In this document: positions 1 to 47,939 of the stretch, piece after piece | Layout: every line of letters begins with the position of its first letter | Position numbering within the stretch: the stretch's first letter is position 1 | Virus record (IMG/VR): IMGVR_UViG_3300037852_000073 | Coordinates: 1-47,939 of that record | Direction: 5' to 3' (one strand) | Source: a virus | DNA: 47,939 bases | Translations under genes and position numbers: made by a program | The notes under the pieces: model-generated | What the model saw: only the letters and a program-made list of their open reading frames with translations | What the model was told of the DNA's origin: nothing | Database searches by the model: none

Positions 1-127
1 CCTGCTTAAGAAGGTGGAATCCACCGTTCCATTTGGAACCTATGCCTATGCCGGAAAAAGCGGCTGGCGTTTTCTGAAGCCAAATGTCACCAATAAGGGA
101 CGGCTCAATTCCGTGACGCTGGTTCAT
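1..127. repeat. 127-bp terminal direct repeat, left copy
   Basis: These 127 bases are identical to 47813-47939. The reading frame of the giant virion gene runs through both copies without a break, which fits a circular molecule cut at an arbitrary point and padded by the assembler overlap. I infer an assembly overlap rather than a physical terminal repeat, because it lies inside a coding region and has a length typical of a k-mer. Confidence 0.95.
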
Positions 128-3100
128 CCGGATGGCAGCAAGACCAAGGTTCCGTTGCCTCAGGCATACGACATCGCGGCACGCGAACGGGAGATTGAAC
201 GGACTGGCGGGAAACTCTACATGCACGGCCCCATCAGCCTGATGGTGGATAGCATCCGGCTCATGGCGCGGCAGGCCAAGGATTTGGCCGACTTCAGCCG
301 CCGAGCGCTCACCAAATTCGGTGAGTGGATTCGCCCGCATCTTGCGGCGCTTTGGGAAGCGGCCAAGAAAAGCGCCGCCGCAGTCCACGAATATCTTCAG
401 GGCGTCTGGCAGCACGCGAAAAGCTCCAGCGAAATCGGCGCGGTCGGCAAGTTCTCAAGCGCCGGAATAAAGAGCGCCGTAGCCGCCAAGGCTGCGAATG
501 TCCACGCCCCAGGCGGTTCCATCGCATTGCCTGCCCGCAAGTTTCAGGACACCAGCGAGACGATAAGGCCGGGCGCTTTCAACCGCGTCAATCCATCGGC
601 CACACGTTCACGCCATCAGGAGATCGAGCCCTTCCGCCAGCTTGCCAACGAGCATGATGGGGAAGTGAACGCCGGGAACATGGCCTTTGATGCCTTGCAG
701 CAGACGCGCGAGAAAGAGGCTGCAAAACTCGACCCGGCCAAATTTGAAAAAGATTCCCTGCTTGGCGCGGCCATCCACGTTTATCGTCAGGCCAAGGGCG
801 ATGCCTCCGTTTTGACCGACCAGCGCGACCAACTCAAGGCCAAGGGCGGCTCTCAATACGCGCCCGTCTGGAACAAGGCCCTGGCCCTGACCGATGCGGA
901 AAAGAAACTCTCGGACAAGGTGACGCAGGACTACAGGCAGAATGCCTTGACCGCACAGGCCGCCGGTGTGCCGCTGGAGGTGGATGAGGCTTACGGGAAG
1001 CAGGTTTGGGATTTGGAGAACAACCGTGGAAAGAAAGGATTCGGCGAGTTTCTTTCCCGCTTTGAGTCCGACCCTTCCAGTTTCAAAAAGCGCAAGCATG
1101 CCAGCAGCTTTGACGGCATCATGGCCGGGCTGACACCCAAGACGCTGGACGACTTCAAGCTGGTGGGCGTCAACGGCAAGGAAGTGAACCGGGCCTTGGC
1201 AACCCGGAAATTCGCACAGAAGGTCGTGGAGCTTCGCGATTCCAAGGGCGCGCCGTTCGCCATCATCGACAGCGACCAGGCAATCCATCTCAATGACAAC
1301 GCCGTGGACCGGCTCAAGGAACTGGCGGCCTCAGGTGTGGCAATCCCCGTGCAGATGCGCTCCTACATCCGCTACCACAAGTACGCGGTGGGCGGTTCAC
1401 AGGTGGAGCATTTCGACCCGGAAGGCTACATGCCGGCGGGCGGACGTGGGGTGCAGGGTTATTATTTCCAGCTTCCACCGCCGGCGGAAGACATCGCGGC
1501 GGCCAAAGCAGCGGGCGGCACGGCGAAGATGAAGAACTATTTCGGACGGCTCCTGTTCTCGCCTGAGGTGTTCCCCTACATCAACGCGCGCACCGAACCG
1601 TCATGGGTGCGCAAGGCGGCATCCCAGCCCAATCTTCCCGGTTATCTGTGGAAGGGCGCGCTGGAGATCAACAAACAAATCAAGGGCGCTCTGCTTGGCG
1701 GCCTTTCAGCATTCCACTACGTGCAGGAGGGATTCCACGGGCTAGGCCACGGCACCAATCCGCTTTGGAACCTGCCACCCGTTGACCCGCTGAATCCTGA
1801 GCATCTCAAATGGATGAAGTCCGGGCTCATGCTGGGAGGAGAAAGCGATGCCATCAAATATTTTGAAGGCGGCGGCGCGTCCGACGCCCTGTTCTACAAA
1901 ATTCCCATCGTTGGCACATGGTCAAAGGCGCTCAGTGAGCACCTGTTCCTGCGCTATATCCCGGCGCTGAAGCTCAAGACCGCCCAGAACGTCTATGAGA
2001 GGAACCTGAAACGGTTCTCTGGGAAGCTGGCGGATGGCCGGATGACCGATGATGATGTCCGCCACATCACGGCCACGACGGTCAATGATGCCTACGGGCA
2101 TCTGAACTGGGCCGATCTTCGCATCACCAAATCCCAGCGCGATCTCATGTCCATCGTCGCGCTGGCTCCTGACTTTCTGACGGCGCGCATCCGGTTCGCA
2201 GCCCAGGCCCTTGGGGTGCAGCGGCTGCGTGGTGTTGACGCATCAGTGGCAGGCCGTGAGGCCATGGCGGCGTTCTTCGCTCTGGCGGCGGGACAATGGC
2301 TCGTGGCGCGCATCAGCAACTATCTGCTCAACGACGGCGACATGATGACGGACAGCAAAAACCTGTTCTCCGTCGTGAACAAGAAAAGCGGCCAGAGGTT
2401 CACCCTGCGTTCTGTGCCCGGCGATTTGCTGGAGGCCGTCAAAGACCCGGTGGCGTTCCTGAATAACCGCGCATCTCCGATGGTGCGCGACCTCTACAAC
2501 ATCATCCGCGGCAAAAACTGGCGTGACGAGAATGTCGGGCATGTTGCAGCGGCCGGTGATGCGGCGGTCGGCGCCCTGCCGATGACCATGCAGCCGCTTC
2601 TTCGCGGGCTTACGACAACCGGCGCACAGTCGCCTACTTCAAAGCTGGAAGACTTCTTCCGTGCGGCAGGTGTCAAGATCAACCGCTACAGCCAGCTTGG
2701 CGAGGCGAAGTCCAAGGCCCATGACTACATGAGCATATACGGAGCGAAGACGGGAACGGACTTCCACCAGCCATCCATTTACAACCCGCTTGTTTTTCAT
2801 CTTCTCGACGGTGATGATGCGGGCGCGAAGGAAGAGGTTGATAAGCTCACGCATGGCGACAGGCGCGAACTTGAACGCACCGTCAAGGGATTCCACGCCT
2901 CATTGTTCCGCGCCTTCACCGGGGATGCCGTCCACGAAGTGAACTTTCGCCGTGAGATGGCAAAAGACCCGTCAAACGCACAGGTCATCCGTGATGCGGA
3001 CCGCCAGCGGATTGAAGCGTGGCAACGGTTTGTTAAGGTGGCGCAGGTTCCGTCTGATCTCCGGCAAAAGTACCAGCCAAGGACTGCGAACCCGACACAG

Positions 3101-3154
3101 GCAACGCTGGACAAGGCGCGGGAGACACGGCTGGAGGAATCGGCTGCGCGCTGA
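1..3154 (+). CDS. Giant internal-virion/ejection-type protein, C-terminal part (gene starts at 45834)
   Basis: This is the 3' part of a gene that starts at 45834 and crosses the contig ends; joined, it gives 1710 aa. The frame is entered at base 2 and ends with TGA at 3152-3154. The region near residues 1350-1400 (VNDAYGHLNWADL, then ALAPDFLTARIRFAAQAL) and the following RSVPGDLLEAVKDP stretch resemble conserved parts of large polyvalent phage proteins (LPD38-like, from memory). Family knowledge: podoviruses place one or two very large internal proteins at the end of the late operon and eject them to form the DNA-transfer channel. The role is inferred from size and position. No lytic transglycosylase motif was recognised. 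The last 122 bases overlap the antisense gene at 3033-3248. Confidence 0.75.
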   Translation, partial: LLKKVESTVPFGTYAYAGKSGWRFLKPNVTNKGRLNSVTLVHPDGSKTKVPLPQAYDIAAREREIERTGGKLYMHGPISLMVDSIRLMARQAKDLADFSRRALTKFGEWIRPHLAALWEAAKKSAAAVHEYLQGVWQHAKSSSEIGAVGKFSSAGIKSAVAAKAANVHAPGGSIALPARKFQDTSETIRPGAFNRVNPSATRSRHQEIEPFRQLANEHDGEVNAGNMAFDALQQTREKEAAKLDPAKFEKDSLLGAAIHVYRQAKGDASVLTDQRDQLKAKGGSQYAPVWNKALALTDAEKKLSDKVTQDYRQNALTAQAAGVPLEVDEAYGKQVWDLENNRGKKGFGEFLSRFESDPSSFKKRKHASSFDGIMAGLTPKTLDDFKLVGVNGKEVNRALATRKFAQKVVELRDSKGAPFAIIDSDQAIHLNDNAVDRLKELAASGVAIPVQMRSYIRYHKYAVGGSQVEHFDPEGYMPAGGRGVQGYYFQLPPPAEDIAAAKAAGGTAKMKNYFGRLLFSPEVFPYINARTEPSWVRKAASQPNLPGYLWKGALEINKQIKGALLGGLSAFHYVQEGFHGLGHGTNPLWNLPPVDPLNPEHLKWMKSGLMLGGESDAIKYFEGGGASDALFYKIPIVGTWSKALSEHLFLRYIPALKLKTAQNVYERNLKRFSGKLADGRMTDDDVRHITATTVNDAYGHLNWADLRITKSQRDLMSIVALAPDFLTARIRFAAQALGVQRLRGVDASVAGREAMAAFFALAAGQWLVARISNYLLNDGDMMTDSKNLFSVVNKKSGQRFTLRSVPGDLLEAVKDPVAFLNNRASPMVRDLYNIIRGKNWRDENVGHVAAAGDAAVGALPMTMQPLLRGLTTTGAQSPTSKLEDFFRAAGVKINRYSQLGEAKSKAHDYMSIYGAKTGTDFHQPSIYNPLVFHLLDGDDAGAKEEVDKLTHGDRRELERTVKGFHASLFRAFTGDAVHEVNFRREMAKDPSNAQVIRDADRQRIEAWQRFVKVAQVPSDLRQKYQPRTANPTQATLDKARETRLEESAAR

Positions 3155-3248
3155 ACGGCCACGCCACCTGAGCCCAGCAGCGCAGGCAGCGCCGTCCGTG
3201 AGGAGTGATGGCCCATGCGTGGCGGTTCTGCTCGCAGTCTGCGATCAT
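3033..3248 (-). CDS. Small cysteine-motif protein, 71 aa
   Basis: This is the last gene of leftward block C, starting 3 nt after the preceding stop. The N-terminal third has C5 and a C21-x2-C24 pair after an HGRR segment, like a minimal zinc-binding fold. The C-terminal 40 residues are rich in proline and alanine and are encoded antisense to the end of the giant rightward gene, so this part may be less constrained. No function is recognised. The position in a tightly packed operon supports the start; the length depends on accepting the antisense overlap. Confidence 0.5.
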   Translation of the reverse strand: MIADCEQNRHAWAITPHGRRCLRCWAQVAWPFSAQPIPPAVSPAPCPALPVSGSQSLAGTFAGDQTEPAPP

Positions 3249-3251
3249 GGC

Positions 3252-3461
3252 TTACCCGTCCCATTCCCCTGATTGGATGTCTCGGATTTCCTTGTCGGTC
3301 ATCTCCTTGGTGGTGAACTTCAGTTCGGTGATGGCACAGCCGAACCATTCGGCGGCCACCCTCATGTCCTCCTCCAATGTTCCGGTGATGAACATGACGA
3401 ACTCCCTCCCCACATTCCATGCTTGGGGATTGGTAGTGGTCCAGATGTTCACCGTTGTCAT
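3252..3461 (-). CDS. Hypothetical early protein, 69 aa
   Basis: The ATG at 3461 overlaps the upstream stop in an ATGA junction, which is why I prefer it to the longer frame starting at 3506. The product starts MTTVNIWTT and has alternating hydrophobic segments (EFVMFITG, EWFGCAITELKF) suggesting a small alpha/beta domain, then a charged tail (KEMTDKEIRDI). No family is recognised. It is co-expressed with the accessory genes downstream of the replication genes. Confidence 0.7.
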   Translation of the reverse strand: MTTVNIWTTTNPQAWNVGREFVMFITGTLEEDMRVAAEWFGCAITELKFTTKEMTDKEIRDIQSGEWDG

Positions 3462-3778
3462 GGCTCCCTGAGTGCTTCTGCCGCTTCTTTGGACCATTCG
3501 CGCCATGCGCCCTCATTGATCCACGTTCCATCATTGGAGGCGTCATCCAGCGCAGTTTTCAGCAATTCCTTCATCTTCTCCACTCGTGCGTTCGCCGCTA
3601 CGAGGGCCTTGAGCGAGAAGTCATGCATTTTCTTTTCGCCTGCCAGTGTGGCCCTTTCGAGTTCCAGCAGCTCGTTTGTTTCGGCGAGGCAGTCGGCGAT
3701 CTCCCCAAAGGTCTTCGGCCCGTGGATGATCTGGGCCTGCAATTCTCGCAGGCGGGTGATGGCGGCGGCGGCCTTCAT
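3458..3778 (-). CDS. Helical/coiled-coil early protein, 106 aa
   Basis: The start at 3778 makes an ATGA overlap with the stop of the gene at 3775-4011; a longer frame to 3994 exists but would run antisense-like through that gene. The product is almost entirely helical, with a heptad-rich stretch from about residue 25 to 80 (ETNELLELERATLAGEKK, then VAANARVEKMKELLKTAL), and ends in a tryptophan-containing segment (WREWSKEAAEAL). No enzymatic motif is visible. Function unknown. Confidence 0.7.
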   Translation of the reverse strand: MKAAAAITRLRELQAQIIHGPKTFGEIADCLAETNELLELERATLAGEKKMHDFSLKALVAANARVEKMKELLKTALDDASNDGTWINEGAWREWSKEAAEALREP

Positions 3779-4011
3779 AATTTTGCGTTTGGAAGTTGGT
3801 CTACAAACCTGGCCTTGGAGCGCATAAACATGGTGCAGCCGCTGCCGTTTTTGCCAGGACCGCGACAATATACGCTTGAATATTCTGAGTGGTGATGCCC
3901 TCCACGGGGAGACTCGAAATAGGAATGGTTGCAGTTTCGCTTCGTGACGACCCAGTTTTTCATTCGCTCTTTTCGAGGGCCGGGGCATGTGCATGGGAAA
4001 TGAGCGCTCAT
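3775..4011 (-). CDS. Cysteine/histidine-rich small protein, 78 aa
   Basis: ATGA overlaps at both ends fix the frame. The product has C7, C9, C27, H29, a cluster of histidines at 39-41, C49 and C59, which suggests metal binding, probably zinc. It is otherwise basic and glycine-rich. No named family is recognised; similar small Cys/His proteins are common in the accessory ends of phage early operons. Confidence 0.65.
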   Translation of the reverse strand: MSAHFPCTCPGPRKERMKNWVVTKRNCNHSYFESPRGGHHHSEYSSVYCRGPGKNGSGCTMFMRSKARFVDQLPNAKL

Positions 4012-4394
4012 GTCAGTGTGGCGTTGGGCTTCAGTTGCTCGGCGATAGATTGGAGGGTGTCTCCGGTGATCTTGCGGAAGGCTTTTTCAAAATCTGTCTT
4101 TGGCAGTGTGTTGGCGTAGTCCATCCGTTCCAATGCCTCCACCGCCATCTCCAGCGCCCTGCACAGGCGGGGAACGTCGCAACGGGCGTGGGCGATGAAG
4201 GCGGCGTTTGCGCGCTGCGCGGCCTGTTCTTTTGGCGTCTCAAAATCGAGGACGGCGCGAGGCCCGCTGATGAAAAATTCCTTTGCATCAGAGTGACGAA
4301 AGGTTTCTACGTTCCATGGTGGAAGCGTCGCCGCATTCTCCCCCTGCTCGATCTCGGAGAGGACGAGTTTTATTTGTTCGGTTGGGTTGTTCAT
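4008..4394 (-). CDS. Ea22-like accessory phage protein, 128 aa
   Basis: The segment NAAFIAHARCDVPRLCRALE is close to the recurring N-A-A-F-I-A-x-A-R-x-D-V-P-x-L motif of phage Ea22/ead-type accessory proteins. The N-terminus (EIEQGENAATLPPW) and the central FISGPRAVLDF are consistent with the same family. It lies ATGA-coupled between the DUF551 gene and the Cys/His protein. Proteins of this type are dispensable early proteins of unknown biochemical role in characterised phages. Confidence 0.7.
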   Translation of the reverse strand: MNNPTEQIKLVLSEIEQGENAATLPPWNVETFRHSDAKEFFISGPRAVLDFETPKEQAAQRANAAFIAHARCDVPRLCRALEMAVEALERMDYANTLPKTDFEKAFRKITGDTLQSIAEQLKPNATLT

Positions 4395-5488
4395 GACGCG
4401 CTCCTTTCGCGGCTGGCGGTGAACGCGGCTTCAAATTTTTTGCGAAGATCCAGCTTAATGCACACAAGCTCTTCCTCTTTAAATTCAACCAATGGGCTTC
4501 TCATGACGTCTTCTATGGCGGCCCATATCCTTGTCCATTCCTTCTCGGCATCCACCGGCACGACGGGCTGCGGGAGGGGCAGAATGGGCATCCAGTGGGA
4601 CGCCCTGCCCTTCCAGTGGTCGGCAATGCTGCTTTCGTCCCATTTGTGGGATGTTATGTTGCCGTCTCCAAACTCGAAAAGGACTTCACCATTGCTATTT
4701 GCGTCTTCCTTGGTTGGCCTGCGCTCGCTAAATGCAATCCACCCGCCGCCCTTGCGGGCTTCGGAGAGCTGGGATTCAAGTTTGGCGCAACGCTCCTCTG
4801 CCTCCTTGGCCGCTTCAAGGGCGGTGCGGACGTGATCTCGTTCTGTGATCAAGGATGAAACGGCAATTTTATACGAGTTGATCGCATTTCCTCTGCTTTC
4901 GTTTTCCTCCTTTAGCCTCGCAATCTCCTCGTCCTTGGCGGCGAGGGAGCGTTCGAGCTGGCGGGCGAAATCACGCCATGATTTCATGTCGATATGCCAA
5001 TGCCCGCTGATATTTTTGGCGCCAAAGTCATCCGTCAATGGCGTCTCTGCGCCCGCTTCGGGAGGTGAATTCCCAACCCCAGGACTACTTGCTACAGGCT
5101 GCTCCCCGACCTCATGCGCGGCAATGGGGCGTTCATCCTGGGGCTGGGATTTTTTTGGGCGGCGGTAGGTAAATCCGTCATCAAAAATGCATTCGCCAAT
5201 TCTCCCGCACACATGCACCCATCCATGTTCGCCGTCGTCGCGCCTGAACTCCATTCCAGGCTGACGTGTCCACCCCCATGCTCTCGCATCTGCGGCCCCG
5301 GCAACGTCCCACTCCGTCACCTGTCCAGCCGGTGCGGGGATGGTGCGCGAGGCATCAAGCACGGCTTTGGCGGCGCACTCCCAAAATTCACTGGAAAACT
5401 GCTCAGTGAACGGCCTCACTGTATTGTACCCGTACGCCTTCCAATAGGCTTCAAAGGCAATCTGTCCAAGTGTCTTCTCTTCGTTCAT
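4391..5488 (-). CDS. Mosaic early protein with DUF551 domain, 365 aa
   Basis: The product looks modular. Residues 1-115 form a globular Trp-rich domain, 116-150 are a Pro/Gly/Ala linker, and 172-246 form a coiled coil (DFARQLERSLAAKDEEIARL onward). Residues 250-306 match the DUF551 pattern: GWIAFSERRPT, then VLFEFGDG, then SHWMPILPLP. DUF551 occurs in many phage accessory proteins and its role is unknown. A second DUF551 gene lies at 14094-14303. Both ends are ATGA-coupled. Confidence 0.75.
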   Translation of the reverse strand: MNEEKTLGQIAFEAYWKAYGYNTVRPFTEQFSSEFWECAAKAVLDASRTIPAPAGQVTEWDVAGAADARAWGWTRQPGMEFRRDDGEHGWVHVCGRIGECIFDDGFTYRRPKKSQPQDERPIAAHEVGEQPVASSPGVGNSPPEAGAETPLTDDFGAKNISGHWHIDMKSWRDFARQLERSLAAKDEEIARLKEENESRGNAINSYKIAVSSLITERDHVRTALEAAKEAEERCAKLESQLSEARKGGGWIAFSERRPTKEDANSNGEVLFEFGDGNITSHKWDESSIADHWKGRASHWMPILPLPQPVVPVDAEKEWTRIWAAIEDVMRSPLVEFKEEELVCIKLDLRKKFEAAFTASRERSAS

Positions 5489-6186
5489 GTGTTTGTCTGG
5501 TTATGCGGTTGATACTTTGGGAATTCGATAACCCATACCCACAACGAGCCGTCCCACGAGCCGTTGATGCTCGTCCATAGCGATTTGTAAGATTCGACGG
5601 CGCTGAAGAAGCCCGGCCCTCCTGAATAGTCCTTCCATCCCATCGCGCGGCAAGGACCGATGGAAGTCACACGCTCGACGCCTTCATCAACCGCATCCTG
5701 CTCGTTGATGTCGCCGAGCCGTTCCACGCGGATGCCCAGGATGGGGATGTGCCGGAAGCGGGACATCCAGCGCGGCATGAAACGTGCGTGACGATAGCGG
5801 CCCATTTCTTCTCCGCTTCCGTCGGCCAGATAAGTGATGGGGCCGCTATGCGCGGTCAACTTGGAAGGCGGCAAGTAGTCGTAAGCGCCGTTTACCTTCC
5901 AAGCCTCCTTGAAATAGAGTTCCGAGCCGGCAGCGCCGTAGGGGCATTCGCAAAGGCCGTGGCGCGCCGAACCCCCGTCAGGATATGCCCTGTATGTGGC
6001 TACCGCTATCTCTCCCTTGGTTGCGTGCATTTGATATTCAACCCCCAGTTCTGTGGCGGTGTCCATCTGGTGTTTGCCCAGCCTTCTCGTCTGCCCCTTC
6101 CGCCCCTCCATGTACGCCCGGATCATGGGGGCGGACATGCTGATGCCGCGCTCTTTCACTGCTGCTTCAATCGTGCTCATGTTCAT
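5485..6186 (-). CDS. ASCH-like phage protein, 233 aa
   Basis: The conserved blocks of a widespread phage family are visible in order: SAPMIRAYMEGRKGQTRR near residue 20, CPYGAAGSELYFKEAW near 85, FMPRWMSRF near 140, IRVERLGDINEQDAVDEG near 155, and SINGSWDGSLWVWVIEF near the C-terminus. This family is linked to the ASCH/PUA-like RNA-binding fold. The role during infection is unknown. The ATG at 6186 overlaps the upstream TGA, so I reject the longer frame starting at 6204. Confidence 0.85.
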   Translation of the reverse strand: MNMSTIEAAVKERGISMSAPMIRAYMEGRKGQTRRLGKHQMDTATELGVEYQMHATKGEIAVATYRAYPDGGSARHGLCECPYGAAGSELYFKEAWKVNGAYDYLPPSKLTAHSGPITYLADGSGEEMGRYRHARFMPRWMSRFRHIPILGIRVERLGDINEQDAVDEGVERVTSIGPCRAMGWKDYSGGPGFFSAVESYKSLWTSINGSWDGSLWVWVIEFPKYQPHNQTNT

Positions 6187-6452
6187 GCGTTCTGTTCCGC
6201 CCACTGCCGGAAGGCGCTATCATCGACCTGTTGGCCGTTCGCCATGAGCCAAAGTTTCAACTCGGCGTTGTACTGATCCCGCCATCCGGGATGCAGCCTG
6301 TCCCTGTCCTGATGCTGTATGGCGCGCACGGCGATTAAGTGTTCAAGGTCCGTGCCTTCTTCAATCATCTTGGCGATCTCGGCGGCGTGCTCCTTGTGCA
6401 TCGGTGGTTTGGGATGTTCCATAAATTCGGCGTAGGTTTGGAGCGGGTTCAT
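6183..6452 (-). CDS. Hypothetical protein after DnaB, 89 aa
   Basis: The ATG at 6452 shares one base with the DnaB stop (TGATG). The product is helical and acidic at the start (YAEFMEHP, AAEIAKMIEEGTDLEHL), with a conserved-looking HPGWRDQYNAELKLWL segment. No domain is recognised. Tight coupling to the helicase suggests co-expression with replication functions but does not show a replication role. Confidence 0.7.
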   Translation of the reverse strand: MNPLQTYAEFMEHPKPPMHKEHAAEIAKMIEEGTDLEHLIAVRAIQHQDRDRLHPGWRDQYNAELKLWLMANGQQVDDSAFRQWAEQNA

Positions 6453-7780
6453 CAATCCTTGTGCCAGTCGCGTTTGGGTTTGGACGCCGGTTTTTCCTTC
6501 GGCGCTTCCGGGGTGAACTTCTCAAATGAAAACGTCGCGCCGTTGAGCCGGAGCGGAAGGAAATGCCCCTTGCGCCCGTTGCGGTTTTTGACCACCAGCA
6601 GGCCGCGATCACCTTCAATCGAAAGCGCGTTCGATGCATCCTGATTCGGCGCGCGGCTGTCCAGCGTCTTGCCGTCATCGTTGAGCTGCGACAGCATGAG
6701 CACGGCCACGCGGTTCGCGGCGCTGATCTGGCGCTTTGCGAGGCGGGAAATGTAGGCCACCTGTTCAGCCCGGCTCCCGAAAGTCTTTTGCGTGGGCACA
6801 AGCTGAAGGAAGTCGATCACTACCAATCCCACCGGATGCTTGGCGCAGAGAGCCTTCACGTCGGCGTCAATCTGCTCGATGGTCCATGACGGCTCGCAGC
6901 GCAGGTGCATCCCCCATTCGTTCATCTCGGTGATCGCTCGGGTGATGCTCCGGGCGTCCTCCTGTGTCGGCTTATTGTTGCGTGGCCTGAAAACCTTGTC
7001 TGAGTCGATCCCGGAGCGCGCCACCATGAGCCGGTCAAGGCATTCAGTGCGGTCCATCTCATAGGAATACCAGACGGCGTGCTTGCCATGGCAAACAGTG
7101 TCCTCCATGAGATTTTGGGCCAGCGAAGACTTTCCCTCGCTCGGATAGGCCGCCAGCAGCCAGTATGCGGCGGTGATGCCCCCGAATGTGGAGTTGAAGC
7201 AGTCCCAGCGCGTGGGAATCCCGGAATCCACTTCGCCGGTCATGCGTTTCTGCCAGATGTCCAGGTACTCGGAAATGTGGGTCTTGAACGATTTGTGGCC
7301 GCTGGACAGGTCCGGCCTGATGGCGTCGAAGATTTCGCTGCAAATGGCCGCCACGGCTTCGGGCACGTCCTCCTGGTGTTCGTAGCATTTCTGAATCCCG
7401 GTCGTGCAGGCGAGCACTGTGCGCCGCAGAAGCGCCTTGTCGCGGAGAATGCCGATGAAGTAGGGATAATGCGCTGGGGTGGGGTTGAAATTGAGCAGTT
7501 CAGCGAGGATGGCCGGTCCTCCGATCTTGTCAATCGTGGCGCGGTCGATGAACCACTGGCAGAGGGATTGAAGGTTGATAGGGACGCCTGCTTCATTGGC
7601 GGCAAGTATCTCCGTAAAAATCAGCCTGTTTCCAGCGTGGTAAAAATGGTCCGGTGGGACGTGCTTTTTCATGTCGTCACAAAGGGCGATGGGGTTCGAC
7701 AGCAGGCACGAGAGCAGCCCTTGCTCTGCATCCTCGGCGCGCGGCATTCCGCGCAGCATGTCGATTTCAATGGTGTTCAT
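6452..7780 (-). CDS. dnaB: Replicative DNA helicase, DnaB family
   Basis: This 442-aa protein has the DnaB layout. The N-terminal helical domain starts RAEDAEQGLLSCLLSNP and ends near residue 155. A RecA-like domain follows, with Walker A AYPSEGKSS at 211-219, a SYEM motif at 239-242, Walker B VVIDFLQL at 320-327 and LSQLND at 363-368. It is the hexameric 5'-3' helicase that opens the phage replication fork. The start at 7780 overlaps the upstream DUF1376 stop as TGATG; the longer frame to 7927 is rejected because it lies inside that gene. The initiator/loader is immediately upstream. No phage primase or polymerase was found, so host enzymes are presumably recruited. Confidence 0.95.
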   Translation of the reverse strand: MNTIEIDMLRGMPRAEDAEQGLLSCLLSNPIALCDDMKKHVPPDHFYHAGNRLIFTEILAANEAGVPINLQSLCQWFIDRATIDKIGGPAILAELLNFNPTPAHYPYFIGILRDKALLRRTVLACTTGIQKCYEHQEDVPEAVAAICSEIFDAIRPDLSSGHKSFKTHISEYLDIWQKRMTGEVDSGIPTRWDCFNSTFGGITAAYWLLAAYPSEGKSSLAQNLMEDTVCHGKHAVWYSYEMDRTECLDRLMVARSGIDSDKVFRPRNNKPTQEDARSITRAITEMNEWGMHLRCEPSWTIEQIDADVKALCAKHPVGLVVIDFLQLVPTQKTFGSRAEQVAYISRLAKRQISAANRVAVLMLSQLNDDGKTLDSRAPNQDASNALSIEGDRGLLVVKNRNGRKGHFLPLRLNGATFSFEKFTPEAPKEKPASKPKRDWHKD

Positions 7781-8547
7781 CACATGGTCATGGATGGGAG
7801 TTCTCTTTTCGGGGCGCTGGGAACCGTCTGAAGCTCGGCCCGGATGGCGTTCCAGTTTTGGCAGAGCCCGGTGATTGTCCGTGACTCCTTGACGGCCTTT
7901 CGGAACTTGTCGGCGGACGCCTTCCACGCCTCGTTTGCCACGTCCATAAATTCGTCGGGGGAAAGGTTAGGATTGGCGGAAAGGAGGGTTTGGAGTTCCT
8001 TGAACTGGCGCTTTTCGTGGAAGGAATACTCGGTTCCGAAGTGGGTTTTGAATTCGTCTTTCCAGTATTTCAGGATTTGGGTTTGGCGGGAAGGAAGTTC
8101 CTTTTCGTCACCCTCCGCAGGAGGATTAATTTGGTTATTGGTTATTGGATCTTGGATAGGGTTATTTTTGGGTTTCGTTTGGGTTTTCCCCACAGAACCC
8201 ACTGGAAACCCATTGGGTTTTTGTTTTGGAGGCCTTCCGCCCTTCTTTCCATTCTCTTTGTTTACGTCAACACGTTCACGGTAAATGGATAACTCGTGTT
8301 CAATCCGTTTGTGAGTCCGCACGCCGTTTTCTAGTGGGAAGAATTTGGCAACAACAGATTTCACGGCCACTTTTTCAATATGGGTCGTAGCGCGGCAGAC
8401 CCTAAAAAGTGCCGGAAAATCTTCAGGCAACGGCTTTTCGGTGCTGTAGTAGTGGTCCATCAGAAGGCGGTAAGCTCCGTGTTCGGTGACGCTGAGATGC
8501 CCCGTGTCTTTGGCGTAGTCGCCGAGATGATGGGGGTAGAAATTCAT
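7780..8547 (-). CDS. DUF1376 replication initiator/helicase-loader-type protein, 255 aa
   Basis: Residues 1-100 match the DUF1376 (YdaU-like) pattern: MNFYPHHLGDYAKDTGHLS, then EHGAYRLLMDHYYSTEKPLP, then the R-C-A-T / FFPLENG region. This is followed by a basic, Pro/Asn-rich linker and a C-terminal helical domain (about 165-240) typical of DnaB-recruiting proteins. Family knowledge: such proteins replace lambda O/P upstream of a DnaB gene. Position directly before dnaB supports origin binding and helicase loading, which is inference. Confidence 0.85.
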   Translation of the reverse strand: MNFYPHHLGDYAKDTGHLSVTEHGAYRLLMDHYYSTEKPLPEDFPALFRVCRATTHIEKVAVKSVVAKFFPLENGVRTHKRIEHELSIYRERVDVNKENGKKGGRPPKQKPNGFPVGSVGKTQTKPKNNPIQDPITNNQINPPAEGDEKELPSRQTQILKYWKDEFKTHFGTEYSFHEKRQFKELQTLLSANPNLSPDEFMDVANEAWKASADKFRKAVKESRTITGLCQNWNAIRAELQTVPSAPKRELPSMTM

Positions 8548-8741
8548 TCCTCCTTTTTGGCATCTGCGATTAAGGAATTGAGCGCCTCAACCAAGTCCTC
8601 AGCCTCATCGAGAATAAGAAAAATGGCGTGGACTTCACTTTGGGAATCCTGCCTGATCTCAATTTGGTCATCCTTGAGAAAAACCTCAAAGCCTTCCCCG
8701 GCTGCACGCCGGTACATCTTTTCGTGGGGTAGATAGTCCAT
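8544..8741 (-). CDS. Hypothetical acidic protein, 65 aa
   Basis: It starts 3 nt after the XRE gene stop and ends in an ATGA overlap with the DUF1376 gene. The pattern FEVFLKDDQIEIRQD, then HAIFLILDEAEDLVEALNSLI, suggests a beta-beta-alpha fold with a long acidic helix. No family is recognised. It is the second gene of block C, so it should be expressed as early as the regulator. Confidence 0.7.
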   Translation of the reverse strand: MDYLPHEKMYRRAAGEGFEVFLKDDQIEIRQDSQSEVHAIFLILDEAEDLVEALNSLIADAKKEE

Positions 8742-8744
8742 AGA

Positions 8745-8954
8745 TCATTTCTCCTGCAGCGCTTTCTGAAACCGCTGGCAAAGGTCATCCGTCCAGTTGC
8801 GCTTGCCGAGTTCCAGGTAGTGAAGGAACACGGCGGAAACGCCCATTCGAGTCGCAATCGATTCCTGCGACAGATCGAGAGCACGTCGGGCGGTTCGGTA
8901 GGCGCGCCCTGTAGCGACATGATCGAAGACCTGAACTTCTTTTTTGACTGGCAT
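8745..8954 (-). CDS. XRE-family HTH transcriptional regulator, 69 aa
   Basis: The helix-turn-helix core lies at about residues 18-52: RTARRALDLSQESIATRMGV, then AVFLHYLELGKRNW. The S-Q-x-x-[LI]-A turn is typical of XRE/Cro proteins. The frame is open to 8999, but the -10 box of a strong promoter lies at 8965-8970, inside that longer frame. Translation must therefore start after it; ATG 8954 is the first in-frame ATG downstream. It is the first gene of block C and probably autoregulates it through the palindrome inside its own promoter. The leader would be only about 3-5 nt. Confidence 0.85.
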   Translation of the reverse strand: MPVKKEVQVFDHVATGRAYRTARRALDLSQESIATRMGVSAVFLHYLELGKRNWTDDLCQRFQKALQEK

Positions 8955-8964
8955 CGGTTTTCCC

Positions 8965-8993
8965 ATATTAACGAAGTCGGTTAAGGTCGTCAA
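8965..8993 (-). promoter_or_regulatory. sigma70-type promoter of block C
   Basis: Reading leftward, the -35 is TTGACG (8993-8988) and the -10 is TAATAT (8970-8965), with 17 bp between them. This is a near-consensus promoter and the strongest in the window. The expected start of RNA, about 7 nt after the -10, lies 3-5 nt before the XRE start codon at 8954. Confidence 0.75.
8968..8984. promoter_or_regulatory. Operator-like inverted repeat TTAAC-N7-GTTAA
   Basis: The 17-bp sequence has perfect 5-bp arms around a 7-bp centre. It overlaps three bases of the -10 and fills most of the spacer, so a bound repressor would block RNA polymerase. I infer it is the site of the adjacent XRE protein. Confidence 0.55.
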
Positions 8994-9031
8994 CACCATT
9001 TAGCACAAAATCACCGGAACAGGGCGCGGCT

Positions 9032-10066
9032 TCATAGGGCAAGTCCTGGTGTGATGTTGCAGCGGCGGTGCGCCAGTTCGACATATTGCGGATTCAATTC
9101 GATGCCGATGCAGCGCCGTCCAAGTTCAAGAGCCACCATGCCGGTCGTTCCGCTGCCAAAGAATGGATCGAGCACCAGTCCACCGGAAGGAGAGCCAGCC
9201 AAAATGCACGGCTTGATAAGGTTCGGCGGAAAGGTTGCGAAGTGGGCATCTGGGTAAGAATGGGTCGCGACTTCCCACACATTTCTCTTGTTTCTCAAAC
9301 CGCCGCATTGTTCGGCGCGTTCCATCGCATCCCAGCGGTCGTTAAATCCAGCGTGCTTTCTTGAGTGCCCCCTTTGCTTGTCTCTCGCCTTTCGGATGTT
9401 GGCCTGGCCATCAGGCAGGCTTTTGAAGTGCTTGCCGTTAAAATTCAGCGGGTCTTTGAATCCGTTCTCATTTTGCCCGGTCAGTCCAGAATAAATCGCG
9501 GGCTCGGCAATCGCGCCCATGTCGCAGTAATAATCGGCCGATTTGGCGAACAGAAAGATTTTCTCATGCGCGGAAGTCGGGCGATCCGTGACACTCTCAG
9601 GCATCGGGTTCGGCTTGAACCAGACAATTTCACTGCGCAGCCACCATCCGGCAGCACGCAGGGCAAACGCTACCATCCACGGAATGCCCACGAGGTCTTT
9701 GGCTTTGAGTCCGCACTCGGCGCTTTTCCAGTTCGGAGCCTTGATGCACGATCCGGCATTGGTTGCCTGCTTCCGATGCGCTGACTCTGCCGGATTGCCG
9801 CCGCGCCCGCCGCCCCAATAAGAATCCCCAAGATTCAGCCAAAGCGTTCCATCTGCCTTTAACACGCGCCGCACTTCCTCAAAGACTTTCACCATCACCG
9901 CAACATAGAGTTCTGGCGTCTTTTCCTGCCCGATCTGCCCAGCGTGTTTGTAGTCGCGCAAGCCCCAATATGGCGGCGAAGTGACGCAGCACTGAACCGA
10001 CTCGCTTTCGAGAGTCTTCAGCATGGACCGCACGTCGCCGTTGAGGATGGTCAGCAACTCACTCAT
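9032..10066 (-). CDS. DNA methyltransferase, beta-type motif order (SPPY, probably N4-cytosine)
   Basis: This 344-aa protein has catalytic motif TSPPYW at 29-34 and the SAM-binding motif DPFFGSGTTG at 300-309, followed by GIELN. The order catalytic motif, variable middle, SAM motif is that of the beta class. SPPY rather than DPPY is typical of N4-cytosine enzymes, although some SPPY enzymes differ. No restriction enzyme is beside it, so it is an orphan methylase, probably protecting phage DNA or regulating it. It is the last gene of block B and is ATGA-coupled to the gene before it. Confidence 0.9.
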   Translation of the reverse strand: MSELLTILNGDVRSMLKTLESESVQCCVTSPPYWGLRDYKHAGQIGQEKTPELYVAVMVKVFEEVRRVLKADGTLWLNLGDSYWGGGRGGNPAESAHRKQATNAGSCIKAPNWKSAECGLKAKDLVGIPWMVAFALRAAGWWLRSEIVWFKPNPMPESVTDRPTSAHEKIFLFAKSADYYCDMGAIAEPAIYSGLTGQNENGFKDPLNFNGKHFKSLPDGQANIRKARDKQRGHSRKHAGFNDRWDAMERAEQCGGLRNKRNVWEVATHSYPDAHFATFPPNLIKPCILAGSPSGGLVLDPFFGSGTTGMVALELGRRCIGIELNPQYVELAHRRCNITPGLAL

Positions 10067-10263
10067 TCAAACAACGCCCTCCCGTTCCTGTTGATGAAAA
10101 AGCGAAGCCCGGTCACAGTCCCGTAGCCGCGCTCCATGCAGTGTCTCGCCACGGCCCTCCTCCGCGATATGCTCCGGCTGCCGCCCATGCGGATCGTGTG
10201 TCTGAGGAACGCGTACTGCGCAGGCGTGACAGAGCCGATGAGGGATTTGGGGAAGGCGGTCAT
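10063..10263 (-). CDS. Hypothetical basic protein, 66 aa
   Basis: The ATG at 10263 overlaps the RusA stop, and the TGA overlaps the methyltransferase start. The segment VTPAQYAFLRHTIRMGG, then RAVARHCMERGYGTV, looks like a small helical DNA-binding protein rich in arginine. It resembles short proteins often found beside RusA genes, but I cannot name a family. Confidence 0.65.
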   Translation of the reverse strand: MTAFPKSLIGSVTPAQYAFLRHTIRMGGSRSISRRRAVARHCMERGYGTVTGLRFFINRNGRALFE

Positions 10264-10724
10264 GAGCGTGGACGGATAAGGACCTCGCAGCCGCACTTGC
10301 CGTTTTCGGCGAACCACTTGGAGGCCAGCAGGGTGACCGTCTGGCAGTCATCGCGCCACACGATGCCCGTAAGCGCGTCCTCCGTCGATCTGGAGAGCTT
10401 GAGCACGTCCGGTTTGGTGACTGGATAAGCAGGCGCTGAAGCCTTCAGATTGGCAGCATTCTTTCCGCTGCCGAAATGTCCTTTTGGCCGCGGCATCCTG
10501 AAATTGAACTCCACGTAAAGCGGGCCTTCAAACACAACCTTCCCGCTCATGGCCTGCGCCCCTACAGTCGCGCAGATGCTCCGCCAGTTCTTGTTCCGCT
10601 CGCCCGCATCGTCAACGAGGATGGCGCGCCCCGTCTTCTTCGACAGGCCCACAAAGCGCTTGCTGCCTCCCGGCGCCGGGATGCCGGGGATCCAGAAGGT
10701 GATCTGTTCGGGGGTCGATTTCAT
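10260..10724 (-). CDS. rusA: RusA-like Holliday junction resolvase, 154 aa
   Basis: The RusA signature is seen at about residues 103-130: KPDVLKLSRSTEDALTG, then VWRDDCQT. It contains the conserved acidic residues that bind the catalytic metal (D in KPD, D of EDAL, and the DD pair). The N-terminus (FWIPGIPAPGGSKRF) and the VEFNFRMPRPKGHF strand fit the family fold. The enzyme cuts branched DNA formed during replication and recombination. It works logically with the exonuclease and Sak4-like protein upstream in the same operon. Confidence 0.9.
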   Translation of the reverse strand: MKSTPEQITFWIPGIPAPGGSKRFVGLSKKTGRAILVDDAGERNKNWRSICATVGAQAMSGKVVFEGPLYVEFNFRMPRPKGHFGSGKNAANLKASAPAYPVTKPDVLKLSRSTEDALTGIVWRDDCQTVTLLASKWFAENGKCGCEVLIRPRS

Positions 10725-10909
10725 AAATCAAGCTTTCTGCGGCAGTCTGGACAATGCCAGGCGATGCCGCTCTTTTCGTATTTTCTGCCATGCTTTGACG
10801 CGCCGCTTTTGACCCAGCCGGCAGGCCAGCCGGCAGGCCAGCCGGGCGATTCCTTTCCGCAGTCCTCGCACTTGGCGCCCTTGGGGAAGATTTTGCGGAG
10901 GCGTTTCAT
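10721..10909 (-). CDS. Zinc-ribbon small protein, 62 aa
   Basis: It has two CxxC knuckles, CEDCGKE near residue 14 and WHCPDCRRK near 51, separated by a GWPAGWPAGW segment. That segment is encoded by a 12-bp tandem repeat (about 10816-10848). The ATG at 10909 is chosen over an upstream TTG at 10954, which would sit inside the exonuclease gene. The product is probably a structural zinc ribbon; its partner is unknown. Confidence 0.65.
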   Translation of the reverse strand: MKRLRKIFPKGAKCEDCGKESPGWPAGWPAGWVKSGASKHGRKYEKSGIAWHCPDCRRKLDL

Positions 10910-10940
10910 ATTGTCAATCTTCGTCGTCGTTTGCCCTGCG

Positions 10941-11927
10941 CTAGGCGTTCGCAAGGGTTGAAGGTTCGCGGATCATCCAGAGTTCCACGTCCACCGGGTC
11001 ACGATCATAGCCCGGCCATTTGCCAGTCTTGAGGCATTTGCAATAGCGCTTCAGATCCTCGCGGTATTGGTTGATGCCGACTTGTAGGAATTCAAACGTG
11101 AGTGGGCGTACGGTAGGTTCGTAGGGCGCAAACGATTCCTGGATGATGTGGCCGAAGTTCCGGTACTTCATGCCCGTGGCGTTCATTGCGTCGTAGTACA
11201 CCCCGGCCTGATAGTACAGGCCATCATTGAAAACCTGTTTCGTCCACCATTTGGCTGCCGCATCCTTTGTGGACTTCAGATCGTAAAGCGTGTCACCAAA
11301 GCCGCTCGCAGGATCGGGCGCCACATCAAGCAGGCATTTGAAAGGCACTACGATCCCCGATTCATCATGCCATTCCACGTTCACCTGTACCTGTGTCTTG
11401 CTCACGGCCATGATGCCTGCTATTTCCTCGTCCTGCTTGAGACGCGCAACGGCTTTCCATGCGTCGGAAAGCTTGTCCTCTGAAACGACGGTCTTGCCCT
11501 CCTTTTCTTGATCGGCCTTCCATGCCTTGCCTGTGTCGCTATTGTTGCTCCACTCCATTTCGACCTCTTGTTCCACGCGGTCACATTTGCATTTCGCGCA
11601 CTTCTTGGAATCCGTAGCGCTGCCGCACTGAGGGCAGACCATCCGCGTTGTTTTGTACGTGGGGGGTTGTACAACGTAAACCTGCTCCAGTGAGTCAGGC
11701 GAAAGGAATGCCACATCAAGCAGGCTTCCCCACATCATTGCTTTGGTGGCCTTTTTGTCTTCGCCATGGAGCCAGCGATTCGGGCAGGCGGCGAAGTCTT
11801 CAAGCTCTGAACGGCTCATGGTGCGCCGTGCGTCTCCCCGTTCGTAATTCGTGCCGAGCTTGTGATACTCCAACGGGTCAGCGTTGAAGACGACGGGGGG
11901 CAAAGTGGATGATGGGTGGAAACTCAT
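10941..11927 (-). CDS. PD-(D/E)XK exonuclease (RecE/DUF3799-like), 328 aa
   Basis: The conserved order is MSRSELEDFAACPNRWLHG (37-55), MMWGSLLDVAFL (64-75), D201 in FKCLLD, YDLKST (215-220) with D216-x-K218, and the Q motif GLYYQAGVYYD (Q240). This is the PD-(D/E)XK nuclease core of phage recombination exonucleases. It degrades one strand so that an annealing or strand-exchange protein can load. It carries an extra cysteine cluster at 98-115 (CPQC, C110, C113, C115), probably a zinc ribbon inserted between the first helix and the core. It is ATGA-coupled to the Sak4-like gene, its likely partner. Confidence 0.88.
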   Translation of the reverse strand: MSFHPSSTLPPVVFNADPLEYHKLGTNYERGDARRTMSRSELEDFAACPNRWLHGEDKKATKAMMWGSLLDVAFLSPDSLEQVYVVQPPTYKTTRMVCPQCGSATDSKKCAKCKCDRVEQEVEMEWSNNSDTGKAWKADQEKEGKTVVSEDKLSDAWKAVARLKQDEEIAGIMAVSKTQVQVNVEWHDESGIVVPFKCLLDVAPDPASGFGDTLYDLKSTKDAAAKWWTKQVFNDGLYYQAGVYYDAMNATGMKYRNFGHIIQESFAPYEPTVRPLTFEFLQVGINQYREDLKRYCKCLKTGKWPGYDRDPVDVELWMIREPSTLANA

Positions 11928-12853
11928 GATTTCATTTTGGTGTAGATGTTGTTCAGCCTTTCGATGGTGAGATCGGCCATTGTCTCACCTTCCCCAAGCA
12001 TGCCTTCTCCGAAAAGATAGGACTCGAACGCCTTCACATCATCGAAGTTTGCCTTGACCGCATTCCAAAGTTTGCGCTTGGCATCCATCAGAGGATCACC
12101 GGACTGCTTGGCCTGCGTTTGCGGCCTCGGCCCTGTTCCGCCGGCGCACCAGTCAGCAATCAATTTTCCATGCTTCACACCCACCGGCTCTTTATAGTCC
12201 TCCGGGAAGCAGTCTTTCAGCGCCGGGTGGGAATGTTTTGTCAAATGAATGGTGTGATCCGGCATCACTTCAAAGTGGGCCGTCATCTCGAAAATGAAGT
12301 CTTCGGCCTGAATCGGCGATGTATGATCGTCCTTGATGATGACCGTTTTTCCGTTCTCCTTCGTCTGGCGGGATTTGTATTTCGCCCGCAGACAGACAAT
12401 CCAGGGGATGCTCGATTGCAGCATCCGCAGCATGAACTTTGCGTGCTCCATCTTGGGCGTCTTCCAGTTGTGGAGCCCGGCTTTCCCGCTTTTCGATTCG
12501 TTTTCTGCCGCCATGTCCAGCACGCCGCCGATTCCCTCCCATTCGTGCGAGCCGCTGTCCAAGATGCCGATTTGCGCGCCGGATTTTTCGATGGCCTCGA
12601 TCACCTGAATGTACCGCTGCGGGCTGAACGGCCCGGAGAGTTCCAAGGTGTCATATCCTCCCGGCAGAACATCGGCGTAGAGACTGCCGCGCCCGCTCTC
12701 CGAATCGCCGATGACGATTTTGCCCTCCGGGCCGACGATACCACGGGCCAGCAAAAGCGCCGAGAATGTCTTGCCGCATCCGCTTTCACCGTACACGCCG
12801 ATCAAAGGCTTGACTCCTTGGCGTGTCGCTTTTTTGATCTCGAAAGTGCTCAT
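11924..12853 (-). CDS. Sak4-like RecA-fold ATPase (AAA_24), probable recombination protein, 309 aa
   Basis: Walker A GESGCGKT lies at 22-29, a Walker B-like ILDS at 97-100, and HNWKTPKMEHAKFMLRML follows. This is the pattern of the AAA_24 family that includes the Sak4 single-strand annealing proteins. The C-terminal 60 residues are a separate helical domain. Its place beside a RecE-like exonuclease supports a role in phage recombination. Many AAA_24 proteins are uncharacterised, so the exact activity is inferred. Confidence 0.75.
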   Translation of the reverse strand: MSTFEIKKATRQGVKPLIGVYGESGCGKTFSALLLARGIVGPEGKIVIGDSESGRGSLYADVLPGGYDTLELSGPFSPQRYIQVIEAIEKSGAQIGILDSGSHEWEGIGGVLDMAAENESKSGKAGLHNWKTPKMEHAKFMLRMLQSSIPWIVCLRAKYKSRQTKENGKTVIIKDDHTSPIQAEDFIFEMTAHFEVMPDHTIHLTKHSHPALKDCFPEDYKEPVGVKHGKLIADWCAGGTGPRPQTQAKQSGDPLMDAKRKLWNAVKANFDDVKAFESYLFGEGMLGEGETMADLTIERLNNIYTKMKS

Positions 12854-12859
12854 GGCGAG

Positions 12860-13036
12860 TTAGAGCATGGCCAACGCGGCGGCAAGCTGGGAGCGCAGCC
12901 CGTCAATCTCGCGGTCGAGAGGCTGCATGTCCTTTTCGTGCTGCGCTTGTTTTTCGTGGCGTTGAAGAAGTTTTTCTTCCAGCTTGGTGTTCGTTTCCTT
13001 GGAGAGAGCAACGGCGCGTTTTTGTAGTGCGTTCAT
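12860..13036 (-). CDS. Coiled-coil small protein, 58 aa
   Basis: The short frame starts MNALQKRAVALSKETNTKLE and continues as one charged helix (EEKLLQRHEKQAQHEKDM, then LDREIDGLRSQLAAALAML). The start overlaps the upstream stop as ATGA, and the next gene follows 6 nt after the stop. It is probably a dimerising coiled coil. No function is recognised. Confidence 0.7.
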   Translation of the reverse strand: MNALQKRAVALSKETNTKLEEKLLQRHEKQAQHEKDMQPLDREIDGLRSQLAAALAML

Positions 13037-13197
13037 ATTTTTGGCGTGTTGGGATGACGGTTTCTGTAATCAGTGCAAATCCCGGCGAGCAGTTCAAAGA
13101 ACCGTTTGAGCGCCGCACGGTTGCGCCTGCGATGGGACACGCGTCGTCCAGTCTTGACAGCCGTCGCGGACGTGGAATCTGTGTGTGCTGAGTCCAT
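13033..13197 (-). CDS. Basic small protein, 54 aa
   Basis: The product is MDSAHTDSTS, then a very basic stretch (KTGRRVSHRRRNRAALKRF), then FFELLAGICTDYRNRHPN. It could bind nucleic acid. The ATGA junction with the next gene supports it, as does its place directly after a large hairpin. No family is recognised. Confidence 0.65.
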   Translation of the reverse strand: MDSAHTDSTSATAVKTGRRVSHRRRNRAALKRFFELLAGICTDYRNRHPNTPKI

Positions 13198-13225
13198 TTT
13201 CAGGAGTGTTGGTGGATTTTGGCAT

Positions 13226-13255
13226 GGGCCGGGGCGAGTCGATGCGCCCCGGCCC
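13226..13255. other. Very stable 11-bp GC hairpin between early genes
   Basis: GGGCCGGGGCG (13226-13236) and CGCCCCGGCCC (13245-13255) pair perfectly around an 8-nt loop. In the leftward direction no U-tract follows, so it is not a standard intrinsic terminator. It may attenuate transcription, be an RNA-processing or stability element, or terminate in a U-independent way. It splits block B after the DUF7736 gene. Confidence 0.7.
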
Positions 13256-13263
13256 GCTTTGTT

Positions 13264-13704
13264 CTAGGCTTGCACGACGATGATCTTTTCCGGCCCAATC
13301 ATCTCCGCCAGTTCCTCAAGCGGATCACGCCGCACATGGCCCTCCGATGCAAGGTCCGTGGGAAGGCGCGGCACATCATAGGAGTCCTTCACGTCGGGAA
13401 ACTGCGCCTTCATCTCGGCGAGCCATTTTTCAACGGCGGCTGCCTTGTTGGCCGCAAGATAGTCGTCCAGCAGCACAAGCAGGCCCTCGAAAGGCCCAAG
13501 TTCAGGAAACCACTTCAGCAGCCAAGGCTTGCATTGCTCAGCGGCACGCGGCAGTTGGTGCGTCATCAGGCTGTCATCGGTCATCCAGTTCAGCAGCTCG
13601 TACAGGTCGCCGATGCCGTTGTCGCGCGGACCTTTGGGAACGGTGAGAAGCCGTCCGGTTGTGACGGTGAGCAGGACGCGAAGAGGGAATGATTTGGTGG
13701 TCAT
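13264..13704 (-). CDS. DUF7736-like phage protein, 146 aa
   Basis: The N-terminus has the recurring pattern PLRVLLTVTTGRLL, then IGDLYELLNWMTDDSLMTHQLPRAAEQCKPWLL. I recall this pattern from a conserved phage family (DUF7736-type). The C-terminal half holds a helical segment (LLDDYLAANKAAAVEKWLAEM). The function is unknown. It follows the RHH regulator by 18 nt and is probably among the first products of block B. Confidence 0.75.
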   Translation of the reverse strand: MTTKSFPLRVLLTVTTGRLLTVPKGPRDNGIGDLYELLNWMTDDSLMTHQLPRAAEQCKPWLLKWFPELGPFEGLLVLLDDYLAANKAAAVEKWLAEMKAQFPDVKDSYDVPRLPTDLASEGHVRRDPLEELAEMIGPEKIIVVQA

Positions 13705-13722
13705 AGGATTTGGTTGTGATGG

Positions 13723-13902
13723 TTACCCGATCAACTTCGCCGGATCAAACCCGGCGCTTTCCAGTTCCTTCACGATCACCTCCCGGATCATCGGGCACGG
13801 ACGTATGCGCCGTTTGCTGGCGAGCTTGAGCCATGCCTCTTTCTCTTTGGGGTAGAGCGCGACGCTGATGGGGGTGGATTTTGCGGGCAAGGTCGTGGCC
13901 AT
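13723..13902 (-). CDS. Ribbon-helix-helix regulator, 59 aa
   Basis: The protein has a short strand (TPISVALYP), then helix 1 (KEKEAWLKLASKRRI), a turn, and helix 2 (CPMIREVIVKELESAGFD). This is the Arc/CopG-type ribbon-helix-helix plan. It should bind DNA as a dimer with the strand pair in the major groove. Two direct copies of GCTATAAAC lie just upstream in its own promoter, so autoregulation is likely. The start codon at 13902 falls where RNA synthesis should begin, which suggests a leaderless mRNA. Confidence 0.8.
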   Translation of the reverse strand: MATTLPAKSTPISVALYPKEKEAWLKLASKRRIRPCPMIREVIVKELESAGFDPAKLIG

Positions 13903-13906
13903 GGTC

Positions 13907-13929
13907 GTTTATAGCAGATGGTTTATAGC
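13907..13929. repeat. Two direct 9-bp repeats (GCTATAAAC), operator-like
   Basis: Copies at 13907-13915 and 13921-13929 (read leftward) are 14 bp apart and overlap the -10 and spacer of the block B promoter. Paired direct repeats are typical targets of ribbon-helix-helix dimers that bind side by side. That the adjacent RHH protein binds here is inference. Confidence 0.55.
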
Positions 13930-13937
13930 GGGGTCAA
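13908..13937 (-). promoter_or_regulatory. sigma70-type promoter of block B
   Basis: The -35 is TTGACC (13937-13932). The -10 is TATAAA (13913-13908, 18-bp spacer) or CTATAA (17-bp spacer). An AT-rich tract lies upstream of the -35. The A of the RHH start codon is 6 nt after the -10. Confidence 0.7.
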
Positions 13938-13956
13938 GTATTTTTATGTTTTTCTC

Positions 13957-14097
13957 TTACCGCTCATGCACGGCCCAGCGGTAGATCGTCCGCGTGGCCA
14001 GCCAGGTGAGCGAGTGCTCGACCGTGCGCATGGTGCCCTTGGGGTTGATGGCGAACAGGACGGCCAGGATGAGGACGGGAAGGAGAAGGCGTTTCAT
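13957..14097 (-). CDS. Small single-pass membrane protein, 46 aa
   Basis: ATG 14097 overlaps the upstream stop (ATGA). The product starts MKRLLLPVLILAVLFAI, one membrane segment or signal anchor, followed by a basic tail (TVEHSLTWLATRTIYRW). It is the last gene of block A. No family is recognised. Confidence 0.6.
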   Translation of the reverse strand: MKRLLLPVLILAVLFAINPKGTMRTVEHSLTWLATRTIYRWAVHER

Positions 14098-14303
14098 GAT
14101 CCAAGAGCCCTCCAGTGTGTTGGCCGGTAATAGACATACATGGCGTTGGCATCCGTTCCGGTAAACCAAAGGTTGCCATGTCTCACCAACACCTGCTCAT
14201 TGCGGCAACCCTTCTCGTCGTCGATCTTCGTGAGGACGCGCGCACCTTCAGGCGGCAGTTCCTCGCGGGTTGAAATCCAGTCCAGTGCGTTTCGTGTTTT
14301 CAT
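14094..14303 (-). CDS. DUF551-domain protein, 69 aa
   Basis: The whole protein is a DUF551-like domain: WISTREELPPEGARVLTKID, then EQVLVRHGNLWF, then VYYRPTHWRAL. It shares the layout of residues 250-306 of the 365-aa protein at 4391-5488, so the phage carries two diverged copies, one in each accessory block. Function unknown. Confidence 0.75.
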   Translation of the reverse strand: MKTRNALDWISTREELPPEGARVLTKIDDEKGCRNEQVLVRHGNLWFTGTDANAMYVYYRPTHWRALGS

Positions 14304-14306
14304 AAG

Positions 14307-14399
14307 TCAATGGGTGCAGATCAAAATGAACGCCCACCAGGTTCCCGCCACGACGGCGAGCACCAGGGCAAGCTCGAAGATGAAACGGAGGATGGTCAT
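14307..14399 (-). CDS. 30-residue membrane peptide
   Basis: The frame MTILRFIFELALVLAVV, then GTWWAFILICTH, is a single hydrophobic helix with an aromatic end. The start makes an ATGA overlap with the upstream gene, and the next gene begins 3 nt after its stop, the same spacing rules as its neighbours. This argues that it is a real gene despite its size. Confidence 0.55.
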   Translation of the reverse strand: MTILRFIFELALVLAVVAGTWWAFILICTH

Positions 14400-14596
14400 G
14401 ACCAGCGGAGCAGGATTTCTCCTTCCTCGGTGAGTTTGCATCGTCCTCCCGTTTCGAGCTTTTCACGGTCCATAAGATCGTTTGGGACTTCCGAAATGAG
14501 CGGCCAGACGACTTCGCTCACGTCGGTCCACCCGTCCTCTTTTCGGCCCTTTTCGCAAAGGCGCATGAAATGCATCGCGTTATGGCCAGGTTTCAT
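14396..14596 (-). CDS. Hypothetical protein, 66 aa
   Basis: ATG 14596 lies 17 bases inside the end of the upstream gene. The product MKPGHNAMHFMRLCEKGRK, then WTDVSEVVWPLISEVPNDLM, then KLTEEGEILLRW, looks like a small winged-helix-type fold. The ending L-T-E-E-G-x-I-L-L is typical of the wing of such domains. DNA binding is possible but unproven. Confidence 0.6.
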   Translation of the reverse strand: MKPGHNAMHFMRLCEKGRKEDGWTDVSEVVWPLISEVPNDLMDREKLETGGRCKLTEEGEILLRWS

Positions 14597-14846
14597 TGGA
14601 AACTCCCTTCTCCAACAGCACTTCCACGATCTCAACGGCCAGTTCCCGCGGCTGGCACTCGGCGAGCCATTGGAGCGGGTTGCTCTTGAACCGCTGATAG
14701 GACTGAAGCGCGTCCTTCATCTCGCCGGTGATCTTGACCGTGGCTTGGCTGAACTGGTCGAACGTGACAGAGGCAACGCCACGGTGCAGGGTGGTCACCA
14801 CGCGCAGGGTCGCGCTGATGCCGGGATGGTCGGGGATGGTGGTCAT
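14580..14846 (-). CDS. Hypothetical protein, 88 aa
   Basis: ATG 14846 overlaps the upstream stop (ATGA); the longer frame to 14963 is rejected for that reason. The product has TLRVVTTLHRGVASVTFDQF, then KITGEMKDALQSYQRF, then LAVEIVEVLLEKGV. It looks like a small alpha/beta protein. No family is recognised. Confidence 0.65.
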   Translation of the reverse strand: MTTIPDHPGISATLRVVTTLHRGVASVTFDQFSQATVKITGEMKDALQSYQRFKSNPLQWLAECQPRELAVEIVEVLLEKGVSNETWP

Positions 14847-15070
14847 TGTAGTTCCGATTTGAGTTTCTGAAGTTCGGCGAAGTGGGATTCCAGTTCTTTG
14901 AGAGCCTCGGAGCATTGGCGGAAGGAAAAGACACCCATTTCGTCCCGCTCCATGCAGGCGCACGCTTCTTCAGCGGACTGCTTAAGGTAATTGAGCCTCG
15001 TGTGAAGCTCCATGCGTCTGCGCCAGTGCTCCGTGCCGACGATGGATTGGAGGATTTGGAACCAGTTCAT
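14843..15070 (-). CDS. Helical hypothetical protein, 75 aa
   Basis: ATGA overlaps at both ends set the frame. The sequence is a long amphipathic helix set (MELHTRLNYLKQSAEEACAC, then SEALKELESHFAELQKLKSEL). It is likely a coiled-coil oligomer. No function is recognised. Confidence 0.65.
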   Translation of the reverse strand: MNWFQILQSIVGTEHWRRRMELHTRLNYLKQSAEEACACMERDEMGVFSFRQCSEALKELESHFAELQKLKSELQ

Positions 15071-15438
15071 GCCAATATCCTTTCCGTTTTATGGTGCTCC
15101 ACATGATACCTCACATCGGTATCAGTTCTAGATTCCCTCAAATGAGGGGAAAGGTGGCGATGCGTGGTAATCTTCACGCCGGTCAATCCCTCACGTTTCA
15201 CGCGGTCCATGATCATCGAATGAATGACGCGGAAGCGGCCCTTCCCACCGTATCTGTCCCGGACCCAGCAACGGCCAGAATAGCCCTCTTCACGTCCCAG
15301 CGTCAACACTCCGCCGTCTACCCAAATGAAGTGCAGCTCCGAAATGTCCTGCATCCTGTTGGTTGGGTAGGTAACGATGATCCCGCCTGTCCGCTTCGGG
15401 CGAATATGAGGACGGAAAATTGACGGTAAGCGCGTCAT
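15067..15438 (-). CDS. Hypothetical basic protein, 123 aa
   Basis: The start at 15438 is the ATGA partner of the upstream stop. The N-terminus is basic (MTRLPSIFRPHIRPKRTGGI). The core has alternating strands (ELHFIWVDGGVLTLGRE, WVRDRYGGKGRFRVIHSMI) and the tail is His/Arg-rich. This suggests a beta-rich nucleic-acid-binding protein, but no family is recognised. Confidence 0.6.
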   Translation of the reverse strand: MTRLPSIFRPHIRPKRTGGIIVTYPTNRMQDISELHFIWVDGGVLTLGREEGYSGRCWVRDRYGGKGRFRVIHSMIMDRVKREGLTGVKITTHRHLSPHLRESRTDTDVRYHVEHHKTERILA

Positions 15439-15821
15439 AATGGGAAGGGTTCTCCGAGTATGCGCCCATCGGGCGTGTTGTTGGCGAGAATGCATCGCGC
15501 CGTGTGCAGCCATCCGATCTCTCCGGCAGCATCCTCCTTGCCCGCTTCAATGGAATGCACGACGGCGCGCAGGGCATTCTTTCGGACGGCATCTTGTATC
15601 ACGATCACGTTTTGCATTCCACGAAGAAAGTCCGTCACGGACTCCTTTCCTTTTTGCCATCCGTAGATGCGCAGGATTTGCATCAGCGCGAAGAGTTCAT
15701 CCCTGTAATCCACGGGCGTCTTCCCGTCATTTTCAATCGCAGGGTCAAGCGCGGCGAACGTTTCCTTCAGGCGCATGGCGTCTGCATGTTCCTGCATGGG
15801 TGTCTTGTGCGGTGTTCTCAT
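15435..15821 (-). CDS. Helical hypothetical protein, 128 aa
   Basis: ATG 15821 is coupled to the upstream stop. The protein contains ELFALMQILRIYGWQKGKES, DFLRGMQNVIVIQDAVRKN and a GEIGWLHTARCIL segment, all helical. No active-site pattern is evident. Function unknown. Confidence 0.65.
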   Translation of the reverse strand: MRTPHKTPMQEHADAMRLKETFAALDPAIENDGKTPVDYRDELFALMQILRIYGWQKGKESVTDFLRGMQNVIVIQDAVRKNALRAVVHSIEAGKEDAAGEIGWLHTARCILANNTPDGRILGEPFPL

Positions 15822-16060
15822 AGAAGTCTTTGAAAGGTTGCTGCCCACATCCCGCGTTTCCATTCCCTGAAGTTCGGCTCGTCCGGCATGCAGTAGTCCC
15901 GCCGTCTCCATTCCATTTCAATGAGCCATTCACCGGTCTTGTCGTTGTCGATTACAGCGGCGTACCCGGCCTGCCACTCAGCGGACTGGTTGCACCCGGC
16001 GTTCGCCTTGTCAGAGCGTCCGTAGATCACCCGGTGGATGAATGAGGCAAGGTCTTTCAT
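15818..16060 (-). CDS. Hypothetical protein, 80 aa
   Basis: The start at 16060 shares a base with the upstream TGA (TGATG). The protein starts MKDLASFIHRVIYGRSDKAN and has a Trp-rich C-terminal half (GEWLIEMEWRRRDYC, FREWKRGMWAATFQ). No domain is recognised. Confidence 0.65.
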   Translation of the reverse strand: MKDLASFIHRVIYGRSDKANAGCNQSAEWQAGYAAVIDNDKTGEWLIEMEWRRRDYCMPDEPNFREWKRGMWAATFQRLL

Positions 16061-16335
16061 CACGATACTCTGCCCTCCACCTTGAGCTCGGTCCACGCGT
16101 CGGCGAACGCCTCAATCTCTGCCTCACTCAGCGAAAGATCATCGTCGCGTTCGTCCACCATCAGGTTCAACTGGTCAAGTGCCGCACGCTCCGTCGTGCC
16201 CCAGCCGTAGAGCCAGGAATCCTCTTCGCGCCCGTCGATGTACGCGCACCAGTCGAAGTGACGGCAGGGAATCGGCGGGAAAACGTGCTGGGTGATGATT
16301 TTCATATTTCGGCCCTTGGTTGGCATTTCGGTCAT
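16060..16335 (-). CDS. Conserved small phage protein (MKIITQHVFPPIP family), 91 aa
   Basis: Residues 11 onward (MKIITQHVFPPIPCRHFDWC, then YGWGTTERAALDQL) match a short phage protein family I recognise from many tailed phages; its role is unknown. The acidic tail (ERDDDLSLSEAEIEAFADAW) follows. The start at 16335 is ATGA-coupled; an internal ATG at 16305, at the start of the conserved part, is possible. Confidence 0.75.
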   Translation of the reverse strand: MTEMPTKGRNMKIITQHVFPPIPCRHFDWCAYIDGREEDSWLYGWGTTERAALDQLNLMVDERDDDLSLSEAEIEAFADAWTELKVEGRVS

Positions 16336-16592
16336 TCGGGTTTCTGCGGCGAGATTTCGTTGAGCACCGCCAGCGCCCCGGCCTTCGCCCCGTCCCAATC
16401 CCCGCTGTGCTCGGTGTCCAGCATTCGGCGCAACGAAGCGCAGAGGCGGGCGATGTAGGGGCGTTCGTTTAGCGCGCGGGCGATTTCCTGAGCCTCGGGA
16501 TGATAGAGGCAATAGGCCAGCCGGACGCCCTCAGCGTCGATCACTGCGGTGTATTCGCATGCCTGCGCGATTCCTGCGGGGAGCGAGATCAT
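16332..16592 (-). CDS. Hypothetical protein, 86 aa
   Basis: The product has CEYTAVIDAEGVRLAYCLYH, then EAQEIARALNERPYIARLCA, which suggests a strand-turn-strand-helix unit. The C-terminus ends EISPQKPE. Both ends are ATGA-coupled. No family is recognised. Confidence 0.65.
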   Translation of the reverse strand: MISLPAGIAQACEYTAVIDAEGVRLAYCLYHPEAQEIARALNERPYIARLCASLRRMLDTEHSGDWDGAKAGALAVLNEISPQKPE

Positions 16593-16879
16593 GGCTGGCG
16601 TGAGGCGCAGATTGATTGTCCGTACGCGTCAAAGATCGACTCAACGGCGTGGGTGATGTCGAACCATCCATGATTTTCGTGGCGCTTGGCTGCAAGGATG
16701 CTTCCGCCCTTGGAAGTTCTGGCGCGATGAAAGCGGATTCCGTTCACGTAAAAACCTGCCTCCTGCTCATTGAGTTCTTTCGACATCCTCTTGAGATAAA
16801 GGGGAGAGTCGAGCGGGATCAAACGTGCGGGAGCGTTGATGCGGTCGATTGCTTCGACAGTGAGATTGCGATATTTCAT
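16589..16879 (-). CDS. Hypothetical protein, 96 aa
   Basis: ATG 16879 is the first start that does not invade the upstream gene. The product MKYRNLTVEAIDRI, then YLKRMSKELNEQEAGFYVNG, then GWFDITHAVESIFDAYG, is a mixed alpha/beta protein. A 40-nt gap without an evident ribosome-binding site precedes it. No family is recognised. Confidence 0.65.
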   Translation of the reverse strand: MKYRNLTVEAIDRINAPARLIPLDSPLYLKRMSKELNEQEAGFYVNGIRFHRARTSKGGSILAAKRHENHGWFDITHAVESIFDAYGQSICASRQP

Positions 16880-16919
16880 GGCTCGTGAAGGTGAAGGTGA
16901 ATGGTGCGCGTTGGCTGGT

Positions 16920-17123
16920 TTAACGTGCGCCGCATTTGCAGCAGTGACGGTCGCCTTGGAGCACCGTGTGAAGGCCGGAGTTGCTCGCCACGCACTCTCC
17001 CACGTCGGAGCAAAGCTGTGCGCTGGCAGGATGGTCGATCTGGTCGATGCGGATACGGCGTTCAAACTTCGGGAACCCGTGGATGGTGTCGTGGATGAAT
17101 TCTTTGCCGATCTCTGTTTTCAT
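16920..17123 (-). CDS. Cysteine-containing small protein, 67 aa
   Basis: ATG 17123 is preceded 8 nt upstream by an AGAGGGA ribosome-binding-like tract, one of few in this region; a TTG at 17129 is less likely. The N-terminus is IGKEFIHDTIHGFPKF. The C-terminus holds C38, C44, a CC pair and a final CxxC-like CKCG, suggesting a zinc site. No family is recognised. Confidence 0.65.
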   Translation of the reverse strand: MKTEIGKEFIHDTIHGFPKFERRIRIDQIDHPASAQLCSDVGECVASNSGLHTVLQGDRHCCKCGAR

Positions 17124-17190
17124 GTTCAAAGTCCCTCTCGGGATATAAGGTTGTTCGTTGTTTCAGCGGCGCGTCATGCTCCGCTGGCTG

Positions 17191-17211
17191 AGCCCGCCTG
17201 TCACGCGGGCT
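17191..17211. other. Hairpin in the gap between the first two genes of block A
   Basis: AGCCCGC (17191-17197) and GCGGGCT (17205-17211) pair around a 7-nt loop. No U-tract follows in the leftward direction. It sits just after the first gene of block A and could attenuate or stabilise the message. Confidence 0.5.
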
Positions 17212-17222
17212 GGGCCAGTGGG

Positions 17223-17435
17223 CTAGGATTTGACGGCCTTGGCGTTCCTGTTCACATCCCAGACCACAAAATTGTGACTCCAGAATTTGGAATCGGCACG
17301 GGGCAGACGGTCCCGATAGGACTGCGCACCGTCCGAAAGACGCATGATGATGAAGTTTGCCCCCTGCTCCCGCTGCATCCTGGCGTAATCGACTCCCGAC
17401 ACGTTTTGGCGTTCCTTGATGAAAGTGGTGCTCAT
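17223..17435 (-). CDS. First gene of block A, hypothetical protein, 70 aa
   Basis: The product starts MSTTFIKERQNVSGVDYARM and has a strand-rich middle (GANFIIMRLSDG, SKFWSHNFVVWDVNRNAK). The start lies about 65 nt downstream of a promoter with no obvious Shine-Dalgarno sequence. It is followed by an unusually long gap (93 nt) containing a hairpin. No family is recognised. Confidence 0.65.
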   Translation of the reverse strand: MSTTFIKERQNVSGVDYARMQREQGANFIIMRLSDGAQSYRDRLPRADSKFWSHNFVVWDVNRNAKAVKS

Positions 17436-17502
17436 AATTTCAAATGCCCGAAGGCGATAAGTTGTTTGGTTTCACTCGGCGGAATGCCTCGTGCTTGGAT
17501 CA

Positions 17503-17531
17503 ATAATGCCACAGGACGCATGGCACGTCAA
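17503..17531 (-). promoter_or_regulatory. sigma70-type promoter of block A
   Basis: The -35 is TTGACG (17531-17526) and the -10 is CATTAT (17508-17503) with a 17-bp spacer. An AT-rich stretch (17532-17556) upstream resembles an UP element. Unlike the other early promoters it gives a normal leader of about 60 nt. Confidence 0.6.
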
Positions 17532-17686
17532 GTTTATTTATGTTTATTTTTATCGGCATGCACAAGCAAGGGCGGTTTCAACGGGTTACGACGACAAATT
17601 CTTTTCGCTCGGACGGTGAAATGCAGGTGTCCGCAACCCGGATCAGGGCATTAAATCAGGTGTCCCACACCGCCAGTTCCACGGTG

Positions 17687-18292
17687 TCACTCACCAGCAC
17701 CGGCCTGACCGTCCTCCGCCTGCTCAATGACACGCCCGTCCTCGCCCGCACCCAGCCGCTCCCACTCGGCGAGCGCCGGGAAATGGTGCACCACGTTGAT
17801 CGGCGCACCGGCCTGCGCCGTCAGATCGCGCCACACGTCCGCCGCCATTTTCATTTCCACTCCCGTGGCCAGCCCCTTGATCCCACGCTCAATCACCGAC
17901 TGCGTCGATACCCGCAGCGCCATGTACGCCTCATCCGCCGCGGCCTGCCGCCGCTTTTCAATGTCGGGCAGCCGAGCCAGCTCCAAGGCCGCGATGGTGT
18001 AGAAATCGCACTTCAGACCCTCAATAATCCGGCATTTCGGCACCCCCAGCGCCAGCAGCTCAAGGATCTTATCCCGCTTCCAGTCAGGCACCATCTCCCC
18101 TGTGGACAGTTCACGCTTGGACCGCTTCTCCGGCTCGTCTCCGTCGTCCTCTGGGGCAATGCCGCGCATGCTCATGTGGGACCACCATAACAGCACGCCC
18201 TCGGTCTGGCAATCCCACACTTCCATTTGTGAACCTGCACACATGAAGGCATCAGCATCTGTTGATGGGTCAGGAATGACAGGCAGCACCAT
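17687..18292 (-). CDS. HTH DNA-binding protein, candidate small terminase subunit
   Basis: From ATG 18292 the frame gives 201 aa; ATG 18175 would give 162 aa. A helix-turn-helix-like region is seen at DKILELLALGVPKCRIIEGL. It is followed by a helical oligomerisation-type region (ALRVSTQSVIERGIKGL, KMAADVWRDLTAQAGAPI) and an acidic tail. The HTH, helix pair and disordered tail layout resembles small terminases. TerL is 2 kb away but on the other strand, which is unusual, so a repressor-type protein is an alternative. The same frame stays open and protein-like up to 18472 without a start codon, suggesting that the gene once began further upstream. Confidence 0.5.
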   Translation of the reverse strand: MVLPVIPDPSTDADAFMCAGSQMEVWDCQTEGVLLWWSHMSMRGIAPEDDGDEPEKRSKRELSTGEMVPDWKRDKILELLALGVPKCRIIEGLKCDFYTIAALELARLPDIEKRRQAAADEAYMALRVSTQSVIERGIKGLATGVEMKMAADVWRDLTAQAGAPINVVHHFPALAEWERLGAGEDGRVIEQAEDGQAGAGE

Positions 18293-18525
18293 GGAATGCC
18301 TGTATTCTGATATGGTCTTTGTCTCAAATGGCCATCGGCCGCAGATGCATTCACTCCGCCGACAAATCGCTGCGCACGTGTGAGCCGTGCTGTAGCAGTG
18401 GTGCGGATCCGGCAGAGCGACCGCATCGAGGCCGATCCGCCGACCGGCTGTGGAACACGCCCAAACCGGTGTTCAGACCATCCCCACTTTGCCAAATCCG
18501 TCACAACTCGTTCAGCTTCAACCAC
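18293..18525 (-). other. Probable frameshifted 5' part of the DNA-binding gene
   Basis: From GTG 18525 one frame starts VVEAERVVTDLAKWGW, a clean amphipathic segment, then degrades. From 18472 the frame of the downstream gene reads DAVALPDPHHCYSTAHTC, then CRRSECICGRWPFETK, a convincing cysteine-rich segment, and joins the 201-aa protein. A one-base shift near 18470 would fuse them. No classical slippery heptamer is visible, so mutation or sequencing error is more likely than programmed frameshifting. The gene from 18525 could also end at 18172 with an ATGA junction to ATG 18175. Confidence 0.4.
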
Positions 18526-18543
18526 AACCTGCTTTAGATTACT

Positions 18544-18558
18544 CTTTATTGTATAAAG
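18544..18558. promoter_or_regulatory. Inverted repeat CTTTAT-TGT-ATAAAG
   Basis: Perfect 6-bp arms flank a 3-bp centre, about 20 bp upstream of the leftward start at 18525. It overlaps a possible leftward -10 (TACAAT). It is a plausible operator for the regulator gene beside it; no matching -35 is clear. Confidence 0.4.
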
Positions 18559-18696
18559 TTATGGACGGATCACCCTCCGCCAGGACGCAGATGACCGGGG
18601 GAGGGGGTTGACGGGCCGCGCGGTCGCCGAGATCGCATTGCATTTCACGCGGCAGAATATTTTGCCAATGGCCTGATGGCTGGGAGGAGGTTCCCG

Positions 18697-18840
18697 TCAC
18701 AGAATATTTTCGCATGGTGCCGTTCCTTGGAGGCGTCTGCAGTTCGATATGCGGTTCACTGGGGAAGTGGCGGGGGGGCTGCAGTCAGTTGTCCGTGCTG
18801 GCTGAAGCCCTCCGGCATCCTTGGTGGGCTTCGTATTCAT
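18697..18840 (-). CDS. Orphan small protein, 47 aa
   Basis: ATG 18840 follows a very strong ribosome-binding tract (GGAGGGAGG about 5 nt upstream). The product MNTKPTKDAGGLQPARTT, then C-containing NRISNCRRLQGTAPCENIL, has no recognised fold. Only the ribosome-binding site supports it; coding character is weak. Confidence 0.3.
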   Translation of the reverse strand: MNTKPTKDAGGLQPARTTDCSPPATSPVNRISNCRRLQGTAPCENIL

Positions 18841-18936
18841 GGCCCCTCCCTCCTCCCCACAGGAAGGATTGTAAAATGTGCCCGCGCTAGCTTCGTGGAA
18901 GGGAGCCCTCTTTCGGAGAGCCAAGCCCGATCCGAC

Positions 18937-19302
18937 TCAACGCGGGTTGTCTTCGCAAAACCCGTCTGTCCGGGGCGGCGGCGTGAAGGGTGGCGAGGCG
19001 TCGGCAGAGGGTGACGCGCAGGAGGGCTTGCTGGGCCGCGGCATGTTGCGTTCTCTGGAGGCGTCCGCTTTGGGCAGAGAGCCCGTCACGGTTTGAGATT
19101 GACGAAATTTGAGAAGACGCTCGGCTGCGCGGCGCTTGTTGCACATTTTGAGGCAGCAAATGGCCTCAAGCTGGCTGGTTGAGAGGCGTCCCAACTGGAC
19201 AACGAAAGCCTGCACGCGCAGTTCATTGTTGCCTTCGAACTTGCGGACGCGGGAACGGAGATGACCGTCTCGGCAGCGCAGGGGTTCGTGGATCTGGGAC
19301 AT
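18937..19302 (-). CDS. Hypothetical basic protein, 121 aa
   Basis: From ATG 19302 the product has MSQIHEPLRCRDGHLRSRVR, then LRVQAFVVQLGRLSTSQLEA, then a cysteine-containing helix (ICCLKMCNKRRAAERLLKF) and a Pro/Ser-rich tail. The helical, basic core could bind nucleic acid. A terminator-like hairpin ends just before the start codon. No family is recognised and the frame is open further upstream, so the start is uncertain. Confidence 0.45.
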   Translation of the reverse strand: MSQIHEPLRCRDGHLRSRVRKFEGNNELRVQAFVVQLGRLSTSQLEAICCLKMCNKRRAAERLLKFRQSQTVTGSLPKADASRERNMPRPSKPSCASPSADASPPFTPPPRTDGFCEDNPR

Positions 19303-19308
19303 GGGCAC

Positions 19309-19344
19309 AAAAAACCCCGCGCCGGTCTCTACTCCGATTCGGGG
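19309..19344 (-). terminator. Leftward terminator/attenuator-like hairpin
   Basis: Read leftward, CCCCG (19344-19340) can pair with CGGGG (19319-19315), with further CGG/CCG pairing inside, followed by six U (19314-19309). This is a standard intrinsic-terminator shape. It lies only 6 nt before ATG 19302, with a weak possible promoter (TTGCCA, TAGAAA) about 80 nt upstream, so it may act as an attenuator. Confidence 0.45.
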
Positions 19345-19510
19345 AAATCTGTCGTTGCTACGGTCGCTGGCGGCAGAGAACACACAGCAACGATTTTCTA
19401 AACTCAGCCTGAGAATGATGGCAAATTGTGCTTGCCGCAAGTCTTTTTTTCTGCCACGCTCATTTCGCCGCCAGTGTTGCGAAGCCGCGAGGCCCGCAGG
19501 GTTCGGGATT

Positions 19511-19538
19511 TTGACCCTTGTTTCACTGGCGGCATCAT
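19511..19538 (+). promoter_or_regulatory. Candidate rightward promoter at the head of the late region
   Basis: The -35 is TTGACC (19511-19516) and the -10 is CATCAT (19533-19538), with a 16-bp spacer. It lies about 19 nt before the first rightward gene. The -10 is only 4/6, so activity is uncertain. Confidence 0.4.
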
Positions 19539-19556
19539 TTCAAAAACTTTGACGCC

Positions 19557-19751
19557 ATGGCCAAGTCACACGAAGAGAAGGGCCACTGGATGGAGCATGT
19601 TCATCCCAAAAAGGGGGCACTTCACAAGGAGATGGGGATCCCCGAAGGCGAAAAGATTCCTGCGGCCAAACTGGAGAAAGCGGCGCACGTCGGCGGACTG
19701 CTTGGGAAGCGGGCGCGGCTGGCCGAGGAATACCGCAAGGCGAAGCATTGA
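19557..19751 (+). CDS. Conserved small phage protein, 64 aa
   Basis: The pattern HWMEHVHPKKGALHKEMGIP, then GEKIPAAKLEKAAHVGGLLGKRA, matches a short basic family frequent in phages (H-W-x5-K-x-G-A-L-H-x-x-L-G-[VI]-P-x-G-x-K-I-P). Its function is unknown. ATG 19557 starts exactly at the conserved part. It is the first gene of the rightward block. Confidence 0.75.
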   Translation: MAKSHEEKGHWMEHVHPKKGALHKEMGIPEGEKIPAAKLEKAAHVGGLLGKRARLAEEYRKAKH

Positions 19752-19917
19752 TTTTGACTTTCGGGGAAACCCGGAATGGTGGAAGCTGGTGGAGGAATCC
19801 ACGGTCCCGTCTGCCATCCATGAAAGGGCGATATTGCGCGCCTCAGAGCCCAAGGGCAATAAACGGGGCACCGGTAGTGGATGGCAGATTTCCCGCAAAA
19901 AGTCCTTGCACGCTTAA
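19747..19917 (+). CDS. Possible 56-aa protein with a non-standard start
   Basis: The frame reads DFDFRGNPEWWKLVEES, then PSAIHERAILRASEPKGNK, and ends at a TAA at 19915. It looks like protein, but there is no ATG, GTG or TTG at the front. The only coupled candidate is ATT at 19747, overlapping the previous stop the way ATG or TTG do elsewhere here. It may instead be a decayed gene. Its end overlaps the next promoter. Confidence 0.3.
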   Translation: MDFDFRGNPEWWKLVEESTVPSAIHERAILRASEPKGNKRGTGSGWQISRKKSLHA

Positions 19918-19935
19918 GGCTCTTTAAGCTATAAG
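19906..19935 (+). promoter_or_regulatory. Promoter with an 18-bp palindromic operator as its spacer
   Basis: The -35-like TTGCAC is at 19906-19911 and the -10 TATAAG at 19930-19935. The 18-bp spacer (19912-19929) is exactly the palindrome GCTTAA-GGCTCT-TTAAGC. The GTG start of the winged-helix gene is 7 nt after the -10. Autorepression by that protein is a strong inference from the layout. Confidence 0.6.
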
Positions 19936-19942
19936 AGGGAAA

Positions 19943-20203
19943 GTGACATCGACCGACCTTCTCTCACGGCTTGCGCGCCACCGGCTTTCCCCGCGCGCCT
20001 ACGCGGTGCTGCGGGAGATCGAGTGCAGCCCGGAGACCCTCAAGCACATCTCGACCGTGGTGGACAGCAGCTTCCAGAACCTGAGCGCGGTGGTGGACAC
20101 CCTGGAGAGGCGCGGACTGGCCGGGCGGGTGAAGGAAGGGCGCAGCACGACGCTGGGGATCACGGAGAAGGGGAAACTTTTGCTGGAGGAGATCGGGGAA
20201 TGA
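19943..20203 (+). CDS. MarR/winged-helix-type transcription regulator, 86 aa
   Basis: The GTG start gives MTSTDLLSRLARHRLSPRAY. The winged-helix core follows: AVLREIECSPETLKHISTVV, then FQNLSAVVDTLERRGLAGRV, then the wing KEGRSTTLGITEKGKLLLEEI. The recognition helix followed by LxxRGL and a T-E-K-G wing is typical of MarR/PadR-like domains. An AGAGGG tract precedes the GTG at Shine-Dalgarno distance, but it also lies within the expected promoter start region. It is the first coupled gene of the TerL operon, so it could set the timing of late expression. Confidence 0.8.
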   Translation: MTSTDLLSRLARHRLSPRAYAVLREIECSPETLKHISTVVDSSFQNLSAVVDTLERRGLAGRVKEGRSTTLGITEKGKLLLEEIGE

Positions 20204-20361
20204 GCCGCTCCCGTTCCAAAACCGAGGACAGGCTGAACGAGGCGCTGAAGCGCCGCGGTATCTTCTGCGCGAAGGGCGACTGTGTCGCCAAGGGCACAAA
20301 AGGGGTCAACAAGGCGCGCCGGATCGCCCTTCAGTCATGGAAGGAGCAGCGGGAGCCATGA
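20200..20361 (+). CDS. Small basic protein before TerL, 53 aa
   Basis: ATGA overlaps with the regulator upstream and with TerL downstream fix this gene. The product MSRSRSKTEDRLNEALKRRG, then CAKGDCVAKGTKGVNKARRI, is basic with a C-x4-C pair. It could bind DNA and help packaging, but it is much shorter than known small terminases. Function unknown. Confidence 0.7.
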   Translation: MSRSRSKTEDRLNEALKRRGIFCAKGDCVAKGTKGVNKARRIALQSWKEQREP

Positions 20362-22286
20362 GCGCCCCCGCCCAGCCCACGTTTGAAAATCTGCGCGATC
20401 TTTTGTTCGCGAAACAGACGCGTGTGCGCTTCCTGCCTGACACGGACGTGCGCGATTTGGGAGGCGGCAATGTCGAGGTTCTGAAGGTCAAACGCTGGAT
20501 AAAGACCACCATCGCCGGGGCCGTGGAGATGTGGAAGGCGCGGGAAATGGCGCTCAAGCTGGCGATTGAAGACCCGTTCCGAAACGGCCATGAGCCCGAA
20601 GCGTGGGGCGATCTTGACTGGCTGGTGTGCCGCAAGCGCGTGGAGAACCCCGGCATCGTGGTTGAGATTCTTCTGCAAGGAGGCCAGGGAAGCGGCAAGA
20701 GCTACTTTGGCGCGCGGTGCATCAACCGCTTTGGCATCTATAATCCTGGGTGTCTGGTATGGTGCTTCTCCACCGACGAACTCAACAGCAAGTCCGTGAT
20801 GCAGCCTGCGGTATATGCCTATCTGCCGAAGGAACTGCGGACGGCGACCGGCAAGAAGGAGCGCACCAAGAACCAGAAGATCATCTTCACGACTTCCGGC
20901 GGATTCACCGGGAATGTGATGGGCTATCCCAACGGCACCGTGCTGCAATTTCGGTTCCATTCGTCCGAACTCGCCACGCTGGAAGGCCCACGCCCGCATT
21001 TCGTGGTGACCGATGAGAACGTTCCAATCACATGGGTCGAGGCCATCACCGACCGTCTACGCTCCCGCGCCCAGCTTTCGCTTGCCAGCCATGAGGTGTT
21101 CGCGGCATTGCTCGAAAAGAAGCGCGTCAACCCCTCCATGCCATTCCCGCCCGAGCTTGTGTCGGCGCTCTACATGGGAGTGCATCTGGTGATGTTCACG
21201 CCAAAATTTGGGTACACGCCCACGGTGCATTCCTTCATCAAGGATGCCGTCACGCTGAAGGAGGTCGAGGCGGAACTTCTGCCGCTGAAGGATGACGTCG
21301 GGGCGGATGCGGGGTTTGAGAAGGTGCCGCGGCTGATGGACTGCCGTCTGAGCCGCCGCGCCGTGTTCTACATGCATCCCACCGACAACCCACACGCCGG
21401 CAACTATGAATCGTTCGTGGCGGAAAAGGACACCATGACGCGCGAGACGATCCTGTGGAAAGTGTACGGCATCGCCAGCCGCAAATCGAATGTCATGTTC
21501 CCCAAGTTCTCCAGAGCGGCGCATGTGCGCAAGCATGAAGAAGTCATCAAGGCGTGCAAGGAAGGAACGCTGTGGTTGGCGGTCGATCCGGCTCCAGGCC
21601 GAAACATGTTCTGCCTTTGGGCCGTCGTGAACCCGTTGGGTGAAATCTACATTGTCCACGAGTGGCCGCAGGAGGATGACTTCATTCCCGGCATCGGCCA
21701 TCCGGGGCCGTGGGCGGTCGAAGGGCAGCACCTCGACGGCGAGAAAGGCCCGGCGCAGGAGCCCTGGGGCATGGGGTATATAAGGGAGGCCGAGGAAATG
21801 GACCGCATCGAGCGCAAGCTGCATCTGGAGATCAAGGGCGAGGAAGGACGGCTCATCCCCTACATGGAGATCATCGACAGCCGCACGGGCAACACTCCGA
21901 CCGCGACCGACAGCGAGACGCGCACCTTGATCCAGCTTTTCGGGACGCAGGGGCGCAACTTTGATCCGGCGGGCAAGGAGAGCGGGGCGCTGGACGGCAC
22001 GACGCGCGTTGAGGAGTCCACCAAGCTCGTGACGGCCATGCTGGACTACGACTCGGACCGGACCACCATCGACGCGCAGGGCCGCATGAGCTTCCATGGG
22101 AAGGCACCAAGGCTGTTCGTGTCGGAGCGGTGCACAAATCTGATTTTCTCGCTGAGCAACTGGACGAACGCGGACGGGCAGAAGGGCGCGGCAAAAGACC
22201 CCATCGACTGCCTGCGCTATCTCGCAATGTCCGATCCCTTTCACTACCAGCCGCGTGAGGCGCAGGCGTTCGCCGGAGTTTACTAA
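20358..22286 (+). CDS. terL: Terminase large subunit (DNA packaging ATPase/nuclease), 642 aa
   Basis: Walker A GGQGSGKS lies at 108-115 and Walker B VVTDEN at 216-221, giving the packaging motor ATPase. The C-terminal RNase H-like nuclease has its acidic residues at D410 (LAVDPAPG), D507 (MEIIDSRTG) and D614/D617 (KDPIDCLRYL). The enzyme cuts concatemers and pumps DNA into the prohead through the portal. At 642 aa it is longer than usual, with an N-terminal extension of about 90 residues. ATG 20358 is ATGA-coupled to the upstream gene. Confidence 0.93.
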   Translation: MSAPAQPTFENLRDLLFAKQTRVRFLPDTDVRDLGGGNVEVLKVKRWIKTTIAGAVEMWKAREMALKLAIEDPFRNGHEPEAWGDLDWLVCRKRVENPGIVVEILLQGGQGSGKSYFGARCINRFGIYNPGCLVWCFSTDELNSKSVMQPAVYAYLPKELRTATGKKERTKNQKIIFTTSGGFTGNVMGYPNGTVLQFRFHSSELATLEGPRPHFVVTDENVPITWVEAITDRLRSRAQLSLASHEVFAALLEKKRVNPSMPFPPELVSALYMGVHLVMFTPKFGYTPTVHSFIKDAVTLKEVEAELLPLKDDVGADAGFEKVPRLMDCRLSRRAVFYMHPTDNPHAGNYESFVAEKDTMTRETILWKVYGIASRKSNVMFPKFSRAAHVRKHEEVIKACKEGTLWLAVDPAPGRNMFCLWAVVNPLGEIYIVHEWPQEDDFIPGIGHPGPWAVEGQHLDGEKGPAQEPWGMGYIREAEEMDRIERKLHLEIKGEEGRLIPYMEIIDSRTGNTPTATDSETRTLIQLFGTQGRNFDPAGKESGALDGTTRVEESTKLVTAMLDYDSDRTTIDAQGRMSFHGKAPRLFVSERCTNLIFSLSNWTNADGQKGAAKDPIDCLRYLAMSDPFHYQPREAQAFAGVY

Positions 22287-22289
22287 CTT

Positions 22290-22616
22290 ATGAACTGGCC
22301 CTTCAGAAAAAGAGAATCCCCGCCGTCAATGACGGTCATTGACGGAAAGGTGATCGCCGATGCCCTGCTTCACATCTGGGCGGACTACAAGCATAAGGTA
22401 ATCATGCCTCAAATCGAAAAGGAGTCAGAGCGACAACTTAAGAAAATGGCGCGTGAAAAAGCTGTCCGCGAAAAGGAGCTTGCCGCTGAGATAAAGAATA
22501 TCATGAAGGACATTAAGGATCCGCCGCCAGTAAAAATGGTCCAACTCGAAGATTTTAAAATAGGGCCGGATGGAATGATAAATGGACCCTTTAAAGTTTT
22601 AAAACCAAAGAAATAA
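22290..22616 (+). CDS. Lysine-rich coiled-coil protein, 108 aa
   Basis: It starts 3 nt after the TerL stop. The product has MTVIDGKVIADALLHIWADY, then a long charged helix (KESERQLKKMAREKAVREKELAAEIK), and a short C-terminal module (FKIGPDGMINGPFKVLKPKK). It is AT-richer than TerL. No family is recognised; it may be a late accessory protein. Confidence 0.65.
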   Translation: MNWPFRKRESPPSMTVIDGKVIADALLHIWADYKHKVIMPQIEKESERQLKKMAREKAVREKELAAEIKNIMKDIKDPPPVKMVQLEDFKIGPDGMINGPFKVLKPKK

Positions 22617-22637
22617 CCCATCAACCAAACCAAACAC

Positions 22638-22952
22638 ATGATTGCTTTCTTCCCTTATTTTATTGCCGCTTGCGCTCTTGCCTTGGCATTTTGTGCATTG
22701 ATGCTTTTTCGCAATGAAATAGTTTTCACCGTGCGTGGAAAGGCCATTGACGCCACATCTGCCGCCGCCAAGGGAATTATTCGGAATGGCGGTCATGATT
22801 GGCACGCAGCATACCGGATCATGGAAGATTTTGGCACGTATGACCAGATGGTGTGGTCGTTTCGGAAATGGCGGTTCGATGCCTTTTATCCCATGCTGGA
22901 TGTCAAATTGGCGGAACTTCAAGGCGCCGCGGCTCTTCAGTACGATCATTAA
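22638..22952 (+). CDS. N-anchored membrane protein, 104 aa
   Basis: Residues 1-25 (IAFFPYFIAACALALAFCAL) form one membrane segment. The rest (GIIRNGGHDWHAAYRIMEDF, then MVWSFRKWRFDAFYPMLDVK) is Trp/Tyr-rich and likely cytoplasmic or periplasmic. It starts 21 nt after the previous stop and ends next to the glycan gene. No family is recognised. Confidence 0.65.
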   Translation: MIAFFPYFIAACALALAFCALMLFRNEIVFTVRGKAIDATSAAAKGIIRNGGHDWHAAYRIMEDFGTYDQMVWSFRKWRFDAFYPMLDVKLAELQGAAALQYDH

Positions 22953-22953
22953 A

Positions 22954-24603
22954 ATGACCATTCCGCCCAACACGTTGCAGCACGTCTGCCTTGGCCGCGC
23001 GGGTGACATCGCGCTTTGTCTCCCAGCCCTCAAAAAGTGGGCTGACGAGCATGGCCGTCCCGCCGTCCTCATGACCTCCAGCGAGTTCATGCCCATGCTG
23101 GAGGGATGCTCCTACGTGAAGGGCGTAGAATGGCAGGGCGACTTCAGCCAGCTTGCCGCGTGCCTGGAGTTCCTGAAGAACGACCTGCCGCAGGTGCCGG
23201 TGAAGTGCCTCCAGTTCTACCAGAACGGAGACCGGCAGATGCTGCCGAGCTTCTGGCACGAGCAGATGTACCTGGCCGGGATCTTGGGCGGCGAGGATTT
23301 GCCGCTGGTGTTTGACCGGAGGGATGCGGTGAGGGAGCGTGTTCTTCTTGAAAAGACCTACATCAAAAACTTTGATCCATTGGATGATGTGGTGGATGCG
23401 CATAGGCCGCTTATTCTCGTTTCCCTCAAGGGACACAGTTCGCCATTCAAGGACTCCGAATCGTTTATGGCAGTTCTACGCGCTTCCCTTGGACGGGAAT
23501 GCCTCATCGTGGACTTGTCCGAAATCCGCGCCGAACGAATCTACGACCTCATTGGCCTCTATGACCACGCCGCGGCCCTCATCAGCATCGACACGGTCCA
23601 CCTGCATCTGTCCAAGGCGTCCAAAGTTCCGGTGTTCGCCCTGGCACGCGACTATCCCGACCGCTGGTATGGCACGCCGCAGCTTGAGCGCTTCCACTGG
23701 TACTGCCGCTACGGGCAGGTGATGGAACGCAGTGGGGAACTGATCGAGGCTTTGCGGGATTTATTGTTGAACAAAAAGTCTCCACGTCCGCAGATGCTTC
23801 CCCTTCCCCGTGGGGCCTACAACCCCTCCATCATAGAGCACGACGGAAAGACGCTCATCAGCTACCGCCATCATCCCGACCGCACATGGAGGACACAGCT
23901 TGTGCTCGACGGCCTGCCGGTGAAGTTCCCCTATCCCGTGGCGACGTGCGCGCACGAGGACATGCGGCTTTTCCATTTCAGGGGCGAACTGTGGGCGTCC
24001 TATGTGTGCGCGCGCGGGTTCAAGGATGATCCCCGTTGTGTTGTCGGCTACGGGCAGTTGATCCGGTGCAAGGATTTTTGGGCGGTGAAGGAGCATTTTC
24101 AGCCTGAGATGCCGGGCAATGATTGGAGCGGCCTTGAGAAAAACGCAGTGTGTTTCGAGTTCAATGACGCGGTGAACATGATCTGGCGCAACGGTCATGT
24201 GATCGTGCTTGATGGTTCAAAGGTGATCCACGAGTACATGACCGAACCCGCCACATGGCCCTACGGCGAAATACGCGGCGGCACATCCCCGCTCCCGTAC
24301 AAGGGCAAATTGCTCCGCTTCTTCCACAGCCGCATCTGGGACAGGGAGAACGGCAAGCCATGGCGCTACCACATCGGCGCGCTGGTCATGGAGCCGAACC
24401 CTCCTTTCAATACCATCGCGGTCAGCAAAAAGCCCATCCTGTCCGGCGATGAGTCGGGCGACCCGATGATATGGCACTGGAAAAATAATGTTTGCATTAT
24501 TTACGGTGCGGTGGAAAATGGGCAGGGATGGACACTATCATTAGGTATCAACGATGCTCACTGCGCCCTTCTGGAGGTAAAAGAATCCGATTTGAACCTA
24601 TGA
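22954..24603 (+). CDS. Fusion of a GT9-like glycosyltransferase and a GH130-like beta-propeller, 549 aa
   Basis: Residues 1-270 look like a GT-B/GT9 (heptosyltransferase-type) domain: CLGRAGDIALCLPALKKW at 12-29, LILVSLKGHSSPF, and the sugar-nucleotide region SIDTVHLHLSKASKVPVFAL at 211-230. Residues 285-549 look like a five-bladed propeller of the GH130/GH43 type: YNPSIIEHDGKTLISYR, then HEDMRLFHFRGELWASY, then SGDESGDPMIWHW. I infer a phage enzyme that makes or trims a surface glycan. The two-domain fusion is unusual. The gene is late-operon coupled, ends ...DLNL with TGA, and a diverged copy of its last 18 codons lies at 25535-25592. Confidence 0.65.
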   Translation: MTIPPNTLQHVCLGRAGDIALCLPALKKWADEHGRPAVLMTSSEFMPMLEGCSYVKGVEWQGDFSQLAACLEFLKNDLPQVPVKCLQFYQNGDRQMLPSFWHEQMYLAGILGGEDLPLVFDRRDAVRERVLLEKTYIKNFDPLDDVVDAHRPLILVSLKGHSSPFKDSESFMAVLRASLGRECLIVDLSEIRAERIYDLIGLYDHAAALISIDTVHLHLSKASKVPVFALARDYPDRWYGTPQLERFHWYCRYGQVMERSGELIEALRDLLLNKKSPRPQMLPLPRGAYNPSIIEHDGKTLISYRHHPDRTWRTQLVLDGLPVKFPYPVATCAHEDMRLFHFRGELWASYVCARGFKDDPRCVVGYGQLIRCKDFWAVKEHFQPEMPGNDWSGLEKNAVCFEFNDAVNMIWRNGHVIVLDGSKVIHEYMTEPATWPYGEIRGGTSPLPYKGKLLRFFHSRIWDRENGKPWRYHIGALVMEPNPPFNTIAVSKKPILSGDESGDPMIWHWKNNVCIIYGAVENGQGWTLSLGINDAHCALLEVKESDLNL

Positions 24604-25190
24604 TTAAATGGGGAATCGGCCACATGCATGGCATGGAAAACACTCCGACGTGGATGTCATGGAGGGGAATGGTTCATCGTTGTTATCGTGAAAAGGATCA
24701 CAACTATGCGCAATACGGCGGGCGCGGAATCCGGGTGTGCAGGTATTTGAGGATGTCCCCAATTCACCTTAAGAATATTCTCGGCGAGAGGCCGAAGAAT
24801 ATGTCCATTGATCGAATCAGGAACAAAAGCCACTATTCTTGCGGTGCATGCGCCCAATGCAGAAAAATGGGATGGACACTGAACATCCGATGGGCGACCC
24901 CAAAACAGCAGCAGCAAAACAGAGAGATTTCTATTTTTGTAAAATTCAAGGGGCGAAAAATAGCCTTGAGCGAACTCGCCAGAGAGCATGGCATAAATTA
25001 CGCAACAATCCTGCGTCGGTTTAACAAAAAGGTGAGCGCTGAGAACTTGATTTATAAAGGAAGGATCAGGGAACCCCTGCCAACGACTTGCAAAATCTGC
25101 AATGCGCGTCTCCATCCAAAGCGTCAAGAGCGCTATCGCAATTTTTGCTCGTCAAAGTGCTTCGTAAAATTCTACCGTAAATCCAAATGA
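24600..25190 (+). CDS. HNH-type homing endonuclease with HTH and zinc tail, 196 aa
   Basis: The pattern WMSWRGMVHRCYREKDHNYAQ, YGGRGIRVC, NMSIDRIRNKSHY, WTLNIRWATPKQQQQN is that of the phage HNH/AP2 endonuclease family. A DNA-binding segment follows (FKGRKIALSELAREHGINYA, TILRRFNKKVSAEN) and then a four-cysteine zinc tail (CKIC ... CSSKC). Such enzymes cut alleles that lack them and spread by repair. It is AT-richer than the neighbours and starts in the ATGA slot right behind the glycosyltransferase. It shares its core with the gene at 31365-32006. Confidence 0.8.
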   Translation: MIKWGIGHMHGMENTPTWMSWRGMVHRCYREKDHNYAQYGGRGIRVCRYLRMSPIHLKNILGERPKNMSIDRIRNKSHYSCGACAQCRKMGWTLNIRWATPKQQQQNREISIFVKFKGRKIALSELAREHGINYATILRRFNKKVSAENLIYKGRIREPLPTTCKICNARLHPKRQERYRNFCSSKCFVKFYRKSK

Positions 25191-25543
25191 GACCCACAGA
25201 CGAAGAGGAAAGACTGCACCGCGAATCATTTCTAAGGCTGAAGCCGTTCGCCCTGTTGGGAAGAGGCTTTTTCCTAGACATGATCTTCGCCATGCAAAGA
25301 ACGTCCATCGAAGACCTTGAAAAGCTAAAGGGGGACTTCGAGCACTTCAGAAAGTACAATCAATTTCCCGATGTGTGCGATGCCGCAGGATCATCGGTAG
25401 AAAATTGGGGCACTGCGATTGCTATTCGGTGGATGGAAAAGGCGCGACTAGACATTCATATTGAAGTTCGCCGCGAGCGCGAGAAAAGAAAACTCTTGGA
25501 AACGGACAACTGCGGTTTCACCAAAGACCCAACCTATCAATGA
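25187..25543 (+). CDS. Hypothetical protein travelling with the HNH gene, 118 aa
   Basis: It is ATGA-coupled to the endonuclease. The product is helical and charged: EEERLHRESFLRLKPFALLG, then RTSIEDLEKLKGDFEHFRKY, then AIRWMEKARLDIHIEVRRER. Its last codons (ACC TAT CAA TGA) run into the duplicated glycosyltransferase tail, so it appears to belong to the same inserted segment. No family is recognised. Confidence 0.6.
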   Translation: MRPTDEEERLHRESFLRLKPFALLGRGFFLDMIFAMQRTSIEDLEKLKGDFEHFRKYNQFPDVCDAAGSSVENWGTAIAIRWMEKARLDIHIEVRREREKRKLLETDNCGFTKDPTYQ

Positions 25544-25592
25544 CGCGCACAGTGCGCTGCTGCATGTGAAGGAGGAGGATTTGAATTTATGA
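25535..25592 (+). repeat. Diverged second copy of the 3' end of the GT9-like gene
   Basis: In the glycosyltransferase frame this reads INDAHSALLHVKEEDLNL and stop, against INDAHCALLEVKESDLNL at 24548-24603: 15 of 18 residues are the same. About 40 of 57 bases match, with differences mostly at third codon positions. It is a tail remnant of a related gene and also supplies the AGGAGGAGG ribosome-binding site for the next gene. Confidence 0.85.
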
Positions 25593-25750
25593 AGGATGTT
25601 CTTTCCGCACTAATGCCTGTGTTGGTCATCATCGCGTTAGGATTTGTCCTTACACTCTTTCTCGACATTGTGCGAATTTCCCTTGTTGAGGTTTGCCAAG
25701 CCGCCATTCGTGAAACAGTGAAGCCTGAATATCTGATTCAAAAACCATGA
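25589..25750 (+). CDS. Small membrane protein, 53 aa
   Basis: ATG 25589 overlaps the stop of the remnant tail as ATGA and follows a strong AGGAGGAGG tract. The product MKDVLSALMPVLVIIALGF, VLTLFLDIVRISLVEV has one membrane helix and an amphipathic tail. It was probably the original downstream neighbour of the glycosyltransferase. Confidence 0.65.
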   Translation: MKDVLSALMPVLVIIALGFVLTLFLDIVRISLVEVCQAAIRETVKPEYLIQKP

Positions 25751-25944
25751 CCCTCCACGAACAGGTGATTCAATGTGCAAAAAACATGGCGCGTGCTTCT
25801 GCGGAGCGTGCATTGAGCCGTGACTGGCATGAGCATCCCATGTTTGGAATCGAAAAGGATACCGACCAATGGGCCGCTGCATATCAGGCGGCACTATCGA
25901 GGCTGCAAAAAACGCTGGAACATTTCGCCGCCGATCAACTATGA
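25747..25944 (+). CDS. Hypothetical helical protein, 65 aa
   Basis: ATGA overlaps on both sides. The product MTLHEQVIQCAKNMARASAE, then DQWAAAYQAALSRLQKTLEH, is helical. Its first twelve bases are identical to those of the next gene. No family is recognised. Confidence 0.65.
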   Translation: MTLHEQVIQCAKNMARASAERALSRDWHEHPMFGIEKDTDQWAAAYQAALSRLQKTLEHFAADQL

Positions 25945-26576
25945 CCCTCCACCAAAAGATCGAGGAATCCCTGCGCATCAACCCGCATGGATGGTGCAGC
26001 CCGACCAAGGCCGGGATATTGGCCGGGTGTGTCACCTCCATGGGCGGCGGGAACGTCTGCGAGATCGGAGTCTACACAGGCCGTTCCTTCCTGCCGATGG
26101 CCCTGGCGGTCAAACAGTGCGGCAAAGGACTGGCCATCGGCATCGACGCATGGAGCCCGGAAGTGGCGGCGGAAGGCGAAGACCCCGCCAATGCCGACTG
26201 GTGGGCGCGCGCCGTGCCTCACGATTGGGTGGAGAAAACCTTCCGCGAGAAGATGCAGGAGATGCAGGTGTGCGACGTGTGCCGCATCATCAGGGACGAC
26301 AGCGCGAACGTGGAGCCGCCGCAGGAAATCACGGTGCTGCATGTGGATGGGCAGCATTGCGGGAAGGCGCTTCTGGACACCTCGCGTTTTGCTCCCAACG
26401 TCGTGCTTGGCGGATTCGTCTGCCTGGATGACCTGAACTGGGAGGGTGGCAATGTGGACCTGTCCGCGCAATGGCTGCTGAACCATGGATTCGTGGAGCG
26501 GCTCCGTGTTGTAGGAATGGAGCCACATTCGATATACAAGAATGACTTTTGTTTGATGCAGCGTATTACACCTTGA
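25941..26576 (+). CDS. Class I SAM-dependent methyltransferase-like protein, 211 aa
   Basis: A Rossmann-type pattern is visible: VCEIGVYTGRS at about 39-49 (motif I), GLAIGIDAWSP near 67 (motif II), VLHVDGQH near 132 and GGFVCLDDLNW near 158. This fits the Methyltransf_24/TylF-like group that methylates sugars or small molecules. It lies between glycosyltransferase genes, so glycan methylation is likely but inferred. ATGA-coupled start. Confidence 0.65.
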   Translation: MTLHQKIEESLRINPHGWCSPTKAGILAGCVTSMGGGNVCEIGVYTGRSFLPMALAVKQCGKGLAIGIDAWSPEVAAEGEDPANADWWARAVPHDWVEKTFREKMQEMQVCDVCRIIRDDSANVEPPQEITVLHVDGQHCGKALLDTSRFAPNVVLGGFVCLDDLNWEGGNVDLSAQWLLNHGFVERLRVVGMEPHSIYKNDFCLMQRITP

Positions 26577-26580
26577 TTTT

Positions 26581-26781
26581 ATGAACATCACTGTAACCGT
26601 TGAAGAGCTTCGCGAGTACGAAAGCAAAATCCACGAATGGACCATTCGGCGGGTGAAGGATTTGGTGAAGGAAAGGGTTCCCAATTCTTTTGGCGGAAGT
26701 GATTTCCAGTACAGGGAGAAAAATCCTCTTGAGGAATGGATGAAGGCCAACCCGATTCCCAAACTGATTCCAAGCATATGA
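26581..26781 (+). CDS. Hypothetical protein, 66 aa
   Basis: It starts 4 nt after the methyltransferase-like gene. The product MNITVTVEELREYESKIHEW, then IRRVKDLVKERV, then PLEEWMKANPIPKLIPSI, is helical and charged. The end is ATGA-coupled to the glycosyltransferase. No family is recognised. Confidence 0.65.
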   Translation: MNITVTVEELREYESKIHEWTIRRVKDLVKERVPNSFGGSDFQYREKNPLEEWMKANPIPKLIPSI

Positions 26782-27413
26782 CACCCCTCTGCTCCATCGT
26801 CTGCCCCTCGCGTGGCAGGCCGAACCTCCTGCTGAAGATGATCCATTCCATCACCACGTCGGCGAGCGACTGGAACCGCATCGAGTTCTGTATCCGGCTG
26901 CACAAGGACGACATTGGCACGCTCCGGTGGATTCCGCAGATACTGACGATGGCCCCTAACGTCCGCATCGTGATCGGCGACCCCATGCGCGGCTATGGCG
27001 ACCTGTCGCGGTTCTATGAGGAGGCGCTGGCCATCGCGAAGGGCGACTGGATTTGGGTTCAAAACGACGACTGCACCTGCGACACGAAAGGATGGGACGA
27101 ACAGCTTTCGGCGCACGCCACCAACCACATCATCATGCCGGAGATTCACCGACTCGGGAAATCCACCTACACGCGCGACCTGCATTGCCCGTTCATGCTC
27201 GTGCCCAACCGCTGCTGGGTGAAGTACCTTGGTGATGCCCCGATGCGCGATCCGTTCGACGCGGGCCTGTGGACGCTGCTTCGCGAGCATGACTGGCCCA
27301 CGGACTTCATGCCAGGGCTGTGCGTCCATCATGACCGCAAGGTGCCCGCTGAGGAGGATGAGGAACGGGCCATGTGGGAGAAGATCAACCCGGAGGAGCA
27401 GAGCAGGCATTGA
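26778..27413 (+). CDS. GT2-like (GT-A) glycosyltransferase, 211 aa
   Basis: The N-terminus CSIVCPSRGRPNLLLKMIHS is the usual GT-A nucleotide-binding start (strand, then R-x-R-P). IEFCIRLHKDD, NVRIVIGDPMRGYG and the acidic motif GDWIWVQNDDCTCDTKGWD follow; the DD pair would bind the metal and sugar nucleotide. It probably adds one sugar to a host or virion glycan. The size is short for the family but includes the catalytic half. Confidence 0.7.
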   Translation: MTPLCSIVCPSRGRPNLLLKMIHSITTSASDWNRIEFCIRLHKDDIGTLRWIPQILTMAPNVRIVIGDPMRGYGDLSRFYEEALAIAKGDWIWVQNDDCTCDTKGWDEQLSAHATNHIIMPEIHRLGKSTYTRDLHCPFMLVPNRCWVKYLGDAPMRDPFDAGLWTLLREHDWPTDFMPGLCVHHDRKVPAEEDEERAMWEKINPEEQSRH

Positions 27414-28321
27414 TCGACTCACTTACCATCGGCTATATCACGGCCCGGCCACGTCCCGAAATCGGATGGTTCCTGCATTCGCTGGCGCGGCAGTGGGGCG
27501 ACAATCCGCCGCCGCGCGTCATCTGCGTGGACGCGCTCCATGGCAAACGCCCCTTGGACTGCGCGGTCGATCTTCACATCCCGCCCAAGCCGACAATTTA
27601 TCAAGGCAAACACCGCATCACTTCGGAGGACTGGTGGGCCGTCTCGAATGCCCGAAACACCGCACTGTGCCATGCGAACAGCGAATGGATTCTTTGGGTG
27701 GATGACCGCTGCGTCCTTTTGCCGACCTGCGTTGACGCCATCCGTGACGCCATGGCGGCCAAATATGCCTGCTTTGGCACCTACGAGAAACGGCACTTCA
27801 TGGAAGTGGAGGACGGCATGGTCATGGCTCCGGGCGTGGTGACTGGAAAGGATCACCGTCTGGCCGACTATGAACGGCTCCGCAACGGGGCTGTGGCCAT
27901 GCCCTCCTTCCCTTCGTGGGCGTTCGGATGCCTCGTGCTCTGCCCGGTGGAATGGGCGCTTCAGGTGGGAGGATTTGAGGAAGCCTTGGATTCGCTTTCT
28001 GCAGAAGATACTTGTTACGGAGCCATGCTGGCTAACAACGGCCATGAGATGCGCTTTGATCCGCGTCTGGCCTGCATTCAGGACCGCACGCCGCAGTTTC
28101 TTGGGACGCCGATGCGCCGCGAGGACAAGGGCATTTCACCCAACGACAAATCACACCGCGCCATCGAGCTTTTCCACACCGCGCGCAACACCAGCAACCG
28201 CCATCTGCTGCTGCAATCGCGGCAGGCGGTGCTTGCGGGCAGGCCGTTCCCGCCGTTGTTTGGGGCGCGGGAGGACTGGTGGGATGGCACCAGCATCAAC
28301 GGGGAATACATGAAGCGATGA
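27410..28321 (+). CDS. GT2-like (GT-A) glycosyltransferase with TTG start, 303 aa
   Basis: The start is TTG 27410, overlapping the previous TGA, the TTG version of the ATGA junctions seen elsewhere. LTIGYITARPRPEIGWFLHS, then VSNARNTALCHANSEWILWVDDRC (split here by the D-D motif), then FPSWAFGCLVLCPVEWALQV and GGFEE ... AEDTCYGAML match GT-A enzymes with the W-V-D-D acidic motif and a G-G-F-x-E acceptor region. It acts with the preceding enzyme in the cassette. The C-terminal 70 residues are a family-specific tail. Confidence 0.7.
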   Translation: MIDSLTIGYITARPRPEIGWFLHSLARQWGDNPPPRVICVDALHGKRPLDCAVDLHIPPKPTIYQGKHRITSEDWWAVSNARNTALCHANSEWILWVDDRCVLLPTCVDAIRDAMAAKYACFGTYEKRHFMEVEDGMVMAPGVVTGKDHRLADYERLRNGAVAMPSFPSWAFGCLVLCPVEWALQVGGFEEALDSLSAEDTCYGAMLANNGHEMRFDPRLACIQDRTPQFLGTPMRREDKGISPNDKSHRAIELFHTARNTSNRHLLLQSRQAVLAGRPFPPLFGAREDWWDGTSINGEYMKR

Positions 28322-28659
28322 ACAACACAGAAATAATAGATTTGGCGCTGAAGGAATTTTATGAAAAGAACGGACACGCTCCGTTTCTTGACGAGCCGGA
28401 GGATCGTGAGGCGATGATAAATCGATTCATCGAAAGCTCATCGATCACTCCTCCGCATGTTCCGCAACCCCTCGAAGTCAAGGACGGCCAATCCATCCTT
28501 TCGGCTATTGGCTACGACGGCGCGCGCATCCTCAGCGTGGAGAAGGTGTCTGATGACTGCTTCCTGATGGAGGAACAATGCGACAGCTATTTTGACTGCA
28601 CTCTCACCAAGGCGCAGTTTGTACAATTCATCGAAGAACTGAAGGAGATGGCGAAATGA
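28318..28659 (+). CDS. Hypothetical protein, 113 aa
   Basis: ATGA-coupled at both ends. The product MNNTEIIDLALKEFYEKNGH, then SILSAIGYDGARILSVEKVS, then FDCTLTKAQFVQFIEELKEM, looks alpha/beta and acidic. No family is recognised. Confidence 0.65.
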   Translation: MNNTEIIDLALKEFYEKNGHAPFLDEPEDREAMINRFIESSSITPPHVPQPLEVKDGQSILSAIGYDGARILSVEKVSDDCFLMEEQCDSYFDCTLTKAQFVQFIEELKEMAK

Positions 28660-28880
28660 AAGAACTCACCATCAAGTTGACCGCCGAGCAGTCCGAATTG
28701 CTCTATGATGCCGCCACTAAACACTCCATGACCCGCGAGTGCTATGTGAAATGGAAAGTGTTCGGCAATGGGGGCGGCGGTTCACTGGCGCTTCTAAGGG
28801 GCGGTCCAAGGCCATCATTGGAACTTCGTGTGGCAATGCTCGAAAAACGCCTTGAAGAAATCAGCCCAACCCTGACATGA
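28656..28880 (+). CDS. Ribbon-helix-helix-like small protein, 74 aa
   Basis: Residues 1-35 (KELTIKLTAEQSELLYDAAT, then SMTRECYVKWKVF) fit a strand, helix, turn, helix plan like RHH proteins. A glycine-rich loop and a C-terminal coiled segment (ELRVAMLEKRLEEI) follow. DNA binding is possible. ATGA-coupled. Confidence 0.55.
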   Translation: MKELTIKLTAEQSELLYDAATKHSMTRECYVKWKVFGNGGGGSLALLRGGPRPSLELRVAMLEKRLEEISPTLT

Positions 28881-29137
28881 ACATTGAATCCGTAGTTCAA
28901 GAGCACGCGGCCAAGGAACTGGTGAGCGCGTTCAATGCCATTGCCGTTCGCCACGGGCTGAACGCCCGCGATGCCGTGGTTGTTGTCTCCACCCATTGCG
29001 CCCATGTGATCGGCAGGCAGTTCAAAAAAACTGACAATGCGGACTCCTACGCGTTGGCCAGCGCCATGATGATGAGCCGCCTCATTCGGGATGCCATGCC
29101 GGTGGTCACCATTGACAAATCCCCGCAATCCCAATAG
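28877..29137 (+). CDS. Hypothetical protein before portal, 86 aa
   Basis: ATGA-coupled start. The product MNIESVVQEHAAKELVSAFN, then NARDAVVVVSTHCAHVIGRQ, then ALASAMMMSRLIRDAMPVV, is mainly helical. It ends 12 nt before the portal gene. No family is recognised. Confidence 0.65.
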   Translation: MNIESVVQEHAAKELVSAFNAIAVRHGLNARDAVVVVSTHCAHVIGRQFKKTDNADSYALASAMMMSRLIRDAMPVVTIDKSPQSQ

Positions 29138-29149
29138 CATCTAGGGCAA

Positions 29150-31405
29150 ATGGACCCATACCCGGAAGACTCCCAGCTTGCGCTTCTCTCGCCATCGACC
29201 AAGCCGGACTGTCAGGAGCTTCTCACGGACCTTCGGTTTGCCCTGAACCGCGCGGCCAATTTCCAGTTGTGGGACCGCATGGAGTTCTGCCACAACGCGC
29301 GCTACGTCGATTTTCCCGGCCACAACCGCTTTACCTGCCGCAAGGGGCTCGCGCCAGGAACCCGTCCTTGGGGAGGAGCGGCTGACCTTGAAGTCCGCTT
29401 GGTGGACCAGATCATCAAGGAGAACTCCGACATCTGCGTCCTTGCGGCGAACCGCGCCCAGCCGCACGTCATGCCCGCCGACCTCGAGGCCGACGATGAT
29501 GACCGGATGAACATGGCCGACCTCTGGGGCGGCGTGCTGGAGCACTACCGGGAATACAACGAGTACAACATGCAGCGCGCCCTGACCGAGCTTTGCGGCA
29601 TCGGGCAGGAGTACGGCCACGGCATCATGTTCGTCGGCTGGCACGAGGAAAAGCGGCTGGTGAAAAAGACGCTCGATGCCGGCGAAGTCAACCAGCTTCT
29701 GGCCCATGCCTTCATCAACCCCGACGCCGATGCTCCCGACATCCGGGACTACATCGCCAGCCTGATTGAAAAGATCGATCCGGAGATCCTTCCTACTGAG
29801 GCCAGGCGCGTGGCAGGCAGGCTCAAGACCGGCGAGCCCTGTGACTACTCCGTGCCGATCACGGTGCGCGCCACGCCCGACTGGCGGGCCAAGACACCGG
29901 GCCTGGACATCTTCTACCCGCCGGAGACCGTCACGATTCAGGAGGCACAGTTCGTGGTGGAGACCGAATGGCTCAGCGATACGCAGATGCGGGGGAACGT
30001 CGTGACCTGGAAGGAATGGGACAAGAAGGCGGTGGAGGCGGTGATCAAGAACTGCCGTCCCGGACGCGCCGCATTCTTCGCCGGGCTGACTACCGGCGTG
30101 ACTTCGGCGAGCGCGTTCACCTGGCAGCTTACCAGTGGCATGATCGGCCTTTCCATCGGCCTTGGCGACCTGACCGGCGAGCAGGCCATGCGCCAGTGGC
30201 AGATCATCGTGGTGCGCTACAAGGCCATCGATCCGAAGACCGGCGTGCCCGTCCTCTACGAGACCACCTTTCACCCTGATCTTCCCGACCAGCCGCTGTC
30301 GCACAAGTGGAGCGTGGACGAGCACGCCCAATATCCTTATGTGGAATACAAGCGCGAGATGACCCAGCCGACGCTCTGGAGCAGCCGGGGCATCGGGGAA
30401 CTGTCCTACTCCGAGCAGGAGGAAATCCGGGCGCAGCGCAACTTCTGCTTCGACAACGCGAACATCGCGATCATGCCGCCCTACCAGACCTCGCCGCGCT
30501 CCACCGTGGCCAACGACGGGTTGCGGCCCGGCATGCGCATCGACGCCATCGCGGGCCAGCCCAACGCCGTGGGCGTGATCAACGTGGCTGGTGATTCCGC
30601 CCCTTCCATCGAAGTCCAGAAAATCGCGTGGAACAGCGCCAAGGACTACCACAAGCAGGGCATGAGCGAGGACATGGACCCGGTGGCCAAGCAGACGGCG
30701 CAGCAGAACGTGGTGAGCGCGTTCATCCTGTCCTTGAAACAGGCGTACAAGCTGACCTTTGCCGTCATCCAACAGTTCGCGCCCGACGAAATCCGCTACT
30801 CCTGCCTCAACGGCATGCCGGTCGATGTGCGGGTGTCGCGCGAGGAAATCCTTGGGCAGTTCAAGGTTTACCTCGAATTCGACGTGGCGGACATTGATCC
30901 GAAGTCCATCGAGATGCGCGGCAAGATGGTGGGCGAGATCATCCAGCCGCTGGACAACGCGGGCCTTCTGGACTCCTACGGCATGTTGAAACTCCTGCTT
31001 ATGTCGATCTCCCCTACATGGGGACGCCAGATGCTGAAGAAGCCACAACAGGCCCAGCAGGACGAAATAAGTGAGGCGGTGATGAACCTGATCAAGAACC
31101 TCAATGGGGTCGAAACGCAGTACCGGCAGAAGGGCGGCGATCCGAACACCCGGTTGCAGACCATGCAGCAGATTCTTTCGATGCCCGCGATTGGAACGGA
31201 CGGAAAACCAATGCTCAATCCTGAGACGGGCCAGCCGATGCCGGGACGTGCGGCGCAGATTTACCAGAGTGATCCGGCGGCGGCCGCGCTTGTGCAGCGC
31301 ACCATGATGAATGAAAAATTTCTGCTCGACCAACAAAACAACGCGAATGTTGGCAAGGTCGGGGTTAAGCAAGCCGAGCAAACTTCTTCTCCGGGGGCGT
31401 CATAA
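29150..31405 (+). CDS. Portal protein, 751 aa
   Basis: Size, position after TerL and before scaffold and capsid, and the sequence support a portal of the long podovirus type. Seen are an N-terminal FCHNARYVDFPGHN region, RPWGGAADLEVRLVDQIIKE, the stem-region-like ELSYSEQEEIRAQRNFCFDN, AIAGQPNAVGVINV, a QQNVVSAFILSLKQAYKLTF helix and a Gln/Asn-rich C-terminal tail. It forms the dodecameric ring for DNA entry and exit. Its last 14 codons overlap antisense with the HNH gene at 31365-32006, so its native C-terminus has probably been altered. Confidence 0.85.
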   Translation: MDPYPEDSQLALLSPSTKPDCQELLTDLRFALNRAANFQLWDRMEFCHNARYVDFPGHNRFTCRKGLAPGTRPWGGAADLEVRLVDQIIKENSDICVLAANRAQPHVMPADLEADDDDRMNMADLWGGVLEHYREYNEYNMQRALTELCGIGQEYGHGIMFVGWHEEKRLVKKTLDAGEVNQLLAHAFINPDADAPDIRDYIASLIEKIDPEILPTEARRVAGRLKTGEPCDYSVPITVRATPDWRAKTPGLDIFYPPETVTIQEAQFVVETEWLSDTQMRGNVVTWKEWDKKAVEAVIKNCRPGRAAFFAGLTTGVTSASAFTWQLTSGMIGLSIGLGDLTGEQAMRQWQIIVVRYKAIDPKTGVPVLYETTFHPDLPDQPLSHKWSVDEHAQYPYVEYKREMTQPTLWSSRGIGELSYSEQEEIRAQRNFCFDNANIAIMPPYQTSPRSTVANDGLRPGMRIDAIAGQPNAVGVINVAGDSAPSIEVQKIAWNSAKDYHKQGMSEDMDPVAKQTAQQNVVSAFILSLKQAYKLTFAVIQQFAPDEIRYSCLNGMPVDVRVSREEILGQFKVYLEFDVADIDPKSIEMRGKMVGEIIQPLDNAGLLDSYGMLKLLLMSISPTWGRQMLKKPQQAQQDEISEAVMNLIKNLNGVETQYRQKGGDPNTRLQTMQQILSMPAIGTDGKPMLNPETGQPMPGRAAQIYQSDPAAAALVQRTMMNEKFLLDQQNNANVGKVGVKQAEQTSSPGAS

Positions 31406-32006
31406 ACGCCGATTCCGAATCCCATCCGCTGTTAATTCTTCTCAGCACGAGACCATAGCGAAGTGAAAGTTCGCGGCACCATTCAGCCACCGTTTTTCGT
31501 TGCCCTCTAAATTCAACAAAATGGCTGCTCTTTCGATTGTTAGACTGCTCGCGCATCGTTGCCCACCTACAATTGCCGGGTTCATAGTTGCCCTTGTTGT
31601 CAGGATATCGGTCAAGACTGTGCGCTCGTGTTGGACGCTTCCCCATGTCGGCAAGAAAGTTTTCGAACGAATCCCATCGTTTGCAGACCGTGATGCCGCG
31701 TCCTCCCCATCGAGGAAAATCTTTGTTATCTGGTGTGAGACACCTTGCCCGCATTGCAGACCAACTCCGATATTCAGGACTTCCCGTGAGATTGTGCTTT
31801 GTGTGGCTCCTCACATGCTCCATGGCGTGATCCACATTCAGACACCCGCATGATTTTGTTCCGCCGCTTACTAGAACACCAGACGGGAGTTCTTTCTCCG
31901 TGCCACAATCACATTTGCATAGCCAAACTCTGTTTTTTCGAATACTCTTTCCTGCGTATCGAATTGCCACGAGCCGACCAAATCTTCTATTTTCCAAGTG
32001 CAACAT
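31365..32006 (-). CDS. HNH/AP2-type homing endonuclease, antisense in the late operon, 213 aa
   Basis: The N-terminus has a zinc motif (CKCDCGTEKELP, SCGCL). The endonuclease core follows: YRSWSAMRARCL, RWGGRGITVCKRWDSFENFL, ADMGKRPTRAHSLDRY, NCRWATMREQSNNR. A C-terminal HTH (FRGQRKTVAEWCRELSLR, then LRRINSGWDSESAF) is like those linked to phage homing enzymes. It is AT-rich and on the opposite strand from all neighbours, with its own promoter. Its 3' end overlaps the portal gene by 41 bases. Confidence 0.82.
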   Translation of the reverse strand: MLHLENRRFGRLVAIRYAGKSIRKNRVWLCKCDCGTEKELPSGVLVSGGTKSCGCLNVDHAMEHVRSHTKHNLTGSPEYRSWSAMRARCLTPDNKDFPRWGGRGITVCKRWDSFENFLADMGKRPTRAHSLDRYPDNKGNYEPGNCRWATMREQSNNRKSSHFVEFRGQRKTVAEWCRELSLRYGLVLRRINSGWDSESAFMTPPEKKFARLA

Positions 32007-32013
32007 GGATAAA

Positions 32014-32041
32014 ATAGTAAACAACCAATCTGGTAAGTCAA
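32014..32041 (-). promoter_or_regulatory. Promoter of the antisense HNH gene
   Basis: The -35 is TTGACT (32041-32036) and the -10 is TACTAT (32019-32014), with a 16-bp spacer. ATG 32006 follows the -10 after 7 nt, so the message would be leaderless. Confidence 0.55.
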
Positions 32042-32048
32042 CAGTAAT

Positions 32049-32345
32049 ATGACCCGCCGCCAGCTATTGTCCACCGCACTCGCGCCGTTGCTGCCTGTGC
32101 CAGCACCCATGTTTGGACCTATTGTGATGCCCAAAATAATCCCGATTTCCACTTGGGTTGAGAAGGGACCACAAGGCTCCATCGGGATTCAAGGACCGCT
32201 TGGACCTGATGACAGCAACCTTCGTGGACCTGAAGGGCCGGAAGATTTGCCGGGACCAACGGAAGCGGAACTATGGGCAGCCGTCCGTGAATACCGCGAA
32301 AGACTTGATGAGTGGCATCTTCACAGCCCCATAAACTGGCCATGA
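32049..32345 (+). CDS. Tat-signal-like, collagen-like small protein, 98 aa
   Basis: The N-terminus MTRRQLLSTALAPLLPVPAP resembles a twin-arginine signal (RR then a hydrophobic stretch). The middle has G-x-y turns (GPQGSIGIQGPLGP, GPEGPEDLPGP) and the end is a helical cap (ELWAAVREYRERLDEW). It may be a secreted or virion-exposed fibre piece. A Tat-like signal on a virion protein would be odd, so chance is possible. Its end is ATGA-coupled to the next gene. Confidence 0.6.
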   Translation: MTRRQLLSTALAPLLPVPAPMFGPIVMPKIIPISTWVEKGPQGSIGIQGPLGPDDSNLRGPEGPEDLPGPTEAELWAAVREYRERLDEWHLHSPINWP

Positions 32346-32629
32346 CCGAGCCCCATCTGACACCCTTGCAGCTCGTGGACTTCGGCAAGGCCGTCCTGCC
32401 GAACCATCTTCATCAGGCGCTGTATGAGAACCACAACCGCGACGTGTTTTTGGGCATCCTCCAGTTCCTGCGCGATTCGGCCTATCCGTCCCTCGCTGAG
32501 TCCATGAAGGCGCAGAGAGAGGGCAAGTCCGTCGAGGCGGCCTATGCGGCGGGCTCCTTTGACGGCCTATCGCAGGTGATCGTCAAGCTCAATGCGCTGG
32601 CGCTCGCACCGCCGGAGATTGAGGAGTAG
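32342..32629 (+). CDS. Hypothetical helical protein before scaffold, 95 aa
   Basis: ATGA-coupled start. The product has LTPLQLVDFGKAVLPNHLHQ, then DVFLGILQFLRDSAYPSLAE, then SFDGLSQVIVKLNALAL. It is all-helical and acidic at the ends, like small virion assembly proteins. No family is recognised. Confidence 0.65.
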   Translation: MTEPHLTPLQLVDFGKAVLPNHLHQALYENHNRDVFLGILQFLRDSAYPSLAESMKAQREGKSVEAAYAAGSFDGLSQVIVKLNALALAPPEIEE

Positions 32630-32645
32630 ACGCTAAAGTATATTT

Positions 32646-32661
32646 AACCGAATATCCGGTT
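32646..32661. other. AT-flanked inverted repeat upstream of the scaffold gene
   Basis: AACCG (32646-32650) and CGGTT (32657-32661) pair around AATATC, and TTT/AAA flanks extend the symmetry with one bulge. It lies in a 110-bp gap before the scaffold gene, a place where a capsid-operon promoter or regulator site could be. Confidence 0.4.
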
Positions 32662-32739
32662 TAAAGTATTGCCATCCCGAGCTTTTGCCCGCAGACTCGC
32701 GGCACGTGCAATTAGCACGGTTTTAAGAAAGCTCATAAA

Positions 32740-34041
32740 ATGGCAGGAAAGAATTCACCGCAGACCACCGCCGCTGCACCGGTCCCGTCTCCCAGCGCAC
32801 CGAAGCCCGCTGAGAGCGCCGCCACCGGGAACAACAGTTCCTCCTCCACCCCTCCACCCGCGCCGCCACAGGAAAAGCAGGCTCAGGCTAGGAAGCCCTC
32901 ACAGGCTCCTCCGACCCCTGAGAACGCCGCTCCCACCGCCGCCCGGACCGCCGCCGAACTTGCTGAGGCGCTGGCTGACCTGGAGAAGGATGAAGAGGAA
33001 GTTCATGAAGGCAAAGCTGGGAATGGCAACGGAAAGAGCCCCCAAAGCAAAGGGGCGTCACAAGGCAAAGCCAAAGAGGAGAAAGAGGACAAGGTAGATG
33101 ACCTCGAAGACGTCATTGAAGCCGCCGCGAAAGCAGCCAAGCTCAAGACGACCGAAGTAGCCGGAGAGGCCGAAAAGACCGCCGCCGAAAAGGAAGCAGA
33201 GGAAGTCGAGCCCCCCGAAGCAACCGACAAGGAAGCCTACGACTCGTGGATCAAGTCGCTGTCAAAACCAGCGGCCAAGAAAATCGAGCAGCAGCGCAAC
33301 ACCATCGGAACGCTGAAGGCCACAGCAGCAGAACGCATCGTTTTGCAGCCCACCATCAGCGCCCCTCTCTCCCATGTCACCACTGTGGAGCAGCTCGACC
33401 GAGAGAAGTCCTACTGGACAAAAGTGCGCGACCTCGCCAAAAAAGGCGAGCCGTTCACCATTACCGGCGGAGACGGAAAAAAGGTCGAGCTGGACCCCGA
33501 GAACGACGAACACGCGCCAGTCATTGAGCAGTACCGGCAATGGGCAGAAGCGGCTCTTGAAGCCGTGCCCGATGCGAAGGAACGCTTGAATGAGCGCGCC
33601 AAGTCAAAGCCATGGGAGGCAGCCGAAAAGCTCGCCCCCGGCATCTTCTCGGACAAGGATTCGTTTGCCGCGAAGGAGTTTGTAAAATTCCTCAAGGTAA
33701 ACCCATGGACGCATCAGAGCAAGGACTACGAAGTCCAGCTCGCGCACATGGTCCGCTCCATGCAGCAGGATGAGGATGAAAAGCCCACCGCTGACTACCC
33801 GAAAGGGCGGTTCAAGCATGTGAAGCTCCCTCTGGACAAGGAAGGCAATGTCATTGTGACGAAGAAGGCTCCCGCTGGCGGCGAACCCGCCGGCAAACGT
33901 GCCCCAACCAACGTCGGGTCAAAGCCCGTCGTGACCTCGCGGGCCGGAAACGCCAATGTCGATGAACTTTATGCCATAGCCGAAAAAACGGGACGGCCAG
34001 AGGATCTGCAAAAGGCGTTGAAGGCTGAAATGCGGGGCTAG
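32740..34041 (+). CDS. Scaffold-like capsid assembly protein, 433 aa
   Basis: It is directly upstream of the major capsid gene. Residues 1-70 are Pro/Ala/Ser-rich and disordered. Residues 70-165 are very acidic and Lys/Glu-rich helices. Helical segments follow (AYDSWIKSLSKPAAKKIEQQ, KSYWTKVRDLAKKGEPF), and a short helix ends the protein (DLQKALKAEMRG). This layout is that of internal scaffolding proteins that guide prohead assembly and leave before or during packaging. No protease gene is nearby. Confidence 0.7.
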   Translation: MAGKNSPQTTAAAPVPSPSAPKPAESAATGNNSSSSTPPPAPPQEKQAQARKPSQAPPTPENAAPTAARTAAELAEALADLEKDEEEVHEGKAGNGNGKSPQSKGASQGKAKEEKEDKVDDLEDVIEAAAKAAKLKTTEVAGEAEKTAAEKEAEEVEPPEATDKEAYDSWIKSLSKPAAKKIEQQRNTIGTLKATAAERIVLQPTISAPLSHVTTVEQLDREKSYWTKVRDLAKKGEPFTITGGDGKKVELDPENDEHAPVIEQYRQWAEAALEAVPDAKERLNERAKSKPWEAAEKLAPGIFSDKDSFAAKEFVKFLKVNPWTHQSKDYEVQLAHMVRSMQQDEDEKPTADYPKGRFKHVKLPLDKEGNVIVTKKAPAGGEPAGKRAPTNVGSKPVVTSRAGNANVDELYAIAEKTGRPEDLQKALKAEMRG

Positions 34042-34082
34042 GGGCACGGTATTCCCAGCAGACCCAATTCACGGAAGGTTCC

Positions 34083-35132
34083 ATGTGGAACACTCCCCTC
34101 GTGCCGTCCATCTTTCACTCCCTGCTTTTTATGGCAATCCTAACCGACGTGGACATTTCGAGCGTTCAGCGCATTCGAGATGTTTCCAGAGCATTCACCC
34201 TTTCCCGTGCTGAGGAATTCGCGTTCACCAGCATGTCCCGCAAAGGCCCCAAACCCAAATCGACACTTTACGAAGTGCCGTTCAAGTCCCGTTTCACCCC
34301 GTCCGACAATGCCGTCCTCGACGGCCAGGATGTGCAGTCCTCGGAGTTCATCAACAACGAGGCCAACAAGTCCATGCTCCAGGGGCGCGTGCAGAAAAGC
34401 CGCGTCGCCATCGGCGTGTCGGACCTCGCCCAGGAATTCGGCGAGGAATACGCCGCGGAAGACCTGCTGGCGGAAAACCTCTCTGACGGCCTCGTGGTCG
34501 CCCGTGAATCCATGGAGGTGAGCTGTCTCAAGGACGGCAACTCCTCTCCCATGAACGATCCGGTGAACGGTCCCGCAGCCAAGATGCGCGGGCTCACCAA
34601 CTGGATTCAGTCGGCCAACGTCGGCACCGACCTCCCGATTCCCGCCAATGCTCTCTGCCCGGCAGGGAACATCGTGGCAGGCATCGCGGCCCCGGCTGGC
34701 GTTGTGTCCGACACCACCTTCAACGGCATCATGCAGTCCATCGCGACCGCAGCCTTCATGAAGGGCGTTTGGGACGTCTTCGTTAATCCGGCCATGATGG
34801 CGGTGATTGACGGGTACGCCAACATGGGCCAGACCAGTGGAGCCAACGTGCCCTTGCGCCGGTTCAACACCGAGATGGATGACGGCACCATTACGATGGA
34901 AGTCCGCATGTACCAGACTTCCTTCGGGAAGCTCAGGTTCCATCTGCACTACAATCTGCCCTCCAACGTGTGGGCGCTGATTGTCCAGATGGAGCATACG
35001 GCCATCCGGCCCGGCTATCCCATCCGCACCCGTCCGCTGCCTTACCTTGGGGGTGCGTACAAGCGCATCATCGAGTGGGTCACCGGCCTTGATGTGACCA
35101 ATCCCCGGTCCATGGGCAAAATCACCCAATAA
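34083..35132 (+). CDS. Major capsid protein, 349 aa
   Basis: Position after the scaffold and size support this. Seen are a long N-terminal arm (MAILTDVDISSVQRIRDVSR), KPKSTLYEVPFKSRFTPSDN, AVLDGQDVQSSEFINNEANK, an SKSRVAIGVSDLAQEFGEEY-like helix, DVFVNPAMMAVIDGYA (the putative P-domain strand-helix) and a Trp/Tyr-rich C-terminus. I infer an HK97-type fold. ATG 34083 has a GGAAGG ribosome-binding site, but the natural-looking start is ATG 34131 (333 aa). Confidence 0.8.
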   Translation: MWNTPLVPSIFHSLLFMAILTDVDISSVQRIRDVSRAFTLSRAEEFAFTSMSRKGPKPKSTLYEVPFKSRFTPSDNAVLDGQDVQSSEFINNEANKSMLQGRVQKSRVAIGVSDLAQEFGEEYAAEDLLAENLSDGLVVARESMEVSCLKDGNSSPMNDPVNGPAAKMRGLTNWIQSANVGTDLPIPANALCPAGNIVAGIAAPAGVVSDTTFNGIMQSIATAAFMKGVWDVFVNPAMMAVIDGYANMGQTSGANVPLRRFNTEMDDGTITMEVRMYQTSFGKLRFHLHYNLPSNVWALIVQMEHTAIRPGYPIRTRPLPYLGGAYKRIIEWVTGLDVTNPRSMGKITQ

Positions 35133-35150
35133 CTGAAAGGAGCCAATTTT

Positions 35151-35291
35151 ATGGGAGCCAATCTCAATACCGTCAACTACATCCTGTATTCCCGGAATGA
35201 TGCCTTGGGCCGCGTTCCGTTTCTAGATGACTCGACCAAGCGCATCACGCTTGCCACGGACATCTGCAACGGCCTCGGCGTCACGCCCTAG
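35151..35291 (+). CDS. Small protein after capsid, 46 aa
   Basis: A strong AAAGGAG lies before ATG 35151. The product has MGANLNTVNYILYSRNDALG, then PFLDDSTKRITLATDI. It could be a decoration or head protein. It ends just before a terminator-like hairpin and is probably highly expressed with the capsid. Confidence 0.7.
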   Translation: MGANLNTVNYILYSRNDALGRVPFLDDSTKRITLATDICNGLGVTP

Positions 35292-35305
35292 ACCTTGTTT
35301 CCTCG

Positions 35306-35348
35306 CCCGGTGCGCTGCTTCACGGCGCGCACCGGGGCCATCTTTTCA
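35306..35348 (+). terminator. Intrinsic terminator-like hairpin after the capsid genes
   Basis: CCCGGTGCGC (35306-35315) and GCGCACCGGG (35327-35336) form a perfect 10-bp stem with an 11-nt loop, followed by GCCATCTTTTC. A U-rich run close behind the stem makes partial termination likely, which would raise capsid expression over later genes. Confidence 0.65.
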
Positions 35349-35352
35349 ACTC

Positions 35353-35739
35353 ATGAACGAATTTCTCTTTCAGGTTGATCCCAGCATCGAGGAGGCGCTC
35401 GCTGAGGAGCGCGGCTGTCACGTCGATCTTGCCGCCGACCTGATGCGCGGCCACCACGCAAAGCTCGTGGTGCGTGAACTCAACGACCTCAAGGCGCGCA
35501 AGGCGCTCAACTGCGGTGAGCAGATCATGCCGGCAGGGGATTTCGAGTGGAAACTTCTCGCCGCGCTTCACGGCCCTGGATTTCACACCATCGCGCAGCA
35601 GGAGGGCACCTACGACATTTGGGACCCGGACCAAAGCGACTATCTCACATGGATGCAGAAGCGCCATCCGGAGGCGCGCGTCCGCAACCGCACGGGCCGG
35701 ACCATGATCACCAACCAGTTCAAACCACCGACACTATGA
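35353..35739 (+). CDS. Virion/head-completion candidate, 128 aa
   Basis: It starts 4 nt after the terminator-like element; the longer frame from 35227 is rejected because it overlaps the preceding small gene and the hairpin. The product has FLFQVDPSIEEALAEERGCH, HHAKLVVRELNDLKARKALN and DQSDYLTWMQKRHPEARV. No family is recognised. Confidence 0.65.
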   Translation: MNEFLFQVDPSIEEALAEERGCHVDLAADLMRGHHAKLVVRELNDLKARKALNCGEQIMPAGDFEWKLLAALHGPGFHTIAQQEGTYDIWDPDQSDYLTWMQKRHPEARVRNRTGRTMITNQFKPPTL

Positions 35740-35978
35740 CACTCACTTTTGGAGCAGCAGTCGCCACCCTTCCCGGCAAGCCCAGCGCAAAGAAGATCGT
35801 CTTCCGAAACACCGGCCCCAACACCGTTTATTGGGGCTTCGAGCCCTCCCAGCAGGATTTGCCGCTCGCCACCAATGAAGGCTATATCGTGGACGGCGCA
35901 CCCGGCAACATCGGGGTGAACGTCTATTTTCGAGGCACCACCACCGGCAACATCATCGCCTATTCCCAGCAGCTATGA
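35736..35978 (+). CDS. Small beta-rich virion protein, 80 aa
   Basis: ATGA-coupled. The product MTLTFGAAVATLPGKPSAKK, then VFRNTGPNTVYWGFEPSQQD, then NIGVNVYFRGTTTGNII, is all-beta, like small decoration or fibre-adaptor proteins. No family is recognised. Confidence 0.65.
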   Translation: MTLTFGAAVATLPGKPSAKKIVFRNTGPNTVYWGFEPSQQDLPLATNEGYIVDGAPGNIGVNVYFRGTTTGNIIAYSQQL

Positions 35979-36472
35979 GCCAATTCATCCCAGCATCAAG
36001 CGGCGGTGGAGGCGGCTCAAGCGTCCCGGGCCTTCCTGTGTGGACATTTGCAGCAGCGAACAACAGTGATCCGGCGAGCGGGAAGTTTACAACGGACAAT
36101 GCAAGCCCGGCGAGCACCACAGTGCTGCACCTTTCCAACAAACAGAAGGGCGATGTTGCTGGAGTTGGAATAGGCACGCAGTTGACCAGCATTGCGGCAG
36201 GATCATTGCTGCTTTTTTATTCGTCCACGGGACAGCCCTATCCGGCCACCATTTCGGCGGCAAACAACGGCGGGGATTATACAATTTTGAATGTTTCATT
36301 TCCCAGCGGCCTTCCGAACTGGGCTGGAGATTTTACAGCCGTTATCTGGCCCGCACCACAGACGCTTGCCAACATTCTCGCCAATGCAGGAATCTCGCCG
36401 GTTGCAGACGGCACCGTTACACCGCTCACCTCTGGCACGACTCAATCTGGCATCGTAACCGCACTATCTTAA
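35975..36472 (+). CDS. Fibre-like protein, 165 aa
   Basis: ATGA-coupled. A glycine-rich head (SSGGGGGSSVPGLPVWTF) is followed by a beta-rich body (FTTDNASPASTTVLHLSNKQ, GDYTILNVSF, AGDFTAVIWPAP) and a helical end (TLANILANAG). This is typical of phage fibre or spike pieces. It is coupled to the repeat fibre gene that follows. Confidence 0.6.
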   Translation: MSQFIPASSGGGGGSSVPGLPVWTFAAANNSDPASGKFTTDNASPASTTVLHLSNKQKGDVAGVGIGTQLTSIAAGSLLLFYSSTGQPYPATISAANNGGDYTILNVSFPSGLPNWAGDFTAVIWPAPQTLANILANAGISPVADGTVTPLTSGTTQSGIVTALS

Positions 36473-37275
36473 TGCCCTCCACTGGAGACACCGCAATCCT
36501 TCGCTTTGGAAGCGACAACAAGTGGCATTGGTTCTTCCTGACGCCATCCGCATCTTCAATGCTGGGATTTGATTCCTCGGCCATTGCGACCACAAATCTC
36601 ATGGCTGGTTTTTCGACCGCCGCACAGGGGGCGAAAGCCGACAGTGCTTTGCAGAATGCAGCAGCGTTCGCCACATCATCGCAAGGATCAAAGGCGGACA
36701 GCGCACTCCAATCGTTCACCGAAACCGATCCCGTTGCTTTGGCGGCTCTGGCCACTGAAGCCACAGCAAGACAGACAATAGCCTCCAACTTGGCGGCGGA
36801 AGTGGGCCTGAGAAGTTCCGGAGACTCCACGAATGCAGCCGCGATCTCTGCCGAATCGACCGCCCGTGCCTCTGGTGATACTGCCGCCAAAGCCTTCAGC
36901 ATCCAACGTTCAAATCACACCGGCACTCAACTGCTGGCCACCATTAGCGATGCAGGAACAGCAGCATCTCATGCGGCCACAGATTTCGCCACATCTGCCC
37001 AAGGTGCGTTGGCGACAACGGCGTTGCAATCGCAGGCCGGATTAATCCTTTCGGCTGATACCGGATGGACGGCCAACAACACGGTTGGCGACAAGACCGC
37101 CGCGCTTTCGTCCTATTCCAACGGACTGAATTCCACGATCATCGCGGCGCTTAATCTTGCAGCAGCGAATTCGGGAACAGCCCTTGGAGCAGCTTTGGAT
37201 GTGCTGGTGACTGTGGTGAAACAACTGGCGGCAATCAGAGCGGTTCTTGTTGCCGCAAAACTGCCCAACGTATGA
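36472..37275 (+). CDS. Tail-fibre-like protein with tandem repeats, 267 aa
   Basis: The TAATG junction shares a base with the previous stop. Repeats of the form F-[SA]-T-x-[AS]-Q-G-[AS]-K-A-D-S-A-L-Q occur near residues 47, 65 and 185. The rest is Ala/Thr/Ser-rich (LAALATEATARQTIASNLAA). This is a common shaft pattern of phage fibres. The C-terminus is a helical bundle (VLVTVVKQLAAIRAVLVA). Confidence 0.75.
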   Translation: MPSTGDTAILRFGSDNKWHWFFLTPSASSMLGFDSSAIATTNLMAGFSTAAQGAKADSALQNAAAFATSSQGSKADSALQSFTETDPVALAALATEATARQTIASNLAAEVGLRSSGDSTNAAAISAESTARASGDTAAKAFSIQRSNHTGTQLLATISDAGTAASHAATDFATSAQGALATTALQSQAGLILSADTGWTANNTVGDKTAALSSYSNGLNSTIIAALNLAAANSGTALGAALDVLVTVVKQLAAIRAVLVAAKLPNV

Positions 37276-37314
37276 AGCCTTGACCTTAACAAACAGAACT
37301 GCCAAAATCTCTGC

Positions 37315-37560
37315 ATGAAACTGCTCCTCCTAATCCTCGCCACGGCGCTGCTCTTGGCTTCATCCGTACAGGCCGGATGCCCCGATTCCTATGAACTGAA
37401 GCTCTGGCAGGAAATGGTTCAACGCAATGCCGCTGGCGGTGGAGGATTCGGGGCGTTTGTCGCACCCACAGTCCCACAAGGATTCACCGTTATGGTTGCT
37501 GCAAATCATGACGGCAGTGTGACAATCACCATCACTCCCACAGCTAAAAAAAGCAATTAA
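37315..37560 (+). CDS. Secreted small protein, 81 aa
   Basis: A signal peptide is clear (MKLLLLILATALLLASSVQA, with cleavage after A20). The mature part has YELKLWQEMVQRNAAGGGG, then PQGFTVMVAANHDGSVTITI. The signal-coding DNA shares 21 identical bases with that of the next gene. It opens a cluster of envelope-directed genes that is probably part of lysis. No family is recognised. Confidence 0.65.
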   Translation: MKLLLLILATALLLASSVQAGCPDSYELKLWQEMVQRNAAGGGGFGAFVAPTVPQGFTVMVAANHDGSVTITITPTAKKSN

Positions 37561-37568
37561 CCACGTCC

Positions 37569-37802
37569 ATGAAACCAAGAACGATTTTGTTGATCCTCGC
37601 CACGGCGCTGCTCGCGTCGTGTGCCTACACCCTGCCAAACGGAGGCGCTTCCGTGGAGGCGTCAAACGGCCTGTTCCGTGGAACGAACGGAGCACCCATC
37701 ATAACGATGGCGGCAGCCGGTCCCGTCAACAGCAATCCAACGGCAGCGTTGGCCGCTGAACGTGCCCGCAAGGCAGAAGCCTTCAACAATCTCCCCAAAT
37801 GA
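37569..37802 (+). CDS. Lipoprotein, 77 aa
   Basis: A textbook lipobox LASC follows the hydrophobic stretch (LLILATALLASC), so the mature protein is lipidated at C19. The rest is small and polar (PNGGASVEASNGLFRG ... AERARKAEAFNN). Short phage lipoproteins here often serve as outer-membrane spanin components; this is a candidate. Confidence 0.7.
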   Translation: MKPRTILLILATALLASCAYTLPNGGASVEASNGLFRGTNGAPIITMAAAGPVNSNPTAALAAERARKAEAFNNLPK

Positions 37803-38191
37803 AGACCCTCCTTCTTGCCTGCCTATGCCTGTGCTCCTGCTCCTTTCCGGTTCATCTGGCTGATGTTTACTATCCCAACGGCCAGATCGCCAAGCGCGAA
37901 TTCGATTCCAACCCCAGCATCGGCGGCGTTCATTCACAGAAGGGTGCGGACGGTTATCAGGTGGACGATGACAACCAACAAAGCCTACGCGACTTCGTAA
38001 CCGCAGCAGGCACGGCCTATGGGTTGCAGCAGAGCCGGATTACTACCGTCCAGACCACCAACAGCAACAACGCCAAGGCCGTGGCCACGCAGCCTCCGAC
38101 CATTCTCACCAACACCGGCCCTACAGGAGGTACGCAGCAGACTGCTGTGTTCAATCCGGCGGCATCGAGCTTCTTCACAGCGCATCACTGA
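37799..38191 (+). CDS. Lipoprotein, 130 aa
   Basis: ATGA-coupled. MKTLLLACLCLCSCS gives a lipobox-like LCSC. The mature part has FPVHLADVYYPNGQIAKREF, DDDNQQSLRDFVTAAGTAYG and a Thr/Asn-rich tail. It is a second envelope lipoprotein of unknown function, possibly a spanin or superinfection factor. Confidence 0.65.
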   Translation: MKTLLLACLCLCSCSFPVHLADVYYPNGQIAKREFDSNPSIGGVHSQKGADGYQVDDDNQQSLRDFVTAAGTAYGLQQSRITTVQTTNSNNAKAVATQPPTILTNTGPTGGTQQTAVFNPAASSFFTAHH

Positions 38192-38193
38192 TC

Positions 38194-38532
38194 ATGAGCA
38201 CCGACTCCATCACCGCCGCCGCCAATGCCGACACGCCGCAGAACGTGATCGTCCCGCCCGGCATCGCGGGGCTCATCATCTGGGCCGTGGGCCGTGTCGG
38301 TCCCAGCGTGGTCATCGCCCTTGGCATGGCCATCGCCTTCGGATGGGCGCTCCGTGAAGTGTACGAGGACAACGCCGCCCTCATCAAGCAGATGATGGTG
38401 GACAACGAGGCGCGCACCGTGATGGACACCCAGCATGTTGAGGTGCTCCGGTCGATGCAGACGGTCTTGGAGCGCATCGCGGGGAGCACCGGCATCAGCG
38501 CCAGCAACTCAACCAAAGCCATAGACAAATGA
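38194..38532 (+). CDS. Membrane-anchored coiled-coil protein, 112 aa
   Basis: One membrane helix (IIWAVGRVGPSVVIALGMAI) is followed by a coiled coil (VYEDNAALIKQMMVDNEART, EVLRSMQTVLERIAG). The layout fits an inner-membrane spanin or holin-like protein. It is coupled to the next similar gene. Confidence 0.6.
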   Translation: MSTDSITAAANADTPQNVIVPPGIAGLIIWAVGRVGPSVVIALGMAIAFGWALREVYEDNAALIKQMMVDNEARTVMDTQHVEVLRSMQTVLERIAGSTGISASNSTKAIDK

Positions 38533-38930
38533 TTCTCCTTGCCCAAGCTCCAATCCCATCCGCTCCTCTTCCGCCTGATGTGACGGCCATCGTGACGTTG
38601 CTGGCGGCGCTTGGTACATTCATCGGCATTGCCGTCAATGCGTACATCACCATCCGCAACAATGTCCAGAGCAAGCAGAACGCTGTGAAGCTGGCGGAGA
38701 ACACCGCAACCACCAACGCCACGGCGGCTAAAATGAACTCTGTCACTTCGGACGTGAGCGATGCGGTCATTGATGCCGTGAACGGAAAGCTCGACGCCGC
38801 GGCGAGAAGGACTGAGCAGCTTGCGGAAGCCACGGCCCAAAAGGTGGTGGCCACCGCCGTTCCCGTGGCCGTCCAGCTTATCAAGACCGCAGAGAAGGCG
38901 GCTTCAGAAACTCAAAAACTCACATCTTAA
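38529..38930 (+). CDS. Membrane-anchored coiled-coil protein, 133 aa
   Basis: Its N-terminal helix (VTAIVTLLAALGTFIGIAVN) anchors a long Ala/Thr-rich coiled coil (NVQSKQNAVKLAENTATTNA, VSDAVIDAVNGKLDAAARRT). It is similar in plan to the preceding gene. Candidate holin or inner-membrane spanin. ATGA-coupled. Confidence 0.6.
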   Translation: MILLAQAPIPSAPLPPDVTAIVTLLAALGTFIGIAVNAYITIRNNVQSKQNAVKLAENTATTNATAAKMNSVTSDVSDAVIDAVNGKLDAAARRTEQLAEATAQKVVATAVPVAVQLIKTAEKAASETQKLTS

Positions 38931-38934
38931 AACT

Positions 38935-39096
38935 ATGACAATTGCATTCCTATTCTGGCTCCTGATGATTTTGTGGCTGGTGTTCGGGGTGTGGTCAACG
39001 TGGCCCAACTTGCGCGCGGGCGGTCCTGATCTCCTGCTTTTCATCCTGCTTGGCTTGCTGGGCTGGAAAGTGTTCGGGGCTGCAATCCACCCATGA
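38935..39096 (+). CDS. Two-helix membrane protein, holin candidate, 53 aa
   Basis: It has two hydrophobic segments (FLFWLLMILWLVFGVW and LLLFILLGLLGWKVFG) joined by a short polar loop. Size and topology are those of class II-like holins. It lies among lipoproteins and small membrane proteins. Function inferred. Confidence 0.6.
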   Translation: MTIAFLFWLLMILWLVFGVWSTWPNLRAGGPDLLLFILLGLLGWKVFGAAIHP

Positions 39097-39097
39097 C

Positions 39098-39184
39098 ATG
39101 ACCGCCCAGGAATTCATCGGCTGTGTCATCATCGTCCTTGTGTTCCTGATCATGCTTTTCCCTGACAACCACTTTGATTTATGA
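39098..39184 (+). CDS. 28-residue membrane peptide
   Basis: The frame MTAQEFIGCVIIVLVFLIML, FPDNHFDL is one membrane helix. The start is 1 nt after the previous stop, and its own stop overlaps the next ATG (ATGA), so it follows the coupling rule of its neighbours. It may modulate the holin or lysis. Confidence 0.55.
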   Translation: MTAQEFIGCVIIVLVFLIMLFPDNHFDL

Positions 39185-39906
39185 CACCTCCAGAACACTT
39201 CGCCCTCATCAACAAGTCCGCGCACTTCACGTTCGCCGACATGCAAAAAATAGCCGCCTCGGTCAACGCCCAGCTTGCGGAAGACTTCTATCCCATCTGG
39301 CAGCGTCACATCGACATCACGGCCTATGAGACGGAAGCTGATGTTCCCGTTGGCCATTGGAAATCCTTTGTGCAGGACGGTTTGGCCGAACCCGGTGCGC
39401 TCGGCTATCACACCGACGAACTCAACCAGCCGGTGTCCTACATCGACGGATCAAGCGGCGACATCAACCAAGTCTGCGTCACGGTGAGCCATGAGACAAT
39501 CGAGGCAGGCGTTGACCCCTATGGCAACCGTCTCATCACGGCGCTGCACCCAATCAACAACACGGATACGGTTCGCATCCTCTGTGAACCGGGTGATCCG
39601 TCTGAAGCGCAGTCCTACGAACGCGCCGGGCTTCAGGTGAGTGATTTCTACGTTCCTGAGTGGTTTGACCCGTCGAAGCAGGAAGGTGTGAAATACTCGT
39701 ATCTCGACAAGCTGCCGGGACCACGCACCATCATTGACGGCGGCTACATGAGTTTCATCGGCGCGGACGGGAAATGGTACCAGCTTACCAACTTCGACGG
39801 GCTCGGCACCAAGCAGGAAGGCCCGTTCGACTGGCAACTGAAGGATGGCCAGAGCCTTCGTGAGATGGTGGATGAATACACGCGTCCTAGACTTCCAAAG
39901 AAATGA
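39181..39906 (+). CDS. Putative metallopeptidase-like protein (HExxE), 241 aa
   Basis: The motif VTVSHETIEAGVDPYGN has H104-E105-x2-E108 and D112, like SHE-x2-E-x3-D-P motifs of small phage and bacterial metallopeptidase-like proteins. The preceding part (MQKIAASVNAQLAEDFYPIW) and the SGDINQVC strand fit. Its position in the membrane and lipoprotein cluster makes it a candidate cell-wall hydrolase, since no classical endolysin was found. Activity is unproven. Confidence 0.55.
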   Translation: MTPPEHFALINKSAHFTFADMQKIAASVNAQLAEDFYPIWQRHIDITAYETEADVPVGHWKSFVQDGLAEPGALGYHTDELNQPVSYIDGSSGDINQVCVTVSHETIEAGVDPYGNRLITALHPINNTDTVRILCEPGDPSEAQSYERAGLQVSDFYVPEWFDPSKQEGVKYSYLDKLPGPRTIIDGGYMSFIGADGKWYQLTNFDGLGTKQEGPFDWQLKDGQSLREMVDEYTRPRLPKK

Positions 39907-40256
39907 CACTTAAGGCCACATCCTTCGCCACCCGCCAAGACCTCGCGGCCTTCTCCGCCTGCATGACCAAGGGGGGCGCCGTCAACGACTGCCTCAACGT
40001 CGGTGACAACGGCGTGGGCGCATGGAACGAGAAGACATGGGAACCGGACGCCAACCCGCCAATCATCGCTATGCCGTCCCCAGCGGCCAAGGACTCGCTT
40101 TGGAGCGTGACCATGAACGGCATCACGAAGGAGTGCATCTGCAAAGACCGCTCACCGTCCGGCGTGGTGGACCTTGCGCCGTCGGCGCTGAAGGCTTTCG
40201 GGCTTGATCCTGACACGGAACTGCTTTCCACCGCCGATGTTGAACCTGTCGAATGA
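39903..40256 (+). CDS. Double-psi-barrel-like protein, 117 aa
   Basis: The pattern VGDNGVGAWNEKTW, PPIIAMPS, LWSVTMNGITKECICKDRS, then DLAPSALKAFGLD resembles small RlpA/3D-type barrel domains (G-D-N-G-x-G and D-L-[AS]-P-x-A motif). Such domains can cut or bind peptidoglycan. It is ATGA-coupled to the peptidase-like gene and to the structural gene that follows. Confidence 0.5.
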   Translation: MTLKATSFATRQDLAAFSACMTKGGAVNDCLNVGDNGVGAWNEKTWEPDANPPIIAMPSPAAKDSLWSVTMNGITKECICKDRSPSGVVDLAPSALKAFGLDPDTELLSTADVEPVE

Positions 40257-41077
40257 GCCTGGCTTCCATTTCATTCCGCGACCTTCTGACGCAGTTCGCT
40301 GCGAACGCCGGGCGTGCCTACGACCCGGTGCAAGGCGTGGATGAACTGCTGAGCAACACCGGCTCCGTGAACTTCAAACTGCGTCTGGCATCCCTCGCCA
40401 ACAACGCGATGGACAAAATCTGGCGGACGCCAAATCCCGCCTTCGCATGGAAATGGACCACCACCAGCGGTTCGATCACCCTGAATGCCGACGGCTCCAT
40501 CCCGTGGTCTGCGATCCAAAATTCCGATGACTGGTTTTCGGCCTGGTCCCAAGACCCGCGCCCGCTGGACAACCCGCCCAACAACACCGGATGGTGGGTG
40601 GGCAATTCCGCCTATCCGATCAAGTGCGTTGAGGACATTGGCTTTCTCTGGCCGCGCACCACGCTCACGGCCCTCTATTTCTTCTGGCGGATGCCGCGCC
40701 CACGGTTCAACAACATGGTCGTGGTGGGCGCGAACACCTACAACACGGGGCAGATCGTCTATGATGAGACGGCCACCGGCCATTGCTTCATGGCATTGCA
40801 AAATGGCGTGCTGGGCTCGGCCCTCAGCGATGCCACCAAATGGGCCGTGCAGGCACCGCCTGACCGCATCGGGAACGTGATCGCGGAGTTCGTCGAGTCC
40901 ATGCGCATCGCCTCCGCAGGTTCGGACGGCAGCGCGGCCATGGCGATGAAGATTCTCGACCAATGGCTTGAAATCGAAATGAGCCGGGAGCTTCCGCGCG
41001 ACGGGTCCGGACCACCTTGGGGTTGGGACAGACGCTATATGCATCAATGCCGATATTTTCCGGGGTGGGCCTATTAA
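40253..41077 (+). CDS. Virion adaptor/tail protein, 274 aa
   Basis: The product has SFRDLLTQFAANAGRAYDPV, KLRLASLANNAMDKIWRTPN, PAFAWKWTTTSGSITLNADG, a carbohydrate-like DETATGHCFMALQNG segment, and a long helix (IAEFVESMRIASAGSDGSAA, MKILDQWLEIEMSREL). It is probably a connector or tail protein of a short tail. The function is inferred from position. Confidence 0.6.
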   Translation: MSLASISFRDLLTQFAANAGRAYDPVQGVDELLSNTGSVNFKLRLASLANNAMDKIWRTPNPAFAWKWTTTSGSITLNADGSIPWSAIQNSDDWFSAWSQDPRPLDNPPNNTGWWVGNSAYPIKCVEDIGFLWPRTTLTALYFFWRMPRPRFNNMVVVGANTYNTGQIVYDETATGHCFMALQNGVLGSALSDATKWAVQAPPDRIGNVIAEFVESMRIASAGSDGSAAMAMKILDQWLEIEMSRELPRDGSGPPWGWDRRYMHQCRYFPGWAY

Positions 41078-41080
41078 ACC

Positions 41081-41920
41081 ATGAACGACATCCCCGATCC
41101 ATCAAGGCACAGTCTCACGGCGCAGGTTCTGCCGCTGATCGGGAGCTATGTGAAAAAGTTCCTCGTCAACCCGACGCGCTTTGACCTTGGCAATCCGCCG
41201 GTGCCAGGCATCACGACCGTGCGTGACTGCGATCCGGTGGACGCGATGAATGCGGAGGGTGCGCTGGACTATGTGCTCTCCATGATTGAGCCTTACCGCT
41301 CCGGTGGGATGCACGAGTTTACCTTCGTGCCGAACATCACCACGGCGCAGGCACGCATCAGCAAGCTGACGACCTACGACTGCGAGCCCTGGCCGTGGCC
41401 TGCGGAACTGCGGGGCTTGCAGTTCATCCCTGATCCGAACTTCCCGCTGACCGCTGTTTCGCTGGCGTCCAATCAAACCGTGGCGGGCCGCGTCCAGCGA
41501 CCGCGCCTCTACCTGCAACGCTCCTATCTGGACGCGGAGACCATCGAAACGCAGGCGCAGATTGATTTCTACATTTCCACGGTGCCGTTTTCGCGGGACA
41601 GCTTCCTTCATCCGCAGCCCATCCCCACGGAGATTTTCTGGAGCTTCGGCGCGTCGGAAGGGCGGCTCTTGTGCCTGCATGATGATGTGACAATCCCGGC
41701 GCAGAGCACGGCCTATCAGTCGCTCTACGGGACCACGTTCGGCACGCAGGGCAACGGTGAGCTTCCCGCGCAGTATTTCCCCCGCACCGTCATGCGCCGC
41801 CGCGCCCCGTTCGTCGTGGACTCGCTCCTTCCCCTCAGTGAAACCTTCGGCCTTTTCGTGAAGGTCCGCAAAACCCGATTCCCACCACCCGTGGGAAAAC
41901 TCACCGTTGTTGACGACTAA
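41081..41920 (+). CDS. Virion structural protein, 279 aa
   Basis: It starts 3 nt after the previous stop. The product is beta-rich: YVKKFLVNPTRFDLGNPPVP, HEFTFVPNITTAQARISKLT, RVQRPRLYLQRSYLDAETIE, FWSFGASEGRLLCLHDDV. It is compatible with a tail-nozzle or fibre-support protein. No named family is recognised. Confidence 0.6.
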   Translation: MNDIPDPSRHSLTAQVLPLIGSYVKKFLVNPTRFDLGNPPVPGITTVRDCDPVDAMNAEGALDYVLSMIEPYRSGGMHEFTFVPNITTAQARISKLTTYDCEPWPWPAELRGLQFIPDPNFPLTAVSLASNQTVAGRVQRPRLYLQRSYLDAETIETQAQIDFYISTVPFSRDSFLHPQPIPTEIFWSFGASEGRLLCLHDDVTIPAQSTAYQSLYGTTFGTQGNGELPAQYFPRTVMRRRAPFVVDSLLPLSETFGLFVKVRKTRFPPPVGKLTVVDD

Positions 41921-41931
41921 CCCTTAAAACC

Positions 41932-42381
41932 ATGCCCTACACTCCCCGCGATGTCATTGTCTATCTCACGGACTACCCGTGGAAGCTCCTTGTGAAAAAC
42001 CACAACGGCGTGGTGACCCGCACCGCCGTTACGGACTATTCCAAGGCCAGCAACTACCGCAACATTCTTGCGGCAGGGGATTTTGCATGGCCGTTGGGAA
42101 ATGTTTTCAATCCCACGGAGCCCAGCATCATCGTGCCCCCCACGACCCCGATGCCTTCCACTGAGGCGGTGAACGGCGGCGGGCTGCTTCCCGCCAACAA
42201 TATCGTGGCGCTCTCTGATCCGGCGGCAGGCATTGCGCCACGCCCTGAATCCTTCACGCGCGTGATCCGCTACTTCTGCACCACGGATGCGCCGACTGCG
42301 CCCGGCACGCCTTACCAGTGCTGGGATGACGAGTACCGCGGCCTTGGCGACATTGACCCCACCAACGAACTTGAAAACTGA
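41932..42381 (+). CDS. Virion structural protein, 149 aa
   Basis: The product has [20 protein letters not shown], then [38 protein letters not shown] and [12 protein letters not shown]. It is mainly beta. It lies between other structural genes and probably forms part of the tail. No family is recognised. Confidence 0.6.
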
Positions 42382-42383
42382 CC

Positions 42384-42929
42384 ATGCCGATGGTTCCCTC
42401 CAACTTCCGCGCCGGGCAAGGGCTTCAGCTTCTGGGGCCGGTGGCGAGCGTGCGGCAGCAGCCAGTTACAACCGCGCCTTCGCTTGAAGGGGGCACGGAT
42501 GGTTTTGACGGGAAGGATGGATTGCGAGGCCCTACAGGCGTAGGCAGGTCCGGACCTGCTGGACCTACGGGACCGCGTGGTCAAACTGGGCCAAGCCAAG
42601 GCCCGACTGGACCACGTGGGCCGAGCGGATCGCAGGGACCAGTTGGACCGACAGGCCCCAAAGACAGCGTCGTCAAAACCACGCTGGGAATCTATGCCTT
42701 CGCGTGCATCGAAGGAACGGAGGCATGGTTCGTGGATCTTGCGAAAGTTGGAAGCAGGCACGATCCGAAATTCCAGGCGGCCACAAGGGGCGAGCCGATT
42801 TGCTTCCCGTCTTCATGCGGACAATGGGAACTTCGGGTGGCACGCCGGGCCGATTTTCCAAGCTGGAGAATGCCGGTCAAGACGGAAAAACAGCGGCAGG
42901 CATTTATCAAGAAGTGGAACGGCCCATGA
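42384..42929 (+). CDS. Collagen-like virion protein, 181 aa
   Basis: Residues 36-93 are G-x-y triplets ([32 protein letters not shown]), a collagen-like shaft. The C-terminal domain ([40 protein letters not shown]) is globular and Cys/Trp-rich and may be the tip. Collagen shafts are typical of phage fibres and can bind host glycans. Starts 2 nt after the previous gene. Confidence 0.75.
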
Positions 42930-43633
42930 TGTGGACTCAACAGAACGGAAAATGGAAAGAAGCGCCGCTTCACAACGGCGCCATCGGACTGTCTGCGTTC
43001 ATCGTCTGCAACGGCCCATCGCTGGCGGCCATCGATGTTGAAAGGCTGAGAGGTCCGGGCCGCGTGGTGGTCGCGGTCAACAATGCCGCGCCCAAGGTGC
43101 GTCCTGACTGGTGGGTGGGGATGGACACGCCGGACTGCTATGACCATTCAATCTTTGCCGGAGCATATCCAAAACTTGTGCGTCCAACGCTGAGGGACAA
43201 ATTCGATGGACTGCCATTCGTGTTCACGTTGGACATTTTGGAGAACGTGGCGTTCTACGATGGCGGCGAGAAGGACACGTTCCGCTGGGATTCGGACACC
43301 TTCCGCATCGCGCTGCAACTCGCGGTCTATCTCGGCTGCAAAGATGTGTTCCTTTTCGGCGTGGACCTCGACACATCGAAGGGCGACTACGCGGACGGGA
43401 ATTATCTGACGGACGAACAGCGCGCCTACAACCAGAAGCTGTATGACACCACCTTTGAATTTCTCGCGTGGCACATTGAGAACCGTCCCGCCGTCCAGAT
43501 CATCAGCGCATCGCCAGGAAGCCGTATCAACGAACTGATGCCGTTCTTTTCACTCGACTCGCTTGTTTCCTCCATCGAGGCGAAAACGCCCAAGGGCAGG
43601 AAGCATGGACACGTTTCAGAATCCGTGACATAA
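42926..43633 (+). CDS. Maf/DUF115-like glycan enzyme, 235 aa
   Basis: The motif [43 protein letters not shown] and, later, [15 protein letters not shown] match DUF115/Maf-type and related N-G-P-S-L glycosyltransferases. These transfer acidic sugars to proteins or LPS. It is ATGA-coupled to the collagen-like fibre gene, so a link to fibre glycosylation or host-surface change is possible. It is separate from the main glycan cassette. Confidence 0.6.
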
Positions 43634-43641
43634 TCAACGCC

Positions 43642-45837
43642 ATGGCCCTTCCCCGCCTCGCATCACCCGCGCCCAACATGTACCGCTCCATCGTCCCGCC
43701 GACATGGGCCGGAGGCGCGAACCTTGGCGCAGCCGCCACGATGCAGAACCGGGTGAACGTGCGCCCGACGATTCCTGCCTCGCCTTTCGGGACGGAGGAA
43801 ACGACCGACCTGAACCCCGGATTGTCCGCGCTTCATCCATTGCTTGTGAATGCGTTCGCCAACGCCGTTGGCACAGGGGCACGGCCACAAGCGCCACAGG
43901 CAGGCGGCGGGATCGTGCCTCCGACGTTCCAGCAGCCCGGACAGGCGCAGCGCACCACGGCGACGACGACCGCGCCGACAGGATTTGAGAGCAACACGAC
44001 CCCACAGGGGCTTGATGCGCGAGCGGCACAAAGCGCGGTGCGCATCGGCAATCCGCTTGGACAAATGGCCGATCCAAGCCCGCAGGCGCAGCCATGGATC
44101 AACGCGAATCCAAGCATGGGCACAACGGATGCATGGCATAAAGCCAACCCAAGCGCTCCCTCTGGCCCCTCTGCCCCCGGAGGAGAACCCGATATTGGGA
44201 GCGGCGGTTTTTGGAATCGCATAGGAGTTGCTCAAAATACACTCGGCGCGCCCGGCCAACTTCCGGGCAATCCTGCGACACCCGCTGAAATAGCGATGCT
44301 CCCGCATCAGGCTTATGGTGGAGATGGCGCACGGGTCGCCATCGTCGGCGATCCGCAGGCAGACGGATTGCCCAACCCGGAGATGGTGCGCATTGTAAAT
44401 GGAAAGCTGGACGTGACGCCGCTCAAGGGGGCGACGCCACCGATGCTTCCGCGTTTTGCCTATGGTTCGGATGTGCCGCCGCCCGCGCCGGAAGTCGATT
44501 GGAAGCCGGAAGACGAAAATGCCGTTGACCTCGCCAACAAGCAGCAGGACTACGCGCAGTATTCCCATCTTATGAACGATGTGGCCGCGGAACATTCGGC
44601 GCTTTATGGCGGCAATCCACCGCCGGTTACCAGAGCGCCCGCCACCATTGATCCCTCTACCGGCCTTCACTATGACACGTCGCCGGGCCAGACCATCATT
44701 CCGCCGACCTACGCTTCCCCGGCTCCGTCCGCGCCGCCGCCAGCACCGGGAAATGCCGCGGTTGATCCTTCCGGCTTCGTGTCATCTCTTGAGGCACCCG
44801 CAGACATGAGCGCCATGGCCAGTGGTATCGGCTCAGAAATTGGAGCACCGTCAGCAGCAGCCGTAGCCCCAACGGGCTCAGGCACTCCGCCTCCAGCACC
44901 AGGCAACGCGCCAGCCGTTGCAATGACGCCTTTCCAGCGGAACACGCCGCCGCCTGCACCGGAGACGCCGGACTTTGCCACAGCCTACGACCAGTCCGCG
45001 CCGCCAGCGGTGAATCCTGATGCGGAAAAGAGGCTTGCCGACCAGGCAAAGCAAATCGCAGTTCTCAACAAGAACGCCGCCGCGCCGAAAGTTCCGCAGC
45101 AGATTGACCCAGACATGAACCCGCTGGCGAAATACGAGATCGCCATGAAGGGCGGACTGCGTGGAGGGGAAACGCCGGAGGACATCGCGGCATGGAACAA
45201 ACTTCCGCGCTCCGAACAGATGGGGCTCATGCGTGCCTATCGCGCCAACCCGACCGCGTTTGCCGACCGTCTGGCGCAGGCACAGACCCAGCTTTCAGGA
45301 GCCCGCGCCCAACGCGGCATGGAGATTTGGAAAGAGCAGAACAAGGTGCAGCACGAAACCGATGTGGCCGCCGAGAACGAGCGGTTCCATGACATGCGCA
45401 ACGACAACTGGCAGCGCGTGAATGAGGAACGCCAGCGCTTCCATCACGCAGAACTGGCGGAGAAGGATTATGTCGCGAAGGACAAGATCAAGCAGAAGGC
45501 GCAGGATTTTGAAAACACGGAGCGTGAACGTGAGGCGATCTTCGATGAGATTCAGGTTTACCATGACCAAGCAGGGGCCAAGGGCGATGTTGAAAGCCAG
45601 CGCGTTTTGAATGCCATCGCGAAAGCCCCAAAACCTTCGGACATGGAAAAGGGGCTGGCATTTTGGAAGAGCCAGCATCCGGCGGAGCCGCATGAGGCAA
45701 CGATTGCCGGACGCAAGGGCGTGGTGGACGCGCATGGCAGGTGGCAGCCCAACCCCGAACCGCGTGCGCTGCCAAAAGGTTCAATCCCGCCTAAAAACTT
45801 CTTCACCCATCCGGGCGGGAAGTCCGGGAGACCATGA
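43642..45837 (+). CDS. Large Pro-rich/coiled-coil virion (ejection) protein, 731 aa
   Basis: Residues 1-480 are Pro/Ala/Gly-rich and disordered, with recurring PPPAPG units (TPPPAPGNAPAV, APPPAPGNAAVD, TPPPAPETPDF). The C-terminal 250 residues are helical and charged (LADRLAQAQTQLSGARAQRG, HDMRNDNWQRVNEERQRFHH). It sits before the giant 1710-aa gene, and the two are ATGA-coupled. I infer an internal-virion protein ejected with DNA. Confidence 0.65.
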   Translation: MALPRLASPAPNMYRSIVPPTWAGGANLGAAATMQNRVNVRPTIPASPFGTEETTDLNPGLSALHPLLVNAFANAVGTGARPQAPQAGGGIVPPTFQQPGQAQRTTATTTAPTGFESNTTPQGLDARAAQSAVRIGNPLGQMADPSPQAQPWINANPSMGTTDAWHKANPSAPSGPSAPGGEPDIGSGGFWNRIGVAQNTLGAPGQLPGNPATPAEIAMLPHQAYGGDGARVAIVGDPQADGLPNPEMVRIVNGKLDVTPLKGATPPMLPRFAYGSDVPPPAPEVDWKPEDENAVDLANKQQDYAQYSHLMNDVAAEHSALYGGNPPPVTRAPATIDPSTGLHYDTSPGQTIIPPTYASPAPSAPPPAPGNAAVDPSGFVSSLEAPADMSAMASGIGSEIGAPSAAAVAPTGSGTPPPAPGNAPAVAMTPFQRNTPPPAPETPDFATAYDQSAPPAVNPDAEKRLADQAKQIAVLNKNAAAPKVPQQIDPDMNPLAKYEIAMKGGLRGGETPEDIAAWNKLPRSEQMGLMRAYRANPTAFADRLAQAQTQLSGARAQRGMEIWKEQNKVQHETDVAAENERFHDMRNDNWQRVNEERQRFHHAELAEKDYVAKDKIKQKAQDFENTEREREAIFDEIQVYHDQAGAKGDVESQRVLNAIAKAPKPSDMEKGLAFWKSQHPAEPHEATIAGRKGVVDAHGRWQPNPEPRALPKGSIPPKNFFTHPGGKSGRP

Positions 45838-47939
45838 GTGAGGCGCTTGTAGAAGCTCCAACGGCAGCCGCGCCAGAAACCGCCTCTGCCGCGCCGCTGA
45901 TGGCGTCCGCTCCCGACGTGGGGTCATTCAGCGCGGACGCAGCCAGCGCGCCGGACGTGCAGCCAGCGGGCGAAATTGACCCCTTGCAGCAGGCCATCTA
46001 TGACAACACCAAGAACCTACCCAGCCCAGACGCCATTGTGGAGCATGGGCAGCAGGTTGGAGCACCCCCTGAAGAGACGGCCATGGCTCTCCAGCGGCTC
46101 AAGGCAAGCTCTGCCGATGCCATGCAGAAGGTTGCGGAGGACAATCCGGACCTGACCGACCGCGCCTATGCCCAGCGGGATTCCATTGACCAGGAGATCA
46201 ACAAACGGATCGCCGACCAGAGACAGCAGGCAACCGCCCAATGGGCACAGGACAATTTTCAGACAAAGGATGATTTCCAAAACTTTGCGAACCAGTATGA
46301 TGCCAGCCCGCAGGCTGCCGCACAGCAGAACCCGCAGGCATATGCGGGCATCAGCCGCATCCTGAAGCATCCCGCCTTCCAGGAGCATCGCGCGGGACCA
46401 GCCCACCGCCTCACATCGCCGGAAGGCAATGACTATGGGATCGCCAAGGCATACCCGGATATGCGCGGTGGCTACGATGTCCATGTGATGCTGAGCAACG
46501 GGGCTGGGAGCGGCCATTTCAAGGTCAAGGGCGGGGCGACCAAGAAGGAAGCCTATGACGCCTTCGTGGGCTCTCCCATTGGCAAGAAGGCAGGCGAATC
46601 CCATTTCTGGAGCGGCGCGGCGGCATCTGGCGGCAAGGCAATCTCGGACATCGGCGCGGCGGTGCTGGACAAGCTCTCGGCCATTCCCGGCCTTGGACAG
46701 CTTCATGACGCCTCCACTTCCCTGCGCCAGTACGGGCGTCAGGAATACGAGATGGCGGACAAGACCACCACGCCGACCTTGCTTGGGGATGCCGAGCGCA
46801 ATGCGGAGGACGTGGCGGGCAAGCTGCCCATTTGGGCGGTGATGCGGCAGGCGGGTCTCCCGACCGAAATGTTTGCGTCCGCAGAGGCGCGCGGAAAGAA
46901 CATGGCCGATGACCTGATGGACCAGGCATGGAACGAGCCGGACGCAGCCAAGTCCAAAAAGCTCAAGGAGCAGGCCGAACAGGTGCGGGACTATGCATGG
47001 CTTTACGGTGCGGCCAGCGCGGTCACGGCCATCGTGGCAGGAAAGCTGGCGTCCATGCCGGTCAAGGCGGTGGTGAAGCTGCTCCCTGAAGCGGCACAAA
47101 AAGCGTTCGCGGAAAAGATCGCCTCGTTGCCCGGCGCGGCGGCCGCTGAAACAGCGAACATCACGGCCATTGAAGCCATGCAGGGCCAAGTTGTTGACCC
47201 GGCTTTCGGCTATGAGCGCGCCCCCCTCTCCAACCTGATCAACCCCGGCAACCTGCTTTTCGGCGCGGTGTTCGGCGGCAAACGCTGGCACAGCGGCAAA
47301 GAGGCGCGGGCGCGCATGGAGGAGATCAAGAAGACTGCGGATGACGTGCGGGAAGGCAAGATCAATTCCGCGGGGCAGATTCTGGAGGCCATCCATGGGA
47401 AGGCTGAGGACACGGAACCGGCGGCGGTGAAGGATGAGGCGGCACAGGTGGAAGAGTCCATCAAGGCATCAGAGGCGGAACGCGCCGAGATCGACAAATG
47501 GGCCAAGCAACGGGAGGAAAGCTGGACGCCCGCACCGAACCCTGTCAATGAAGCCCATGCCAGCGGCACGGAAAGCGGATTGACTGATACCGGCTCACCG
47601 GAAGGCGATTTGCTGAACGACTTCGGCATTCCCAGGCCTGTCACGCCACCGAAAGCCCCGCCCTCCCGCCAGCCGATTCTCGCCAATGCCCCGATGACAG
47701 GAGACACCGTGGCCTACAATGGCTATGTGGGAACGCTGGTCATGGACGGCCCGCGCCTGGAGGTTCACACGGATGACGGGAAGATCGTGGAAGTGGAGGA
47801 CAATGACCCTCGCCTGCTTAAGAAGGTGGAATCCACCGTTCCATTTGGAACCTATGCCTATGCCGGAAAAAGCGGCTGGCGTTTTCTGAAGCCAAATGTC
47901 ACCAATAAGGGACGGCTCAATTCCGTGACGCTGGTTCAT
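45834..47939 (+). CDS. Giant internal-virion/ejection-type protein, N-terminal part (continues at 1-3154)
   Basis: ATG 45834 overlaps the previous stop. The frame is open to the end of the window and continues at base 1 (47813 = 1). Residues 1-45 are Ala/Pro-rich (EAPTAAAPETASAAPLMASA). Then come helices (AQRDSIDQEINKRIADQRQQ), and near residues 386-405 a hydrophobic segment (YGAASAVTAIVAGKLASM) that could enter a membrane during DNA delivery. A second hydrophobic stretch follows (LINPGNLLFGAVFGG). The joined product is 1710 aa. The role is inferred from size, operon end and large polyvalent-like C-terminus. Confidence 0.75.
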   Translation, partial: MSEALVEAPTAAAPETASAAPLMASAPDVGSFSADAASAPDVQPAGEIDPLQQAIYDNTKNLPSPDAIVEHGQQVGAPPEETAMALQRLKASSADAMQKVAEDNPDLTDRAYAQRDSIDQEINKRIADQRQQATAQWAQDNFQTKDDFQNFANQYDASPQAAAQQNPQAYAGISRILKHPAFQEHRAGPAHRLTSPEGNDYGIAKAYPDMRGGYDVHVMLSNGAGSGHFKVKGGATKKEAYDAFVGSPIGKKAGESHFWSGAAASGGKAISDIGAAVLDKLSAIPGLGQLHDASTSLRQYGRQEYEMADKTTTPTLLGDAERNAEDVAGKLPIWAVMRQAGLPTEMFASAEARGKNMADDLMDQAWNEPDAAKSKKLKEQAEQVRDYAWLYGAASAVTAIVAGKLASMPVKAVVKLLPEAAQKAFAEKIASLPGAAAAETANITAIEAMQGQVVDPAFGYERAPLSNLINPGNLLFGAVFGGKRWHSGKEARARMEEIKKTADDVREGKINSAGQILEAIHGKAEDTEPAAVKDEAAQVEESIKASEAERAEIDKWAKQREESWTPAPNPVNEAHASGTESGLTDTGSPEGDLLNDFGIPRPVTPPKAPPSRQPILANAPMTGDTVAYNGYVGTLVMDGPRLEVHTDDGKIVEVEDNDPRLLKKVESTVPFGTYAYAGKSGWRFLKPNVTNKGRLNSVTLVH
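47813..47939. repeat. 127-bp terminal direct repeat, right copy
   Basis: It is identical to bases 1-127. Remove one copy to make the 47,812-bp circle. Gene counts and coordinates on either side agree when joined. Confidence 0.95.

Follow-up and report, generated by a model that had tools for sequence, protein, structure and literature searches.

Genes and features at the locus

We analysed a stretch of viral DNA of 47,939 nucleotides (hereafter the window), taken from a metagenomic viral contig. Within a glycan-gene cluster with several glycosyltransferases, the end of one gene is present twice, and the two copies flank an HNH gene and a 118-aa ORF. The features are listed below.

22954..24603, + strand: host gene for the module, now ending in tail copy 1
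24546..24551, + strand: TATCAA, left start of the similarity between the copies and counterpart of the right junction
24547..24603, + strand: tail copy 1, in frame with the host gene; encodes INDAHCALLEVKESDLNL and a stop
24600..25190, + strand: free-standing HNH endonuclease gene whose start lies in the ATGA of copy 1; phrog_3377, E 7.4e-30
25187..25543, + strand: 118-aa orphan ORF, coupled to the HNH gene by ATGA
25535..25540, + strand: TATCAA, right junction, probable join point and microhomology
25536..25592, + strand: tail copy 2, with no gene body upstream; encodes INDAHSALLHVKEEDLNL and a stop
25569..25578, + strand: AAGGAGGAGG, Shine-Dalgarno-like, inside copy 2, read from the sequence as serving the membrane gene start at 25589
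25589..25750, + strand: small membrane protein gene, 53 aa, starting at the ATGA of copy 2

By its sequence, the host gene appears to be a fusion of a GT9-like domain with a C-terminal GH130-like propeller. The original prediction had called the gene GT9-like; this label stays with the N-terminal half, which had no match in Pfam, while the C-terminal half was identified as a GH130-like propeller by profile. The propeller family profile (A4) matched the Lin0857 structure (E 7.6e-10) and a beta-1,2-mannobiose phosphorylase structure (E 8.1e-9). The single host sequence matched the propeller weakly (E 0.046), but this match extends to residue 545 of 551, which means that the tail is part of the fold. 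Both copies encode the last strand of the protein. Full-length homologues of the host gene are present at two loci, L127 and L119. There, as in the window, the GT9-like part and the propeller are fused; in L133, L102, L124 and L136 they are separate matches, with a separate start for the propeller ORF.

The third-position GC content of the host gene drops from 0.77 to 0.41 at 24481 (0 of 500 shuffles). The same sharp drop, over roughly the final 40 codons of this gene (24481-24603 in the window), is seen in the relatives L148, L152 and L158. We considered the step as the edge of a co-conversion tract or a mark of foreign origin and dropped the idea: since these relatives have it with no HNH gene there, it is no evidence either way.

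The HNH gene and its neighbours

The HNH gene lies outside any intron or intein, as an ORF of its own between genes, and the host gene retains a complete tail. The core residues D71, R72, N95, R97-T100, Q104 and N107 are intact (alignment A5), and G62, R64, P65, D71, R72, N95, R97, W98, A99, T100, Q104 and N107 are invariant over eight HNH proteins. The core is followed by a helix-turn-helix-like stretch and then by a C-terminal four-cysteine motif. The N-terminal zinc-ribbon-like part of most homologues is absent from the window protein (P0002). We regard the product as a putative homing nuclease, for which cutting and homing are predicted.

The genes are tightly joined. ATGA overlaps connect the host gene with the HNH gene (24600), the HNH gene with the 118-aa ORF (25187) and copy 2 with the membrane gene (25589), and the last codons and the stop of the 118-aa ORF fall in the first bases of copy 2. 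The 118-aa ORF had no family in Pfam, PHROGs or PADLOC, and PADLOC gave no match for the HNH, 118-aa and membrane proteins. It is possible that the 118-aa ORF falls outside the module. The membrane gene is the probable native downstream neighbour of the host gene, with a positional counterpart in L148.

The window has a second HNH gene on the minus strand (31365-32024), a 219-aa ORF with a CxC...CG N-terminal part. It lies antisense between a portal-like gene and the next gene and covers the last 41 bases of the portal gene. No duplicated gene end was found at this second site.

Two diverged copies of one gene end

The two tails are identical in 15 of 18 amino acids and 40 of 57 nucleotides. 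With copy 1 as the query, copy 2 scored 73, and the next best matches in the window scored 22 on the plus strand and 26 on the minus strand. A profile built from the tails of relatives gave the copies 44.8 and 37.4, the next best score in the window being 20.0. The shared DNA starts at TATCAA, one base before the codon-aligned copies, and stops with ATGA; outside this stretch no homology was recognisable. Read upstream in its own frame, copy 2 has 28 open codons before a stop is reached, and the gene body is absent.

The 17 base differences are distributed 4/1/12 over the three codon positions (third-position excess P=0.0019). Ten codon differences are synonymous and three non-synonymous, and the Nei-Gojobori estimates are pS=1.0 and pN=0.13. 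From this pattern it follows that the tails diverged as coding sequence: both were coding while diverging, and their synonymous sites are saturated. The original prediction had described an in-frame repeat of the tail at nearly these positions, mostly third-position changes acquired by coding sequence, an ATGA at the end of each copy (24600 and 25589) and AT-richer genes in between. Each of these points held, the last one with a GC content of 46.7% for the HNH gene and 48.7% for the 118-aa ORF against 58.1% for the window.

Relatives of the host gene have a single tail

Relatives of the host gene were recovered with a degenerate RGGT...FFHS pattern, the nearest ones with an alignment-based scan and a Verrucomicrobiales MAG with a bacterial scan. 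The family comparison consists of 15 relatives, namely the 14 nearest viral loci and the one MAG locus, which are 35-46% identical. No match came from exact 8-mer scans of viral_contigs (queries P0001, P0002, P0003 and the terminase), nor from searching isolated phages for the host gene as DNA and as protein. A DNA pattern search with the tail peptide was discarded, as it returned chance matches only.

All 15 relatives have one tail each, and most tail stops overlap the next start as ATGA or GTGA. On the examined flanks of the relatives, the tail profile detected no second tail, and there were no tandem paralogues or second propeller genes. An HNH gene is absent from the tail junction in 14 of 15 relatives. 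The nearest one, L148 (46% identical), has no HNH there; its tail leads by ATGA to a 65-residue protein with one hydrophobic span and then to a methyltransferase, an order that resembles the window from 25589 on. The exception is L159, where a different HNH gene starts at the same ATGA as in the window, with no second tail. L148 looks like the uninterrupted site and L159 like a donor-type layout. For the window itself, the empty site is seen by analogy with the family, in which we found no relative above 46% host-protein identity.

The original prediction expected relatives without the module to show the tail followed by the membrane gene. At the family level this is what we found, with single tails throughout and the small membrane protein of L148. 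Two findings that it had named as contrary did not appear: no relative has the tail in an unrelated gene, and the HNH relatives located elsewhere are distant (41% or less) and have no tail copy.

The contig with L159, which also holds L136, has two different HNH genes (5834-6298 and 6890-7387) near each other in the operon, at gene junctions, one of them at the ATGA of the propeller gene.

The same layout in Obolenskvirus

At 18 other HNH sites, from 15 phage records and the contigs of two relatives, we looked behind the HNH gene for a repeat of the upstream gene's final 18 codons. The comparison was ungapped over 18 residues, so that other layouts would escape it. One site of 18 was clearly positive, that of Acinetobacter phage Ab31 (score 49, null maximum 22). 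Most HNH nucleases of the surveyed kind leave no second tail.

In Ab31, the head-morphogenesis gene ends with SKIGCKCRKYLIIDIPETI and a stop, followed by the HNH gene and directly by NCRCRAKLIIEIPDSMT and a stop. The arrangement of swapped tail, HNH gene and second tail is carried by AP22, Ab31 and IME-Ap7, members of Obolenskvirus, a group of Acinetobacter phages that is well sampled. The HNH-free genomes of WCHABP1, SR, LZ35 and HZY2308 have one tail, which is of the second kind (NCHCRAKLIIEIPDSMV and a stop in WCHABP1). Accordingly, copy 2 of Ab31 matches WCHABP1 at 87.5% identity over 48 nt, and copy 2 of AP22 matches WCHABP1/LZ35 at about 90% over 24-26 nt; for copy 2 of IME-Ap7 the closest sequence is that of P1068 (86% over 36 nt). 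Among the three carriers, the block of copy 1 and HNH is 99.3%, 95.8% and 96.1% identical, compared with 92-93% for the gene bodies and 77-81% for the second tails. Compared with the other carriers, WCHABP1, which is HNH-free, is the closer match to the gene body of Ab31 (96.9%). Tails of the first kind are also found with no HNH gene, in AB1 and Highwayman. In AP22 and Ab31 the join supplies the end of the HNH stop codon, just as the 118-aa ORF of the window has its stop completed in copy 2.

Since the block is more alike than its flanks and copy 2 matches the HNH-free genomes, the comparison indicates that in Obolenskvirus the nuclease takes the upstream tail along when it moves, and that the second tail is the recipient's own. 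The block has probably entered different Obolenskvirus backgrounds. Here the downstream copy is the native end and the upstream one is not; the relatives of the window gene are too distant (35-46%) for the same comparison.

Other features of these genomes were also noted. In Ab31 (L171, 2040-2130) the head gene goes out of frame at the start of the swapped tail and is annotated as two ORFs, whereas it is open in AP22 and IME-Ap7; the break is either a sequencing error or a real lesion. Several C-terminal alleles of the head protein follow a common WLHS motif in the HNH-free phages Scipio (L190), Highwayman (L192) and WCHABP1 (L186), and this variety suggests repeated replacement of the gene end. 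The Pseudomonas phages VB_EV13 (L168) and D3 (L169) have a DksA-like gene before the HNH gene, and its tail shows a weak resemblance to EMRGIRGLAKYFEDLNGR, which lies 202 bases beyond the HNH gene. The second-tail scores were 27 and 31 against null maxima of 24, from one shared stretch, and we read the resemblance, weakly, as either chance or another old copy.

How the second tail could have arisen

We propose, with a probability of roughly 0.74, that 24547-25534 is a free-standing HNH homing-endonuclease module which arrived through one-sided homologous repair completed by a microhomology join. The donor would have been a relative phage that already had the nuclease gene directly behind the same gene. 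A break near the end of the glycan-enzyme gene of the recipient would have been repaired on the left side by homology with the donor gene, so that the donor gene end and the nuclease were copied. On the right side, the copied strand would have been joined by the TATCAA microhomology inside the recipient's own gene end. This would leave a host gene with a borrowed, working 3' end, followed by the ATGA-coupled nuclease and 118-aa ORF. The old 3' end of the recipient would lie outside any gene, but the membrane gene would continue to draw its ribosome-binding sequence and ATGA start from it. Such a repair should give the anatomy common to the window and Obolenskvirus, in which the left side is homologous and the right side breaks off abruptly within the gene end, at a short word present in both copies; the join point presumably marks the cut site. 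By analogy with Obolenskvirus, copy 1 would be the tail brought with the nuclease and copy 2 the displaced tail of the recipient.

The original prediction, a homing module that brought its own 3' end and displaced the original tail, is thus supported in its outcome by the single tails of the family and the polarity in Obolenskvirus. A special design for carrying a tail need not be assumed. If the nuclease of the donor lies immediately downstream of the gene, as in L159, the gene end is handed over with it, and one-sided repair is the simplest route.

Four other explanations were weighed. The two tails could be what is left of tandem paralogues, the nuclease and the 118-aa ORF having replaced all but the last 18 codons of a second glycan gene. 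Paralogues would also give 15 of 18 identical residues with saturated synonymous sites, and the region is a cluster of glycan genes. However, the relatives have one tail each and no second propeller gene on their examined flanks, only the last 57 nt of the supposed second gene would be left, beginning exactly at a 6-nt shared word, and Obolenskvirus shows the other route in a single-copy gene. We therefore consider this origin unlikely. It is slightly less likely still that ordinary illegitimate recombination produced the two tails, with the HNH gene as a passenger and no nuclease-driven homing. Phage genomes are mosaic, the cutting by the HNH protein is predicted, and P0002 is without the N-terminal part of its homologues; yet its core residues are intact, both independent systems have a nuclease gene between their tails, and L159 has a different HNH gene at the same junction. 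A passenger also fits poorly with the Obolenskvirus tail-HNH block being more alike than its flanks.

A local duplication of the tail, by slippage or through duplication of the target site during insertion, with the copies diverging afterwards where they lie, would fit copies that are short and adjoin the insertion. It is contradicted by the codon-position pattern, because both copies were coding while diverging: copy 2 would have been non-coding after the duplication, yet the differences are nearly all synonymous and the synonymous sites saturated. This makes it very improbable. Lowest of all we place an assembly chimera of two metagenome strains, for which the metagenomic origin of the contig speaks. 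With about 70% identity and only short exact words in common, the copies are too dissimilar for an assembler to cross from one strain to the other, and isolate genomes of Obolenskvirus have the same layout.

Comparison with known systems

In fungal mitochondria, mobile endonuclease ORFs arrive with a new C-terminal gene end, so that the previous end is displaced (Allomyces atp6; Glomus atp6, atp9, cox2 and nad3; PMC3630166), the gene ends having 64-81% DNA identity and near-identical protein (PMC3630166). Like these, the window has a nuclease behind what appears to be an inserted, diverged and working end, with the presumably native end downstream and a tail identity of 70%. The fungal enzymes are LAGLIDADG or GIY-YIG and mitochondrial, whereas that of the window is an HNH protein from a dsDNA phage whose genes here are ATGA-coupled; unlike in fungi, the displaced end carries the start signals of the next gene. 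Judging from the sequences, the window module works like the fungal C-terminus-carrying ORFs and belongs to another enzyme family.

The nuclease gene also resembles free-standing homing endonucleases of phages (T4 seg/mob, Skunavirus HNH, F-CphI) in its packed operon, its patchy presence and its overlap with the upstream gene, for which nrdA/mobE is an example (PMC2988022). One-sided (illegitimate) double-strand-break repair with microhomology joins is documented for T4 intron homing (PMC2988022). It has homology on one side and a microhomology join on the other, as proposed for the window, but was seen in laboratory assays of a group I intron, whereas the window would be a natural fossil of a free-standing nuclease. 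In HEG islands, nuclease genes lie at the boundaries of genetic exchange (PMC10448857). The window nuclease likewise marks the edge of exchanged DNA, but here the exchange is a short gene end of which both versions are kept in one genome. In the literature searched (including PMC2988022, PMC12724721 and PMC10448857, with most subscription journals outside its scope), we found no phage precedent for a carried replacement 3' end with the old end left behind.

Implications

The tail-plus-nuclease layout occurs in two unrelated phage groups and behind two unrelated host genes. Whether free-standing homing nucleases of phages recurrently move as such modules, exchanging the 3' end of the gene upstream of the insertion, is in our view an even bet. 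If so, the gene and the operon coupling would stay intact, the working gene might lose its cut site, and foreign C-terminal alleles of structural and glycan genes would spread. The module would explain how a nuclease with neither intron nor intein settles in a packed, translationally coupled operon with its target gene unharmed, and the scar would give the polarity of the transfer and a predicted cut site. If this is common, selfish nucleases would rewrite the C-terminal ends of phage proteins, as the mobile ORFs do in fungal mitochondria. Obolenskvirus is a directly testable system, with isolated phages that include HNH carriers and HNH-free sisters.

The terminase and portal genes of the window (20337-22286 and 29150-31405) have relatives only about 21-27% identical in the collections searched (phage C75C1; for the terminase also viral contigs), and this low identity points to a little-sampled phage lineage.
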